NCBI GenBank assembly: GCA_013002345.1
Contig: JABDKH010000187.1
Coordinates: forward strand, 1-48,543
DNA length: 48,543 bases
Direction of reading: 5' to 3'
Source: Rhodothermales bacterium
Lineage (GTDB): Bacteria; Bacteroidota; Rhodothermia; Rhodothermales; JABDKH01
Shown here piece after piece: positions 1 to 48,543 of the stretch. The notes beneath the pieces were generated by a model. It was given only the letters and a program-made list of their open reading frames with translations. It was not told the DNA's origin and made no database searches. How positions within the stretch are numbered: position 1 is the first letter of the stretch; every line of letters begins with the position of its first letter. A program made the translations under genes and the position numbers.

Positions 1-488
1 GGATGGTCGGGATCCTCTTCGATCCGACCCGGCAAACTGACCATCTCACCGAACCACATAGACAGGTCGCCACTGTGCGCCAGGTAGTTGAGCGCAACGG
101 CAAGACTGAATCGGCTGTTGCAATTGATTGCCTCCCGGCTCAACGGGATGATCTTGCCAGCGGAAACCGTGCCGCTGGAGATCGCGAAATCACGCATGCG
201 GCCCGGCCACATCACGTCTTCCTCTCCTGCGCGCACCCGATCGACAAGCGGTCGAATGTCATCATACTCCTGAAGAGGAACACGAGCCTGAAAACTCGTC
301 ACCACATCAGGACTTCCGATCATTCCGTCGAAATCGAATTTCTTTCCGGCTACGGTTCTGGCGGCACGCTTCACCAGGCTACGCAGAAGGACCTCCTGGG
401 ATGACCACGGATGCGCCGCCGCCTTTCGGAGCGTCCGAAGAGGTCCCATCGGGACTCGTCCGACAATAGATCCTATCACGCTAGACAT
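1..488 (-). CDS. GH3 auxin-responsive-promoter family acyl-adenylating protein (5' part, runs off left edge)
   Basis: The minus strand reads open from an ATG at 488 to the window edge, giving the first 162 residues. The protein begins MSSVIGSIVG. At about residues 65-100 it has the segment FQARVPLQEYDDIRPLVDRV, followed by VMWPGRMRDFAISSGT-V-SAGKIIPLSREAI. This is the N-terminal pattern of the GH3 family: a (V/I)PL-x-Y-D-x-x-xP block, then a Ser-Ser-Gly-Thr phosphate loop used to bind ATP, then K-x-IP. The family belongs to the ANL adenylating superfamily and joins carboxylic acids to amino acids or other acceptors. In plants the substrates are hormones, but in bacteria they are mostly unknown. 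Family members run to about 500-600 residues, so roughly two thirds lies outside the window. No good Shine-Dalgarno sequence precedes the ATG. It is divergent from folP across 178 bases, which must hold both promoters. The family call is fairly secure; the substrate is unknown. Confidence 0.82.
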   Translation of the reverse strand, partial: MSSVIGSIVGRVPMGPLRTLRKAAAHPWSSQEVLLRSLVKRAARTVAGKKFDFDGMIGSPDVVTSFQARVPLQEYDDIRPLVDRVRAGEEDVMWPGRMRDFAISSGTVSAGKIIPLSREAINCNSRFSLAVALNYLAHSGDLSMWFGEMVSLPGRIEEDPDH

Positions 489-666
489 AGGCACGCATCG
501 TTCTCACTCCCGGCATTCCGGTAACACTCGATCGGCTCCGTCCACCGAAGGATCCCGTAAAATCAATCGGTTCCATCATCAACCGCTCCTGATCACCGCA
601 TTAAGGGCTGCCGATAAGGTGCGAAACTCCGAGGGAATTTTGAACACGTAGACGTAACTTCCCAAC

Positions 667-1584
667 ATGGAAGCAAAAGAAACGGAAACGACGCCCACCT
701 TCGTTGTTCGGTGTCGCGACAGAGTACTCGATTGCACGCCCGGATTGTCTTCGGGAGCACTCGTGATGGGCATCCTGAATGTCACTCCCGACTCCTTTTC
801 AGACGGCGGGAAGTACATGAGTCCCGATGCCGCCCTGTCGCGGGCAGAGGAGATGGTCGAGCAGGGTGTCGACATTATCGATGTCGGTGGCGAGTCGTCT
901 CGCCCGACCGGAAAGACATACGGAGAAGGAGCCAGACCCATCACGCCCCACGAGGAGATGCGACGTGTCGCTCCCGTCATCAAGGGGATCGTTACTCGCT
1001 TTCCGTCCGTGCTTGTCTCGGTGGATACCTACAAGCCGGATGTTGCGAAGACGGCCATGGAAGCTGGAGCTCACATGATCAATGATATCACCGGGTTGAG
1101 ATACTCGTCGGATATCGCGCAAGTGGCAGCTGACGCGGGTGCAGCACTGATCGTTATGCATTCTGTTGGGACGCCCGGGGCGCTTCCTCATGACACAGAG
1201 CACAAGAACGTCATCGATACCGTCACCCGCTCACTGACCGAGTCTATGACCCGTGCAAAGGAAGCCGGGGCCACCGAGATCATTCTGGATCCGGGATTCG
1301 GGTTCGGCAAATCGGTGGTCGACAATCTCCGATTGATTCGGAATCTGGATCAGCTATCGAGCCTGCATCGTCCGCTGCTGCTGGGTATCTCGCGAAAATC
1401 AACGATCGCGACCGTTCTGGGCGGCGAAGACAATCCTCCACCCCCTGAGGAGAGACTGTTCGGGACCCTCGGTGCGACGGTGGTGGCCGTCATGCGAGGC
1501 GCCTCTATCATCCGGACGCACGACATCCGACAGACAGTCGAGACGCTGAAGGTGGTAGCTGCGATCACACAGGCCGGGGAATAA
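667..1584 (+). CDS. folP: dihydropteroate synthase
   Basis: Condenses 6-hydroxymethyl-7,8-dihydropterin diphosphate with p-aminobenzoate to give 7,8-dihydropteroate, the step of folate synthesis blocked by sulfonamides. It is cytosolic. The 305-residue product shows the full TIM-barrel signature set in order: MGILNVTPDSFSDGG near residue 34, GGESSRPT near 79, VDTYKP near 119, NDITG near 139, DPGFGFGKS near 208, GISRKS near 240 and the closing RTHDI near 284. Length is a little above the usual 270-290 because of a short polar N-terminal lead. The ATG at 667 has no obvious Shine-Dalgarno sequence. It is first of a tight three-gene operon; its TAA overlaps the ATG of cdaA by one base (TAATG). 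The other folate genes here, folA and thyA, lie 31 kb away. Confidence 0.97.
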   Translation: MEAKETETTPTFVVRCRDRVLDCTPGLSSGALVMGILNVTPDSFSDGGKYMSPDAALSRAEEMVEQGVDIIDVGGESSRPTGKTYGEGARPITPHEEMRRVAPVIKGIVTRFPSVLVSVDTYKPDVAKTAMEAGAHMINDITGLRYSSDIAQVAADAGAALIVMHSVGTPGALPHDTEHKNVIDTVTRSLTESMTRAKEAGATEIILDPGFGFGKSVVDNLRLIRNLDQLSSLHRPLLLGISRKSTIATVLGGEDNPPPPEERLFGTLGATVVAVMRGASIIRTHDIRQTVETLKVVAAITQAGE

Positions 1585-2450
1585 TGGTGCCTCCGATCGC
1601 CCTGACGATTTTTCAGTGGATCATCCCGATCAGGCTGATCGACATTATCGAGATAGGCATCTTCGCATACGTACTGTACAAGCTGTACAATCTTATGCGG
1701 GGCACCATAGCCATCCAGATTTTCCTGGGTGTGCTCGCGCTCTACCTGATACAGGTTATTGTCAGCGTCGCTGACATGACGATTCTGAACTCACTGTTCG
1801 GGCTCATTGGGGAGGTCATAGTCCTGGCCGTCATCATTCTGTTCCAGCCCGAGATTCGGCGGCTGCTTTTGTTACTCGGACAGAACCCGCTGATTCGGAG
1901 GCTCGTGACGTCGCCGGCTCAGGAGCAAATGGTGAACGAGATTACGGACGCCGCGATGGAGATGAGTCGAAGTCGGATCGGCGCATTGATCGTGTTCGAG
2001 CGGTCGACGGGGCTCAGAAACTACATCGAAACCGGAACGGTGATTCACGCCCGTGTATCAAAGGATTTGCTCATTACCATCTTCTATTCGCAAAATCCGC
2101 TTCATGACGGCGCGATCATTATCAGAAAGAAGACTATTGAGGCTGCGCGTTGCATTCTGCCCGTGTCCACGAGTATGCGACTCTCTCCACACCTCGGACT
2201 CCGGCATCGCAGCGCGGTGGGATTGACCGAACAGACTGACGCATTTGTGCTCGTGGTTTCCGAAGAAACGGGGGCGATCTCGGTGTCCATGCTGGGTAAT
2301 CTCATCACCGACATAGACGAGCAGAAGCTCCGCGAATACCTTTCAGACGCGTTGCTGCCCCAGGCGCCTATGGCTGCGGATCTGGGACATCCTGAAGTTG
2401 AGCCGGCGGCCACGTACGGTAGCCCCCGAACAAGCATCCCCGAGGCTTGA
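1584..2450 (+). CDS. cdaA: diadenylate cyclase (CdaA/DacA type), membrane-bound
   Basis: Makes cyclic di-AMP from two ATP. This second messenger controls potassium and osmolyte transport and cell-wall balance in many bacteria. The 288-residue protein has three N-terminal membrane segments (about residues 20-36, 44-62 and 74-88) and then a DisA_N cyclase domain from about 105 to 250. The catalytic motifs are intact: HDGAI at 174-178 and LGLRHRSAVG at 204-213 (DGA and RHR elements). The end is a polar tail of about 35 residues. The start overlaps the folP stop by one base, and the purine-rich GGGGA just before it could act as a ribosome site. folP next to cdaA is a familiar arrangement in Bacteroidota and supports the call. 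No regulator such as cdaR or glmM is adjacent. Confidence 0.95.
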   Translation: MVPPIALTIFQWIIPIRLIDIIEIGIFAYVLYKLYNLMRGTIAIQIFLGVLALYLIQVIVSVADMTILNSLFGLIGEVIVLAVIILFQPEIRRLLLLLGQNPLIRRLVTSPAQEQMVNEITDAAMEMSRSRIGALIVFERSTGLRNYIETGTVIHARVSKDLLITIFYSQNPLHDGAIIIRKKTIEAARCILPVSTSMRLSPHLGLRHRSAVGLTEQTDAFVLVVSEETGAISVSMLGNLITDIDEQKLREYLSDALLPQAPMAADLGHPEVEPAATYGSPRTSIPEA

Positions 2451-3109
2451 TGTCATCCGAGGACTGGAAGTACCGCCGACGCCGGACGAAACTGGTTGAG
2501 TCCCTTAAGGACAAGGGTATCTCGGATGTCAACGTGCTTCGCGCTATCGAAACGGTACCCCGACATCTCTTTGTTGATGCGGCTTTGCGTCCGCGGGCTT
2601 ATGAAGATGAAGCTTTGCCAATCGGATATGGCCAGACGATCTCTCAACCATTTACGGTAGCCTATCAGACGGCGATGGTGGCAGTCGGCCGTGGGGATCG
2701 GGTGCTGGAAATCGGAACAGGCAGCGGATACCAGGCGGCCATTCTGTGTGAACTGGGAGCTGTCATGTACTCCGTGGAACGGATACGGGCTCTGTATGAA
2801 CGCACCCGGCAACTCCTCAACGATCTGAACTACCGCGTGACGGCCAAGTGCGACGACGGAACGTTGGGCTGGGCAGCCTTTGCGCCCTACGACGCGATAA
2901 TCGTCACCGCCGGAGCTACCGAGGTACCCGATCCCCTGATCAAGCAGCTTCGCACCCCGGACTCTGAACACGGCGGTGGACGCCTTGTGATTCCGGTGGG
3001 TGGATCCGACGGGCAGACAATGTACCGCCTTACCAGAACGGGGCCGGAGACGATCGAAGAAGAGCAGTCTCACGACTTCCGCTTCGTGCCGCTCATAGGT
3101 GACCGCTAG
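2450..3109 (+). CDS. pcm: protein-L-isoaspartate O-methyltransferase
   Basis: Transfers a methyl group from S-adenosylmethionine to L-isoaspartyl residues, starting repair of age-damaged proteins in the cytosol. The 219-residue product carries the PCMT hallmarks: VPRHLFVD near residue 36, a YEDEALPIGYGQTISQPF block near 51 that forms the isoaspartate pocket, and the methyltransferase nucleotide-binding loop VLEIGTGSGYQAAIL near 84, followed by an acidic VER. Length is typical (about 210-230). I place the start at the ATG at 2450, whose A is also the last base of the cdaA TGA (TGATG coupling); an in-frame TTG directly before it would add one residue. The gene ends at a CTAG tetramer that also supplies the stop of the convergent gene at 3106-3396, a four-base tail-to-tail overlap. 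Confidence 0.95.
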   Translation: MSSEDWKYRRRRTKLVESLKDKGISDVNVLRAIETVPRHLFVDAALRPRAYEDEALPIGYGQTISQPFTVAYQTAMVAVGRGDRVLEIGTGSGYQAAILCELGAVMYSVERIRALYERTRQLLNDLNYRVTAKCDDGTLGWAAFAPYDAIIVTAGATEVPDPLIKQLRTPDSEHGGGRLVIPVGGSDGQTMYRLTRTGPETIEEEQSHDFRFVPLIGDR

Positions 3110-3396
3110 GCGCCGGCCACGAAGGTCCAGTCCTGGTGGTCGATGCGATCGACGACACCAACCACCGTTGCATCTGTAGGTGTCAGCCCGGGCTTGAACG
3201 GAATAGCCGCCTCGCTGGCCGTGGTGTAGATCACCACGTCGCCTACGCCCGACTCTGCCGTGTCGAGCGCGATGATCGGTCCACCAACGTCGCGACCTCG
3301 AAAGGCCATGGGCTGCACAAGAAGCATTCGGCGCGACTCAAACCTCTCATTCTTCCGCGTCGCCCATATGGTGCCGATTACCCTGGCCAACTTCAC
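3106..3396 (-). CDS. EutN/CcmL-family microcompartment vertex protein, divergent copy
   Basis: A 96-residue member of the pentameric bacterial-microcompartment vertex family, which caps the corners of protein shells. It begins VKLARVIGTIWATRKN, matching the family's opening strand (x-LG-KVIGTVWATRK), and ends with ATVVGVVDRI, matching the usual I-x-A-IVD. The middle is unusual: the loop that reads DSVGAGAGEVVLVAQGSSAR in the upstream copy reads DTAESGVGDVVIYTTASEAA here, so the glycine-rich turn and the GSSAR segment are lost. The GTG start at 3396 overlaps the TGA of the upstream paralogue (GTGA), implying translational coupling and perhaps a mixed pentamer. The stop shares a CTAG with pcm. 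No hexameric shell protein or encapsulated enzyme lies nearby. The family call is sound; the role is open. Confidence 0.85.
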   Translation of the reverse strand: MKLARVIGTIWATRKNERFESRRMLLVQPMAFRGRDVGGPIIALDTAESGVGDVVIYTTASEAAIPFKPGLTPTDATVVGVVDRIDHQDWTFVAGA

Positions 3397-3695
3397 GAAT
3401 CCACCCCGCTCAATTCCAGTCTGGCAACGGTTTCGACGTCCATTTTGTCGACAATCGCGGTGATGACCGCATCCACCGGTTTGTTGTTCGTGAGGACCGT
3501 CTGACGGGCGCTCGACCCCTGAGCCACCAGAACAACCTCCCCTGCGCCGGCTCCGACACTGTCGACGGCGACGACAAAACGATCTTTCAAGGAAAGATCC
3601 AGATCCACCTCGCGCACGATCTGGAGCTTCATGCCAACGAGTTGATCGTCTTTCCGCGTCGCCCAGACTGTCCCGATGACTTTGCCCAGCATCAT
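3393..3695 (-). CDS. EutN/CcmL-family microcompartment vertex protein, canonical copy
   Basis: A 100-residue BMC-P protein with the textbook pattern: MLGKVIGTVWATRKDDQLVG at the start, a basic LQIV strand, AVDSVGAGAGEVVLVAQGSS near residue 50-70 and a closing AVITAIVDKM. Family members form pentamers at the vertices of carboxysome- and metabolosome-like shells. Two adjacent ATG codons (3695 and 3692) could start it; upstream AAAAGGA about eight bases before the first is a plausible ribosome site. It is first of a two-gene unit with the divergent copy at 3106-3396, coupled by a four-base overlap. Upstream lies a gene-free region with strong hairpins. No BMC-domain (Pfam BMC-H) gene is visible anywhere in the 48.5 kb, so either the rest of a shell locus is elsewhere or the pair works outside a shell. 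Confidence 0.9.
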   Translation of the reverse strand: MMLGKVIGTVWATRKDDQLVGMKLQIVREVDLDLSLKDRFVVAVDSVGAGAGEVVLVAQGSSARQTVLTNNKPVDAVITAIVDKMDVETVARLELSGVDS

Positions 3696-3976
3696 GGCCC
3701 GATTCCTTTTCTCTGGTTTGAACTCTTCTCGAAGATTTAGACGTGCGAAAGAAGGTAGCGAGTGCCCCAGACGATGACAACCGGACAATAATTCACGACG
3801 CTCTGGCGTTCGGGTACTATTCGGCGAGCCGCCGCCCACCGCGGACCAGCGCTCTCTACCACCCGCCCGCAGCAACGCCGGCCGAAAAACCACCAGAGAC
3901 ACCCCGTTTGGGCGAGCCAGTCGACATCTTGAATTCAGTACGGCGGCTGCCGATACACAATGCAGTTGTAAGGAGA

Positions 3977-4001
3977 ATGTGTAGGGGATCCCCCTACACA
4001 T
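3977..4001. repeat. Perfect 11-bp inverted repeat with 3-base centre
   Basis: ATGTGTAGGGG, then ATC, then its exact complement CCCCTACACAT. Neither side is followed by a T-run, so it does not look like a rho-independent terminator. Symmetry and position between two divergent units suit a dimeric repressor operator or an RNA hairpin near a 5' end. The operator role is inference. Confidence 0.55.
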
Positions 4002-4024
4002 CCGATAAACCTTTCCCTCACACG

Positions 4025-4046
4025 ATCCGGCCGTATGGCGGCCGAT
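4025..4046. repeat. GC-rich hairpin
   Basis: Two CGGCCG hexamers (4028-4033 and 4039-4044) flank the five bases TATGG, with ATC/GAT extending the stem past a one-base bulge. There is no T-run after it on either strand. Possibly part of a leader RNA; function unknown. Confidence 0.4.
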
Positions 4047-4230
4047 AGCTAAACTGTGTAAATTACCAGTCTTCGCGTGAGGATCCACCCCCGTTTTCGC
4101 GCGATTTCCCACCCGGAGTCTGGTTCTTTGCCACGCGATCGCCAGTCGCCGGGTACGCAATGCTACGCTGACAGATGGAGTCCACAAAAGGGCCCGTCTT
4201 CCACCAATCACCGTAGCAGAAGTGTACGAA

Positions 4231-4989
4231 ATGCTGAAAAGTCCCATACTCGGCTTGCTGATCGCCACCGCTCTCAGCACAGGCGCCTTCGCAAAGTCCG
4301 CATTTGTTGAATGCGCAGTTCGCACCGGTCAGAACGCAAGCATTTTCATCCGGTCGGAGGTCACGCCAACGATAAACGGCGTCGCGCTTGACAAAGGCGA
4401 TGAGGTCGTGGTCCTGGACAAAAACGGTGCGTGTGCCGGCAAGGCCACGTGGACCGGTGAAACGATGTCCATCACGGTGTGGGGAGACGACGAAATGACC
4501 GAGGAGATCGACGGACTCAACGCTGGCGATCCGCTTCGCTTCGTCATCTATGATGCATCCGACAACCTGATCTTCGGAGCCGACGGTGCGGGGATCGACG
4601 TTGGATTTGATTCGGAGTTTCCGTTCAACGACGGCGGTGTGTACGAACCCGACGCGTTGTTCAATGTGAGCTTCCTCGATATCAGCGGCGTCCCGTCAAC
4701 CCCTCCGACAGCAGGTGTGGTTGACAGCTTCAAGCTGGGATCGCCGTATCCGAATCCCTTCAACCCGGTGACCTCCTTCGAACTGGAAGTCATCGATGCG
4801 CAGGACGTTGCTGTTCGCGTCTACAATGCAATCGGGCAACAGGTCGCGATGCTCCATGATGGATTCCTGACGTCGGGGACCCAGCACGAGTTTCAGTTTG
4901 AGGGAGCCGGATTGTCGAGCGGCATGTACCTCATTCGCGTCACCGGTGAGGTGTTTGCGACTGCCAAGAGCGTCGTGTTGCTGAAGTAG
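4231..4989 (+). CDS. Secreted protein with C-terminal type IX secretion sorting domain
   Basis: A 252-residue exported protein of unknown activity. The N-terminus MLKSPILGLLIATALSTGAFA is a clear signal peptide with cleavage after GAFA. Residues about 25-150 form an acidic, probably beta-rich body, with INGVALDKGDEVVVLDKNG followed by GKATWTGETMSITVWGDDE, that recalls secreted binding modules but no family I can name. The last 85 residues are a Por-secretion-type sorting domain: SPYPNPFNPVTSFELEV, then RVYNAIGQQVAML, then SSGMYLIRVTGE and a hydrophobic end SVVLLK. In Bacteroidota this domain directs passage through the type IX system and attachment to the surface. I chose the ATG at 4231 because it puts the signal peptide at the N-terminus; a GTG at 4222 would add three residues. 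It ends 12 bases before the convergent deoB stop. Confidence 0.85.
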   Translation: MLKSPILGLLIATALSTGAFAKSAFVECAVRTGQNASIFIRSEVTPTINGVALDKGDEVVVLDKNGACAGKATWTGETMSITVWGDDEMTEEIDGLNAGDPLRFVIYDASDNLIFGADGAGIDVGFDSEFPFNDGGVYEPDALFNVSFLDISGVPSTPPTAGVVDSFKLGSPYPNPFNPVTSFELEVIDAQDVAVRVYNAIGQQVAMLHDGFLTSGTQHEFQFEGAGLSSGMYLIRVTGEVFATAKSVVLLK

Positions 4990-5001
4990 CTGTGGTTGCG
5001 C

Positions 5002-6198
5002 TCAGTTGCCGGAAGCCGCTCGAACACTGTCCGGCAGAAAGCTGTCCCCCGCGCAGTCGTATTCCACTCCAAAGTAGGCGGCAACCGATGCGGCATGGTC
5101 TGCGAACGAGGACCGCATACCCAGGTCGGAGCCCGACCCTTCATAGCTGACGAGCAGAGGAACGTGCTCTCGCGTGTGGTCGGTACCGGGGAAGGTCGGG
5201 TCATTGCCGTGGTCGGCCGTCAGCAACAACACGGAGCCGTGTGGAAGTGCGCGTTCGATTTCGGGCAGATTTGAATCAAAGTGCTCCAGTGCACGCGCAA
5301 AGCCCTGCGCGTCGTTTCGGTGTCCGAAGTCCTGGTCGAAGTCTACCAGATTCGTCCAGATAAAGGTCGGGTGGCCATTCGCAGTGGCCGCTACGATGGC
5401 CTTCACCGTAGCCTCGATGCCTTCGGTGTTGGATCTGGTCTTGATGCTGGAATCGAATCCCACGCGATCGAAGAGCTCACCGATCTTGCCGACGGCGATC
5501 GTCTGAATCCCGGCATCCTGCAATCGCGACTGTACCGGTGCCTTCAGGGGCCGCAGAGCAAAATCTTTCCGCATGGCCGACAACCGCGAGTACGAGCCCT
5601 CGGCGCCCGCAAAGGGTCTGGCGATTACGCGGCCAACCGCATGGGGTCCAACGCATACCCTGTCCCTCGCTAGACGACAGAGCTCGTAGAGCCGCTCCAG
5701 AGGAATCACGTCCACATGCGCCGCAACTTGAAAGACGCTGTCGGCCGACGTGTAGACAATCGGCCATGCTGATTCCTGGTGTGCCGACCCCACGCGCTCG
5801 ATGATTTCGGTGCCGGATGCCGCTACGTTGGCGAGGATGCCATCGCAGCCCGATTCCAACAAGAAACGGTCGATGAGTTCGTCCGGAAACCCATCAGGAT
5901 ATGTCGGAAACGGGTTTTCGAGCTGAATGCCTGCCAGCTCCCAGTGGCCGGTCGTGCTGTCCTTCCCTGCCGACACCTCTCGCAGGCGGCCGTAATCAGC
6001 CGCCGGATTTCTTGTGCCGTCCATCCCCGTAAGTGCCCTGATATTACCCAGGCCCCACCGAGCGAGATTTGGCAGATCGGGTCGAGCTACCTGACAGACG
6101 TGACCGAGCGTATCGCTGCCGACGTCACCGAAGTCATCAGCGTCTGGCTGCGCACCGATTCCTACGCCATCCAACACGATCGTGACAAAGAGAGACAT
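5002..6198 (-). CDS. deoB: phosphopentomutase
   Basis: Interconverts ribose 1-phosphate and ribose 5-phosphate (and the deoxy forms), linking nucleoside salvage to the pentose phosphate pathway. It is cytosolic and uses Mn2+. The 398-residue protein belongs to the alkaline-phosphatase superfamily. It shows the metal-binding LDGVGIGAQPD at the N-terminus, the catalytic Thr loop GKDSTTGHWE near residue 93, FDQDFGHRND near 288 and the second metal cluster TADHGNDPTFPGTDHTRE near 330. Length matches the usual 390-410. The ATG at 6198 lies 39 bases downstream of the preceding minus-strand gene, so the two are probably cotranscribed. It is the last gene of the minus-strand run that begins with mrdA. 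Confidence 0.97.
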   Translation of the reverse strand: MSLFVTIVLDGVGIGAQPDADDFGDVGSDTLGHVCQVARPDLPNLARWGLGNIRALTGMDGTRNPAADYGRLREVSAGKDSTTGHWELAGIQLENPFPTYPDGFPDELIDRFLLESGCDGILANVAASGTEIIERVGSAHQESAWPIVYTSADSVFQVAAHVDVIPLERLYELCRLARDRVCVGPHAVGRVIARPFAGAEGSYSRLSAMRKDFALRPLKAPVQSRLQDAGIQTIAVGKIGELFDRVGFDSSIKTRSNTEGIEATVKAIVAATANGHPTFIWTNLVDFDQDFGHRNDAQGFARALEHFDSNLPEIERALPHGSVLLLTADHGNDPTFPGTDHTREHVPLLVSYEGSGSDLGMRSSFADHAASVAAYFGVEYDCAGDSFLPDSVRAASGN

Positions 6199-6237
6199 GG
6201 CTGCGCGATAAATCGGGACGCCCGGTGGTCCGGCGAG

Positions 6238-7635
6238 TTACTCAAGTATCGTGCAGACACCGGACTTGACAGCTTCCTGAAGAGCGGCTGCTGCGTCCGC
6301 TTTGAGCTGTTCGTGCGTCTTGTGCCGGTCGGCCAGCATCGCCACACCGATGCTCACGCCTCCTCGATACTCCTGGCCCATCTTCTCGAAATCGTCGTAC
6401 ACCTGCATCGCCCATAGCTCTACGTCTGTCAGCGGCGATGCAACGAATACGCCGAACATCAGATCGCCAAATCGCTCGATGCGAAGACCGTCACCTGACT
6501 CCTCAAGACGCTTGCGAATTCCAGTCTCAAGCCCTGCGACGGCGTCGACTCCGTCTTCTGCAACTACCTCCTCCGCACGGTTCAACATCACCAATGCGAA
6601 TGCCATTGGTGAATTACGTTTGCGGGCACGCAGCATTTCTTCTGCAATAATCTCTCGTCTCGGACGGAATGACGGAGCCGATTCGGACGGCGCTTCATCG
6701 TCACGGTCAACGACTTCACCGAGTACCCGCGCGAAGTGCTCGAAGACGCGATGAGCCCTCGAGTTTTCAAGAACACCATCATACATAGAGTCTGCAATGA
6801 GCAGGAATCGTCGCCCACCCGGCGGCATTGGAATCGCGGCGTACGCCAGCTCCTTGACCGCGATCGTCTCCCGGTAGTATTGCAGGTCATACGGATCCCA
6901 TGTCGCGTCGGCGGCGCGCTCGACCGTCACATATATCGAGTTCGACCAGCGCATGCCGTTACCCGGTGTCAACTCGCCACCGCTACGAGCGTACGCATTC
7001 CGACTCACGATCGCGTGAATCCGGTGTCCCTTACCGTCGGCCTCGGAACCAAGGAGACACACCGTGTTGGCCTGGAGAGCTGCACACATTGATTCGAGAC
7101 ATGGAAGGACCACATCGCCATCGATACGGTCGGAACAGGACGCAACCTGGTATTGAGGAGACTTCCTTTCTTTCGTGACAGGTCCGGACACGGAGGTTGG
7201 CGAGCGACTGACGCCGGTATCGACGGAACTCCCGTTCCGTTCTGTGGGCATCGGTTCTCGAACGCGTGTTTCAACAGAGCTCAATCTCTCCTCCGACTCG
7301 AAAATCGAGTATTGTGGGGCCTCCGAGGCTGATCGGCGGGTTGCGGCCCTGGTGGGTTCGTGGTGCGGGGTGTCCGGCTTCGGACGCACTTCGGTCTTGC
7401 CAGATTTCGGGCGTATATCGAGAATGCCGAGGGCGTTCAGGTCCTCTTCGTCAACCGGTGCGTAGCCGCTCGAGTCCGGGCGTCCAATGTCAAATTTTCC
7501 CTTGAGTTGGAGTAGCCAGGTTGCCCCGGCTGCGGCCAGCAGAAGCGCAGCAAGGACGTACAATCCCCAGAAATGCAGGACCGCTCCCAGAACCGTTGAG
7601 AGAATGGCTAAGATGACCAGGAGTACCCGGAGCAT
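6238..7635 (-). CDS. Membrane-anchored GAF and degenerate GGDEF-like protein
   Basis: A 465-residue protein not assigned to a named family. Residues 1-43 contain two hydrophobic segments (about 3-22 and 26-43), followed by a polar, proline-rich linker to about 155. Residues about 165-305 look like a GAF sensor domain (CLESMCAALQANTVCLLG near its start; FLLIADSMYDG later). Residues about 320-465 have the GGDEF fold outline: an R-rich helix, then LRIERFGDLMFGVFV where active cyclases have RYGGDEF, then GGVSIGVAML and a helix LKADAAAALQEAVKSG. The signature loop is FGDLMF, so the catalytic glutamate is gone and diguanylate cyclase activity is unlikely. It may bind a nucleotide or act as a dimer switch. 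It sits between ftsX and deoB on the same strand. The domain calls are by eye and moderately sure. Confidence 0.65.
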   Translation of the reverse strand: MLRVLLVILAILSTVLGAVLHFWGLYVLAALLLAAAGATWLLQLKGKFDIGRPDSSGYAPVDEEDLNALGILDIRPKSGKTEVRPKPDTPHHEPTRAATRRSASEAPQYSIFESEERLSSVETRVREPMPTERNGSSVDTGVSRSPTSVSGPVTKERKSPQYQVASCSDRIDGDVVLPCLESMCAALQANTVCLLGSEADGKGHRIHAIVSRNAYARSGGELTPGNGMRWSNSIYVTVERAADATWDPYDLQYYRETIAVKELAYAAIPMPPGGRRFLLIADSMYDGVLENSRAHRVFEHFARVLGEVVDRDDEAPSESAPSFRPRREIIAEEMLRARKRNSPMAFALVMLNRAEEVVAEDGVDAVAGLETGIRKRLEESGDGLRIERFGDLMFGVFVASPLTDVELWAMQVYDDFEKMGQEYRGGVSIGVAMLADRHKTHEQLKADAAAALQEAVKSGVCTILE

Positions 7636-7755
7636 ATGCCAGGGACGCTGTAGGAAGACACCGCAGTGGGGGCAGTTTTTTTAAACTAGTCGCACCCCAC
7701 GCGAATGTCAACCGGTCGACACGCGCCAACAGCAGTCGATCGAGACGCAGTCTAA

Positions 7756-8646
7756 TCAGTGAAGCGCGACATGTCGGATGAATCGACGAACTGCGAAGAA
7801 AGATCCGATCCATCCGAGGAAGATGCCCATTGCCAGTGTACCTGCGATCAACAGGAAGAGCGGGCTGGTTGCGCCCTCGGAATCGACCTGCGGCAAGTAG
7901 CTTGATATCACGCCGTACAACACGACCAGAGCCGCGATGGCGAGAACGGCCGCGAAGAGACCCTGCATGATCCCCTCGACAATGAAGGGCCTGCGAATAA
8001 ACGAATCGGTGGCGCCCACGAGCTTCATCGTACGAATGAGTAGACGGCGAGCATATATCGTGAGCCGTATGGTATTCCCTACCAGGAATATCGAAGCGAG
8101 TACAACGAGCGCGCCGAGCCACAGTCCCATGGTCGTGATCAACTTCAGGTTCGTCTGCACTTTCACCAGGAGTGGTTGGTTGAAGACAACCTCGTCAACC
8201 CGGGACCAGCTTTCAAACAGCGCCACCATCGCGTTCAGGCTGTCGGGATTGGCGTAATCGGATGTCACCCGCACCTTGATCGATGCAGGGAGAAATGGCT
8301 CGTCGAAGAACAACTCACTCCCCTCGCCGAATTCACGCCTGAATACGGCCTGGGCCTGCGCCCTGGATATGTACTCCGTTTCAGCAACTCCTTCCGTTAC
8401 CCGCGCACGTTCGTACATCGCGCGAGCCAACGGTTCGTCTACATCGTCCTGAAGGAAGACTTCCAGCTCACCCACGCGCTGACGCAACCAGTCAGAAACG
8501 TAGTTTGCTTCAAGACTCAGCAACAAGAACAAGCCGATCAGAATGAGCGCTACTGCCATGGCGCTCGTCGAGGCAATAGACGCGAATTTTGCCCTTCTGA
8601 AGCCGGCGACGCCTTCCTTAATACTGTACGAAAGCGACACAATCAC
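7756..8646 (-). CDS. ftsX: cell division protein FtsX
   Basis: Permease-like partner of the FtsE ATPase. FtsEX at the septum controls peptidoglycan hydrolases rather than transporting a substrate. The 296-residue protein has the standard four membrane segments: one at about residues 25-48, an extracytoplasmic loop of about 120 residues, then three at about 172-195, 220-245 and 263-285. The loop contains the FtsX extracellular-domain features LEVFLQDDVDE and ISRAQAQAVFRREFGE. The signature MKLVGATDSFIRRPFIVEGIMQG, typical of FtsX, precedes the third segment. Length is typical (290-320). No ftsE is adjacent, unlike the common ftsE-ftsX pair; pheA is 67 bases upstream. It is part of the long minus-strand run that also carries rodA and mrdA. 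Confidence 0.93.
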   Translation of the reverse strand: MIVSLSYSIKEGVAGFRRAKFASIASTSAMAVALILIGLFLLLSLEANYVSDWLRQRVGELEVFLQDDVDEPLARAMYERARVTEGVAETEYISRAQAQAVFRREFGEGSELFFDEPFLPASIKVRVTSDYANPDSLNAMVALFESWSRVDEVVFNQPLLVKVQTNLKLITTMGLWLGALVVLASIFLVGNTIRLTIYARRLLIRTMKLVGATDSFIRRPFIVEGIMQGLFAAVLAIAALVVLYGVISSYLPQVDSEGATSPLFLLIAGTLAMGIFLGWIGSFFAVRRFIRHVALH

Positions 8647-8713
8647 CCTCTCGTTTCGGTGGAGAACAAACTAGTAATCGGCACGACCCGGATGAACCCA
8701 TAGCCCCCGCGAT

Positions 8714-9559
8714 CTAATAAACGACCTCACCCCGACCATATGATCCAAGAATCTTGACGTACGCTGCGATCTCTTCCAGGTGCCCTATCGCCTTTTGCAC
8801 CTCCTTCTCCTCTTCACCGCCGGCAAAATCCAGATAAAAAAGATATTCACCCGGTCGGCCCACAAGCGGACGGCTTTCAATCTTGAAGAGGTCTATCTCT
8901 CGCAGGGCGAACACCGCCAGACTTTTGAACAATGCGCCCGGCACGTTGTCCCGCATCGAGTAGACGATAGATGTCTTGAATCCATCCTCGGATCCGACCA
9001 CGGTTGACACCGGCTGTCCTGGCCGAGACAAGGCAAGAAACCGCGTATAGTTCTCGTGATTGCTCTCGATTTCTTCGAACAGTACGGTGAGCCCGTACTC
9101 GTCCGCGGCTCGCCGGCTCGCAATGGCCGCCACCGTCCGATCACCACCCCGGGCCACCGCCCGAGCGGCGCCGGCAGTATCGTAGGTTGGCACCACGCTG
9201 GCGTGCGGCAACGTCTCCCGGAGAAAACGGCGGCACTGACCAATCGCCTGTGGATGCGACTCCACCGTCGTGATCTCCTCTATCGACGTGCCCGCCAGTA
9301 CCAGTAGGTTGTGGCGGATTCTAAGATTGACCTCTCCTACGATTCGAAGCTCGTGCTCTTCCAGAAGGTCATAGTTGCTGTGAACACTTCCGTGCAGTGA
9401 GTTCTCTATGGGAACTACCCCCCGATCCGCGTCACCGTCGTGAACAGCGTCGAACACAGACTCAAAAGAACTGTGCGGCTGCAGTTCGTCCGCAGCAAAA
9501 AGATGACGAGCCGCCGCCTCGCTGAACGCTCCGACTTCACCCTGATAAGCAATAATCAT
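8714..9559 (-). CDS. pheA: prephenate dehydratase with ACT regulatory domain
   Basis: Converts prephenate to phenylpyruvate, the committed step to phenylalanine. The 281-residue monofunctional enzyme begins IAYQGEVGAFSEAAARHLF, the usual substrate-site opening. It carries VVPIENSLHGSVHSNYDLL near residue 48 and the NYTRFLALS motif near 170, whose Thr-Arg is essential in the family. The last 85 residues are an ACT domain with PGALFKSLAVF and IESRPL, the GAL and ESRP elements that bind phenylalanine for feedback inhibition. There is no chorismate mutase domain. Its ATG overlaps the argS stop by four bases (ATGA), so the two are translationally coupled, an unusual pairing of amino-acid synthesis and tRNA charging. 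Confidence 0.96.
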   Translation of the reverse strand: MIIAYQGEVGAFSEAAARHLFAADELQPHSSFESVFDAVHDGDADRGVVPIENSLHGSVHSNYDLLEEHELRIVGEVNLRIRHNLLVLAGTSIEEITTVESHPQAIGQCRRFLRETLPHASVVPTYDTAGAARAVARGGDRTVAAIASRRAADEYGLTVLFEEIESNHENYTRFLALSRPGQPVSTVVGSEDGFKTSIVYSMRDNVPGALFKSLAVFALREIDLFKIESRPLVGRPGEYLFYLDFAGGEEEKEVQKAIGHLEEIAAYVKILGSYGRGEVVY

Positions 9560-11271
9560 GTCGCCGTGTCTTCGCGATGCATGCGCTCAGGAGCATCGAT
9601 CCCAAGAATCCCGAGGCCATTAGCCAGTACCGTCTGTGTCGCACGGGCAAGGTGCATCCTTGCCGTCGCGATATCTTCCGGCTCACCGACTATCCGACTA
9701 TGGTCGTAGAACTGTGTGAACGCAACAGCCACTTCGCGCAGATAGACCGTTAGCCGTTGAGGCTCGAAATCCACGGTCGCGGATGCGATGGCGTCAGGCA
9801 GTTTCAAAAGCGTCTTGATCAGGTCCTGTTGCGTGGGATGATTCAGCAAAGTTAGATCCGCATCGCTCGCGAACTTGAATCCAACCTCTTCTGCCTTTCG
9901 CAAGATGGCGCAGATCCGCGCGTGCGCATACTGGAGATAGAAGACGGGGTTCTTTTTGCTTGCCTCCTTCGCAAGGTCGAGATCGAACTCCAGGTGCGTG
10001 TTTGCGGATCGCATGAGAAAGAAGAACCGTGTGACGTCCTCACCCACCTCGTCGAGCAGATCGTCCAGCATCTCGTACGTGGCCTTTCGTGTACTCATCT
10101 TGACCGGTTCGCCGCCGCGTACAAGCGTAACGAACTGATAAATCACGACCTGGATGCGCGTTTCGTCCAGTCCGAGTAATCTGATCGCAGACAGGATGTC
10201 GGGGTACTGTGCAACGTGATCCGCCCCGAAAATATCGACGACCAGATCAAAGCCACGAGAAAGCTTGTCCACGTGATAGGCGATGTCCGGAAGTCTATAC
10301 GTGGGTTCTCCAGAGCTCTTTACGAGCACCGTGTCCTTTTCCTTTCCCAGTTCGGACGTCCTGAACCATACGGCCCCGTCCTGGTCGTACACGTGCCCTT
10401 GATCTCTCAGCTTCTTGAGCACATCCCAGACTGCATTGTTCTCATACATAGAGTGCTCATTGAAGTGCGAATCCATGCGAATGCCGAGTCGCGCTAGCGT
10501 CGACTCAATCTGTCCGAAGATCTCCTTCTCGGCGGCGTGCTTCAGCGTCTCCACCGACGGCACGGGGTCCCCGCTGTCGCCCAGCGACTCGTGCACAGCA
10601 CCGGCAATGTCTATGATATACTCACCGAGATATCCGTCATCAGGAAATGATGTCGGCACCGACACGCGTTCGGCTCCCGCACCCTCAATCTCTTTCCTCG
10701 GGATATCGGGGTCGACCAATTCCTCGTAGCGAGCGCGGACCGATTCGCCCAGCACACGCATCTGTCGGCCGGCGTCGTTGTAATAGTACTCGCGCGTGAC
10801 GTCGTAGCCGGTCCAGTCCAGCAGGTTCGCGATGGTGTCACCCAGCACGGCGTTACGACCATGACCTATCGTGAGCGGCCCGGTGGGATTCGCAGACACG
10901 AACTCTACGATGGCGGTCTTTCCGAGACGATCGGCGCGGCCAAAAGAACTCCCCTCGTCAAGAAGTAACTGAAGCTCCTGGTACAGGTACGACGACGCAT
11001 ATCTGAAATTCAGAAACCCTGAACCTGCAACCTCGACAGCAGAAACGCGATCCGGGTCCAGGGGAAGTTCCAGCAGCCGATCCCGAATCTCCTCGGCAAT
11101 CTTCCGCGGCGCCTTTCGAAGGTGGCGTGCGAGACGCAGTGCGGTATTGGTTGCCAGATCCCCGTGGTCGGTGTTATTCGGGATCTCCAACTCGATCTCG
11201 AACTCGGCCGGCACGTCGGGCCAATCGGCCAGAGATCTGAGGAGTTGCTCTTTGATATAGTTCTTGATCAC
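9556..11271 (-). CDS. argS: arginine--tRNA ligase
   Basis: Attaches arginine to tRNA-Arg in the cytosol. The 571-residue class I synthetase has an N-terminal additional domain (about 1-105), then SANPTGPLTIGHGRN at about 126-140, the HIGH-type ATP loop. Here the first His is Thr (TIGH, 134-137). KMSTRKATYEML near residue 398 is the KMSKS-type loop. The last 110 residues are the helical anticodon-binding DALR domain (YAHARICAILRK near 455). The start is a GTG at 11271 (GTG ATC AAG), with no good Shine-Dalgarno sequence. It lies 104 bases downstream of tldD and overlaps pheA by four bases. Length is normal for the family. Confidence 0.97.
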   Translation of the reverse strand: MIKNYIKEQLLRSLADWPDVPAEFEIELEIPNNTDHGDLATNTALRLARHLRKAPRKIAEEIRDRLLELPLDPDRVSAVEVAGSGFLNFRYASSYLYQELQLLLDEGSSFGRADRLGKTAIVEFVSANPTGPLTIGHGRNAVLGDTIANLLDWTGYDVTREYYYNDAGRQMRVLGESVRARYEELVDPDIPRKEIEGAGAERVSVPTSFPDDGYLGEYIIDIAGAVHESLGDSGDPVPSVETLKHAAEKEIFGQIESTLARLGIRMDSHFNEHSMYENNAVWDVLKKLRDQGHVYDQDGAVWFRTSELGKEKDTVLVKSSGEPTYRLPDIAYHVDKLSRGFDLVVDIFGADHVAQYPDILSAIRLLGLDETRIQVVIYQFVTLVRGGEPVKMSTRKATYEMLDDLLDEVGEDVTRFFFLMRSANTHLEFDLDLAKEASKKNPVFYLQYAHARICAILRKAEEVGFKFASDADLTLLNHPTQQDLIKTLLKLPDAIASATVDFEPQRLTVYLREVAVAFTQFYDHSRIVGEPEDIATARMHLARATQTVLANGLGILGIDAPERMHREDTAT

Positions 11272-11375
11272 AGGGAAGTCCGGGCAGGAACGAGAGGCAC
11301 GTCAGGTAGGAGTCAGATAGGAGAGGACATCGCATTGACTCTTGACAAAGGTACAAAGAATCCCGGCAGTGGGAG

Positions 11376-12830
11376 TCAGTTGCGAGCCTGTACCCGAAGC
11401 CCATCGACATGCACCGTCGGTGAACCCAGGCCCACCGGAACCGTCTGCCCACCTTTCCGACATATACCCCTGCCGGCGTCCGCCGCGAAATCGTCTCCTA
11501 CGGCTCGCACGCTTGCGAGCGCGGATTGCGCGTCTCCCGAAAGTGTAAGTCCTGTAACTGCCTCTCCTGTACGACCGCCCTCGATCCAGTGGGCAAGGAT
11601 AACATCAAACGAGAAACGCCCGGTGCGTACGTCAACCGTACCGCTACCCAGGGCGTTGATCAGGAGGCCTTTCGAGATTGAAGCCAGGATCGCATCACGG
11701 TCACCGCCGCCGTTCTCGAGAACGAGGTTTGTCATTCTTGGAGCCGGGGGGAAGCGATAATTTTCACGACGTCCATTTCCAGTCGCGGCGACCCCTGAAT
11801 GTCGGCCCGTGAGCCGACTGTGGACATGCCCCTCTACGACACCGCTCGCAACAAGCACGTTTCTGACCGCCGGCATACCCTCATCATCGAAAGATATACT
11901 CCCGCGCGACGAGTGGATGGCCGGATCATCCACAATCGTAACCTCGTGAGGAGCCACTTTCTCTCCAGGCTTTGAGAACGGACTCCAACCCTTCAACACA
12001 TTATCCCCCTCCAGAAAGTGTCCCACGGCCTCGTGCAACCAGACGCCCGCGCACCAGCCTGCCTCGAAGACAATCGGTATCGTCAGCGCGCCTCCGCGGT
12101 AGGATGTCGGCCGCACAGACCCCTGCTGGCAGATCTCGTGAATCATCCGATCGACGTCGCAGCCGGGACCGATATTCTCCTGCCCGGCGAACCCGGCCAC
12201 CACGCGCACGTCCGGCCCTCGTTCACGTTCGCACGTCACTATCGTGGTCGCAAAAGCATGCCGGCTGATACGGGGTGGCCCATAGGTGCTGACGACCAGA
12301 CGTCGACGGAACTCCTCCGAAATAACAACACCGACCTCGACCGCATCGGGACAAACGGCCAGACATACCTCCGCAAGGCTGCGCCCGACCTCTTGGGTAG
12401 TCGCGGCCGGAAGCCCGGCCTGCTGTTCCTCCAGCATCATGGATACATCCAGACCAGCCAGGCGATCGGAAGGAGATGCGCTTGTTCTTCCTTCCGTTTT
12501 CGCCTCCTCGCACGCGCTTAGCGCCGCGGCCCGGGCTCCCTCTTTACTCATCACCTCAATACACGCGACCGCCACGCAATCATGGGAATAAGCGGTGACG
12601 GATGCTCCCTCAACGTAATGCCGTGTTCGACGCTGTTCGGAAGGCTGGGGACGACCGGCTGCGACCACTTGTCGAAAATGATATTGGTCACGCCGCGACG
12701 ACTCGAGAAAAACGTTCGCTCCCTCACTACCGCGCTCAACCGCAACATCGAGGGCGATCGGGATCGAGTCCGCCAACCGGTGCCATTGCTCGGCTGTGAG
12801 CCTGCTAGTATCCGTAGATGGAAAACTCAT
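11376..12830 (-). CDS. tldD: TldD-family metalloprotease
   Basis: TldD with its partner TldE/PmbA forms a heterodimeric zinc protease that cleaves unfolded peptides, known from microcin B17 maturation and CcdA turnover. The 484-residue product has the U62 signature: WLHEAVGHFLEGD with the HExxxH zinc motif at residues 266-271, and near the C-terminus GICRKGGQTVPVGLGSP, whose Cys457 is the expected third zinc ligand. The catalytic subunit is therefore intact. The first 25 codons overlap the end of rodA by 26 bases, indicating tight linkage. No tldE gene is in the window, although members of this family usually need one. A shorter start downstream is possible, but the N-terminal domain fits this start reasonably. 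Confidence 0.9.
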   Translation of the reverse strand: MSFPSTDTSRLTAEQWHRLADSIPIALDVAVERGSEGANVFLESSRRDQYHFRQVVAAGRPQPSEQRRTRHYVEGASVTAYSHDCVAVACIEVMSKEGARAAALSACEEAKTEGRTSASPSDRLAGLDVSMMLEEQQAGLPAATTQEVGRSLAEVCLAVCPDAVEVGVVISEEFRRRLVVSTYGPPRISRHAFATTIVTCERERGPDVRVVAGFAGQENIGPGCDVDRMIHEICQQGSVRPTSYRGGALTIPIVFEAGWCAGVWLHEAVGHFLEGDNVLKGWSPFSKPGEKVAPHEVTIVDDPAIHSSRGSISFDDEGMPAVRNVLVASGVVEGHVHSRLTGRHSGVAATGNGRRENYRFPPAPRMTNLVLENGGGDRDAILASISKGLLINALGSGTVDVRTGRFSFDVILAHWIEGGRTGEAVTGLTLSGDAQSALASVRAVGDDFAADAGRGICRKGGQTVPVGLGSPTVHVDGLRVQARN

Positions 12831-14064
12831 CGCGCCGTATAGACAGATTCAGCACGATCGCCAGCATCATCGTGTTCGCAAGCAGGGCCGACCCCCCGTA
12901 CGACATGAACGGCAGTGGAATTCCGATAACCGGGAGAATGCCCGTCGCCATCCCCATATTGATGAAGACGTGTACGAGATATATACCTACCGCACCCGCT
13001 GCTACCATCACGCCAAACGGGTGCTTGATCTGAACTCCCAGCACGATCAGTCGCACGAGAAGAAACGCGAACAGCAGCAAGACGATGATTCCACCGAGCA
13101 AACCAAACTCTTCGCCGATCACGCTGAACACGAAGTCCGTCGACTGCTCCGGCACGTAGGCCCCCTGCGTCTGTGTGCCCTGCATGAAACCCTTCCCGGT
13201 GAGCCCGCCGGAGCCGATGGCTGCCTTTGACTGGACCAGGTGGAAACCCACATTGTCTCGATACTCTGCGGCTTCCGGGTTCGTGAAAGAAAGCAGCCGC
13301 TTGACCTGATATGGCTGCAGCAGACTGGTCATCGCGAACGTCAGCGCTATCACCGTCCCGCCACTGAACACGAAAGCGAGAAACGCGAGATACCGTTCTC
13401 GTGTGAACCACAGGATGCCGACCGTGAATAACAGAGAGAAGACGATGGCTGCCGGCATATACACTATGGCGAGGTAACCGGCAACAGCAGGTGCGAGCAT
13501 CAAGAGCAACGTGCTTGCCGGGAGGCCGGACCAGAAGAGCATTATCGGAATTAACCCGACAAAAATCAGCGCCGTCCCCATATCGTTCTGGACGACAATG
13601 ATCGCAGCGGGCACGAGGATCAGGATGACGGACAGCAGCGCGTAGCGAACGCTGTTCGCATTTCGCCGCCGACTCGACAGGAGCTGCGCCACAGCAAGGA
13701 CGGTCCCGACCTTCGCAAATTCGGAAACCTGTAACTGGATCGGTCCGAGACGGAGCCACGCCCTGGATCCATTGATTTCCGTGCCACCGAAGAGAGCTGC
13801 TAACAGCAACAACACAAGAAGGCCGTACGCGGGATATGCACCATACTGGTAGAACCGTACCGGAAACAGCAAGATGCATGCACCCGCGACGATGCTCACC
13901 CCGAGCCACATCAACTGTCGATTGAAGTTGTCCTGAACGGTCTCAAGAAGGAACTCGGATGCCGGACCGTGGGTCGTGCTGTAGATCGCCGTCAGCCCCA
14001 CCAGAACGAGTCCAAACCAGGCGAGGACCACCCCAAAATCGATATTTCGATTCCAGACCCTCAC
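12805..14064 (-). CDS. rodA: rod shape-determining protein RodA (SEDS peptidoglycan glycosyltransferase)
   Basis: Polymerises lipid II into glycan strands during cell elongation, working as a pair with PBP2. The 419-residue protein is almost wholly hydrophobic with about ten membrane segments. It has the SEDS landmarks: GSRAWLRLGPIQLQVSEFAK near residue 99, PEQSTDFVFSVIGEEFGLLG near 300, which holds the conserved acidic catalytic site region, and PLPFMSYGGSALLANTMML near 380. Length is at the upper end of normal (370-420). Its ATG at 14064 overlaps the PBP2 stop by four bases, so the two partners are translationally coupled. At its 3' end it overlaps tldD by 26 bases. Confidence 0.96.
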   Translation of the reverse strand: MRVWNRNIDFGVVLAWFGLVLVGLTAIYSTTHGPASEFLLETVQDNFNRQLMWLGVSIVAGACILLFPVRFYQYGAYPAYGLLVLLLLAALFGGTEINGSRAWLRLGPIQLQVSEFAKVGTVLAVAQLLSSRRRNANSVRYALLSVILILVPAAIIVVQNDMGTALIFVGLIPIMLFWSGLPASTLLLMLAPAVAGYLAIVYMPAAIVFSLLFTVGILWFTRERYLAFLAFVFSGGTVIALTFAMTSLLQPYQVKRLLSFTNPEAAEYRDNVGFHLVQSKAAIGSGGLTGKGFMQGTQTQGAYVPEQSTDFVFSVIGEEFGLLGGIIVLLLFAFLLVRLIVLGVQIKHPFGVMVAAGAVGIYLVHVFINMGMATGILPVIGIPLPFMSYGGSALLANTMMLAIVLNLSIRRDEFSIYGY

Positions 14065-15887
14065 GGCGCGGTCTCCTTCGCAATGGGCTCGCTTTCGAGT
14101 GTGAGCATATGGTTCAAGAGATATCGTCGTCGTGGACTGATATCACCGGTCAGGTACATCTCGGCAAGTAAACTGGCCATCGGACCCGCCTGGGTAGCAC
14201 CGAATCCGCCGTTCTCTACCAGCACTGCTACCGCAATCTTCGGATCGTCAAAAGGTGCGAACATGATGAAGAGCGAATGGTCAGCACGATCGCCCGGGGC
14301 CTGTGCGGTACCCGTCTTACCTCCGGACGCGATGTCCGGAATCTGAAACCACCGACCGGTGCCCTCTTCCATCACGCGGCGCATTCCGACCTTGACGGTT
14401 TCGAAGTGCTCCTGCGATATCGGAATGGATCGCGGCTCATCGACGTCCGGCAGTAACGACTCACCGGTTTCGGAATGTCTCAGCATCTGGACAAAGTGCG
14501 GCGATACCAACGTGCCCTCGTTGGCAACGGAAGCGACGTAACGAGCAAGCTGCATCGGGGTAACCAGCATGTCGCCCTGCCCGATCCCGAGGTTAATCGT
14601 GAAGCCGGCCGTCCAGCCCGCCGGATAGGTCCGATCGTAATAGGAAGAGTCGGGGATCAATCCCGGATTCTGTTCGGAAATGTCCATGTTGATGCGCTCG
14701 CCAAAGCCAAACACGTGTGCCCATCGGGCGAACGAATTCACATCAAGGTTCATCATCAGGTTGAAGAAGTAGCTGTTGCACGATTGTTCGATGGCCTCCT
14801 CCAGCTGAATACGGCCGTGCACGTGGCCCGCATGATCCTTGAACGTGCGACGCCCCAGTCGGTAGCCCCCACGACATGTATACGGAGTCGTTGGCGTTAT
14901 CAACCCCTCAGCCAGGCCGACAAGAGCCATGAATGGCTTCCATGTCGATCCGGGCGGCATTCCGCTCATCGTCGCCCGATTGAACAGCGGATCGCCCTCA
15001 GCCGATGTCACCGTCTCCCATTTCTCGGGCGACATTTCGGTGGAGAAGATATCCGGATCAATGTCAGGTTTGGATACAAAGAGCAACACCTGTCCGCTGT
15101 TCGGATCGAGAGCAACGGCAGCACCGCGCTTGTTCACGAACAGAGATTCAGCCAACGCCTGGGCACGATGGTCGATGGTAAGATGAAGATCAAATCCACT
15201 GACCGGACTGCGATCCTGCTGCCCCGCGTGGTACGACTCGACCTCCATCCCCATCACGTTAACGAGTTTGAACTCGTCGCCCAGACTTCCGCGCAGCCGG
15301 TCCTCGTACACACGTTCGATGCCACTTCGTCCGATCACGTCACCCTGGCGGTAGCCGCGTTCCCGCATGACATCAAGTTCACGCTGATTGATCTCGCGCA
15401 CGAATCCGAGCGCGTGCCACGCGCGGGCCGCCGTCAGATACCGCCGCTTTTGAGATACCTCAAACGAAACACCCGGCAGTCGGAACAGGTTTTCCTGAAC
15501 ACGGCTGAAGATTCTGAACGGAACATCCTGGAATGAAGCTGACGGCCTGAAAGCGTTCCAGGCGCGGGCTTCCGAAAAACGAGCCGTCACCACACTGTCC
15601 GGCACTTCCAGCAAGTCGGCAAGCAGGCCGCCCCGGTCCACATCGAAATAGCGCGGGGTCAGGAGAACAGAGTACGAGGGCTGATTGTCCACCATCAGCG
15701 TGCCGTTCCGGTCATAGATCACTCCCCGGGCCGGAAGTACACGCTTAACGCGAATCGCGTTAGAAGATTCGTCATAGTAAGTCTGTACGTCAATGAGTTG
15801 CAGGTATACAAGCCTCAGTGCCAGGACCAACAACACAGCGACGATTACACCGGCAAAAACACGTAATCGAATCTTGTACTCAAACAT
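14061..15887 (-). CDS. mrdA: penicillin-binding protein 2 (elongasome transpeptidase)
   Basis: Cross-links peptidoglycan in the periplasm during elongation, as RodA's partner. The 608-residue protein has one N-terminal membrane anchor (about residues 10-32), a pedestal/dimerisation region (about 48-220) and a transpeptidase domain from about 255. All three penicillin-binding motifs are present: STWK at 314-317 with the acylated Ser314, SCN at 369-371 and KTG at 524-526. Length is normal for PBP2 (about 600-640). It is first of the minus-strand run. Upstream are 403 gene-free bases, so mreB, mreC and mreD, which often precede it in Bacteroidota, are not immediately adjacent. The promoter for mrdA-rodA-tldD should lie in that gap. 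Confidence 0.97.
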   Translation of the reverse strand: MFEYKIRLRVFAGVIVAVLLVLALRLVYLQLIDVQTYYDESSNAIRVKRVLPARGVIYDRNGTLMVDNQPSYSVLLTPRYFDVDRGGLLADLLEVPDSVVTARFSEARAWNAFRPSASFQDVPFRIFSRVQENLFRLPGVSFEVSQKRRYLTAARAWHALGFVREINQRELDVMRERGYRQGDVIGRSGIERVYEDRLRGSLGDEFKLVNVMGMEVESYHAGQQDRSPVSGFDLHLTIDHRAQALAESLFVNKRGAAVALDPNSGQVLLFVSKPDIDPDIFSTEMSPEKWETVTSAEGDPLFNRATMSGMPPGSTWKPFMALVGLAEGLITPTTPYTCRGGYRLGRRTFKDHAGHVHGRIQLEEAIEQSCNSYFFNLMMNLDVNSFARWAHVFGFGERINMDISEQNPGLIPDSSYYDRTYPAGWTAGFTINLGIGQGDMLVTPMQLARYVASVANEGTLVSPHFVQMLRHSETGESLLPDVDEPRSIPISQEHFETVKVGMRRVMEEGTGRWFQIPDIASGGKTGTAQAPGDRADHSLFIMFAPFDDPKIAVAVLVENGGFGATQAGPMASLLAEMYLTGDISPRRRYLLNHMLTLESEPIAKETAP

Positions 15888-16290
15888 GGACGCTCCACGG
15901 GTGGACGGGGCGACAACGAATTCAGGGTATCGACTTGCCCAGCAGATTGTACAGTGCTCTCAGGAATCGTCTGAAAGCGTAGATGGCCTGTTCCAACCGC
16001 ATCCAGGGCCGGGACCGTTCGGTCTCGGTTTAGCTCCGGTCAAGAGCACGGACATCCGACTTGGTCAAATTCTCTTCGGAATGGGTTTGTTTCTTGTATG
16101 TTGATTGCAACAGTATGCACGGTTTTGAATCTAACAGTGAGCGCTCCATCGCAATGTGCATCACTCACAGGCGATTCAGGAGCATTCTCGCCAGGCGCGG
16201 CATGCGGGACCATAGTGAGCGGGTTGCTCGCAGCGGCAGGTTGCGGGTGACCTGAAGAAGAATCAAGGTACTAACGTAGACAACGGTTTT
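15888..16290. other. Gene-free divergent intergenic region, 403 bases
   Basis: Separates mrdA (minus) from the large propeller/barrel protein (plus), so promoters for both should be here. On the minus strand there is a 26-codon frame (about 15932-16012) preceded by a short open lead; it is too small and unsupported to call. No mreD remnant, RNA gene or convincing terminator is visible. Confidence 0.55.
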
Positions 16291-19200
16291 ATGCGTAGAT
16301 CACTGATCGCGTTCGCCGCATTGATGGTCTTCAGTGGCATTGCTGCTATTCCGGGCCACGCTCAGTATTTCGGGCGTAACAAGGTTCAGTACGACTCGTT
16401 CGACTTCAAGTCCATTGAGACCGAGCACTTCGAGGTGTACTTCTACGATGAGGAGCGCCTGGCGTCCCAGGACGCGTCAAGAATGGCCGAGCGGTGGTAT
16501 CGCCGCCATTCGCGCACATATCTGAGGGAGTTCAAGAAGCGGAAGCCTCTGATTCTGTATGCGAATGACGCCGACTTCCAGCAGACAAATGTCATCGGCG
16601 GCATGATCGGGCAAGGCACGGGCGGGGTTACGGAGAGCCTCAAAGAGCGGGTCGTCATGCCGATGACAGGGCTCTATGCGGAGACCGATCACGTTCTCGG
16701 GCACGAACTCGTCCACTCGTTCCAGTACGATATAGCGCTTTCGAGGGACGACACCACCCGATTCGGACTGTCGCTGCTGCCACTCTGGCTCATCGAAGGC
16801 ACAGCGGAATACTTGTCTGTCGGACGCGACGACCCGCACACGGCGATGTGGCTTCGCGACGCCGCGCTGAGAGATGATCTTCCGACGATGGACCAGCTGA
16901 GCAAGGACTATCGGTATTTCCCGTACCGGTACGGGCAAGCCTACATGGCGTATGTCGGAGGAAAATATGGGGACGCTGCCGTCGCCAACATCTACAAGAT
17001 GGGAGGACGTGTAGGCCTCGATTCCGCACTCGTCTATACGCTGGGAATCACCGCCGACTCGTTGTCCAAGGAGTGGATAACATCGATAAAGGATTCGTAT
17101 CTCCCCCTGACGGAGGGTCGTGCCCCGGCCGACTCGGCCGGACGAGCTGTTCTGACGAAGGAAACAACGGGTGGCGATCTAAGCATCGCACCCTCGGTTA
17201 GTCCCGACGGAAAGTGGGTGGCCTTTCTTTCCGAACGGGACCTGTTCCGAATAAATCTCTTCATCGCAGACGCGGAGACCGGACGCGTCGTGAAGAAGCT
17301 CAAAGGTGCGAATAGTAATCCGCATTTTGATGCCATCCGGTTTATCAGTTCTGCTGGATCGTGGTCACCGGACGGCCGCAAGTTCGCGTTCGTTACGTTC
17401 GTGCAGGGAGACAACGAACTCAGCATACTTGACTGGAATTCGGGAGAAATCGAACGGCGGATTTCCGTTGCAGGCGTAACGGCCTTCTCCAATCCAGCCT
17501 GGTCGCCGGACGGCAACTACATCGCATTCTCCGGCATGGACGGGGGCATCAGCGACCTCTACTTGCTGGACATGAAGACGAGCAATGTCCGCCAGCTCAC
17601 GAACGATCGCTTCGGTGATCTCATGCCGGCCTGGTCACCGGACGGGCGCACGCTGGCTTTCGTCACCGACCGGGGACCCGACGGTACCGATTTCCAGTCC
17701 CTGGAGTACGGCGCCGTGCGCCTTGCGACGATCGACATCGAATCGCAGGCAATTGAGATCATCCGGCCTTTCCCTGGTGCGAAGCACATGAACCCGCAGT
17801 TTTCGCCGGACGGTCTGAGCCTGTACTTCATTTCCGATCACGACGGCTTCAAGGACATCTACCGATACTCGCTGGACGACCGGTTGACGTACCAGGTAAC
17901 GAGGCTGCAAACGGGGGCGAGTGGAATCACAGCGATGTCGCCAGCAATGTCGGTCGCGCAGCAGAGTGGTCGGATGATGTTCTCGGTGTTCAGCGACAAC
18001 ACCTATGCGGTCTTCTCGCTCGACCCTGACGAAACAATCGGGACCGTCGTCGAACCTGTGGAAGACCACGATCGTACGGCCGCCCTGCTTCCGCCTGCGC
18101 AGGCAAAAGACGTCGGCCTGGTCGGTAATTATCTGTCCGATCCGTTGACCGGCCTCCCCAATCCGTCCGACTTCCCTGCCAAAGAGTATGGTGCCCGCTT
18201 GCGACTCGACTATGTGGCTCCGCCCACCGTCGGCGTCTCGACGGGCGGATACTATGGTACTCAGGTGGCGGGCGGCGTTGGCCTGTATTTCAGTGACATG
18301 CTGGGAGACCACAATCTCGGCGTCGTCGTCCAGGCTAATGGAACGTTCAAGGACATCGGAGGCCAGGTCGGCTATCTCAACCGCAAGCGACGCATCAACT
18401 ACGGCGCGTCCATTGGACACATTCCCCTTCTCTACGGATTCCAGTCGATCGATCCTGCCACACTGACGATTGATCAAATTCGCCAGCGGATCTTCATCGA
18501 CAACGTCGACATCGGAGGATCTTATCCGTTCTCGACGACGCGACGAGCTGACCTGAGTGTGGGGTTTGTTCGGTACGGATTCGACTACGAAATAGACCGA
18601 TTTGTCCTGAACGGCGTTTATACGCGCGAACGAATCAGCGTCCCGAAATGTAGTGATTCATCTTCGGGGTTCTGTTCTCCTGACGCGGTGTACTTCGTTC
18701 AGAGCACGCTGGCGTATGTCGGCGATTTCTCAAACTTTGCGTTCACGTCGCCGGTGCAGGGTGGACGATACCGGGTACAGGTTTCTCCATTCGTGGGATC
18801 GGAAACGTTTGTGCGCCTGGTCGCCGACTATCGTCGTTACTTTTTTGCGAAGCCGGTCACGTTCGCATTCCGCGGAATGCATCTTGGCAACTACGGAGAG
18901 GTCGACGCAGGATCGCTCTTCACCGAAGAGTATCTCGGTTACGCGAACACGCTGACGCACATTCGAGGGTACAGCTTCAGCTCGTTCGAGCCCAACGAGT
19001 GTACGCCGGACGAGTCGGGAACGCGCTGTGTTGAGGTAGAACGACTGAGAGGCACCCGGCTCGCACTGGCGAGCGCCGAGATTCGTTTGCCTTTGCTTGG
19101 CTCGGAAGCTTTTGGACTGTTGAACTTCCCGTATCTGCCGACTGAGATCTCTTTGTTCGCAGATGCCGGCCTGGCTTGGAGTGCGGGTGAGACGCCCAAG

Positions 19201-19383
19201 TTGAAATTCGTAGATGAGATCGTGCCGGGGCAACCGATCGAACGCGTGCCGGTGATCAGCGCCGGCGTATCGAGTCGCTTCAACCTGTTCGGTTACATGG
19301 TCCTGGAGATCTTTTACGCATACCCGTTCCAGCGTCCCGTGAAGGGAGGATATGTAGGATTCCAGCTGATTCCAGGCTGGTAG
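16291..19383 (+). CDS. Secreted HExxH peptidase-like / TolB-like propeller / Omp85-like barrel protein
   Basis: A 1030-residue exported protein in three parts. A signal peptide ends near GHAQ (residue 25). Residues about 40-285 resemble a gluzincin peptidase domain: GHELVHSFQYD gives HExxH at 138-142, and PLWLIEGTAEYLS at 164-176 supplies a likely third zinc ligand, Glu169 or Glu173. Residues about 295-540 hold five PD40/WD40-like blades, each with a core such as WSPDGRKFAF, WSPDGNYIAF or FSPDGLSLYF, as in TolB. From about 620 to 1030 the sequence is strand-rich and ends in an aromatic strand (GYVGFQLIPGW), as expected for an Omp85/BamA-type outer-membrane barrel. It stands alone, with no Shine-Dalgarno sequence at the ATG. 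Related architectures are often annotated as outer-membrane or S9-like proteins in this lineage. The role is unknown: surface peptidase or protein-insertion factor are both possible. Confidence 0.8.
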   Translation: MRRSLIAFAALMVFSGIAAIPGHAQYFGRNKVQYDSFDFKSIETEHFEVYFYDEERLASQDASRMAERWYRRHSRTYLREFKKRKPLILYANDADFQQTNVIGGMIGQGTGGVTESLKERVVMPMTGLYAETDHVLGHELVHSFQYDIALSRDDTTRFGLSLLPLWLIEGTAEYLSVGRDDPHTAMWLRDAALRDDLPTMDQLSKDYRYFPYRYGQAYMAYVGGKYGDAAVANIYKMGGRVGLDSALVYTLGITADSLSKEWITSIKDSYLPLTEGRAPADSAGRAVLTKETTGGDLSIAPSVSPDGKWVAFLSERDLFRINLFIADAETGRVVKKLKGANSNPHFDAIRFISSAGSWSPDGRKFAFVTFVQGDNELSILDWNSGEIERRISVAGVTAFSNPAWSPDGNYIAFSGMDGGISDLYLLDMKTSNVRQLTNDRFGDLMPAWSPDGRTLAFVTDRGPDGTDFQSLEYGAVRLATIDIESQAIEIIRPFPGAKHMNPQFSPDGLSLYFISDHDGFKDIYRYSLDDRLTYQVTRLQTGASGITAMSPAMSVAQQSGRMMFSVFSDNTYAVFSLDPDETIGTVVEPVEDHDRTAALLPPAQAKDVGLVGNYLSDPLTGLPNPSDFPAKEYGARLRLDYVAPPTVGVSTGGYYGTQVAGGVGLYFSDMLGDHNLGVVVQANGTFKDIGGQVGYLNRKRRINYGASIGHIPLLYGFQSIDPATLTIDQIRQRIFIDNVDIGGSYPFSTTRRADLSVGFVRYGFDYEIDRFVLNGVYTRERISVPKCSDSSSGFCSPDAVYFVQSTLAYVGDFSNFAFTSPVQGGRYRVQVSPFVGSETFVRLVADYRRYFFAKPVTFAFRGMHLGNYGEVDAGSLFTEEYLGYANTLTHIRGYSFSSFEPNECTPDESGTRCVEVERLRGTRLALASAEIRLPLLGSEAFGLLNFPYLPTEISLFADAGLAWSAGETPKLKFVDEIVPGQPIERVPVISAGVSSRFNLFGYMVLEIFYAYPFQRPVKGGYVGFQLIPGW

Positions 19384-19426
19384 TCGCCAGGGCTGCATCT
19401 GGATGCCTTTCCCGTTCCGGCTGCTG

Positions 19427-20227
19427 TCAGGCGGGTTGCGCCAGCATCTCGATCCGGGCAGTGGACACGGCCTGGCCACCGATCAACACACGGTTTCCAC
19501 GAATTGCAACGTGAACGACTCCCCCACGTGTTGATGCCTGGTACCCGGTCAGATCGGGCTTGTCAAGGCGCGACGCCCAGTACGGTCCAAGGCAGCAGTG
19601 CGCCGAACCGGTCACGGGGTCTTCCGGGATACCGAACTGGGGCGCAAAGTAGCGGGACACAAAGTCGTACGCCGCGTCATGGCTCAATGCGGTAACGATC
19701 ATTCCCCTCGAACCGAGACTGGCAACGGCCGCCATATCAGGACGCAGAGATCGCACGGCCTCCTCTGAATCGAGCACGACCATATAATCCAGGCGATTTC
19801 TCAATCCCTCTACGATACGGGCGGGTACGGCGTCCAGAAGAGCTTGTGGGACCTCCACCTGTCCTGCCGCCTCAGAGGGAAAATCCATCATGATCCGATC
19901 GCCATCTCTCCAGGCCATCAGGCGCCCGCTGAGTGTCTCGAACGTGATCCTCGCGTCAGAATGAACGACGCCTTCAGTCCACAACACGTGTGCACTTGCC
20001 AGTGTGGCGTGGCCACACAGATCCACTTCCGCAGCCGGCGTGAACCAGCGAAGACCAAAGGAATCCCCTCGTGGCGTAAGAAACGCTGTCTCGGAGAGAT
20101 TCATCTCGGCGGCCACGGCCTGCATGTATGTGTCAGGCACCGGTTCCGACAGCAGCGTCACCGCCGCCGGATTTCCTCCGAACGGCTCCGAAGTGAAAGC
20201 ATCGACCTGATAAAGAACGATTCCCAT
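19427..20227 (-). CDS. PhzF-family isomerase
   Basis: Member of the PhzF/diaminopimelate-epimerase fold family, whose best-known member isomerises a dihydroanthranilate in phenazine synthesis. Most relatives have unknown substrates. The 266-residue product begins MGIVLYQVDAFTSEPFGGNPAAV, the family hallmark. It carries MNLSETAFL with the catalytic Glu near residue 46, FTPAAEVDLCGHATLASAH near 64, and FGIPEDPVTGSAHCCL near 205, all conserved. I start it at the ATG at 20227 because the family motif begins there; upstream in-frame codons give an unconserved 25-residue lead. It is convergent with the barrel protein (43 bases apart) and divergent from pyrD (152 bases). No phenazine genes are present, so a general metabolic role is likely. 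Confidence 0.9.
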   Translation of the reverse strand: MGIVLYQVDAFTSEPFGGNPAAVTLLSEPVPDTYMQAVAAEMNLSETAFLTPRGDSFGLRWFTPAAEVDLCGHATLASAHVLWTEGVVHSDARITFETLSGRLMAWRDGDRIMMDFPSEAAGQVEVPQALLDAVPARIVEGLRNRLDYMVVLDSEEAVRSLRPDMAAVASLGSRGMIVTALSHDAAYDFVSRYFAPQFGIPEDPVTGSAHCCLGPYWASRLDKPDLTGYQASTRGGVVHVAIRGNRVLIGGQAVSTARIEMLAQPA

Positions 20228-20379
20228 AGCGGTTGTGAGGTGGCAGGGTCTGGCGGAGAGCGTATCCGGGGTGTGTCCGTATGGCACGGCGAAAGGGTGC
20301 AAGTTAAATTGCCCGACGTTGAATTCCCTGGTGGCATTGCACGTTCATCGAGCACCGAGCAGCGAGGTCAAGCACACAG

Positions 20380-21486
20380 GTGTATCCGGCACTGAGGCGT
20401 CTACTTTTCAGCTTGCCACCCGAAGTGGCCCACTATCTGTCGTTTGCAGCCGGTCATACGGCCCAATCGGTCGGCTCCGGTGTAGTCGATCGCATCTTCA
20501 GATACGATCACGAAGCGTTGCGCGTATCGTTATGGGGGCAGAAGTTTTCGAGCCCGGTCGGCCTTGCCGCGGGCTTTGACAAGAACGCCGCGCTCATCGA
20601 CTTCTGGCCGCGTCTGGGATTCGGTTTTGCCGAAGTCGGCTCCGTGACGTTGCGACCGTCACGTGGCAATCCTCGGCCACGAGCATTTCGAATCGTTGAC
20701 GACGGTGCACTCGTCAACAGGATGGGACTCAACAACAACGGTGCCGAGCGCGTTGCCGCACGGATCGGAAACCGCGGTATGTATCATCCCTTCCCACTCG
20801 GTATTAACATCGCCAAAACACATGACGAGAGCATTGTAGGTACCGATGCAATCGAGGACTACGTAGAGAGCTTCCGGCTACTGGCGCCGGCAGCCAACTA
20901 TGTCGCGCTCAACGTCTCGTGTCCCAACACCGCCGAGGGAAAGACGTTCGAGGAACCGGAACCGCTCGACCAACTTCTCGGACGTGTATTTGAGGTCCGA
21001 GAGGAAGTCAATCCGCGGGTCCCTGTCCTCGTAAAACTCTCGCCTCCGCTGTCCGATCGCGTCGTGTTCGATAGTCTGCTTGAAGAACTGCTCGCCGTCT
21101 GCGTCTCTCACGGAATACATGGTCTCATCGCCACGAACACAGCTTCGGACCGCTCCGGACTCAGCGCGGACCCGGACCAGCTCGAACGCATCGGACCAGG
21201 CGGACTCAGCGGCAGACCCATCCACCGGCGTTCCACACGAATGGTGCAATACCTGTATGAGAAGACAGACGGAGCGATTCCTATAATCGGCGTGGGCGGA
21301 ATCGACTCGGCCGAGAGTGCGTATGCGAAGATCAGGGCCGGCGCGTCCCTCGTGCAACTCTATACGGGGCTTATCTACCAGGGTCCGGGCCTGGTGAAGA
21401 TCATTAAGGAGCAACTTGTGGCACTGCTTCAGGAGGACGGTTATAATAGTGTCTCGCAAGCGGTTGGAGCTGATCTGACCTCCTGA
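20380..21486 (+). CDS. pyrD: dihydroorotate dehydrogenase (quinone-type, class 2)
   Basis: Oxidises dihydroorotate to orotate in pyrimidine synthesis and passes electrons via FMN to the quinone pool at the membrane. The 368-residue protein has the class 2 N-terminal amphipathic lead (YPALRRLLFSLPPEVAH) that enters the membrane. Then follow GLAAGFDKNA near residue 61, NRMGLNNNGAERVAAR near 113, NVSCPNT near 178, KLSPPL, ATNTASDRSGL, and the FMN-phosphate loop IGVGGIDSAESAYAKIRAGA. The residue at the base position is Cys181, where I recall the E. coli class 2 enzyme using Ser and class 1 enzymes using Cys. The start is a GTG at 20380. It is followed after 66 bases by the acyl-CoA synthetase gene. 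Confidence 0.94.
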   Translation: MYPALRRLLFSLPPEVAHYLSFAAGHTAQSVGSGVVDRIFRYDHEALRVSLWGQKFSSPVGLAAGFDKNAALIDFWPRLGFGFAEVGSVTLRPSRGNPRPRAFRIVDDGALVNRMGLNNNGAERVAARIGNRGMYHPFPLGINIAKTHDESIVGTDAIEDYVESFRLLAPAANYVALNVSCPNTAEGKTFEEPEPLDQLLGRVFEVREEVNPRVPVLVKLSPPLSDRVVFDSLLEELLAVCVSHGIHGLIATNTASDRSGLSADPDQLERIGPGGLSGRPIHRRSTRMVQYLYEKTDGAIPIIGVGGIDSAESAYAKIRAGASLVQLYTGLIYQGPGLVKIIKEQLVALLQEDGYNSVSQAVGADLTS

Positions 21487-21552
21487 TTTTCGAGCTTGAA
21501 TTCAGACGAAACGTATATTTACCAAATCATTATCACCTCCGCGTGACATCGT

Positions 21553-23442
21553 ATGCCCGCAATTGTCGAGTTCGATACTATTCCGCAGCTTTTCCGAAAT
21601 CTCGTCGGCGTTTACGCGGGCCAGAACAGAGCAGCGCTCAGCTACAAAGACCGCAACACCAAGCACTGGGTCGATATCTCGTGGAAGAACCTCGAGCGCC
21701 GAGTAAACGCACTCGCCGGTTTCATGCACAAGCACGGGATCAGGAAGGGCGACCGGATCGGGATCCTGTCCGAGAACCGACCCGAGTGGGCCATCACCGA
21801 TCTTGCAACACAGATTCTCGGGGGTGTGAGTGTTTCCCTCTACACCTCGCTGCCGGCAGATCAAGTTGAGTACATCTTGCGCGACAGCGGCTCGAAGATG
21901 TTCATCGTTTCTACGAACGTTCAGTTCAAAAAGGCACAGAAGGTTTTTGACCGCTGCGACGACCTTGAGTTCGTGATCACTCTGACGGATTCAAAGGGTG
22001 ACGACCCGTCCTATGCGCGCTACTGGGATGATGTGTTGGACGAAGGAATTGAGTACTGGGCCGAGGAGGAGAATCGCCTCGTCCCTATTGGCGATGGGCT
22101 CACGCCGGACGATCTCAGCGCTCTCATTTACACAAGCGGCACAACCGGGAACCCGAAAGGCGTAATGTTGACGCACGGCAACCTGTGCTCCAACGTGAAG
22201 GCTGCGCTGCAGCGAATACCATTTGGTCCGTCGGATCACCATCTATCGTTTCTGCCGCTATGCCATTCCTTCGAGCGCACGTGCGGATTCGTGGCGGTGC
22301 TGGCCTGCGGAGCCAGGATCTCCTACGCAGAAAGCGTCGACGCAGTTAATCGGAATCTGGCGGAGGTAAATCCGACGGTGCTGATCTCCGTGCCGCGCCT
22401 CTTCGAGAAAGTTTACAACGTCATTTCCAAATCAGTCTCTGAGGGATCCGCCGTCAAGCAAACGATCTTCCGAAGTGCAGTGAATGCCGGGTCGCTTGCT
22501 GCAACACGCGTTAAAGAAGGGAAGCGGATTTCGCCTCTTCTGAAGCTTCGAAGATCACTGGGACACAAACTCGTTTTTGCAAAACTTCACGACAAACTGG
22601 GCGGCAATGTCAGGTTTGCGGTGTCTGGCGGTGCGGCACTTCCAAAGGCTATCGGCGAGTTCTTCGAAGCCGCGGGCGTCAGCATCATCGAAGGATACGG
22701 ACTGACAGAGACCGCCCCGATTCTCACGGTCAATCCGGCCGACCACCCGCGCTACGGTACCGTCGGCCAGGTGATCCCGGGTGTGACCATCGGGATCCAG
22801 CGGCTTAGCGATCAGGTGATCGTTGGACAACTCTCGGGGGACGACTATCCGTCAGATCTCACGACGTCCGACGGAGAGATCATCGCGAGGGGTCCGAACG
22901 TAATGAAGGGATACTGGCATAACGACGAGGCAACGGCAGTCGCGATCGACAAGCAGGGCTGGTATCACACGGGGGACGTCGGCCGATTCGATGGAGGCTA
23001 CCTGCGCATCACGGACCGGATCAAGCACATGATCGTGTCGAAGGGTGGGAAGAACATCTACCCGGGACCGATCGAGGAAATCTTCCGGAGCGTGCCACTA
23101 ATTGATCAGATTATGATCGTCGGCGAAGGCCGCGAGTTTCTGAGCGCTATCGTCGTGCCCGACCTCGAGGCACTGCAGGCGTACGCCGAGGAGAACAGCA
23201 TTACGCACTCGACCACGGAAGGACTGGTCTACAACGACACGGTTCAGGACCTGTTCAGGAATGAGTTCAAGTCATACTCTCGAAATGCCGCCGCCCATGA
23301 AAAGGTGCGTGACTTCCGCATTATCCTGGAGCCATTCACTGTTGAAAACGGCATGTTGACACCCACGATGAAACCCAAGAGGCGAATCATCGAAGCGGAA
23401 TATGCAGGACTTATCGAAGACATGTATGAGCACGTCGTGTAG
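21553..23442 (+). CDS. long-chain acyl-CoA synthetase (AMP-forming)
   Basis: Activates fatty acids to acyl-CoA through an acyl-adenylate, for lipid synthesis or breakdown at the inner face of the membrane. The 629-residue protein is of the FadD15/FAA1 type. It has a FADD-like N-terminal lead, the phosphate loop ALIYTSGTTGNPKGVMLTH near residue 194, GYGLTETAP near 383, WYHTGDVG near 474 and the C-terminal hinge region ITDRIKHMIVSKGGKNIYP near 490, whose Lys serves adenylation. Length is normal for this subgroup (590-640). It probably shares no transcript with pyrD, since an AT-rich TATATTTA element lies about 35 bases before its start and could be a -10 region. It precedes the tRNA-Pro gene. 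Confidence 0.94.
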   Translation: MPAIVEFDTIPQLFRNLVGVYAGQNRAALSYKDRNTKHWVDISWKNLERRVNALAGFMHKHGIRKGDRIGILSENRPEWAITDLATQILGGVSVSLYTSLPADQVEYILRDSGSKMFIVSTNVQFKKAQKVFDRCDDLEFVITLTDSKGDDPSYARYWDDVLDEGIEYWAEEENRLVPIGDGLTPDDLSALIYTSGTTGNPKGVMLTHGNLCSNVKAALQRIPFGPSDHHLSFLPLCHSFERTCGFVAVLACGARISYAESVDAVNRNLAEVNPTVLISVPRLFEKVYNVISKSVSEGSAVKQTIFRSAVNAGSLAATRVKEGKRISPLLKLRRSLGHKLVFAKLHDKLGGNVRFAVSGGAALPKAIGEFFEAAGVSIIEGYGLTETAPILTVNPADHPRYGTVGQVIPGVTIGIQRLSDQVIVGQLSGDDYPSDLTTSDGEIIARGPNVMKGYWHNDEATAVAIDKQGWYHTGDVGRFDGGYLRITDRIKHMIVSKGGKNIYPGPIEEIFRSVPLIDQIMIVGEGREFLSAIVVPDLEALQAYAEENSITHSTTEGLVYNDTVQDLFRNEFKSYSRNAAAHEKVRDFRIILEPFTVENGMLTPTMKPKRRIIEAEYAGLIEDMYEHVV

Positions 23443-23557
23443 GCGCGCCCGGCACGGTGCGAAAGTTTGACGAACGTCCGACGTACGGTTTTCGGTGCGC
23501 ACGGAAGCATGTATCTTCCGAATCCTGTCGCAAGGACGGGCGTACGAGACACAGATT

Positions 23558-23631
<74 letters not shown>

Positions 23632-23637
23632 CGCAAG

Positions 23638-23682
23638 AAGGATCGAGATCGGCAACTTTGCCACTGTCTCGATCCTTTTTTT
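23638..23682 (+). terminator. Rho-independent terminator of tRNA-Pro
   Basis: Arms AAGGATCGAGA (23638-23648) and TCTCGATCCTT (23667-23677) form an 11-bp perfect stem, followed by a run of Ts to 23682. It ends the tRNA transcript and any readthrough from the acyl-CoA synthetase gene. Confidence 0.92.
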
Positions 23683-23726
23683 GATTCACAGGATCAGTTC
23701 GACGCGCCACGCGAACACGACGGTCG

Positions 23727-24158
23727 TCAGATCGGCGATCTGTCTAGCTCAGCACGGATCCACGCCACAATCTCCGGATGATTCCGGGCTACACGATCCA
23801 GCAACCTGCCAACGTCTTCCTTATCGAGTCGATCGACCAGATGGCTGGCCGCCTGCGACACAGGACTTGCATCAGTCTCCTCAAGACACGCGAGGAGTGC
23901 GGCGACCACGTGCTTGCACCACGCTCCCGCAAAATAGGGGCATGAGCATTCCACGCTCGTCACCACCTTGTCGTTGTGTCGTATCCGAATGTTGTATGGG
24001 ACATATTGACTTCCTTTTACAAGCGCGTCGATGGTAGTCTCGGAAGTTCGCTTGAGTGAAACGACCGCTCCTTCACGCTGATACCTTTCGCCACGATCGT
24101 ACGAGCCTTCTGCCGCGTGATCATGGACGTAAGACGTGGTCAGACCCGGTACCTTCAT
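23727..24158 (-). CDS. SWIM zinc-finger protein
   Basis: A 143-residue protein with a SWIM-type zinc finger, CSCPYFAGAWCKHVVAALL (CxC...CxH), at about residues 90-108. Before it is the common lead-in seen in such proteins: SYDRGERYQREGAV, then VKGSQYVPYNIRIRH. SWIM domains bind DNA or protein partners. In bacteria small SWIM proteins often accompany SNF2 helicases, but none is here. The C-terminal 35 residues are helical and charged. I start it at the ATG at 24158 because the conserved part begins there. An ATG at 24332 would add 58 unconserved residues and overlap the divergent gene at 24313. The 154-base gap to that gene puts both promoters together, so it may regulate, or be coregulated with, the Rieske cluster; this is inference. 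Confidence 0.75.
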   Translation of the reverse strand: MKVPGLTTSYVHDHAAEGSYDRGERYQREGAVVSLKRTSETTIDALVKGSQYVPYNIRIRHNDKVVTSVECSCPYFAGAWCKHVVAALLACLEETDASPVSQAASHLVDRLDKEDVGRLLDRVARNHPEIVAWIRAELDRSPI

Positions 24159-24312
24159 GGCAAGTCGATTTAGTTTGGTGAAACGCTGCGCTGTCGGCAA
24201 TCTGCCCGACAATTCGGACACTGTCCTGAGTGATTGAAGGTAACGTTTTCCCGTTTTCGAAGACCTACATTCCCGTAACCGCCCCATTCCTATGACCCGA
24301 CAATAGAGCCCC

Positions 24313-26295
24313 ATGCCAGACGACACGAGCAAACCTCAAGAACCCGCTAAAATAATGTGGCACAAGGTTCTGAATCCCGATGAACTGCCCGAGGGCCGCG
24401 TTCAAAGTGTCACCTGCGCACATAAGACCCTCTGCTTGACCCACTTGAATGGAAGCTACGGTGCGCTTGACAACAGGTGTCCACACCAGGGCGGCCCGCT
24501 GGGCGAAGGTTCCATCGAGAATGGACTCCTGCGATGTCCGTGGCATGGCTGGGACTATGACCCTCTTTCAGGAAAGGCACCGGGCTTCGATGACGGTGTA
24601 GAGTCGTTCCCGGTCGAGAAGCGTAGCGACGGAATCTATGTCGGCCTCCACGCCGAGGTCGAACGAACGCGGACCGTGTCAGACGTGATGACGGACACAA
24701 TGATCGCGTGGGGCGTGCGATGGGTCTTCGGTATGGTTGGTCACTCGAACCTTGGCCTGGCGGATTCCCTGCGCGCGCAGGAGGGCCTCGGGCAGTTGAG
24801 ATATATCGGCATTCGCCATGAAGGTGCAGCGTCGTTCGCCGCCTCGGCATACGGAAAACTGACCGGCCGACCCGCCGCCTGTTTCAGCATTGCGGGTCCT
24901 GGAGCCACAAATCTTCTTACTGGCCTGTGGGATGCGAATGTTGACCGGTCGCCAGTTCTTGCCCTGACGGGCCAGGTGGACACCCAGGTCCTGGGTCCGG
25001 GCGCGTTTCAGGAAATCGACCTGCAAGCCGCGTTCGGACGAGTCGCGCAGTGGAGCCAGTCAGTCCTTCACAGCAGTCGCCACGCGGAACTCATGAATCT
25101 CGCCTGCAAGAATGCGATTCTCAACAGAGGCGTATCGCACTTGATTTTTCCGGACGAGGTACAGTCACTTGAAGCAGCGGAATCGCCGGCGGGGAAACCG
25201 AACGGGCGCGTGACGACAACAGACATCTCCCCGCCGTCGGAAAGTCTAGATCGAGCCATCGCCCTCCTGTCCGACTCGGCGCGGCCCGTCATCATTGTTG
25301 GTCATGGCGCTCGCAACTCGATGAATAGCATCATTGAGCTTGGAGAAGCGTTGTCGTGCCCCATCATCACCACCTTTAAGGGGAAAGGGCAGATCTCCGA
25401 CCGTCATGAACTCGGTTGTGGCGTCCTCGGTCGAAGCGGAACGCCGATTGCGAGTTACTTCATGAATGAGGCCGACTTGCTTCTTGTTTTCGGTGCAAGC
25501 TTCAGCAATCACACCGGTATCTCGAGCAAGATTCCGATTATTCAGGTGGACTTCGACCCGATGGCGCTGGGCAGATTCCACTCGGTGGAAGTCCCGCTAT
25601 GGGGAGATGTTGGAGTGACGGCGTCTCATCTTTTGCAAAGTCTGCTGGAGAGTCAGGCCGTTGACCAACGCGCAGAAATCGCTGAACGCTGGCGAATCTG
25701 GAGACAGGAAAAAGAGAGTCGGCGCAGTGATGACCGCGGTGAGGGTATCAACTCCGCCCAGATCTTTGAGGTGCTTACGGAGACGTGTCCGGCAGATGCA
25801 ATCATTGCCGTCGACGTGGGTAATAATACCTACTCGTTCGGACGGTACTTTGAATGCGAGCACCAGACGGTTCTCATGTCGGGCTATCTCGGGTCGATCG
25901 GATTCGCCTTTCCGGCAGCGATGGGAGCGTGGGCCGCGACACAGGAGAAGGACTCACCGTTTGCCGGGCGGCCCGTCGTGTCTATCTCCGGCGATGGTGG
26001 ATTCGCTCAATACATGGCTGAGTTGACGACGGCCGTGAAGTACGGGATGAACATCACGCATGTGTTGCTGAACAACAGCGAGTTGGGCAAGATCTCGAAG
26101 GAGCAGCGAGCCGGTAACTGGGACGTCTGGCAGACGTCGTTGACCAATCCGAGTTTCGCTGCGTTCGCAAAGCTATGCGGCGCACGAGGCCAGCGAGTGA
26201 AGACGGCAAACGACCTCCGCGCGGCAATTGAAAAAGCCCTGCTTCACAACGGACCGAGTCTTGTTGAAGTCCACTCTGACGCTCTCCTGATATAG
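24313..26295 (+). CDS. Rieske [2Fe-2S] domain fused to a thiamine-diphosphate-dependent enzyme
   Basis: A 660-residue fusion. Residues about 14-113 are a Rieske domain with both ligand pairs intact: CPHQGGPLGEG (Cys56, His58) and CPWHGWDYD (Cys75, His78). Residues about 118-660 are a full ThDP enzyme of the acetolactate synthase/pyruvate oxidase type. The PYR domain has RHEGAASFAASAYGKLTG, with Glu170 as cofactor-activating acid. A central domain follows near 311-440 (RPVIIVGHGA). The PP domain has GDGGFAQYMAEL from residue 560 with the metal-binding pair Asn587-Asn588. Such enzymes cleave or join 2-oxoacids, and the oxidases pass electrons onward; here the Rieske centre is a plausible acceptor or donor. 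It is first of three genes; the next starts 24 bases on. Each domain is clear; the substrate is unknown, and I do not know this fusion from a characterised enzyme. Confidence 0.9.
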   Translation: MPDDTSKPQEPAKIMWHKVLNPDELPEGRVQSVTCAHKTLCLTHLNGSYGALDNRCPHQGGPLGEGSIENGLLRCPWHGWDYDPLSGKAPGFDDGVESFPVEKRSDGIYVGLHAEVERTRTVSDVMTDTMIAWGVRWVFGMVGHSNLGLADSLRAQEGLGQLRYIGIRHEGAASFAASAYGKLTGRPAACFSIAGPGATNLLTGLWDANVDRSPVLALTGQVDTQVLGPGAFQEIDLQAAFGRVAQWSQSVLHSSRHAELMNLACKNAILNRGVSHLIFPDEVQSLEAAESPAGKPNGRVTTTDISPPSESLDRAIALLSDSARPVIIVGHGARNSMNSIIELGEALSCPIITTFKGKGQISDRHELGCGVLGRSGTPIASYFMNEADLLLVFGASFSNHTGISSKIPIIQVDFDPMALGRFHSVEVPLWGDVGVTASHLLQSLLESQAVDQRAEIAERWRIWRQEKESRRSDDRGEGINSAQIFEVLTETCPADAIIAVDVGNNTYSFGRYFECEHQTVLMSGYLGSIGFAFPAAMGAWAATQEKDSPFAGRPVVSISGDGGFAQYMAELTTAVKYGMNITHVLLNNSELGKISKEQRAGNWDVWQTSLTNPSFAAFAKLCGARGQRVKTANDLRAAIEKALLHNGPSLVEVHSDALLI

Positions 26296-26319
26296 AGTTC
26301 TTCTATCACGCGTGATACA

Positions 26320-27168
26320 ATGAGCAACCTGAAACTCGGACAAGTCGACCCGAAAATTCTGACGGATGCCCGTCTCGAATTGCACTGGGCGGCGCAGATC
26401 CTGGGTTCGGTCGGACTGACGTACGGCGTCGCCGCCCCAGACTTCAGCCATACGAGTTTGACCTGGATCGAAGATCCTCCTGCGTTTGGCAGTCCACCGC
26501 TCGGTGACCGGACCGCAGCCCGATTTGCACTAAAACTCGACGATCTGAGTCTATTGGCCTTTGACGAGAATGGATCAACCCGACACCCTCTTGCGGGGCA
26601 GACTCTTGACGCGGGATATCACTGGCTTTCAAACGAGGTTGCGACACGCCTCGAAAAGACAGAGGTGAAGCAGCTAACACGATTCGACCATGAAATGCCC
26701 GGCCATCCGCTCAAAGACGGCGCGGAGTTCGCGGCCGCCCCGGCCGAGCACTTCGCCGAGCTTGGTCGTTGGTATGCGACCGCGTTCCAGCTACTCCGCA
26801 ATTTCTCAGCCAGGACACAGGCGGCGTCGGCGGTGAGATGTTGGCCTCACCATTTTGACGTGGCTTCGCTGGTCCAGATCGACCCAAACGAGGAGGGTGA
26901 AGAGGCACGGTCGATAGGCGTCGGGATGAGTCCCGGCGACGGAAGATATGCTGAGCCATACTGGTACGTGACCCCCTGGCCGTACCCTGCGGCCCAGCTT
27001 CTGCCCGAACTCGATACGGGTCGCTGGCATACTGAAGGGTGGGTCGGCGCCGTGCTTACAGGTACGGAGTTGGTCGATCAATCGAAACATGCAGACCAGA
27101 AGGACTTCATTGATGGCTTCTTACAGAAAGCCGTCTCCGCCTGTCGCACCGCGTTGAAGAGTGACTGA
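26320..27168 (+). CDS. Unrecognised 282-residue protein between two Rieske fusion genes
   Basis: I do not recognise a family. The product is soluble, with no signal peptide or membrane segment. Visible features are an N-terminal helix RLELHWAAQILGSVGLTYG, an aromatic and acidic middle, the segment VRCWPHHFDVASLVQI around residue 177 (a Cys and two adjacent His that could bind metal), SIGVGMSPGDGRYAEPYWYVTPWPYP near 204-229, rich in aromatic residues, and a C-terminal helix. It begins 24 bases after the Rieske-ThDP gene and ends 47 bases before the Rieske-glutamate-synthase gene on the same strand, so cotranscription is very likely. It may be an accessory or substrate-side enzyme of that pathway. 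Function is left open. Confidence 0.8.
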   Translation: MSNLKLGQVDPKILTDARLELHWAAQILGSVGLTYGVAAPDFSHTSLTWIEDPPAFGSPPLGDRTAARFALKLDDLSLLAFDENGSTRHPLAGQTLDAGYHWLSNEVATRLEKTEVKQLTRFDHEMPGHPLKDGAEFAAAPAEHFAELGRWYATAFQLLRNFSARTQAASAVRCWPHHFDVASLVQIDPNEEGEEARSIGVGMSPGDGRYAEPYWYVTPWPYPAAQLLPELDTGRWHTEGWVGAVLTGTELVDQSKHADQKDFIDGFLQKAVSACRTALKSD

Positions 27169-27215
27169 AAGGCGCCCAGAACTCTCCGCCAAACTCCAAT
27201 CAAACCGATGAATAC

Positions 27216-28853
27216 ATGAATCCCGCTGAAACAACGCATGCCTTGAAGGTCGCCACCTGGGGTGAACTCGCGGATCGCACTCCCATGTACGCCCTCGCAG
27301 AGTCAGTCGATCTCGTGGTGGTCCGATACGACGACAATGTATCCGTACTCTACGGACGCTGTCTGCACCGCGGCGCCCTGATGTCGGACGGACACGTCGA
27401 CGGGCACAACTTGATATGTGGCGTCCATGGATGGGATTATCGATACGATACCGGTGTCAGCGAGTACGACAATTCGGAAGTGCTGCACAAATTTGCTGCA
27501 TGGGTGAGTCTCGATGACGACGCGGTCTATGTCGACCGGCACGAAATAATGGAGTGGACGAAGGAGAATCCACAGCCGTATCAGCGGGAGGAATATCTCG
27601 GTCTGTATCAAGACGTCCACGGTGGACCGGAGGAACCGTTCAATGCCTATGTTCAGGAGCTCGCAAGAAACGGCCTCAAGAGCTTCGGACATCACGGCAA
27701 GATGTCCGCCATGGGTGTACCTCTCACCGACTTGCCGCGATGGGACGACATCCAGATCCTGACCGCGCAGCTGGCGCGCCGGCCGCTCGAAGATGATGCT
27801 GGAGTCGGCACCGAAGTTGTCATCGGGCCGGGCGCCGCCCGGCCGCTGTCGCTTGACATCCCCATCTTTGTCAGTGACATGAGTTATGGCGCGCTGAGCG
27901 AGGAGGCGAAGACTGCCCTGTCGATCGGGGCCGAGCAGGCCGGCACCGGAATCTGCTCGGGTGAAGGTGGTATGCTTCCGGAGGAACAGCAGGCCAATAC
28001 ACGCTACTTCTACGAGCTCGCGTCTGGAAAATTCGGCTGGGACCTCGACAAGGCCTGCCGATCTCAAGCCTTCCACTTCAAGGCCGGCCAGGGAGCCAAG
28101 ACGGGTACCGGTGGACATCTTCCGGGCGAAAAGGTCGTCGACAAGATTGCACAGGTACGGGGGTTGGAGCCCGGTACGCCGGCGATCAGTCCTTCGCGTT
28201 TTCCCGACCTCGTAACGGCACAGGATTTCTCTCGGCTGGCCGACGCAATCCGCGAACGAACCGGCGGGATTCCGATCGGATTCAAGATGTCGGCTCAGCA
28301 TATCGAGGACGACATCGACTTCGCACTTGACTCGGGCACCGACTACATCATCCTGGACGGTCGTGGAGGCGCGACGGGTGCCGCACCGGAGATCTTCAAG
28401 AACAATATCTCCGTACCTACGATGGTCGCTCTCGCGCGGGCGCGACGTCATCTGGATAGCCGCGGGGCCGAAAAGGTCAGCCTCATCATCACTGGCGGCC
28501 TGCGAACGGAATCGGACTTCGTTAAGGCACTTGCGCTCGGAGCAGACGCGATAGCTATCGCGAACTCCGCGATCCAGGCAATCGGTTGCCTGGGAATGCG
28601 CGCCTGCCACACGAACAACTGCCCCGTCGGTATCGCGACGCAGAAGAAGTCACTGCGATCACGAATCATCATCGAGAAATCGGCAGAGAGATTGACGAAC
28701 TATCTCAAGGCTACCGTTCATCTCATGCAGATCCTTGCGCGAGCCTGCGGACACAATCATCTTGGCCAGTTTGAGTCAAGAGACCTTACGACATGGAAAC
28801 CCGATATCGCCAGGTTGACCGGTATCTCTTTTTCTGGAGTCGGGATGTCCTGA
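27216..28853 (+). CDS. Rieske [2Fe-2S] domain fused to glutamate-synthase-type FMN/3Fe-4S domain
   Basis: A 545-residue fusion. Residues about 8-108 are a Rieske domain with CLHRG (Cys49, His51) and CGVHGWDYRYDTG (Cys68, His71). Residues about 150-530 are the FMN-binding core of glutamate synthase: PIFVSDMSYGALSEEAKTAL near 216, GICSGEGGMLPEE near 245, GQGAKTGTGGHLPGEKV near 291, SPSRFPDL, ILDGRGGATGAAP near 379, and CLGMRACHTNNCPVGIATQ, with Cys458, Cys464 and Cys469 spaced C-x5-C-x4-C exactly as in the 3Fe-4S site. The glutaminase domain and its N-terminal nucleophile Cys are absent, so it cannot release ammonia from glutamine by itself. It is more likely an oxidoreductase passing electrons between FMN, 3Fe-4S and the Rieske centre. 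Last of the three-gene unit. Domain calls are sure; the reaction is unknown. Confidence 0.9.
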   Translation: MNPAETTHALKVATWGELADRTPMYALAESVDLVVVRYDDNVSVLYGRCLHRGALMSDGHVDGHNLICGVHGWDYRYDTGVSEYDNSEVLHKFAAWVSLDDDAVYVDRHEIMEWTKENPQPYQREEYLGLYQDVHGGPEEPFNAYVQELARNGLKSFGHHGKMSAMGVPLTDLPRWDDIQILTAQLARRPLEDDAGVGTEVVIGPGAARPLSLDIPIFVSDMSYGALSEEAKTALSIGAEQAGTGICSGEGGMLPEEQQANTRYFYELASGKFGWDLDKACRSQAFHFKAGQGAKTGTGGHLPGEKVVDKIAQVRGLEPGTPAISPSRFPDLVTAQDFSRLADAIRERTGGIPIGFKMSAQHIEDDIDFALDSGTDYIILDGRGGATGAAPEIFKNNISVPTMVALARARRHLDSRGAEKVSLIITGGLRTESDFVKALALGADAIAIANSAIQAIGCLGMRACHTNNCPVGIATQKKSLRSRIIIEKSAERLTNYLKATVHLMQILARACGHNHLGQFESRDLTTWKPDIARLTGISFSGVGMS

Positions 28854-29129
28854 GGCCGTGCTGTCGAAGGCTGTGCTCTGAATCCTCCGACCGACTTATG
28901 TTGATTCGCGTGCGCTCTCTTCGAGGAGCAATCGGAGGAGTAATCGGCAACCACCCGCGCATCTGGGATTCTGACGATCGGGCTATTCCCGCCAGGGATC
29001 AGCAACGGTCTGGTGTGCGATATCTTAGACCCTTAGAAGCAACGGGCGCCTCTCCCAATACCCAGGAAGCTCGAAGGATCCGATACTTATCGAAATCCGC
29101 TTCCAACTTGCCGTCATGCAGGATTTGCT

Positions 29130-30014
29130 ATGCAAACGGCCGTTGTGCGAACCACGTGGATAGCTGGAGCGTTTGAATGTTTTACCTATTCGAAAACCGC
29201 CTTGCTACATCATAAGACATACGAGATAGGGCCAACCGCCGACTGGGTGGTCTTCGTCCATGGTGCCGGCGGCAGTTCTGCGATCTGGTTCAAGCAGGTG
29301 CGGGACTTCCGCAAGAAGTTCAATGTCCTGCTTTTCGATCTGCGAGGACACGGTGAGTCGAGTAGAATGCCGGTCAGTCAGCTGCGGTATACGTTCGACG
29401 ATGTCAGCCGGGATATCATCGAGGTACTTGATCACGTCGGCGTACGCCGTGCGCACTTCGTTGGCATATCGCTCGGGTCGTTGATCATTCGGTCGATAGC
29501 TGATATCGATCCAGACCGCGTGGGTACTGTTGTTCTCGGGGGAGCTATTACGCGTCTCAATGTCCGATCTCGAGTACTCGTTGCGATCGGCAACATGTTC
29601 AAGCACGTCGTTCCGTACATCTGGCTCTACCGCTTCTTCGCATGGATCATCATGCCGCGAAAGCGACACAAGGAATCGCGAGCACTGTTCACAAGAGAAG
29701 CGCGGAAGTTGTGTCAGAAGGAATTCCTCCGGTGGTTCCGACTGACATCCAGAGTTGTACCGCTGCTTCGTTCCTATGCAGAGCGCGAACTCGAAGCCCC
29801 GACACTCTACCTCATGGGACAGGAAGACTACATGTTCCTGCCCGCAGTCCAGCGTCTGATCGAAACACACAAGCGCAGCATTCTCAAAATAATTGAGGGT
29901 GCCGGCCACGTGTGCAATGTTGAAGAACCGCGACTGTTCAACCGGCATGCGATTGCGTTTATGCTCGCAAACCGGCTCGGTCCACCCTCAGGTGCCTCCT
30001 TCGTGGCAGGCTGA
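29130..30014 (+). CDS. alpha/beta-fold hydrolase
   Basis: A 294-residue serine-hydrolase-type protein. VVFVHGAGGSSAIWFKQ near residue 40 supplies the oxyanion-hole HG motif. LLFDLRGHGESS follows near 67. FVGISLGSLI near 110 is the nucleophile elbow (G-I-S-L-G). MGQEDYMF near 235 and GAGHVCNVE near 260 carry the acid and the catalytic His. The segment between about 155 and 200 is a basic, hydrophobic cap. The first 30 residues are not typical, and the true start could lie a little downstream, but no better ATG exists in frame. The exonuclease gene begins eight bases after its stop, so they are probably cotranscribed. The substrate cannot be told from sequence. Confidence 0.88.
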   Translation: MQTAVVRTTWIAGAFECFTYSKTALLHHKTYEIGPTADWVVFVHGAGGSSAIWFKQVRDFRKKFNVLLFDLRGHGESSRMPVSQLRYTFDDVSRDIIEVLDHVGVRRAHFVGISLGSLIIRSIADIDPDRVGTVVLGGAITRLNVRSRVLVAIGNMFKHVVPYIWLYRFFAWIIMPRKRHKESRALFTREARKLCQKEFLRWFRLTSRVVPLLRSYAERELEAPTLYLMGQEDYMFLPAVQRLIETHKRSILKIIEGAGHVCNVEEPRLFNRHAIAFMLANRLGPPSGASFVAG

Positions 30015-30021
30015 TTTCGAT

Positions 30022-30810
30022 ATGCATCTCGAAAGACCGCTCGTATTCTTCGACCTTGAGACAACCGGAATCGATGTCGAGCAGGATCACGTCATCGAGA
30101 TTGCCTGTCTCAAGGTGTTTCCGGACCGTCAGAAGCAGAAGTTCGAGACGCTGGTGAATCCTGGTCGCTTCCTTACGCCCGAGATTAGCGAGTTGACCGG
30201 AATCACGGACGAGCACCTTGTCAAGGCTCCGCGCTTCGCGGAGATTGCCGACGAGCTGTCCAACATTCTCGCCAATTCCGACCTTGCAGGATACAACGCC
30301 GTGAAGTTCGATCTTCCGGTACTCCGAAACGAGTTTGGGCGAATTGACAAGCCGTTTCCGTGTCCGCCGGATGTTGTCGTGCTGGATGCGTTTGAAATCC
30401 TGCGCCATCACGAACAACGCAATCTGGCGTGGACGTTCAAATACTATCTTGGTACGGAGATGCCGGACGCTCACAGGGCGATGGGCGACGTAGCTGCTAC
30501 TGAAGACATAATGCGAGAGCAGATACTTCGCTATGAACTTCGTGGCACACCGGCGGAAATCGTTTCGAAGCTGCGATATCCATTCCTGGACAGCGGTCGC
30601 AGATTGAAGGTCGACGGCGAGCACGTGATCGTCTGCTTCGGCAAGCACCGCGGAAAGACGCTCAGGGAACTGACCGAGAGCGATCCCGGCTACGTGGTCT
30701 GGATGACAGAGAATCTGGACACGGAAGTTGTCGAGATTCTGCGAAGGTACGTGCATTTCGAATCACCTGAAGTGCCGAGCTATCCGGAAGCTGCCGAACC
30801 TGGCAGTTGA
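30022..30810 (+). CDS. DnaQ-like (DEDDh) 3'-5' exonuclease with ExoX-type C-terminal domain
   Basis: A 262-residue nuclease. FFDLETTGID near residue 10 gives the first Asp-Glu, NAVKFDLPVLRNEF near 93 the second Asp, and HRAMGDVAATEDIM near 150 the His-Asp pair, so the DEDDh catalytic set is complete. The region SELTGITDEHLVKAP near 54 is standard for DnaQ proteins. After about residue 190 comes FGKHRGKTLRELTESDPGYVVWMTEN, a small domain found at the C-terminus of exonuclease X and in stand-alone DUF3820-like proteins. It could act in DNA repair or RNA trimming. I start at the ATG at 30022, where homology begins; the preceding gene's stop is at 30014. Confidence 0.9.
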   Translation: MHLERPLVFFDLETTGIDVEQDHVIEIACLKVFPDRQKQKFETLVNPGRFLTPEISELTGITDEHLVKAPRFAEIADELSNILANSDLAGYNAVKFDLPVLRNEFGRIDKPFPCPPDVVVLDAFEILRHHEQRNLAWTFKYYLGTEMPDAHRAMGDVAATEDIMREQILRYELRGTPAEIVSKLRYPFLDSGRRLKVDGEHVIVCFGKHRGKTLRELTESDPGYVVWMTENLDTEVVEILRRYVHFESPEVPSYPEAAEPGS

Positions 30811-30870
30811 CGAAGTCGGCTTTGCGGCCGTACTGTTCTCGTAACTCACGATCCAGAGGAGACGAGAACC

Positions 30871-32595
30871 ATGTTGTCCAACCAGAGCCGCATCACGGAG
30901 CTTTCCCGCCGCAAGTTTGTCCGTTCGAGCCTCGTCGCGTTACCCGCACTTGCGGCCGGACGGTCGGTGGCTACCCCTGACGATTCTGTTGATGACGACT
31001 CTCTCACAACGACTGATATCGAGGCGGCGGAGCGCCTCGTGGATCTCTCCTTTTCAGATGAAGAACGGAACCTCATGCTGGAGGACCTCGCCGCCAGGCT
31101 GGATGAGTTCGCGCAACTCCGAGAGCACGAAGCGTCACCCGACATCCCGCCTGCCCTGGTGTTTGATCCACGAATCGGTGGTGAAAGCATTCCTGGCGGC
31201 GACTCGGCAGTCGCCTGGGGTGCTGTTGCCGACACCGGATCGCTGAGCGACGACGACCTCGCCTTCGCGGGAGTAGCCGCATTGGGTGAGATGATTCGAA
31301 CGAAAGTGATCTCCGCTCGATCATTGACGGAGCTGTTCATCCGCCGTCTCCGACGCTTCGATTCACGGTTACAGGCTGTTGTGACGGTAACGGAAGAGCG
31401 CGCCCTTGAGCAGGCTGACAGAGCCGACCGCGAGATTGCGGCCGGCCAATACCGCGGCCCCTTACACGGAATTCCGTACGGAGCGAAGGACCTGCTTTCC
31501 GCTCGGAGGTATCCAACGACCTGGGGCGCAACACCATATCGGGATCAGATTATCGACGAGGATGCAGCAGTCATTAAGCGACTTGATGACGCCGGAGCTG
31601 TTCTCGTGGCGAAGCTCACGCTCGGGGCACTGGCCTGGGGTGACGTCTGGTTCGGCGGCAAGACCCGCAATCCATGGAATCTGGATGAGGGCTCAAGTGG
31701 TTCGTCGGCGGGACCCGGCAGTGCCGTCTCGGCCGGCCTCGTTCCGTTTGCAATCGGTTCCGAGACGTATGGATCGATCGTCTCGCCATCCACTCGAAAC
31801 GGCGTCACCGGACATCGGCCGACGTTCGGACTGGTCAGTCGCAGTGGCGCGATGGCTCTGTCATGGTCCATGGACAAGCTCGGTCCAATGTGCCGTTCTG
31901 CACTTGACTGTGCCATCGTGTTCGACACGATTCGGGGGGCTGACCCGCGTGATCCGGCGACCGTGAACGCTCCATTCACTTTCGACGCTGCACAAGATGT
32001 CAGAGAACTTCGCGTTGGCTATGTGGAAGCATCGTTCAAGGCTGATTACAAGAATCAGCAGGCCGACAACGAGACGTTACGCGTGCTGAGAGAGGAGCTT
32101 ACAATCGATCTGCAGCCTGTCGTACTGCCGGTTGATCTGCCGATCGATGCGATGCTGATCATTCTTTCTGCTGAAGCGGCTGCAGCCTTCGATGGCCTCA
32201 CGCGTTCTCGCGGAATTGACTCGATGGTGCGTCAGGAGCGCAACGCGTGGCCCAACGTATTTCGATCATCGCGATTCATACCGGCGGTGGAGTATCTGCA
32301 GGCAAATCGAATTCGTTCTGTTCTGCTGAAGCGCATGGCGAACCTCATGGAGAACTTTGATGTCATCGTTAGCCCGGCGTTCGAAGGAAAAGCACTGGCT
32401 CTCACAAACCTGACGGGTCACCCTGCGGTTTGCGTGCCGAATGCGTTTCACTCCGTGGAGGGTAACGCACGTCGGAAATCGCCCGGCTCTGTCACGTTCC
32501 TTTCCGGCTTATACCGTGATGGAGCGGCCCTCGCCCTCGCGCATGCTTACCAGCAGGTGACAGATTTTCACCTGCGACGCCCTCCGGTCATTTGA
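30871..32595 (+). CDS. Tat-exported amidase-signature enzyme
   Basis: A 574-residue amidohydrolase. The N-terminus has a twin-arginine signal (SRRKFVRSSLVALPALAAG at residues 12-30), so the folded enzyme is likely exported. Residues about 45-125 are a helical, acidic lead not found in basic amidases. The amidase-signature domain starts near 130. The Lys of GIPYGAKDLL (near 210), the GSSGSSAGPGSAVSAG loop (near 275) with its cis-Ser, and the nucleophile Ser in GSETYGSIVSP (near 300) form the Ser-cisSer-Lys triad. The family hydrolyses amides and is best known from GatA and fatty-acid amide hydrolases; the substrate here is unknown, and lack of gatB or gatC argues against GatA. GAGGAG lies about ten bases before the ATG, one of the few clear ribosome sites in the window. 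Confidence 0.9.
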   Translation: MLSNQSRITELSRRKFVRSSLVALPALAAGRSVATPDDSVDDDSLTTTDIEAAERLVDLSFSDEERNLMLEDLAARLDEFAQLREHEASPDIPPALVFDPRIGGESIPGGDSAVAWGAVADTGSLSDDDLAFAGVAALGEMIRTKVISARSLTELFIRRLRRFDSRLQAVVTVTEERALEQADRADREIAAGQYRGPLHGIPYGAKDLLSARRYPTTWGATPYRDQIIDEDAAVIKRLDDAGAVLVAKLTLGALAWGDVWFGGKTRNPWNLDEGSSGSSAGPGSAVSAGLVPFAIGSETYGSIVSPSTRNGVTGHRPTFGLVSRSGAMALSWSMDKLGPMCRSALDCAIVFDTIRGADPRDPATVNAPFTFDAAQDVRELRVGYVEASFKADYKNQQADNETLRVLREELTIDLQPVVLPVDLPIDAMLIILSAEAAAAFDGLTRSRGIDSMVRQERNAWPNVFRSSRFIPAVEYLQANRIRSVLLKRMANLMENFDVIVSPAFEGKALALTNLTGHPAVCVPNAFHSVEGNARRKSPGSVTFLSGLYRDGAALALAHAYQQVTDFHLRRPPVI

Positions 32596-32619
32596 GGGAT
32601 TGGTCTCGGCCGTGACGTA

Positions 32620-33138
32620 CTAGACCGCGGTCCTTGCGCGCTCGTACGTTTCAAAGCGGTAGCCATCGCGATTCTCAACGCAGGTCAAAGTGAAGAGCGT
32701 ACCTACCAGATGCTCGAAAGGCGGAAAGAACGTGTCGCCCACGTAGGAGCCTTCGACCAGGGTTAACTCCAACCTGTCGGCCTGCTCGAGGAATTGCTCG
32801 TATATGTGCCCGCCGCCGCCGATGTAAATGCGTTCCACGTTCTCGACGGCGGCGAGTGCAGCCTCGATGCTGTCGTACGTCTCGACACCGTCATAGCCTT
32901 CGAACGCGCTCCGACGGGTCAACACCACGTTGCGTCGGTCTGGCAGCGGTCCACCGAACTGATGAATCAGCGATTCAAATGTCTTGCGTCCCATTAACAA
33001 CGGATAACCTGTCGTCAGCTGTTTGAATCGCTTCAGGTCTTCCGGAATACGCCACGGTAGATCTTTATCTACACCGATGACGCGATTGTCCTCCGCGAGG
33101 GCGGCAATGATGACGATCTCAGGTCGAGGGGTGTGCAT
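32620..33138 (-). CDS. folA: dihydrofolate reductase
   Basis: Reduces dihydrofolate to tetrahydrofolate with NADPH in the cytosol, renewing the cofactor consumed by thymidylate synthase. The 172-residue product shows IIAALAEDNRVIGVDKDLPWRIPEDLKRFK from residue 9 (described in part), the trimethoprim-site region, then PLLMGRKTFESL near 46, the NADPH-binding motif, and IYIGGGGHIYEQFL near 105. Length is usual (160-180). It lies 23 bases downstream of thyA on the same strand, the classic thyA-folA pairing, and is convergent with the amidase gene. Confidence 0.97.
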   Translation of the reverse strand: MHTPRPEIVIIAALAEDNRVIGVDKDLPWRIPEDLKRFKQLTTGYPLLMGRKTFESLIHQFGGPLPDRRNVVLTRRSAFEGYDGVETYDSIEAALAAVENVERIYIGGGGHIYEQFLEQADRLELTLVEGSYVGDTFFPPFEHLVGTLFTLTCVENRDGYRFETYERARTAV

Positions 33139-33161
33139 CGGTCGGGCTCTGATCTTCGTGG

Positions 33162-33956
33162 CTAGACCGCCACCATACCCTTGATGTGCGGGTGGTGCTC
33201 GTAGTCCACCACCTCGAAATCATCGAAGGCGTACTCATACAGCGACGGAGGTCTGCGGTGAATTACAAACCGGGGAAGAGGCAACGGCTCGCGGGACAAC
33301 TGCAACCGGACCTGCTCCAGATGATTCCCGTAGATGTGGCAATCGCCACCGGTCCACACGAATTCGCCGGGCTCCAGATCCGTCTGCTGCGCCACCATTA
33401 TCGTGAGGATAGCGTACGATGCGATATTGAACGGCACGCCCAGAAAACTGTCAGCGCTGCGTTGGTACAGCTGGCAACTGAGCCGCCCGTGCGCAACATA
33501 AAACTGAAACATCATGTGACACGGGGGCAAGGCCATATCCTCGAGCTCGTCCACCTTCCACGCATTGACGATCATCCGTCTCGAGTCCGGGTTGGATTGA
33601 AGCTGGTCCAGGACCCGACTCATCTGATCCACGACTGAGCCGTCTTTCGCCTCCCAGCTGCGCCACTGTTTGCCATAAACGGGACCAAGGTCACCGTTTT
33701 CATCCGCCCACTCATCCCAGATCGTGACGTTGTTGTCACGGAGATATCTGACGTTCGTATCGCCGCTGAGAAACCACAGCAGTTCGTGGATGATACTCCG
33801 CACGTGCAGCTTCTTCGTCGTGACGAGCGGGAGGCCCTCGGAGAGATCGAAGCGCATTTGCCGGCCGAAGGTGCTGACGGTGCCGGTACCGGTCCGGTCT
33901 TCCTTGTGAGTACCGTTGTCCAGGATGTCCTGGAGATAGTCGAGATACTGCCTCAT
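33162..33956 (-). CDS. thyA: thymidylate synthase
   Basis: Makes dTMP from dUMP with methylenetetrahydrofolate as one-carbon donor and reductant, producing dihydrofolate that folA recycles. The 264-residue cytosolic protein matches the E. coli length. It begins [26 protein letters not shown], carries [12 protein letters not shown] near residue 144 with the catalytic Cys, then [21 protein letters not shown] and [13 protein letters not shown] near 203, and ends [10 protein letters not shown]. It is upstream of folA with a 23-base spacer, so the two are almost surely one transcript. The 146 bases to the divergent small gene at 34103 should hold its promoter. Confidence 0.98.
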
Positions 33957-34102
33957 GCCAGACGCGAACTCTTGTTATCGGATGGGATCGGTGTGCATCG
34001 AAACCACGCGGGGTCTATAGAGTAGCCAGAACGCTGCCGGAAGTTGCGCGGACCGACATGAACCAAATCTACGAATTTCAACCGAAGCGAGAAGAGTGAG
34101 TT

Positions 34103-34363
34103 ATGGATCCGAATCTCCATCAGAACATGGGCATTCATCACCTGAATCGGGTGTTGAGCTACTCTCAATTTGTTGTCGAAGACGGCAGGGCAACCGTACA
34201 TCTGACACCCGAGGACTGGCACGTAGTGGCGGACACGCTCTTTCAGATGGCGACTCCGCGTGAGATGCTTCCAGCTGAAATCGTGAGTTACAGGTTGACC
34301 GACAACGATCGAATCATCGAACTGAAAACCGCCGACTGCGTCATCGACATCGACATGACGTAG
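34103..34363 (+). CDS. Small hypothetical protein (86 residues)
   Basis: Not recognised. The product is soluble and acidic: MDPNLHQNMGIHHLNRV at the start, then FVVEDGRATVHLTPEDWHVV, a helix and two C-terminal strands ending in IDIDMT. Codon use and the balanced composition look like a real gene. GAAGAGTGAG before the ATG may act as a ribosome site. It is divergent from thyA and stops six bases before the convergent apaG stop. It might also be extended or shortened by a few codons. No function can be offered. Confidence 0.6.
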   Translation: MDPNLHQNMGIHHLNRVLSYSQFVVEDGRATVHLTPEDWHVVADTLFQMATPREMLPAEIVSYRLTDNDRIIELKTADCVIDIDMT

Positions 34364-34369
34364 TGGCTG

Positions 34370-34753
34370 CTAGTTCGCCGCCGCCCGGAGGTTGAATCGA
34401 GGGATGACGACCCTGAAACGCTCACCACTCGCGCGCTGCATCAGATACGATCCTTCCATGCTGCCTTCGAAAGTCTCGAGCACGCAGTAACTGTTGTACT
34501 CGTGATGGCCGCCCGACTCGATGACGGGCTGATTTCCTACGACGCCCTCACCTTCCACCTCCTGAACCTTTCCAGTGCCGTCACTGATGAGCCAGTGCCG
34601 CCGGAGCAACTGAACTTCCTGCGAACCCTCGTTTTCGATGCGAACGAAATAACCGAAGACGAACCGGCCACTCATGATGTCCGTTTGGCCGTCGAGATAA
34701 ATCGGGCGAACGATAACGCGAATCGTGTCGGTGAGGGCTTCGTACTCGAGCAT
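34370..34753 (-). CDS. apaG: ApaG-domain protein
   Basis: A 127-residue single-domain ApaG protein (Co2+/Mg2+ efflux-associated family; beta-sandwich of the fibronectin III type). It matches the family along its length: VRPIYLDGQTDIMSGRFVFGYFVRIENEGS, then LLRRHWLISDGTGKVQEVEGEGVVGNQP, then the GHHEYNSYC and GSMEGSYLMQ motifs (each cited in part). ApaG domains also occur in F-box proteins, and the molecular role in bacteria is still uncertain. Some reports link it to diadenosine tetraphosphate or cation resistance. The BtpA-family gene lies 39 bases upstream on the same strand, so the two may be cotranscribed. Confidence 0.95.
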   Translation of the reverse strand: MLEYEALTDTIRVIVRPIYLDGQTDIMSGRFVFGYFVRIENEGSQEVQLLRRHWLISDGTGKVQEVEGEGVVGNQPVIESGGHHEYNSYCVLETFEGSMEGSYLMQRASGERFRVVIPRFNLRAAAN

Positions 34754-34792
34754 GCTGTGGTCGTTGCTGAGGAGCGGTCGGTCGGAGTCGAC

Positions 34793-35635
34793 CTAGTTCT
34801 TTTGAAAGACCATTTCTCGCGCCGCGCGAAGCTGCACAACGGCGCTCATGAGCTCATGTGTCCTTTCGTCGCTGACGGGTCCGTGCCAGACGCCGTTCTC
34901 TTTGAGCGAACTGCCAACGATGAAGCCGTCTGCGTGGTCATAGAACAGCCCGACATTTTCCGCCGTGATTCCACTCCCGACAATCAACGGAAGAATCGTA
35001 GCCTCACGGACCTCTTTCAGACTGTCGACGTTCGGAGAGACGCCTGTCGCCGATCCGGTCACGACAATAGCATCGGCAAGGTGGAGTTCCATTCCGGCGG
35101 CGATCTCACCGATGGTGAGGTCTCCTGTCAACGCGTGAGCGGCATGCTTTTTCCTGATGTCTGCGAAGATCGGGATCCGTGAACCGCCAATTACCTTTCG
35201 GTACCGAACCACACGGCCTGCTGAAGCGTCCGCGAAGCCTTTGTCAGAAACATGAGCGTACGTCCAGCCTTCGGCCCTGACGAAGTCACATTTCGCAGCG
35301 ACCGCGACCGCCAGTGCGGCACGATTCGCCTGGAACAATACCTGAATGCCTACCGGAATCTTGCCGGCGCGACGCTTGACTGCACAGGCGATGGTCGTCA
35401 TGAACGCAGTAACCTCTGGACCCATGTCTCGCTCGTGGACACATGGGAAGTCGCGCATGTTCTCGACCATGATTCCGTCGACGCCTGCGCTAACGAACAC
35501 CTCGGTCTCTGCAATCGCGCGATCCAATGCGCTTTCGACACACACAAACCCGGGCACACCCGGGCTCGGACCCGTGTGTATCATGGCAATGACGGGCTTC
35601 GGGCGCCCGAACAACTTGTCAAAAGCGACTGGCAT
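34793..35635 (-). CDS. BtpA/SgcQ-family protein
   Basis: A 280-residue TIM-barrel protein. VIAMIHTGPSPGVPG near residue 15, AGVDGIMVENMRDFP near 50, VGIQVLFQANRAALAVA near 94, FVRAEGWTYAHVSDKGF near 117 and ADAIVVTGSATG near 186 match the BtpA family. Members are linked to photosystem I biogenesis in cyanobacteria and, as SgcQ, to sugar-phosphate operons in enterics; the enzymatic role is unsettled. The fold and the phosphate-binding loop near 216-220 (VGSGI) suggest a sugar-phosphate or nucleoside-related substrate. It precedes apaG on the same strand by 39 bases. Confidence 0.9.
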   Translation of the reverse strand: MPVAFDKLFGRPKPVIAMIHTGPSPGVPGFVCVESALDRAIAETEVFVSAGVDGIMVENMRDFPCVHERDMGPEVTAFMTTIACAVKRRAGKIPVGIQVLFQANRAALAVAVAAKCDFVRAEGWTYAHVSDKGFADASAGRVVRYRKVIGGSRIPIFADIRKKHAAHALTGDLTIGEIAAGMELHLADAIVVTGSATGVSPNVDSLKEVREATILPLIVGSGITAENVGLFYDHADGFIVGSSLKENGVWHGPVSDERTHELMSAVVQLRAAREMVFQKN

Positions 35636-35771
35636 CAGGAATGCGTAACTATCTGAGGAAAAGCTTAGCTTTCGGGGCGCAGCGAGAACGCTGGCGGGAT
35701 CGCTCCGCTCGCGCTACTCGAGACTCCTACGGCACTGAAATTCAACCAGTTCCGAGTCGGCCTGAACTCGA

Positions 35772-35797
35772 TGCACGTCCGTGGACCTGGACGTGCA
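35772..35797. repeat. Hairpin with 9-bp perfect arms
   Basis: TGCACGTCC and GGACGTGCA flank the eight bases GTGGACCT, in the 283-base gap between the BtpA-family gene and the divergent oxidoreductase gene. There is no T-run on either side. It could be an operator or leader structure for the oxidoreductase operon; role not shown. The rest of the gap shows nothing I can name. Confidence 0.45.
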
Positions 35798-35918
35798 CCA
35801 GCACCTTTTGAATCAACATTGCCATCAGTACGTTTCAGCGCCATTACATGGGAGCCGGGGGCTTTCGCGCCGCCGTCATATCCGCTACTTCTAACGAAAA
35901 GGGCATCGCCAGATAACC

Positions 35919-37781
35919 ATGGCAACGCAAGCGCCTGAGAAAAGCGTCAAGTTAATCCCGGAAGCAACGATCCTCTTTGCGGGGGACTCCGGCGACGGCA
36001 TGCAGTTGACGGGGTCACAGTTCACCCTGGCTGCCGCCTACGCCCGCAACGACCTGGCCACCCTGCCAGATTTCCCCGCGGAGATTCGAGCCCCGGCCGG
36101 TACGACGTACGGCGTCAGCGGATTTCAGCTACGATTCGGCTCAGTCGATGTCCGCACGCCGGGTGACGATGTCGATCTGCTCGTGGCGATGAACCCAGCG
36201 GCTCTCAAAGTGAACCTGGCACGCGTCCACGCTCACAGTGCCATTATTGTAAATACGGACGCATTTGAGCGGAGGAATCTCGACCTGGCCGGGTACACCA
36301 GTAATCCGCTGGAGGATGGCTCCCTGGAGGACCGTCACGTAATACCGGTCAAGCTTACGCAGCTTACTCGCGACGCTCTCAAAGACACGGGCCTCGGTCA
36401 TAAGGAGATCGATCGCTCCAAGAACATGTTTGCGCTCGGACTGGCGCTGTGGCTTTACTCGCGGCCCATGGAACCGGCACTGGAATGGCTCGGCAATAAA
36501 TTTGCGAAGCGACCCGAGGTGCGGGACGCCAATACCCAGGTGCTGAAGAAGGGATACCACTACGGCGAGACGACCGAGCAGTTCATTGTTCGATATGACG
36601 TTGCGGAAGCTCAGATGCCTCCGGGGCGCTATCGTGCGATTCGTGGTGCACAGGCTATGGCAATGGGACTCGTCGCCGCCGGACAGAAGAGCGGCCTGAC
36701 CATCTTCTATGGCACCTACCCGATCACTCCGGCGTCGGACCTGCTCCACGAGCTGAGCAGACTGAAGAACTTCGGCGTCATGACGTTCCAGGCAGAGGAC
36801 GAAATCGCCGCGATCGGCTCGGCGCTTGGGGCAAGCTTTGGAGGTCATCTTGGAATCACTGGTACGAGCGGCCCCGGTCTGGCGCTTAAGTCGGAGACCC
36901 TCGGACTCGCGGTGATGACGGAACTCCCGTTGGTCGTGGTAAACATGCAGCGAGGTGGACCGTCTACGGGACTGCCGACCAAGACAGAGCAGAGCGATCT
37001 ACTGCAGTCCCTCTTCGGCAGAAACGGGGAAGCGCCGCTTCCGGTTCTCGCGGCAAGCACACCCGGAGATTGCTTCGAGACAGCATTCGAGGCATGTCGA
37101 GTCGCGCTGACCTACATGACTCCTGTTGTTCTCCTCGGCGATGGCTATCTCGGTAACGGGTCGGAGCCGTGGCTCATCCCAAGTCTCGACAGCCTGCCCG
37201 ACATCGACGTGACCTTTGCCGATGCAAGTCACGAAGCAAATGCCGAAGAAGGTTTCCTGCCCTATCTGAGAGATCAGAAGACGCTCGCGCGCCCGTGGGC
37301 GCGTCCGGGAACGAAGGGCCTTGAGCACCGGCTCGGGGGTCTCGAAAAGCAAGACAAGACTGGAAACGTATCCTACGATCCCGAGAATCATGAGCTGATG
37401 ACCCGGCTCCGAGCTGAGAAAGTGGAGCGTGTTGCAGACATCATTCCGAAAACCGTAGTCCATGGAGACGAGTCAGGAGATGTACTGGTTGTCGGATGGG
37501 GTTCGACCCGCGGTGCGATTGAGGCAGCGGTGGTCGAGGCTCGGAAGACCGGCAAGCGCGTCGGAAGTATAAACCTGCGTTTCCTGAATCCGCTTCCATC
37601 GGATCTCGGCGAGGTGCTGAGTCGATTTGAGCACCTGATCGTTCCTGAAATCAATGACGGACAGCTCGTCATGGTCCTTCGATCTCGCTTCCTGCTGCCA
37701 TTCAAAAGCGTCACAAAGATGCAAGGGCAGCCGTTCAAGTCGAGCGAAATCGTTTCCGCCATCGAGAACGCGTCGTCCTGA
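35919..37781 (+). CDS. korA: 2-oxoacid:ferredoxin oxidoreductase, fused gamma-alpha subunit
   Basis: With the beta subunit encoded next, oxidatively decarboxylates a 2-oxoacid (probably 2-oxoglutarate) to the acyl-CoA and reduces ferredoxin. The 620-residue chain joins two subunits: a gamma domain at about 12-195 (ILFAGDSGDGMQLTGSQF near 19, then PAEIRAPAGTTYGVSGFQ) and an alpha domain from about 235 (AMAMGLVAAGQKSGLTIFYG, YPITPASDLLHEL, FQAEDEIAAIGSALGASFGG, TGTSGPGLALKSE). The end has the VGWGSTRGAIEAAV and LRFLNPLPSD elements. This is the two-subunit KorAB layout common in Bacteroidota. It is followed after 33 bases by korB. The substrate choice (2-oxoglutarate over pyruvate) is from family habit, not proven. 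Confidence 0.9.
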   Translation: MATQAPEKSVKLIPEATILFAGDSGDGMQLTGSQFTLAAAYARNDLATLPDFPAEIRAPAGTTYGVSGFQLRFGSVDVRTPGDDVDLLVAMNPAALKVNLARVHAHSAIIVNTDAFERRNLDLAGYTSNPLEDGSLEDRHVIPVKLTQLTRDALKDTGLGHKEIDRSKNMFALGLALWLYSRPMEPALEWLGNKFAKRPEVRDANTQVLKKGYHYGETTEQFIVRYDVAEAQMPPGRYRAIRGAQAMAMGLVAAGQKSGLTIFYGTYPITPASDLLHELSRLKNFGVMTFQAEDEIAAIGSALGASFGGHLGITGTSGPGLALKSETLGLAVMTELPLVVVNMQRGGPSTGLPTKTEQSDLLQSLFGRNGEAPLPVLAASTPGDCFETAFEACRVALTYMTPVVLLGDGYLGNGSEPWLIPSLDSLPDIDVTFADASHEANAEEGFLPYLRDQKTLARPWARPGTKGLEHRLGGLEKQDKTGNVSYDPENHELMTRLRAEKVERVADIIPKTVVHGDESGDVLVVGWGSTRGAIEAAVVEARKTGKRVGSINLRFLNPLPSDLGEVLSRFEHLIVPEINDGQLVMVLRSRFLLPFKSVTKMQGQPFKSSEIVSAIENASS

Positions 37782-37814
37782 AGAATCTGACTATTCCTTC
37801 ACGCCTACCGATCA

Positions 37815-38969
37815 ATGGCTGACAACAACAATAAACCGAAGAAGCCGGGCGCGACTCGCCCGAAGAAGCCGACGATGCCGCCCGGTAGCACGGCCACCAG
37901 GCGCAAGGTTACACGCCCTCCGGGTAGCGGACCTACTCTTCCCCCATCAGCCGCAAAGTCGACTGGTGGAGATGGCATGAGCCGGAAGGACTTCGAGTCC
38001 GACCAGGACGTTCGTTGGTGTCCCGGCTGTGGTGATTATGCGATTCTTGCGACCGTCCAGCGCCTGATGCCGGAACTTGGAGTGGACAGAGAGAAGATCG
38101 TCTTCATCAGCGGAATCGGATGTTCGAGCCGCTTCCCGTACTACATGAACACGTACGGCTTCCACTCGATTCATGGCAGGGCGCCTGCGTTGGCGACGGG
38201 GCTGAAGGCCAGCTGTCCTGATCTCGACGTGTGGATTGTGACCGGCGACGGCGACGCCCTGTCAATTGGCGGCAATCATGTCATTCACTTGATGCGGCGA
38301 AACGTGAATGTGCAAATGCTGCTTTTCAACAATCAGATATATGGACTGACCAAGGGCCAGTATAGTCCTACCTCCGAGTTGGGCAAGGTCACCAAAAGCA
38401 CGCCCTACGGGTCACTTGACCACCCCTTCAATCCCGCCGCGCTTGCGCTCGGAGCCGACGCGACGTTCGTCGCACGTACGATGGACCGGGACCCAAAGCA
38501 TATGAAGGTGATTCTCAAGCGTGCGCACGCTCACAGAGGTGCTGCATTCGCAGAGATCTATCAGAACTGCAACATCTTTAATGACGGGGCCTTCTTCACC
38601 TATACGGAGAAGGAATCGAAGCCCGAGAACACCGTTTTTGTTCAGCATGGAAAGCCGCTTGTCTTTGACGGGGGGCGAAAGGGACTCCGGCTGAGCGGAT
38701 TCTCGGTGGAAGTCGTCGACCTTACCAACGGGCAATGGTCGGCCAGTGACTGTGTGGTTCATGACGAGACGAGCCGCGACCTCGCGTCGGTTCTTGCACG
38801 CGTCTTCTTCAAACCAGGTTTTCCCCAGCCATTCGGAGTATTCTACGCAGAACAGCGCCCTACGTACGACGACGAGATCCAGAAGCAGATGGAGTTGGTC
38901 ATGGATCAGCGGGGAACGGGTGATATGGCCGCTCTCCTCAACGCCGGCGACACCTGGAACATCAACTAA
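37815..38969 (+). CDS. korB: 2-oxoacid:ferredoxin oxidoreductase, beta subunit, with basic proline-rich N-terminal extension
   Basis: Thiamine-diphosphate subunit of the KorAB complex. The catalytic part starts near residue 58: VRWCPGCGDYAIL (first two cluster Cys), FISGIGCSSRFPYY, SIHGRAPALATGLKA, then VTGDGDALSIGGNH and LLFNNQIYGLTKGQYSPTS, the cofactor and metal loops. Ahead of it are 54 residues rich in Lys, Pro, Thr and Gly (KPKKPGATRPKKPTMPPGS near the start), which look unstructured. An ATG at 37977 (residue 55) has GGAG five bases before it and would give the usual family length of about 330, so the true start is uncertain. The long form is reported because the frame is open, lies close to korA and has coding-like bias. 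Confidence 0.88.
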   Translation: MADNNNKPKKPGATRPKKPTMPPGSTATRRKVTRPPGSGPTLPPSAAKSTGGDGMSRKDFESDQDVRWCPGCGDYAILATVQRLMPELGVDREKIVFISGIGCSSRFPYYMNTYGFHSIHGRAPALATGLKASCPDLDVWIVTGDGDALSIGGNHVIHLMRRNVNVQMLLFNNQIYGLTKGQYSPTSELGKVTKSTPYGSLDHPFNPAALALGADATFVARTMDRDPKHMKVILKRAHAHRGAAFAEIYQNCNIFNDGAFFTYTEKESKPENTVFVQHGKPLVFDGGRKGLRLSGFSVEVVDLTNGQWSASDCVVHDETSRDLASVLARVFFKPGFPQPFGVFYAEQRPTYDDEIQKQMELVMDQRGTGDMAALLNAGDTWNIN

Positions 38970-39175
38970 TCTGTTGACCGTGAAACGTCCGCTGCAGAGC
39001 CGCAGAGCGGGCTTTCGCTATTAGAATGGGTTCTCTTCGTTCCCTGAGGCTCAGGATGCGCTTCAGCCAGACTAATGACCCTGAAAGCGGCTAAAGATGC
39101 CTTTGGAGTGGTCGATACCCCACCTGAATTCCCCGGTATTTCCGGTCCCTGTAGTACCCACCGAGTCTGTAAGCC

Positions 39176-40708
39176 ATGAGACGTTTCCCGACCTACGTAT
39201 TTCTCGTACTCCTCACCGGCCTGTTCGCTTCGGGCTGCGATTTGTTCGGCGGTGACAGCGAGAGTGGCACCGTAACCCTCATCGGCCGTGTGCTGGATCA
39301 GAACAACGACCCGATCAGCGGCGCGACCATCACCGTGTTACCGATGAACGATGTCCTCGGAGAAACCGGTGTAGAAGGTGATTATGTTTTTGACGTCAAG
39401 ATCGACAGCACGATGGATCTTGTCGTCGTCGCCCGCAAGACTGGCTTTAGTGAGGCCAGTGTGACCGTCGCGGACGCGATCGCCGGCAACGCGGTCAACG
39501 TGCCCATCATTCGCCTGACCCAGATCGACGAGATATCGGAATCTTCCGGATACGGATCCAATATCCTACTTCTGTCTCAGGACACTGACGCTATCGGCGT
39601 ACGCGAGAGCGGCTCCGACGAGGTCGCGACTCTAATCTTCCAGGTAGCCGATTCACTTGGCAAGCCGGTGACGATTGACCGCAAGGTGACCGTCAATTTC
39701 TCGTTCGGCGAAGCACCCGGTGGAGGCGAGTTCATCTTCCCGGACGTCGGCGAGACAAACAACAACGGCGAGGTGGAAGTGAATATCTCGGCCGGAACGA
39801 TAGCCGGTGTAGCCCAGATCGTAGCCCAGGCGACGGTGCTCGGCACAACGATCCGTTCGCTTCCCGTTTCAATCGCGATACACGGCGGCCTGCCGGACCA
39901 GGAACACTTCACCCTGGGTCCTGCAACCTTCAACTATCCCGGATTGCGCGCCTTCAATCTGACAAACCGGATCTCAGTGCTTGTTGGAGACAAGTACTCG
40001 AATCCGGTGCGCCCAGGTACCTCCGTGTCTTTCGCGACCGACTATAGCCTGGTCGAAGGCTCTACGACCACCAACCCTCAGGGTAGCGGATCCGTGAACC
40101 TGATCTCAGGCAATCCACTGCCGCCGGATGGTGTCGTGAATGTAACGGCCACCACGGCCGACGAGAATCAGGATCCTGTAACGGCCATCACACCTGTGCT
40201 GATGACTGGAGGACCCGTTATCCAGGTACAGCCCGGCGTGGCCTCAATCGGCACGACGTACACACTTGACGTCACCGACTGGAACGGCAATCCGCTTACA
40301 GAGGGAACGTCTATAACAGCCAAAGCCGAGGGCAACCGCGTGAAGACGGTTGGTAATACGGCTGTTCGGATGGACGAGACCACTTTCATTGATGGCGGTC
40401 GAGATGTTAATGGAGACGGATTCTCCGACAACATCACCGACGGCGACAACCTCGACTTTGAAGATGTGCTGACCGGTTGGGGTGTCACCCGGTATACGTT
40501 CGCCGTCGTGGAAGTAGCCTCGACGGACTCCACGAACATCGAACCGGCTCGCGTCGACGCTGTGGTGATCACGGTGTCAGGATCGAACGGTCGCCTGGAG
40601 ATCGTTCTCGGTGGAGGCACACCCAAGGTCACGGCCGGAAAGAACGACCGCGCAACTGTCGAGATGTTTGGCGACCGCAAGGTCGTAGCACGACTCGAGG
40701 AGAAGTAG
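39176..40708 (+). CDS. Lipoprotein with carboxypeptidase-regulatory and Ig-like domains
   Basis: A 510-residue surface or periplasmic lipoprotein. The N-terminus ends in the lipobox LFASGC with lipidated Cys21. Residues about 35-115 form a carboxypeptidase-regulatory-like (CarbopepD_reg) domain: LIGRVLDQNNDPISGATITV, then VVARKTGFSEASVTV. The rest consists of two or three bacterial-Ig-like (invasin/BIg) modules. They show repeated patterns such as VTVNFSFGEAPGGGEF with NNNGEVEVNISAG, and GDKYSNPVRPGTSVSFAT with PPDGVVNVTATT. The acidic stretch DVNGDGFSDNITDGDNLD near 402-419 could bind calcium. A likely role is cell-surface adhesion or structure; no enzyme motif is visible. It has its own terminator at 40734-40775. 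Confidence 0.85.
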   Translation: MRRFPTYVFLVLLTGLFASGCDLFGGDSESGTVTLIGRVLDQNNDPISGATITVLPMNDVLGETGVEGDYVFDVKIDSTMDLVVVARKTGFSEASVTVADAIAGNAVNVPIIRLTQIDEISESSGYGSNILLLSQDTDAIGVRESGSDEVATLIFQVADSLGKPVTIDRKVTVNFSFGEAPGGGEFIFPDVGETNNNGEVEVNISAGTIAGVAQIVAQATVLGTTIRSLPVSIAIHGGLPDQEHFTLGPATFNYPGLRAFNLTNRISVLVGDKYSNPVRPGTSVSFATDYSLVEGSTTTNPQGSGSVNLISGNPLPPDGVVNVTATTADENQDPVTAITPVLMTGGPVIQVQPGVASIGTTYTLDVTDWNGNPLTEGTSITAKAEGNRVKTVGNTAVRMDETTFIDGGRDVNGDGFSDNITDGDNLDFEDVLTGWGVTRYTFAVVEVASTDSTNIEPARVDAVVITVSGSNGRLEIVLGGGTPKVTAGKNDRATVEMFGDRKVVARLEEK

Positions 40709-40733
40709 GAAACGTCAGCAGACGACCCCCGAC

Positions 40734-40775
40734 AAAGGGCGGCACCGCAATCGCGGCTGCCGCCCTTTTCTTTCT
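40734..40775 (+). terminator. Rho-independent terminator after the Ig-like lipoprotein gene
   Basis: Arms AAAGGGCGGCA (40734-40744) and TGCCGCCCTTT (40758-40768) with a second inner stem CCGC/GCGG, then TCTTTCT. It starts 26 bases after the stop at 40708. Confidence 0.9.
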
Positions 40776-40804
40776 GCCTATACACAACTCTAGTTGGCAC
40801 ATAT

Positions 40805-40835
40805 AAGACGGGCCCGCCGACGACGGGCCCATCTT
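40805..40835 (-). terminator. Rho-independent terminator after the TonB-dependent receptor gene
   Basis: Read on the minus strand, AAGATGGGCCCG pairs with CGGGCCCGTCTT (one mismatch) around a 7-base loop, then TATAT. It lies 20 bases beyond the receptor stop at 40855, so the two convergent units each have their own terminator. Confidence 0.8.
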
Positions 40836-40854
40836 ACTTCAAGTCTGAAGCCGA

Positions 40855-43800
40855 CTAGAACTTGTATCGAACACCGAGTTGCATCTGCCAGCGCGAACCG
40901 TAGGTACCAGAATCCTTCGTCCGGCTATCAAAGAAATCCGCTTCGGTCGGAGTCCTGTCCGGATCAAATTCCAACTGATACTGCGGCGTGAAGTCACCGC
41001 CGGCTTCATCGACAAAGCCGTTGAACTCCAAGATCTCGGCTCCACCATTGCTACTGCTCGTGAATCCGTTGTAGCGCTGACCCCAGTCCTTGTTAAGAAG
41101 GTTCGTCAGGTTGAAGATATCAAGCGTTATCTCGAGCGTCTGACGACGCCCACCTATGTTTCCCCAGACCTCCTGGGCCAACCGCAGGTCGACGATATTC
41201 TCGAACGGCATCCGGCTCCCGTTGCGCTCCACATACGTGCCGCGACGGCTGCTCAGGTACTCACTGCTGTCAATGTACCGATCAAAAGCGGCCGCCTGGT
41301 CCGCCGGGCTCATATCACCATTCTGGATGAACGTTAACTCGCTGGCACTGTTAGGCACGTAGATCAGTGCATAGTCTCTGAACCCGCCACCGATCGGTGA
41401 ACGGTCGATCGTGTAGTTGTACAGAGCTCCACTTTCCCCCGTGTACAGAAGAGAAACTGTAGTCGCCAGGTTCTCCAAAAACGCCTTGCGGAACGTGACG
41501 CCGGCGAGAATTCTCGAGCCGATCGCGAAATCTGATCGCGACAATTTCGGATTATTCGGAAGCTCGTTCCCTATCTCCACAGTTCTCCAGTTGGAGTTGA
41601 TCTGCGAGGACGTTCCGTCATTGATCACCTTCGACGTCCCATATGTGTACGACAGGTTGAAGGATACCCGGTCACCTTCGGTGATCACGTCGTCGTATGC
41701 ACCCGTTAGCGAAGCTGTTACATCGTAGCTGTAACCTTCGCTCGTGTTGCCGACAACATGAATCGCCTCATAGCGAGGATCGATGAACACGTCCTCGCCC
41801 GCCTCGTCCGTGTAGAACGGGCGACCATCAGGTCCATCCATGTTCTGTACGGCGTCCGGATTCAGATTGAGATTTCGGACGACAATGTTGCTCAGGTTCT
41901 TTGTGTACTGACCCTCGAGGGTTCCGACGAGGCCCGATCCGAAATCGTAGTCGACTCCAAGGCTCGTTCGAAAGACCCTCGGGTACTTGTAGTCTTCCTC
42001 AAACATTTCGAGCCGACCGCTCGGAATGTCTTCCTGCGTCGGATCTACTTCGCTCGATGTCAGACCCTGGCTCGGGTCTGCTACAAATGGCACGGGGTCA
42101 CCGTTGGGCAACGTGGTCCCACTGATGCGACCGACCGTTGCTCCGTTGTTCGTGAACATGCCGCCCGGCCATACAAATGGCACTCGACCGGTGAAGACTC
42201 CCAGCCCTCCGCGCAATTGCACGGTACGGTCGCCGAGAACGTCGTAGTTAAAGCCCACGCGTGGCGATAGATAGATTGCAGCCTTGGGCACCTGGCCCGG
42301 AAGAGCTCCTTTGAGATCCGCCTTTGCCGATAAATCAGGTATTGTTGTTGTCATGACATCCGGAGCGAAGATGGGCTCATCCAGGATCTTCGGAATGTCG
42401 ACACGAATACCGCCTGTCAGGCGAAGCTGCTCGTTCAACTGGAACTCGTCCTGCACGTAGAATCCGAGTTGCATCGCCTTGAACACCCCTGCAGCATTCG
42501 AAGCGTCTCCGGTCTCATCGTCAACAAGGGAGTATCCACGTGTGAAGAACCCCGGCTCTACGGGAGTTCCGCGCAGTGAGGACAGGAAGTCGTCCACACT
42601 GTCATAGTCGTAGACGCCGAAGTTTTGAGCGATGAACAGGTTGTAGATGTCGTAGTACTCGAAGTGAGTACCGAATGTCAGCGTGTGGTCTCCGCGGAAC
42701 CAGTTGAAGTTGTTTGTGACGGTCAGAATATCCTGCTCCAGGATATTGCCCGTAGAGAACGGTTCCGAACCGAAGTGAATCTCACCGGAGCCGTCGTCGA
42801 TGTTCACTTCAGGGAACGGGTCGCCGGCAAAGCCGCGGTCATCACTGACCCGTGTAAAACCTACAATCAGCTTGTTGGCGTAGTTGTTACCGATTGTACT
42901 GTTCAACTCGGCCGCAAGTGAATGCGTCTTGTTCGGAAAGACCTCCGAATTGTTCGAGAACTCGATGTCACTTGCATCACTCTGAAATGCGTCGACGTTG
43001 TCCGACTTCGAATAGCTGTAGCGCAGGCTGACTTTGTTGTTCGGATTCGCGTTCCAGTCCAGCTTTGCGAGCACCTTATCGTCGTCCAGCGAGCTCTTCT
43101 TGCTTCCGTATTCGCCCGGATCGTATCCCGAGTCAAGCAGCGCCTGGCGCAAATTGTCCAGGTCTGCCAGAGACGAGTTTCCGGTGTAGTCTACGTCAAA
43201 CGGCTGCGGTGTCTCTGAACGCAGGATCTCAACATTTGCGAAGAAGAACAGCTTGTTCTTGATGATCGGACCACCCAGGCGAGCACCGAAACGCTGGTTC
43301 GAAAAGTCCGCAACCCTGGTTCTTTCTGATCCAGAACCCAGCAGGGCCGGTGGCGTCTTGCCAACGAAGTTCTCGTTGCGGGTGTAGTAGTATGCGGAGC
43401 CCTCGAACCGGTTTGTGCCACTGCGCGTGACGGCATTTATGGCTCCTCCTGTGAATCCGCTCTGCGAGACGTCGTACGGAGAGAGGTTGATCTGAAACTC
43501 CTCGATCGCATCGATTGCAATTGGGGTGGATCCCGTCTGGCCGCCGTTCGTGCCCTGGGCCGAAAGGCCGAAGACATCATTGTTGACGGCGCCGTCTATA
43601 TAGATCGAATTGTATCGGTTGTTCTGTCCGGCAATCGATATCGACGGACCATCATCATCGTCATTGCCGACGAAGGCGGCCGGCGTCATACGAGCAAAAT
43701 CCGCAAGATCGCGTCCGATCGTCGGCAAACTGTTGATGGTGGCCTCATCGATGTTTCTCCCGACACCAGTCCGTTCCGCGTCGAAGACGCCACGAGCAGC

Positions 43801-44175
43801 CACCACCTCTACCCCCGCCAGCTCAAGAGCGGACTCCGCAAGTACGGCATCGAGACGGTACGTCTCCCCCAGCGTCAGATAGATGCCCCCATAGCTGAAC
43901 GGTTCAAATCCAACAAACGTGACCTCAACTGCGTACGGGCCACCGACGCGCATATTTCGCATCGTGTAGCTACCGTTGATTCCGGTTGAGGCACCGTATA
44001 CGGAACCCGACTCGACGTGGGTCGCGACGACGTTTGCACCCGGCAGCGTCGCCCCGTTTGCGTCCTTCACGACTCCGCGCATACCGGCCGTTGTCACACC
44101 CTGTGCGAATGCCGGCCCGGCCGAAAGGGCAAGTAGCAGAAATCCCATCAACCATTTAACGTTCGGGGTAGTCAT
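40855..44175 (-). CDS. Oar-like TonB-dependent receptor
   Basis: A 1106-residue outer-membrane receptor. A signal peptide ends at PAFAQ (residue 25). Residues about 29-110 are a carboxypeptidase-regulatory-like domain (GMRGVVKDANGATLPGANVVAT, cited in part). The plug follows (about 120-260: LPTIGRDLADFARMTPAAF, then IEEFQINLSPYDVSQSGFTGGAINAVTRSGTNRFEGSAYYY, cited in part). The remainder is a 22-strand barrel typical of the Oar/TonB group, ending in the aromatic-terminal MQLGVRYKF. Members import large or polymeric ligands or serve in secretion; no SusD partner is adjacent, so it is not a classic polysaccharide-utilisation pair. It is preceded by an exact AAAGGAGG ribosome site (44182-44189) and a leader hairpin (44285-44315), suggesting strong, regulated expression. 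Confidence 0.92.
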   Translation of the reverse strand: MTTPNVKWLMGFLLLALSAGPAFAQGVTTAGMRGVVKDANGATLPGANVVATHVESGSVYGASTGINGSYTMRNMRVGGPYAVEVTFVGFEPFSYGGIYLTLGETYRLDAVLAESALELAGVEVVAARGVFDAERTGVGRNIDEATINSLPTIGRDLADFARMTPAAFVGNDDDDGPSISIAGQNNRYNSIYIDGAVNNDVFGLSAQGTNGGQTGSTPIAIDAIEEFQINLSPYDVSQSGFTGGAINAVTRSGTNRFEGSAYYYTRNENFVGKTPPALLGSGSERTRVADFSNQRFGARLGGPIIKNKLFFFANVEILRSETPQPFDVDYTGNSSLADLDNLRQALLDSGYDPGEYGSKKSSLDDDKVLAKLDWNANPNNKVSLRYSYSKSDNVDAFQSDASDIEFSNNSEVFPNKTHSLAAELNSTIGNNYANKLIVGFTRVSDDRGFAGDPFPEVNIDDGSGEIHFGSEPFSTGNILEQDILTVTNNFNWFRGDHTLTFGTHFEYYDIYNLFIAQNFGVYDYDSVDDFLSSLRGTPVEPGFFTRGYSLVDDETGDASNAAGVFKAMQLGFYVQDEFQLNEQLRLTGGIRVDIPKILDEPIFAPDVMTTTIPDLSAKADLKGALPGQVPKAAIYLSPRVGFNYDVLGDRTVQLRGGLGVFTGRVPFVWPGGMFTNNGATVGRISGTTLPNGDPVPFVADPSQGLTSSEVDPTQEDIPSGRLEMFEEDYKYPRVFRTSLGVDYDFGSGLVGTLEGQYTKNLSNIVVRNLNLNPDAVQNMDGPDGRPFYTDEAGEDVFIDPRYEAIHVVGNTSEGYSYDVTASLTGAYDDVITEGDRVSFNLSYTYGTSKVINDGTSSQINSNWRTVEIGNELPNNPKLSRSDFAIGSRILAGVTFRKAFLENLATTVSLLYTGESGALYNYTIDRSPIGGGFRDYALIYVPNSASELTFIQNGDMSPADQAAAFDRYIDSSEYLSSRRGTYVERNGSRMPFENIVDLRLAQEVWGNIGGRRQTLEITLDIFNLTNLLNKDWGQRYNGFTSSSNGGAEILEFNGFVDEAGGDFTPQYQLEFDPDRTPTEADFFDSRTKDSGTYGSRWQMQLGVRYKF

Positions 44176-44181
44176 TTCTAA

Positions 44182-44189
44182 CCTCCTTT
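44182..44189 (-). promoter_or_regulatory. Strong Shine-Dalgarno site of the TonB-dependent receptor
   Basis: On the minus strand AAAGGAGG lies six bases before the ATG at 44175. It is an almost perfect anti-16S match and stands out because most starts here have no such site, which points to high expression of the receptor. Confidence 0.85.
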
Positions 44190-44284
44190 GATTGTCTCCG
44201 GTGGACGGAACGGTCCGACCCGCCCACGTCTGATGGCTCTGATTGATCGAGCGCCGGGATGCGGCTGCCAGACCATCCGTCTCT

Positions 44285-44315
44285 AAAAAAAGTAGCCCTC
44301 CGCCGTCAAGAGGGC
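44285..44315 (-). terminator. Terminator-like hairpin in the leader of the TonB-dependent receptor
   Basis: Read on the minus strand, GCCCTC (44315-44310), nine-base loop, GAGGGC (44300-44295), then TAC and a run of seven Ts. It sits about 110 bases upstream of the receptor start, with no minus-strand gene beyond it to terminate. It could be a transcription attenuator in the 5' leader or a false hit; a six-pair stem is short. Confidence 0.45.
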
Positions 44316-44457
44316 CCCCAAATACGTTGCATATTCTGTTAATAAATGCCGCGCGCGCAATCCAGCTTCTGGTGGCTGTGTGGGCCCTTGGACGCGCCCT
44401 TCAGGATCTGATTCTGACCGCGTACATTGAATGCAAAGATTGAAGGCTTAAACAACG

Positions 44458-44751
44458 ATGTTTACGTTGAAAAATTCCGGCGAGATCGTCTTCTGGATAG
44501 TCGCCCTTGTAACTCTCGCGTGCACTGATCCGGCAGCACCACCGACCCTGGACCTCTGCCTCTTCAAGTGGATTGGATTGGAATGTCCGGGCTGTGGAAT
44601 GGGGCACGCACTGGCCTCATTGCTGCACGGTGACGTCGTCGCGGCCATCGACACTCATCCGCTTTCACCATTTGCCCTGCTCGCCATATCGAGTCGAGTC
44701 GTGCGAATCTGGCCACGTAATCCCGCCACAGGCTCTAACCGTTTGATCTAA
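44458..44751 (+). CDS. DUF2752 small membrane protein
   Basis: A 97-residue protein with hydrophobic segments at about 9-22 and 66-82. The middle has CLFKWIGLECPGCGMGHALASLLHGD (cited in part), matching the DUF2752 signature C-P-G-C-G-x-x-x-A followed by HPLSPFALLA. The cysteine pair could bind a metal or undergo thiol exchange. The function of the family is unknown. It is followed 17 bases later by a TM2-domain gene; these two families are often neighbours in Bacteroidota, which supports both calls. It is divergent from the TonB receptor. Confidence 0.88.
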   Translation: MFTLKNSGEIVFWIVALVTLACTDPAAPPTLDLCLFKWIGLECPGCGMGHALASLLHGDVVAAIDTHPLSPFALLAISSRVVRIWPRNPATGSNRLI

Positions 44752-44768
44752 AGTAAAGGGGGCAGCAT

Positions 44769-45173
44769 ATGTCAGAGGCAATCTCGAAAGCCATTACCTA
44801 CTTGCCGGAAGTTGAAGACGAGGAGCTTCTGCACGTCGCTTCCCTGATCAAGGAGATGGGCGAAGAGCAGGCGCGTCAATTCGCCGCCGTTTACCGGAAA
44901 AGGCGAAAGGACACAACCGTCACTCTCCTGCTCGCAGTCGTCGGTTTTCTAGGTTTTGGAGGGATCCACCGATTCTATCTCGACCAGGTGGGAATGGGGA
45001 TCCTCTATCTGCTGACCGGGGGGTTGTGCCTTATCGGGACGATCGTCGACATGTTCAATCACTCCAGTCTCACCCTGGAGCACAACAAGCGCAAGGCCGA
45101 AGACGTCGCTGTCATGATCCGGACCGCGATTGACGAGGCGCCTTCGACGCGATCGCTGCCGAGTGGCGAGTAG
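44769..45173 (+). CDS. TM2-domain membrane protein
   Basis: A 134-residue protein. A helical N-terminal half (about 1-50, charged) precedes a TM2 domain: TLLLAVVGFLGFGGIHRFYL, then GILYLLTGGLCLIGTIVDMF, two membrane segments joined by the conserved G-x-x-RFY-x-D turn. The family is widespread and its function unsettled. The ATG at 44769 has a GGGGG run about ten bases before it. It is 17 bases after the DUF2752 gene and 28 bases before the start of the sugar-dehydrogenase-type lipoprotein, so all three may be one transcript. Confidence 0.92.
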   Translation: MSEAISKAITYLPEVEDEELLHVASLIKEMGEEQARQFAAVYRKRRKDTTVTLLLAVVGFLGFGGIHRFYLDQVGMGILYLLTGGLCLIGTIVDMFNHSSLTLEHNKRKAEDVAVMIRTAIDEAPSTRSLPSGE

Positions 45174-45201
45174 GGTAGATCACGAGCAGGACCAATCCGT
45201 C

Positions 45202-46314
45202 ATGAGACGTCCTCTCCGAACATGGGTCTTTGTTGCGCTTCTCGCCTCGACAGGCTGCGATCCGAAGTTGACGCCGCAGGAGGGAATTGACCGGATTGTG
45301 CTGCCGGACGGTTTCAAGATCGAGATCTACGCGGACAGCCTTCCTGATGCTCGATCGTTGGCGCTTTCGCCGAGTGGCACGCTATTTATCGGGACGCGCG
45401 ACAACGGTAGCGTGTATGCGGTCCGTGACAACAACGCGGATGGCTCGGCGGACGAGATATTCACCATCGCCCGTAGCCTCACGATGCCAAACGGAGTGGC
45501 GTTCCGGGACGGATCTCTGTTCGTGGCAGAAGTCGATCGCGTCTGGCGATACGACGATATCGAAAGTCTCCTCGCGGACCCTCCCGCCCCTGCATTGATC
45601 ACAGATCGCTATCCGCGCGATACCTGGCATGGGTGGAAGTACATCGCATTCGGACCCGATGGGAAGCTTTATGTCCCCGTCGGTGCGCCGTGCAACGTAT
45701 GCGAGGTCGAAGATCCGTACGGGGCCATCACGCGGATAAATCCCGATGGCTCGGGATTCGAAATCGTGGCGCGCGGCATACGAAACACGGTCGGTTTTGA
45801 CTGGCATCCGGATTCGGACGACCTTTGGTTCACGGATAACGGGCGCGACATGATGGGTGACGATATCCCTCCCGACGAACTGAACCGAATATCTCGTCCG
45901 GGTCCACATTTTGGATTTCCGCACATTCACGCCGGGGGGATTCAGGATCCGGTATTCGGTACGGGTAGATCCGCATCCGAGTTCGTGGCGCCCGTTCAGC
46001 AACTAGGAGCGCATGTCGCAGCGCTCGGGATGGAGTTCTACACCGGCGACAGTTTCCCCGAAGAGTATCGAGGCCAGATATTCATCGCAGAACACGGATC
46101 CTGGAATCGAAGAGACAAGGTCGGATATCGGGTCGCGCTGATTCGTCTCGGGAATGACGGCCTGCCGATCAGTTACGAACCGTTTGCGGTAGGTTGGCTG
46201 CAAGGTCGTGACAACTGGGGCCGCCCCGTCGACCTTGAGCAGATGCCCGACGGCTCGCTTCTGCTATCGGACGACCAGGCAGGCATCGTATACCGGATCT
46301 CGTACACCGGCTGA
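45202..46314 (+). CDS. Sorbosone/glucose-dehydrogenase-type (PQQ-like) propeller lipoprotein
   Basis: A 370-residue exported lipoprotein. The signal ends in the lipobox LLASTGC with lipidated Cys19. The rest is a six-bladed propeller of the soluble-glucose/L-sorbosone dehydrogenase family: LPDGFKIEIYADSLPDARSL near residue 32, GTLFIGTRDNGSVYAV, WHGWKYIAFGPDGKLYVPVG near 143, GIRNTVGFDWHPDSDDLWFTDNGRD (cited in part) near 193, and ending LLLSDDQAGIVYRISY. Members oxidise sugars with pyrroloquinoline quinone, but many relatives lack proof of cofactor or substrate. I start at the ATG at 45202, where the signal peptide begins; an upstream in-frame ATG at 45130 would overlap the TM2 gene and bury the signal. 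Confidence 0.87.
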   Translation: MRRPLRTWVFVALLASTGCDPKLTPQEGIDRIVLPDGFKIEIYADSLPDARSLALSPSGTLFIGTRDNGSVYAVRDNNADGSADEIFTIARSLTMPNGVAFRDGSLFVAEVDRVWRYDDIESLLADPPAPALITDRYPRDTWHGWKYIAFGPDGKLYVPVGAPCNVCEVEDPYGAITRINPDGSGFEIVARGIRNTVGFDWHPDSDDLWFTDNGRDMMGDDIPPDELNRISRPGPHFGFPHIHAGGIQDPVFGTGRSASEFVAPVQQLGAHVAALGMEFYTGDSFPEEYRGQIFIAEHGSWNRRDKVGYRVALIRLGNDGLPISYEPFAVGWLQGRDNWGRPVDLEQMPDGSLLLSDDQAGIVYRISYTG

Positions 46315-46427
46315 TTTCGAGTCTTCCGGAGCCACCTCGCGTTCGTTACGATGCTGCCGGGGTAACTTTTGCCTTACCGCTTCGTCAACCGGAGCATACG
46401 TACCCGAAATAATACACCGCCGCGGCT

Positions 46428-48248
46428 ATGACCAGAACATTCTATTCGAAGGGTCGGACAATCCTGCCTGATCGGACTCGACTTCTGATTCTCGCTCTAG
46501 CCTTCCTGCTTCTACTGTTTACAGGTTCAATATCCAGAGTAGCTGCCCAATCATCCGTCACGGTAGATCTCGGAGCGGGCGAGTTCGGCGAGGTACGCAC
46601 GGCTGGTTTTGTTATTGCCGATGACTCTCGTGTATCTATCGAAACCATCTGTTTCGACCCGAGTGGCGCAAGACCGCTCGCGAGCAAGGCATGGATTCTC
46701 GACGCCAGCACCCGCATGCCCGTGTGGGAATTCAGTACGCACGCCGGTGAGCAAGAAGATCAACACTTGCGAAAGGTGACAGATGAGATTTCGCTTCCGG
46801 CCGGGACATACGAAGTGTACTACGCTTCCTACACGGACTGGAATCGGGGAGATTGGAATCCTCGCGACATTGGCGACATCATCCGGAATGTAATACGGGA
46901 GCTATTTGATCGTCATAACTGGCACAACGACGAGGACTTTGACGAGCGCTTCAAGGAGTTGCAAAGTGAACTGGGTATTCAGATCCGAACTTCGCCCGCC
47001 GGCCGGCCCGTGACGAACGTCGACGACCTTGCCGATGGGTTCCTGTCGACTGCCTTTTTGACGATAACCGGTGTTCCGGATGACCGCTACGTAGCGGAGG
47101 GTTTTGAGTTAAAGCGACCGCTGGACATCGATGTGTATGCGGTCGGTGAGTTCGTACAGGGCGATGCCTTCGATCATGCATGGATTGCGAGTGTCGACTC
47201 GCGGCAGAAAGTGTGGGAGATGAGTTCCGCGAATCTGCAACACGCGGGCGGCGCCGAAAAGAACCGCTTGAGCCGCGACCAGATCAGTCTCGAACCCGGT
47301 CGGTATGCCGCATTCTACAGTTCGGATGGCTCGCACTCCCCCATGGAGTGGAATGCCATACCGCCGTATGACCCCGATTTCTGGGGCCTGACATTGCGCG
47401 TCCCCGATGCCGACGATCTGCGACATATCTCACGCTTCGACTATGAAAACATCTCGCTTGACCATGCCGTTGTCAAGCTTCGCGGACTGGGCGACGATCA
47501 GCACCAGACCGCCGGTTTTTCGGTCGTCCGCCCTCTGGAAATACGGATCTATGCGATTGGCGAAGGCCGCGGCGACCGCATGTTCGATTACGGCTGGATC
47601 GTGAATACCGATACGCGTGAACAAGTGTGGCGCATGGATTATGCATCGACTGATCATGCAGGCGGAGCGAGCAAGAACCGGGTGTTCGACGGGGTCATCA
47701 AGCTGGATGTCGGGAATTACATCGTTCATTTCATAACGGATGGATCTCACTCGTACGAAGACTGGAACTCCGATCGCCCGTTTGACGCGGCCGCGTGGGG
47801 CGTGACAATAGCGCCGGTGGACGCGGACGATTCGGACCGGCTTGCGACCTATTCACCTGCGGACGATCGTTCGACTCTGGCTCGCATTACCGAGGTGATT
47901 GATGGCGAGAACAGAGAAGCAGACTTCACGCTCGAGAAAGAGGGCCGCATCAGGGTTTTTGCGGTGGGAGAAGGAGTGGGCGGAGAGATGTATGACTACG
48001 GATGGATAGAGAACCTTGATGATGGCACCGTCGTGTGGGAGATGACGTTTCGAATGACGGAGCACGCAGGCGGCGCTAGCAAGAACCGCATGGTGAACAC
48101 AGTCTTGATGCTGCCTGCCGGCACGTACCGCGTACACTACACATCAGATGGCTCTCATTCATTCGGCGACTGGAACGACGCTGCTCCGCACGAACCAGAG
48201 ATGTGGGGCATCACTGTCGCGCACGATCGCAGACGCTCGGGCATCTAG
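46428..48248 (+). CDS. Secreted protein of four tandem unrecognised beta-rich repeats
   Basis: A 606-residue exported protein. A hydrophobic segment at about 18-33 and VAAQ/S near 41 form a signal peptide. It is made of four copies of a unit of about 115 residues, at about 42-140 (degenerate), 207-326, 346-463 and 485-598. The last three share, in order, I-x-VYAVGEG-like, (F/Y)DYGWI, VWEM, HAGGA-x-KNR (272-280, 410-418, 546-554), LxxGxYxVHY, SDGSHS (299-304, 437-442, 573-578), DWN and WG(L/I/V)T. Between repeats 2-3 and 3-4 the period is 138 and 136 residues. The unit resembles no family I know; the aromatic-rich strands suggest a beta-sandwich for ligand or glycan binding. It has its own promoter gap of 113 bases and ends at a CTAG shared with the convergent trmH. 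Confidence 0.82.
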   Translation: MTRTFYSKGRTILPDRTRLLILALAFLLLLFTGSISRVAAQSSVTVDLGAGEFGEVRTAGFVIADDSRVSIETICFDPSGARPLASKAWILDASTRMPVWEFSTHAGEQEDQHLRKVTDEISLPAGTYEVYYASYTDWNRGDWNPRDIGDIIRNVIRELFDRHNWHNDEDFDERFKELQSELGIQIRTSPAGRPVTNVDDLADGFLSTAFLTITGVPDDRYVAEGFELKRPLDIDVYAVGEFVQGDAFDHAWIASVDSRQKVWEMSSANLQHAGGAEKNRLSRDQISLEPGRYAAFYSSDGSHSPMEWNAIPPYDPDFWGLTLRVPDADDLRHISRFDYENISLDHAVVKLRGLGDDQHQTAGFSVVRPLEIRIYAIGEGRGDRMFDYGWIVNTDTREQVWRMDYASTDHAGGASKNRVFDGVIKLDVGNYIVHFITDGSHSYEDWNSDRPFDAAAWGVTIAPVDADDSDRLATYSPADDRSTLARITEVIDGENREADFTLEKEGRIRVFAVGEGVGGEMYDYGWIENLDDGTVVWEMTFRMTEHAGGASKNRMVNTVLMLPAGTYRVHYTSDGSHSFGDWNDAAPHEPEMWGITVAHDRRRSGI

Positions 48249-48543
48249 TCGGCTCTCCGGTCGGTTTCTAGCAGGATTTCTTCTGCTCGTTGAACGGCAC
48301 GGAGATAGTACTGTGCGGTTAGTGCCTGCTTTTCCGCCGCGCTCAGATCACCACCGCCGTTTCGCCCACTCGTGCGAGCGAGATGTGCGTGATAAAGCAT
48401 GAGAGCAGCCGCGACAGAGATATTGTAGCTCTCTACGAAACCGATCATGTCGATGCGGCACACGACATCTGACGCAGCCCGAAAATCTTCCGAAACACCT
48501 TCTACCTCGTTCCCCAGAACGATCGCCGTCTTTCGGAGGAAGT
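48245..48543 (-). CDS. trmH: TrmH/SpoU-family RNA 2'-O-methyltransferase (3' part, runs off right edge)
   Basis: The last 99 residues of a SPOUT-class methyltransferase; the N-terminal part lies beyond the window. FLRKTAIVLGNEVEGVS is SpoU motif 2, and CRIDMIGFVESYNISVAAAL is motif 3, with the knot-forming SLNVS-type element seen as SYNISVAAA. The tail AEKQALTAQYYLRAVQRAEEIL, helical and basic, is typical of TrmH, which methylates G18 of tRNA with S-adenosylmethionine. A 23S rRNA methyltransferase of the same family is possible since only the C-terminus is seen. Its TAG overlaps the stop of the convergent repeat-protein gene in a CTAG. Confidence 0.85.
   Translation of the reverse strand, partial: FLRKTAIVLGNEVEGVSEDFRAASDVVCRIDMIGFVESYNISVAAALMLYHAHLARTSGRNGGGDLSAAEKQALTAQYYLRAVQRAEEILLETDRRAD

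Follow-up and report, generated by a model that had tools for sequence, protein, structure and literature searches.

In a Rhodothermales contig of 48,543 nucleotides, analysed as a whole (the window), two enzymes of central metabolism that each carry an N-terminal Rieske domain are encoded on either side of a DUF5996 protein. We read this arrangement as a portable redox cluster, in which a pyruvate-oxidising ThDP enzyme (ThDP-R) and an ammonia-dependent glutamate synthase (GltS-R) would share an electron pool through their Rieske domains, and we give this reading a probability of about 0.5.

Organisation and distribution of the cluster

The three open reading frames (Table 1) lie on the same strand, all start with ATG and are separated by spacers of 24 bases (ThDP-R to DUF5996) and 47 bases (DUF5996 to GltS-R), which reproduces the probable operon described in the first-pass annotation. 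The other features it had reported were also seen again, namely both sets of Rieske ligands, a ThDP core with Glu170 and GDG...NN (residues 560 to 588) in the first protein and a glutamate-synthase core with its 3Fe-4S cysteines in the third. Orthologues of ThDP-R and GltS-R are 52 to 75% identical between phyla and nearly all of them keep the key residues, so the pattern of domains and ligands is not due to chance. The sole match of an Rfam/tRNA search was a tRNA-Pro. A sigma-70 scan gave a promoter count not above chance, and the same scan found 8 terminators where 4.8 were expected.

Table 1. Features of the cluster, with positions in the window and residues numbered within each protein
Feature	Position	Strand	Basis
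ThDP-R, POX-clade ThDP enzyme with N-terminal Rieske domain, 660 aa	24313..26295	+	ORF, Pfam, alignment, tree
ThDP-R Rieske [2Fe-2S] domain, C56, H58, C75, H78; low-potential (ferredoxin/dioxygenase) type, without disulfide cysteines	24358..24582	+	
ThDP-R TPP_enzyme_N, activating Glu170	24673..25029	+	Pfam, alignment
ThDP-R TPP_enzyme_M, central, presumed FAD-binding	25246..25629	+	Pfam; FAD inferred from sister POX clade
ThDP-R TPP_enzyme_C, GDG...NN, POX-type Glu597, invariant Lys593	25813..26271	+	Pfam, alignment, tree
Divergent DUF5996 (PF19459) protein, 282 aa; conserved H22, W175-P-H177-H-F-D180, D207, Y214, Y216, W236	26320..27168	+	
GltS-R, FMN/3Fe-4S glutamate-synthase-core protein with N-terminal Rieske domain, 545 aa, no glutaminase domain	27216..28853	+	
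GltS-R Rieske domain, C49, H51, C68, H71	27249..27455	+	Pfam, alignment
GltS-R Glu_synthase core; 2-oxoglutarate residues Q292, K295, R315	27837..28754	+	Pfam, alignment
GltS-R 3Fe-4S cysteine motif C458-x5-C464-x4-C469	28587..28622	+	

The distribution of the genes was analysed in 80 genomes with ThDP-R, from at least 15 phyla plus haloarchaea. GltS-R lay within 10 kb of ThDP-R in 43 of them, on the same strand in 42 of these 43 and with a median gap of 129 bp. It was found elsewhere in the genome in another 22 (65 of 80 in total) and was not detected in 15. DUF5996 was nearby in about 30 of the 80 genomes. The linkage of the three genes is thus conserved in relatives, usually in the order GltS-(DUF5996)-ThDP, that of the window (ThDP, DUF5996, GltS) being unusual; no homologous cluster assigned to a known pathway was found. 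Co-occurrence was significant for GltS-R and DUF5996 (Fisher test, P = 8e-21), GltS-R and ThDP-R (P = 1.4e-5), and ThDP-R and DUF5996 (P = 1.2e-3). Among 296 genomes of the window's phylum, 36 carried GltS-R versus 7 with ThDP-R, and most of those with GltS-R lacked ThDP-R. Because each enzyme also occurs alone, neither needs the other.

Members of the cluster were also found singly on plasmid islands of haloarchaea and cyanobacteria that hold many different redox genes, as would be expected if the association were accidental, or if genes without any common chemistry were merely co-regulated on stress islands. The same-strand, short-gap linkage in at least 15 phyla and the co-occurrence statistics argue against this explanation, which we regard as quite improbable.

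The Rieske-ThDP enzyme

Pfam recognised a Rieske domain (1.2e-16) and the three TPP_enzyme domains N, M and C (1e-32, 2.7e-31 and 5.5e-34) in ThDP-R. In a tree in which the reference rows sit on long branches, ThDP-R forms its own clade (support 100/100), sister to the POX group of PoxB, YdaP and LpPOX (93/89), and does not group with AHAS, Gcl or Oxc. Glu597 corresponds to the POX Glu and the Trp of AHAS is missing. An identity as AHAS (acetolactate synthase) was rejected on the basis of the tree and this missing residue; a fold search did not separate POX from AHAS. The protein shares the ThDP fold, the activating Glu and the POX-type Glu with PoxB, C. glutamicum PQO, YdaP and LpPOX, its nearest clade, but differs from them in its N-terminal Rieske domain, in Lys593 instead of Phe and in lacking the C-terminal membrane tail of the PoxB/PQO type, since the polypeptide stops at the core. 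It also falls short of the NCBIfam cut-offs for pyruvate-oxidase equivalogs (387 versus 742 bits).

The first-pass annotation had proposed a 2-oxoacid or amine-linked substrate, and the placement beside the POX group supports a 2-oxoacid. ThDP-R is most likely a FAD- and ThDP-dependent pyruvate (2-oxoacid) oxidase, converting pyruvate to acetate and CO2. A malic enzyme, a source of pyruvate, is encoded close to ThDP-R in 6 of the 80 loci. AMP-binding enzymes are encoded near 5 of the 80 (three with an acetyl-CoA-synthetase N-terminal domain), but they mix several acyl-CoA synthetases and are therefore weak evidence for acetate use. Because the POX Glu is kept but the membrane-binding tail by which PoxB reduces quinone is lost, the low-potential Rieske domain probably replaces this tail as the electron outlet. 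Lys593 was present in all the ThDP-R rows examined, at a position between ThDP and FAD (that of LpPOX F479) which is Phe in PoxB and LpPOX and which also deviates in the YdaP-type reference (Met). Since this lysine is invariant, the substrate or the electron path may differ from those of known pyruvate oxidases.

The Rieske-glutamate synthase and the middle protein

GltS-R matched Glu_synthase (2.9e-89) and Rieske (1.2e-10) in Pfam. Like GltB and Fd-GltS, it has an FMN/3Fe-4S core with three cluster cysteines and the residues Q292, K295 and R315, which we take to be 2-oxoglutarate residues from their roles in A. brasilense GltS. These three are also present in E. coli GltB and, together with the 3Fe-4S cysteines, are retained in 40 of 40 GltS-R rows. 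Unlike GltB and Fd-GltS, GltS-R has no glutaminase domain (545 aa; Pfam), GXGXG domain or adjoining GltD, has a fused Rieske domain and carries His301 where GltB has Gln. Because the 2-oxoglutarate-binding residues are intact, reductive glutamate synthesis is likelier than the amine-linked oxidation initially suggested, and the most likely identity of GltS-R is that of a glutamate synthase using ammonia.

Invariant Lys593 and His301, each unlike the characterised relatives, and the very variable wider neighbourhoods of the cluster would suit a different chemistry, with ThDP-R acting on another 2-oxoacid (e.g., an anionic one bound through Lys593), GltS-R using another amine/oxoacid pair and the cluster serving a catabolic route not yet known. 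This is improbable given the intact 2-oxoglutarate-binding residues and the malic enzyme close to ThDP-R in some loci.

The N-terminal module is exchanged among GltS-R relatives, being a tandem CDGSH in L142 (beside a ThDP-R) and in Vibrio L058, and rubredoxin-like in Monoglobus L202. This swap supports the earlier view of the Rieske domains as electron modules and makes a built-in one-electron donor the most likely role of that of GltS-R. It would act in cis as ferredoxin does for Fd-GltS, feeding single electrons to the 3Fe-4S/FMN centre, where 2-iminoglutarate would be reduced to glutamate. Fusions of tandem CDGSH and glutamate synthase are known as type 5 CISD (PMC3174974, PMC5859297). They have the same GltS core as GltS-R (53% overall for Vibrio) and a His-ligated N-terminal [2Fe-2S] module, which is CDGSH (3Cys-1His) rather than Rieske (2Cys-2His). 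A literature search found no report on their function.

Both Rieske domains of the cluster show the ligand pattern CxH-x16-CxxH; for ThDP-R this test is partly circular, since the collection was scanned with these motifs, but unbiased protein searches agree. Neither has the disulfide cysteines of bc1-type (high-potential) Rieske proteins, which the other two Rieske proteins of the genome do have. They resemble in this the domains of the ferredoxin/dioxygenase type, but are set apart by being fused, one to a ThDP enzyme and the other to a glutamate synthase.

The middle protein, initially left unrecognised, is a divergent DUF5996 protein. By itself it had no Pfam match, and its score against the DUF5996 profile was weak (E = 0.006; 16.1 bits for a cut-off of 25), but 20 of 35 aligned homologues matched PF19459 (best 7.9e-56). 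Its predicted structure (pLDDT 94.6) had no PDB match at E ≤ 0.001; a weak resemblance to frataxin-like halves (TMt 0.45, probability 0.33) was not trusted, and a literature search on DUF5996 returned nothing relevant. It is most likely an accessory protein tied mainly to GltS-R.

Possible routes for a proposed shared electron pool

Where ThDP-R and GltS-R co-occur, their Rieske domains would let them share an electron pool, either directly with each other or through a common partner, which may be a membrane ferric-reductase-like Rieske protein encoded near many loci. A direct Rieske-to-Rieske chain would turn pyruvate, 2-oxoglutarate and NH3 into acetate, CO2 and glutamate without NAD(P)H, a reaction that is downhill by textbook potentials. 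The tight linkage, the frequent co-occurrence, the shared lack of bc1-type cysteines and the absence of a classical GltB from the window genome are consistent with such a chain, as is the distance correlation in linked loci (r = 0.70), although the latter may reflect common descent. The first-pass annotation had favoured a chain of the two enzymes with each other. Direct transfer is possible but unproven, because 15 of the 80 genomes lack GltS-R and GltS-R is far commoner than ThDP-R in the phylum; as the explanation of the cluster, it is unlikely. Its fuller form, an NAD(P)H-independent, DUF5996-assisted coupling of pyruvate oxidative decarboxylation to reductive glutamate synthesis, spread horizontally across bacteria and haloarchaea, is likewise unlikely.

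Alternatively, both enzymes might exchange electrons not with each other but with a membrane carrier, typically a b-type, ferric-reductase-like Rieske protein leading to the quinone pool. A gene for such a protein (Ferric_reduct plus Rieske), with a partner, occurs in the neighbourhood of ThDP-R in 12 of the 80 loci, and three genomes (G139, G077 and G127) have it between GltS-R and DUF5996. No Rieske domain found was closer to that of ThDP-R than the one in this protein (35 to 43% for the best pairs, with E values as low as 8e-23). Nevertheless, it is missing near most loci and from the window genome (four Rieske matches in all), which rules it out as an obligatory partner, and this route is conceivable but doubtful.

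The literature search found no description of a Rieske/ThDP or Rieske/GltS fusion, no described pathway matching the cluster and no biochemistry for any of its members. Under the preferred reading of a shared electron pool, the cluster may help to keep redox balance and to supply glutamate when cells face salt or ion stress, judging from its neighbours only. Two enzyme families of central metabolism have each acquired a Rieske module for one-electron transfer and have been kept together in at least 15 phyla, in bacteria as well as archaea. They offer a testable case of a soluble Rieske-based electron circuit that would join carbon and nitrogen metabolism, and provide a setting in which to view DUF5996, type 5 CISD (CDGSH-GltS) proteins and the membrane ferric-reductase-like Rieske protein, itself uncharacterised.

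Layout and recurrence of the cluster

A ThDP enzyme (ThDP-R) and a protein with an FMN/3Fe-4S glutamate-synthase core (GltS-R), each with an N-terminal Rieske domain, flank a middle gene on one strand, with 24 and then 47 bases between neighbouring ORFs. ORFs and Pfam domains bear out the order, strand and spacing given by the first-pass annotation, and the ligands and motifs that it had assigned residue by residue are all present. The genome (4.1 Mb, 97% complete) holds four Rieske matches; the remaining two proteins are bc1-type, with extra disulfide cysteines (CTHLGC...CPCHG and CTHLDC...CACHN). The TTG start assigned to the divergent SWIM ORF, which nominally overlaps the cluster start by 20 bases, is probably too early, and the DHFR-like ORF 3.8 kb downstream is probably unrelated.

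Features of the cluster and of related loci (L, loci in relatives)
Feature	Position	Strand	Remark
ORF 1, Rieske + TPP_N/M/C (ThDP-R)	24313-26295	+	Pfam
ORF 2, DUF5996-related	26320-27168	+	no Pfam match of its own
ORF 3, Rieske + Glu_synthase (GltS-R)	27216-28853	+	Pfam
SWIM zinc-finger ORF	23727-24332	-	
tRNA-Pro (CGG)	23558-23632	+	upstream of cluster
DHFR-like ORF	32620-33138	-	
Annotated dihydrofolate reductase	L053:11707-12189, L054:12062-12547		just 3' of GltS-R, haloarchaeal plasmids
DUF805-containing protein	L175:6857-8230, L180:9425-10810		between GltS-R and DUF5996, f15 family
Membrane ferric-reductase-like Rieske protein	L139:7811-9597, L094:2110-3921, L131:6466-8280, L173:8866-10727		partner ORF follows or is fused
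Small hydrophobic ORF	L139:9597-9989, L158:9587-9985, L161:9593-9976, L183:7784-8170		upstream of ThDP-R
Tandem CDGSH + GltS core	L058:5680-7230, L142:11966-13495		Vibrio fortis, Escarpia symbiont
Second GltS-R paralogue L041	G182:C25:5114-6703		52%; most Rieske ligands lost (SLYQG; no Cys-x2-His)

The co-occurrence search proposed in the first pass showed that the linkage recurs. Among 297 same-phylum genomes, this one included, full-length GltS-R was found in 37, DUF5996 homologues in 26 and ThDP-R in 8. Leaving this genome out, all pairs were associated (Fisher test ignoring relatedness; GltS-DUF5996, P = 8e−21; GltS-ThDP, P = 1.4e−5; ThDP-DUF5996, P = 1.2e−3). Elsewhere in this sample, wherever one contig held both genes, GltS preceded DUF5996 on the same strand (18/18), the reverse of the order seen here. 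A scan for the peptides CPHQGGPL and LRCPWHG[WY] in 84,980 species genomes yielded 80 ThDP-R loci (60 to 73% identity) in at least 15 phyla, including Halobacteria. In 43 of them GltS-R lay within 10 kb, at a median gap of 129 bp; 42 of these copies shared the strand of ThDP-R, and 35 were upstream of it. DUF5996 was nearby in about 30. Another 22 of the 37 loci lacking a nearby copy had GltS-R elsewhere in the genome (65/80 in total), and it was detected nowhere in the genome for 15. ThDP-R and GltS-R both occur on haloarchaeal plasmids, 1.4 to 17 kb apart; a Mycobacteroides plasmid carries ThDP-R with no GltS-R within the stretch read. Distance matrices of ThDP-R and GltS-R correlate (r = 0.70; 0/2,000 permutations as high), as expected from co-inheritance, though plain common descent would predict this too.

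Affiliation of ThDP-R and the middle protein

The top profile of ThDP-R was pyruvate oxidase PRK08611 (387 bits versus 742 required), and its nearest solved relative by sequence is Escherichia coli PoxB. In a maximum-likelihood tree, in which several reference rows are long-branched, ThDP-R forms one clade (100/100) sister to PoxB/YdaP/LpPOX (93/89), apart from IlvI, Gcl and Oxc. It shares the glutamate of pyruvate oxidases (E597), where AHAS has tryptophan, whereas its invariant Lys593 is Phe in PoxB and LpPOX; unlike PoxB, which has a C-terminal membrane segment, it stops at the core. Its structure model (pTM 0.80) matched POX and AHAS folds equally well. The Rieske ligands are kept in 81/81 sequences, partly by construction since the scan peptides contain them; protein searches free of this bias, followed by alignment, showed like conservation.

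The middle protein (282 amino acids), called unrecognised in the first pass, indeed matched nothing in Pfam or NCBIfam when searched alone, but 20 of 35 aligned homologues matched DUF5996 (best, 7.9e−56). Positions conserved without or almost without exception include H22, W175-P-H-H-F-D180, G202, D207, Y214, Y216 and W236. AlphaFold2 modelled the protein with confidence (pLDDT 94.6, pTM 0.92), and neither fold nor sequence searches found a solved relative.

Redox neighbours and exchangeable modules

Neighbours in the 80 loci include Na+/H+ exchangers (14), a membrane ferric-reductase-like protein that bears a Rieske domain, or the ORF that partners it (12), and malic enzyme (6); Poisson values, with assumed per-genome copy numbers, were 3e−9, 1e−13 and 1.4e−5. 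Among the Rieske domains found, that of the membrane protein is nearest to ThDP-R's (E down to 8e−23). The partner has no Pfam family and a conserved KC-x2-G-x(n)-H-x2-C-x3-C motif. The pair recurs beside both ThDP-R and GltS-R, and lies between GltS-R and DUF5996 in three genomes (G139, G077 and G127). A hydrophobic protein of about 130 amino acids, of no known family, immediately precedes ThDP-R, mainly in Bacteroidota.

The GltS-R core aligns with GltB, and the protein lacks the glutaminase domain. Q292, K295, R315 and the three cluster cysteines are kept in 40/40 sequences; by counting, Q292, K295 and R315 correspond to the 2-oxoglutarate residues Q969, K972 and R992 of A. brasilense GltS. 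The N-terminal module joined to the GltS-R core is Rieske here, tandem CDGSH in L058 and L142 and, in Monoglobus (L202), a Cys4 motif resembling rubredoxin. Tandem CDGSH with glutamate synthase is the published type 5 CISD architecture (PMC3174974); in L142 it lies directly downstream of the ThDP-Rieske gene, which links type 5 CISDs to the cluster. Because unrelated one-electron modules exchange at one position, our strongest argument, the fused Rieske domain probably feeds the GltS centre. This genome has two GDH-type genes and no second glutamate-synthase core, only one weak partial match.

Proposed electron flow

The first pass knew of no described pathway with this layout, and the open-licence literature still yielded none. 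ThDP-R would convert pyruvate to acetate and CO2 with its Rieske domain as electron outlet, and GltS-R would form glutamate from 2-oxoglutarate and NH3 with its Rieske domain as inlet, the two sharing an electron pool. Since each occurs without the other, direct transfer from ThDP-R to GltS-R, the chain first proposed, would be a reasonable, if rather unlikely and unproven, special case of such a pool.

Follow-up and report, generated by a model that had tools for sequence, protein, structure and literature searches.

Can a Rieske iron-sulfur domain and a complete thiamine diphosphate (ThDP) enzyme work within a single polypeptide, and what would the Rieske domain do there? The question is raised by a gene, here named RTPP, on a contig of a Rhodothermales bacterium (JABDKH010000187.1, positions 1 to 48,543; this whole stretch of 48,543 nucleotides is referred to as the window). 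Its reading frame is open from an ATG start through 660 codons with no interruption, as originally predicted. Pfam analysis revealed, in this one ORF, the announced fusion of a Rieske domain (residues 16-89, 1.2e-16) with TPP_enzyme_N (121-239, 1e-32), TPP_enzyme_M (312-439, 2.7e-31) and TPP_enzyme_C (501-653, 5.5e-34), all four matches being well over cut-off. A complete ThDP enzyme, residues 118-656, is thereby in frame with the Rieske domain, and the boundaries place the join at residues 113-118, around the predicted residue 115. The features are collected in Table 1.

Table 1. Features of the RTPP cassette in the window, and rubredoxin-bearing relatives of RGlt in other genomes
Feature	Position	Strand	Evidence and remarks
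RTPP, Rieske-ThDP fusion gene, 660 aa	24313..26295	+	ORF listing, Pfam, full-length homologues
Rieske ferredoxin-type [2Fe-2S] domain, residues about 16-113	24358..24651	+	PF00355; nearest solved structures are Rieske ferredoxins
RTPP Rieske cluster ligands C56-x-H58-X16-C75-x-x-H78	24478..24546	+	Invariant, alignment A1
ThDP PYR domain (TPP_enzyme_N)	24673..25029	+	Pfam; catalytic E170 at 24820-24822
RTPP central domain (TPP_enzyme_M), probable FAD site	25246..25629	+	Pfam; nearest central domains of known structure belong to FAD enzymes
ThDP PP domain (TPP_enzyme_C)	25813..26271	+	Pfam; GDG-X24-NN at 25990-26076, invariant columns
DUF5996-like protein, 282 aa	26320..27168	+	Weak PF19459 match, 16.1 bits, under cut-off 25
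RGlt, Rieske + FMN/3Fe-4S domain of glutamate synthase, 545 aa	27216..28853	+	Pfam, fold match
RGlt Rieske ligands C49-x-H51-X16-C68-x-x-H71	27360..27428	+	Invariant, alignment A2
RGlt 3Fe-4S cysteines C458-X5-C464-X4-C469	28587..28622	+	Aligned with glutamate synthase cysteines; invariant
Rubredoxin-FMN-core protein	L176:3883-5469	-	
Rubredoxin-FMN-core protein	L177:4201-5787		
Rubredoxin-FMN-core protein	L178:3654-5240		
Rubredoxin-FMN-core protein	L179:133-1539	-	

The cofactor motifs are intact on both sides of the join, in line with the original prediction. The N-terminal domain has the CxH-X15-17-CxxH ligands of a predicted cluster in a Rieske fold; the X16 spacing is that of ferredoxin and oxygenase Rieske domains, and the nearest solved relatives are the stand-alone Rieske ferredoxins of oxygenase systems. 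The ThDP part possesses the catalytic glutamate E170, in the motif RHE, and the G560-D561-G562-X24-N587-N588 motif. R168, H169 and E170 are invariant columns of the family alignment (A1), as is E597, which aligns with the glutamate of the KDEQ motif of Lactobacillus plantarum pyruvate oxidase (LpPOX).

Short RTPP peptides were scanned against 84,980 species genomes and gave 268 coding stretches, of which 80 relatives were kept; these align from residue 17 or earlier to residue 643 or later with 64-73% identity. The fusion occurs, at 53-75% full-length identity, in at least 14 bacterial phyla (Planctomycetota, Rhodothermota, Nitrospirota, Acidobacteriota, Actinomycetota, Gemmatimonadota, Pseudomonadota, Latescibacterota, Myxococcota, Nitrospinota, Bacteroidota/Balneolota, Thermodesulfobacteriota, Cyanobacteriota and Calditrichota), as well as on plasmids of four haloarchaea (63-65% identity) and one Mycobacteroides plasmid (54%), where it is annotated merely as ‘thiamine pyrophosphate-binding protein’. 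On the haloarchaeal plasmids (L118-L121), RTPP lies among DsrE, mercuric-reductase-like, rhodanese, TauE/SafE and haloacid dehalogenase genes.

The four Rieske ligands are kept in all 94 copies compared; a suspected loss of the motif in L083 and L085 was rejected, these two copies differing only by a longer loop and retaining all ligands. Relatives with separate genes were looked for, and no split Rieske/ThDP pair was found among the same 94 members: 94/94 are fused, so an error at the join is not supported. As the same join recurs in 94 records from many phyla, on complete plasmids and chromosomes, the view that mis-assembly or mis-annotation produced the fusion is already refuted and retains a negligible probability. 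The fusion is genuine, conserved and presumably functional.

A tree built from the ThDP part alone places all 94 fused copies in a single clade, apart from the 16 Rieske-free ThDP enzymes included (SH-aLRT 99), several long outgroup branches making the placement of the outgroup unsure. Among the nearest neighbours of the window copy are a Rhodothermaceae MAG and genomes from the order Rhodothermales. No Rieske-free ThDP relative above 36% identity was found in 198 genomes of the phylum or 72,556 plasmids. The simplest reading of this distribution is a single ancient fusion followed by wide transfer. To note, the RTPP match in L091/L171 contains one internal TGA, and these may be broken or frameshifted copies.

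The prediction had also described the ThDP part as acetolactate-synthase-like, and on this point it is corrected: whether searched in PDB, in NCBIfam or with whole profiles, the top scores go to pyruvate oxidases. A family-profile search of PDB sequences ranks Escherichia coli PoxB (3eya, 3.4e-86) first and LpPOX (2.8e-75) next, and the top NCBIfam match is pyruvate oxidase (1.9e-115). Scores remain under the curated cut-offs of the pyruvate oxidases NF006377 (386.6 versus 742), NF006591 (308.5 versus 792) and TIGR02720 (279.8 versus 638), as they do under that of acetolactate synthase TIGR00118 (286.8 versus 538 bits). The AlphaFold2 model (mean pLDDT 87.8) matches LpPOX, acetohydroxyacid synthase (AHAS) and PoxB in Foldseek, with a TM-score to 3eya of 0.88-0.90 of the target. 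At the sequence level, the ThDP region resembles the pyruvate oxidases PoxB and LpPOX more than acetolactate synthase; like pyruvate oxidases, it has ThDP PYR, central and PP domains with the catalytic glutamate and GDG-X24-NN.

When the central domain is taken alone, AHAS is nearest; it ranks highest together with POX, cyclohexanedione hydrolase (CDH), PQO, PoxB and glyoxylate carboligase, all of them FAD enzymes, while oxalyl-CoA decarboxylase and benzaldehyde lyase, which are ADP-binding or flavin-free relatives, rank lower. Because its closest central domains are those of FAD enzymes, RTPP likely binds FAD. The presence of FAD would by itself be no proof of an oxidase, since acetohydroxyacid synthases bind this cofactor but put it to no net redox use. 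The latter fact also speaks for the main rival reading, in which RTPP would be a non-oxidative ThDP carboligase or decarboxylase of AHAS or acyloin type and the Rieske domain a redox-sensing, regulatory or docking module carrying no catalytic electrons. Such an enzyme would agree with the shared fold and high score of AHAS, with its proximity in the central domain, and with those RTPP genomes that have no identified redox partner. It agrees less well with nearest whole-domain relatives that are oxidases, with a ferredoxin-type Rieske domain whose ligands are present in 94/94 copies, and with partners that are redox flavoproteins bearing one-electron modules (see below), and we consider it unlikely, although the most serious of the competitors.

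The candidate partner found most often is encoded in the window itself. The cassette consists of RTPP, 24 bases, a DUF5996-like gene, 47 bases, and a second Rieske fusion, RGlt, ~0.9 kb downstream of RTPP. The DUF5996 assignment is weak in the window, but another protein of its BLAST cluster, encoded next to an RGlt that has no RTPP nearby, reaches 93.6 bits with PF19459. RGlt assembles a Rieske domain (Pfam, 1.2e-10) and a Glu_synthase domain (2.9e-89), and a fold search matches it to glutamate synthase, of which it has the FMN barrel and the 3Fe-4S cysteines. The Rieske motif and CX5CX4C are retained in 59/59 full-length copies of its cluster. A glutaminase domain was not found by Pfam in its 545 residues. 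GTGGHLPG (54/59) stands where GltS has GEGGQLPG, and ISPxRFPD replaces ISPPPHHDIYS; because these conserved segments of the FMN domain differ, the name glutamate synthase is not appropriate for RGlt. RGlt often stands alone, without RTPP, and is the commoner of the two (37 versus 6 of 198 genomes, four of the 37 being of rubredoxin type), so it must have another use too. In L068, RGlt is split in two ORFs, possibly a broken or frameshifted copy.

Neighbours were counted in 60 loci in which RTPP is flanked by 3 kb on either side. RGlt is near RTPP in 32 of them, the DUF5996-like gene in 17, a membrane protein with a ferric-reductase domain and a Rieske domain in eight, and an FMN-reductase flavoprotein in three; about a third (21/60) have no candidate partner nearby, and some genomes lack any RGlt. 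Thirteen of 23 checked RTPP genomes without RGlt in the local locus carry it elsewhere. In samples of genomes drawn without regard to RTPP or RGlt, and uncorrected for shared ancestry, RGlt is present in 5/6 RTPP genomes versus 32/192 others of the phylum (p=9e-4), and in 6/7 versus 7/53 among relatives (p=2e-4). This conserved cassette with a second Rieske fusion, overlooked in the original prediction, says more about the role of RTPP than the fusion alone.

The membrane protein carries its Rieske domain at the C-terminus (for example L043:4149-5189, L010:3764-4819 on the minus strand, and L170:8291-9073), recurs beside RTPP or RGlt, and corresponds to domain model M4, a ferric-reductase-domain protein with Rieske (PMC3591440). 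It is usually followed by a gene for a conserved protein of ~250 amino acids that belongs to no Pfam family and has cysteines near GEIVDSKC. RTPP and RGlt might, instead of being each other's partners, each feed the respiratory chain through this protein, RGlt acting on another substrate. It is also found near RTPP-free RGlt, the median identity of its Rieske domain to that of RTPP is 38% (RGlt Rieske, 30%), and one locus (L170, genome G077) has RGlt, the membrane Rieske protein, the DUF5996-like gene and RTPP in one run. Yet the membrane protein occurs in a minority of loci and is missing from the window cassette, which makes such parallel inputs improbable.

A Na+/H+ antiporter gene lies directly downstream of RTPP in 13 of the 60 loci (L052:6257-7555, L030, L064, L120 and others), sometimes preceding a TrkA_C membrane protein, and may point to a role in salt or pH. 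A function in salt or pH stress was considered on the basis of this gene and of the halophile hosts, and set aside as the evidence is too thin.

Natural module swaps bear on the function of the N-terminal domains. In L130 (1198-2742; the genome of L010) and L131 (1192-2727; Aliikangiella), tandem CDGSH [2Fe-2S] domains replace the Rieske domain on an RGlt core that is 64-66% identical, and both genomes also carry RTPP. In four genomes of the same phylum, one or two rubredoxin domains replace it on a related FMN core with 49-51% core identity (Table 1). Of the cyanobacteria with RTPP, four have an FMN-reductase neighbour but lack RGlt, two show the reverse, with RGlt but without this flavoprotein, and in one both are missing, in genomes that are possibly incomplete. 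No replacement of the Rieske domain by another module was seen in RTPP itself. These swaps indicate that the RGlt N-terminal module, which looks like an exchangeable electron carrier, serves in that capacity, and that RTPP has a flavin enzyme as its partner. The RTPP Rieske domain is proposed, by analogy, to be an electron carrier as well. A requirement for direct Rieske-to-Rieske contact is weakened, two RTPP genomes having a CDGSH-type partner.

Several pieces of evidence thus suggest that RTPP is a soluble ThDP-dependent and probably FAD-dependent 2-oxoacid oxidase of the pyruvate oxidase lineage, whose electrons exit via its own Rieske domain, a reading to which we assign a probability of about 0.55. 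In known members of this lineage, LpPOX passes electrons to O2 and PoxB to quinone by means of a membrane-binding tail; the active site is located between subunits. A tail of the PoxB/PQO type was not found in RTPP: the alignment stops at residues 525-528 of the 572 of PoxB. The RTPP chain ends a few residues further on, where the PoxB tail would begin, and the tail is therefore taken to be absent. ThDP would add to a 2-oxoacid, pyruvate or a similar one, which is decarboxylated; the enamine would reduce the FAD predicted in the central domain; single electrons would pass from FADH2 to the Rieske cluster and from there to a dedicated partner. This partner would most often be the neighbouring RGlt, in some lineages the FMN-reductase flavoprotein, and in others perhaps the membrane ferric-reductase-domain/Rieske protein. 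The FAD content, the substrate, the exit through the Rieske domain, the direction of flow and the physiological role are inferred.

Genomic pairing leaves the direction unfixed, and glutamate-synthase FMN domains are in principle bidirectional. The partner might hence reduce RTPP through the Rieske domain, for a reductive reaction or to keep a carboligase FAD reduced. Rieske ferredoxins have a potential of about -150 mV, and reductive carboxylation needs potentials far under such values; moreover, NAD(P)H:ferredoxin reductase is not among the regular neighbours. Reverse flow is accordingly given little credence. Returning to the oxidase, a further and rather doubtful extension is that RTPP and RGlt form a nicotinamide-free couple, in which oxidative decarboxylation of a 2-oxoacid powers a glutamate-synthase-like reduction via two tethered Fe-S carriers of exchangeable type (Rieske, CDGSH or rubredoxin).

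Among known systems, PoxB (3eya/3ey9), LpPOX (1pox) and Corynebacterium glutamicum PQO (9ev5) share with RTPP the three-domain ThDP fold, the catalytic glutamate, GDG-NN, the FQE motif and a probable FAD domain; pyruvate oxidases are its best profile matches and rank with the top fold matches. RTPP differs from them by its extra N-terminal Rieske domain, the lack of a C-terminal membrane tail, scores at half of the NCBIfam cut-off and an identity of at most about 36% to Rieske-free relatives. The AHAS large subunit has the same fold and the nearest central domain, whereas RTPP lies under the TIGR00118 cut-off, is fused to a Rieske domain and co-occurs with a redox flavoprotein. Pyruvate:ferredoxin oxidoreductase (PFOR) is likewise a ThDP enzyme coupled to Fe-S clusters, but has another subunit plan, [4Fe-4S] clusters and uses CoA, and no PFOR domain was found in RTPP by Pfam. 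The M4-type protein is a Rieske-tagged redox protein of the same cassettes, but a membrane heme protein and not a ThDP enzyme. For RGlt, the closest description is that of type 5 CDGSH proteins, tandem CDGSH plus a glutamate synthase FMN domain (PMC3174974). These combine the RGlt core with a different [2Fe-2S] module at the N-terminus, and L130 and L131 are such proteins; the window RGlt bears a Rieske domain in place of the tandem CDGSH.

No description of a Rieske-ThDP fusion, nor any paper on Rieske or rubredoxin forms of the RGlt core, was found in the open-licence literature. RTPP thus represents a genuine fusion family of wide distribution, set in a redox cassette that recurs and is rich in Rieske domains; it is common in uncultured lineages from marine, symbiotic and halophilic settings. 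If its Rieske domain takes electrons from ThDP/FAD, this would be a third electron exit of the pyruvate oxidase family besides O2 and quinone, giving a self-contained 2-oxoacid-to-ferredoxin-type enzyme without the oxygen-sensitive clusters of PFOR. The RGlt family, with its Rieske, CDGSH and rubredoxin heads, would offer a natural series for carrier swaps on one catalytic core.

Other features were noted around these genes. In Nitrospirales and a myxococcote, an EamA transporter and a glutathione-synthetase-like ATP-grasp protein are encoded as a pair upstream of RTPP or RGlt (L009:844-2876, L012:2-1992, L030:3926-5968). Promoter and terminator scans gave a yield close to that of shuffled sequence. 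In the window, a tRNA-Pro (CGG) gene (23558-23632, plus strand) is located upstream of a SWIM zinc-finger ORF and the RTPP cassette. The listed TTG start of this ORF (23727-24332, minus strand) overlaps the start of RTPP by 20 bases, and its true start is probably further inside.
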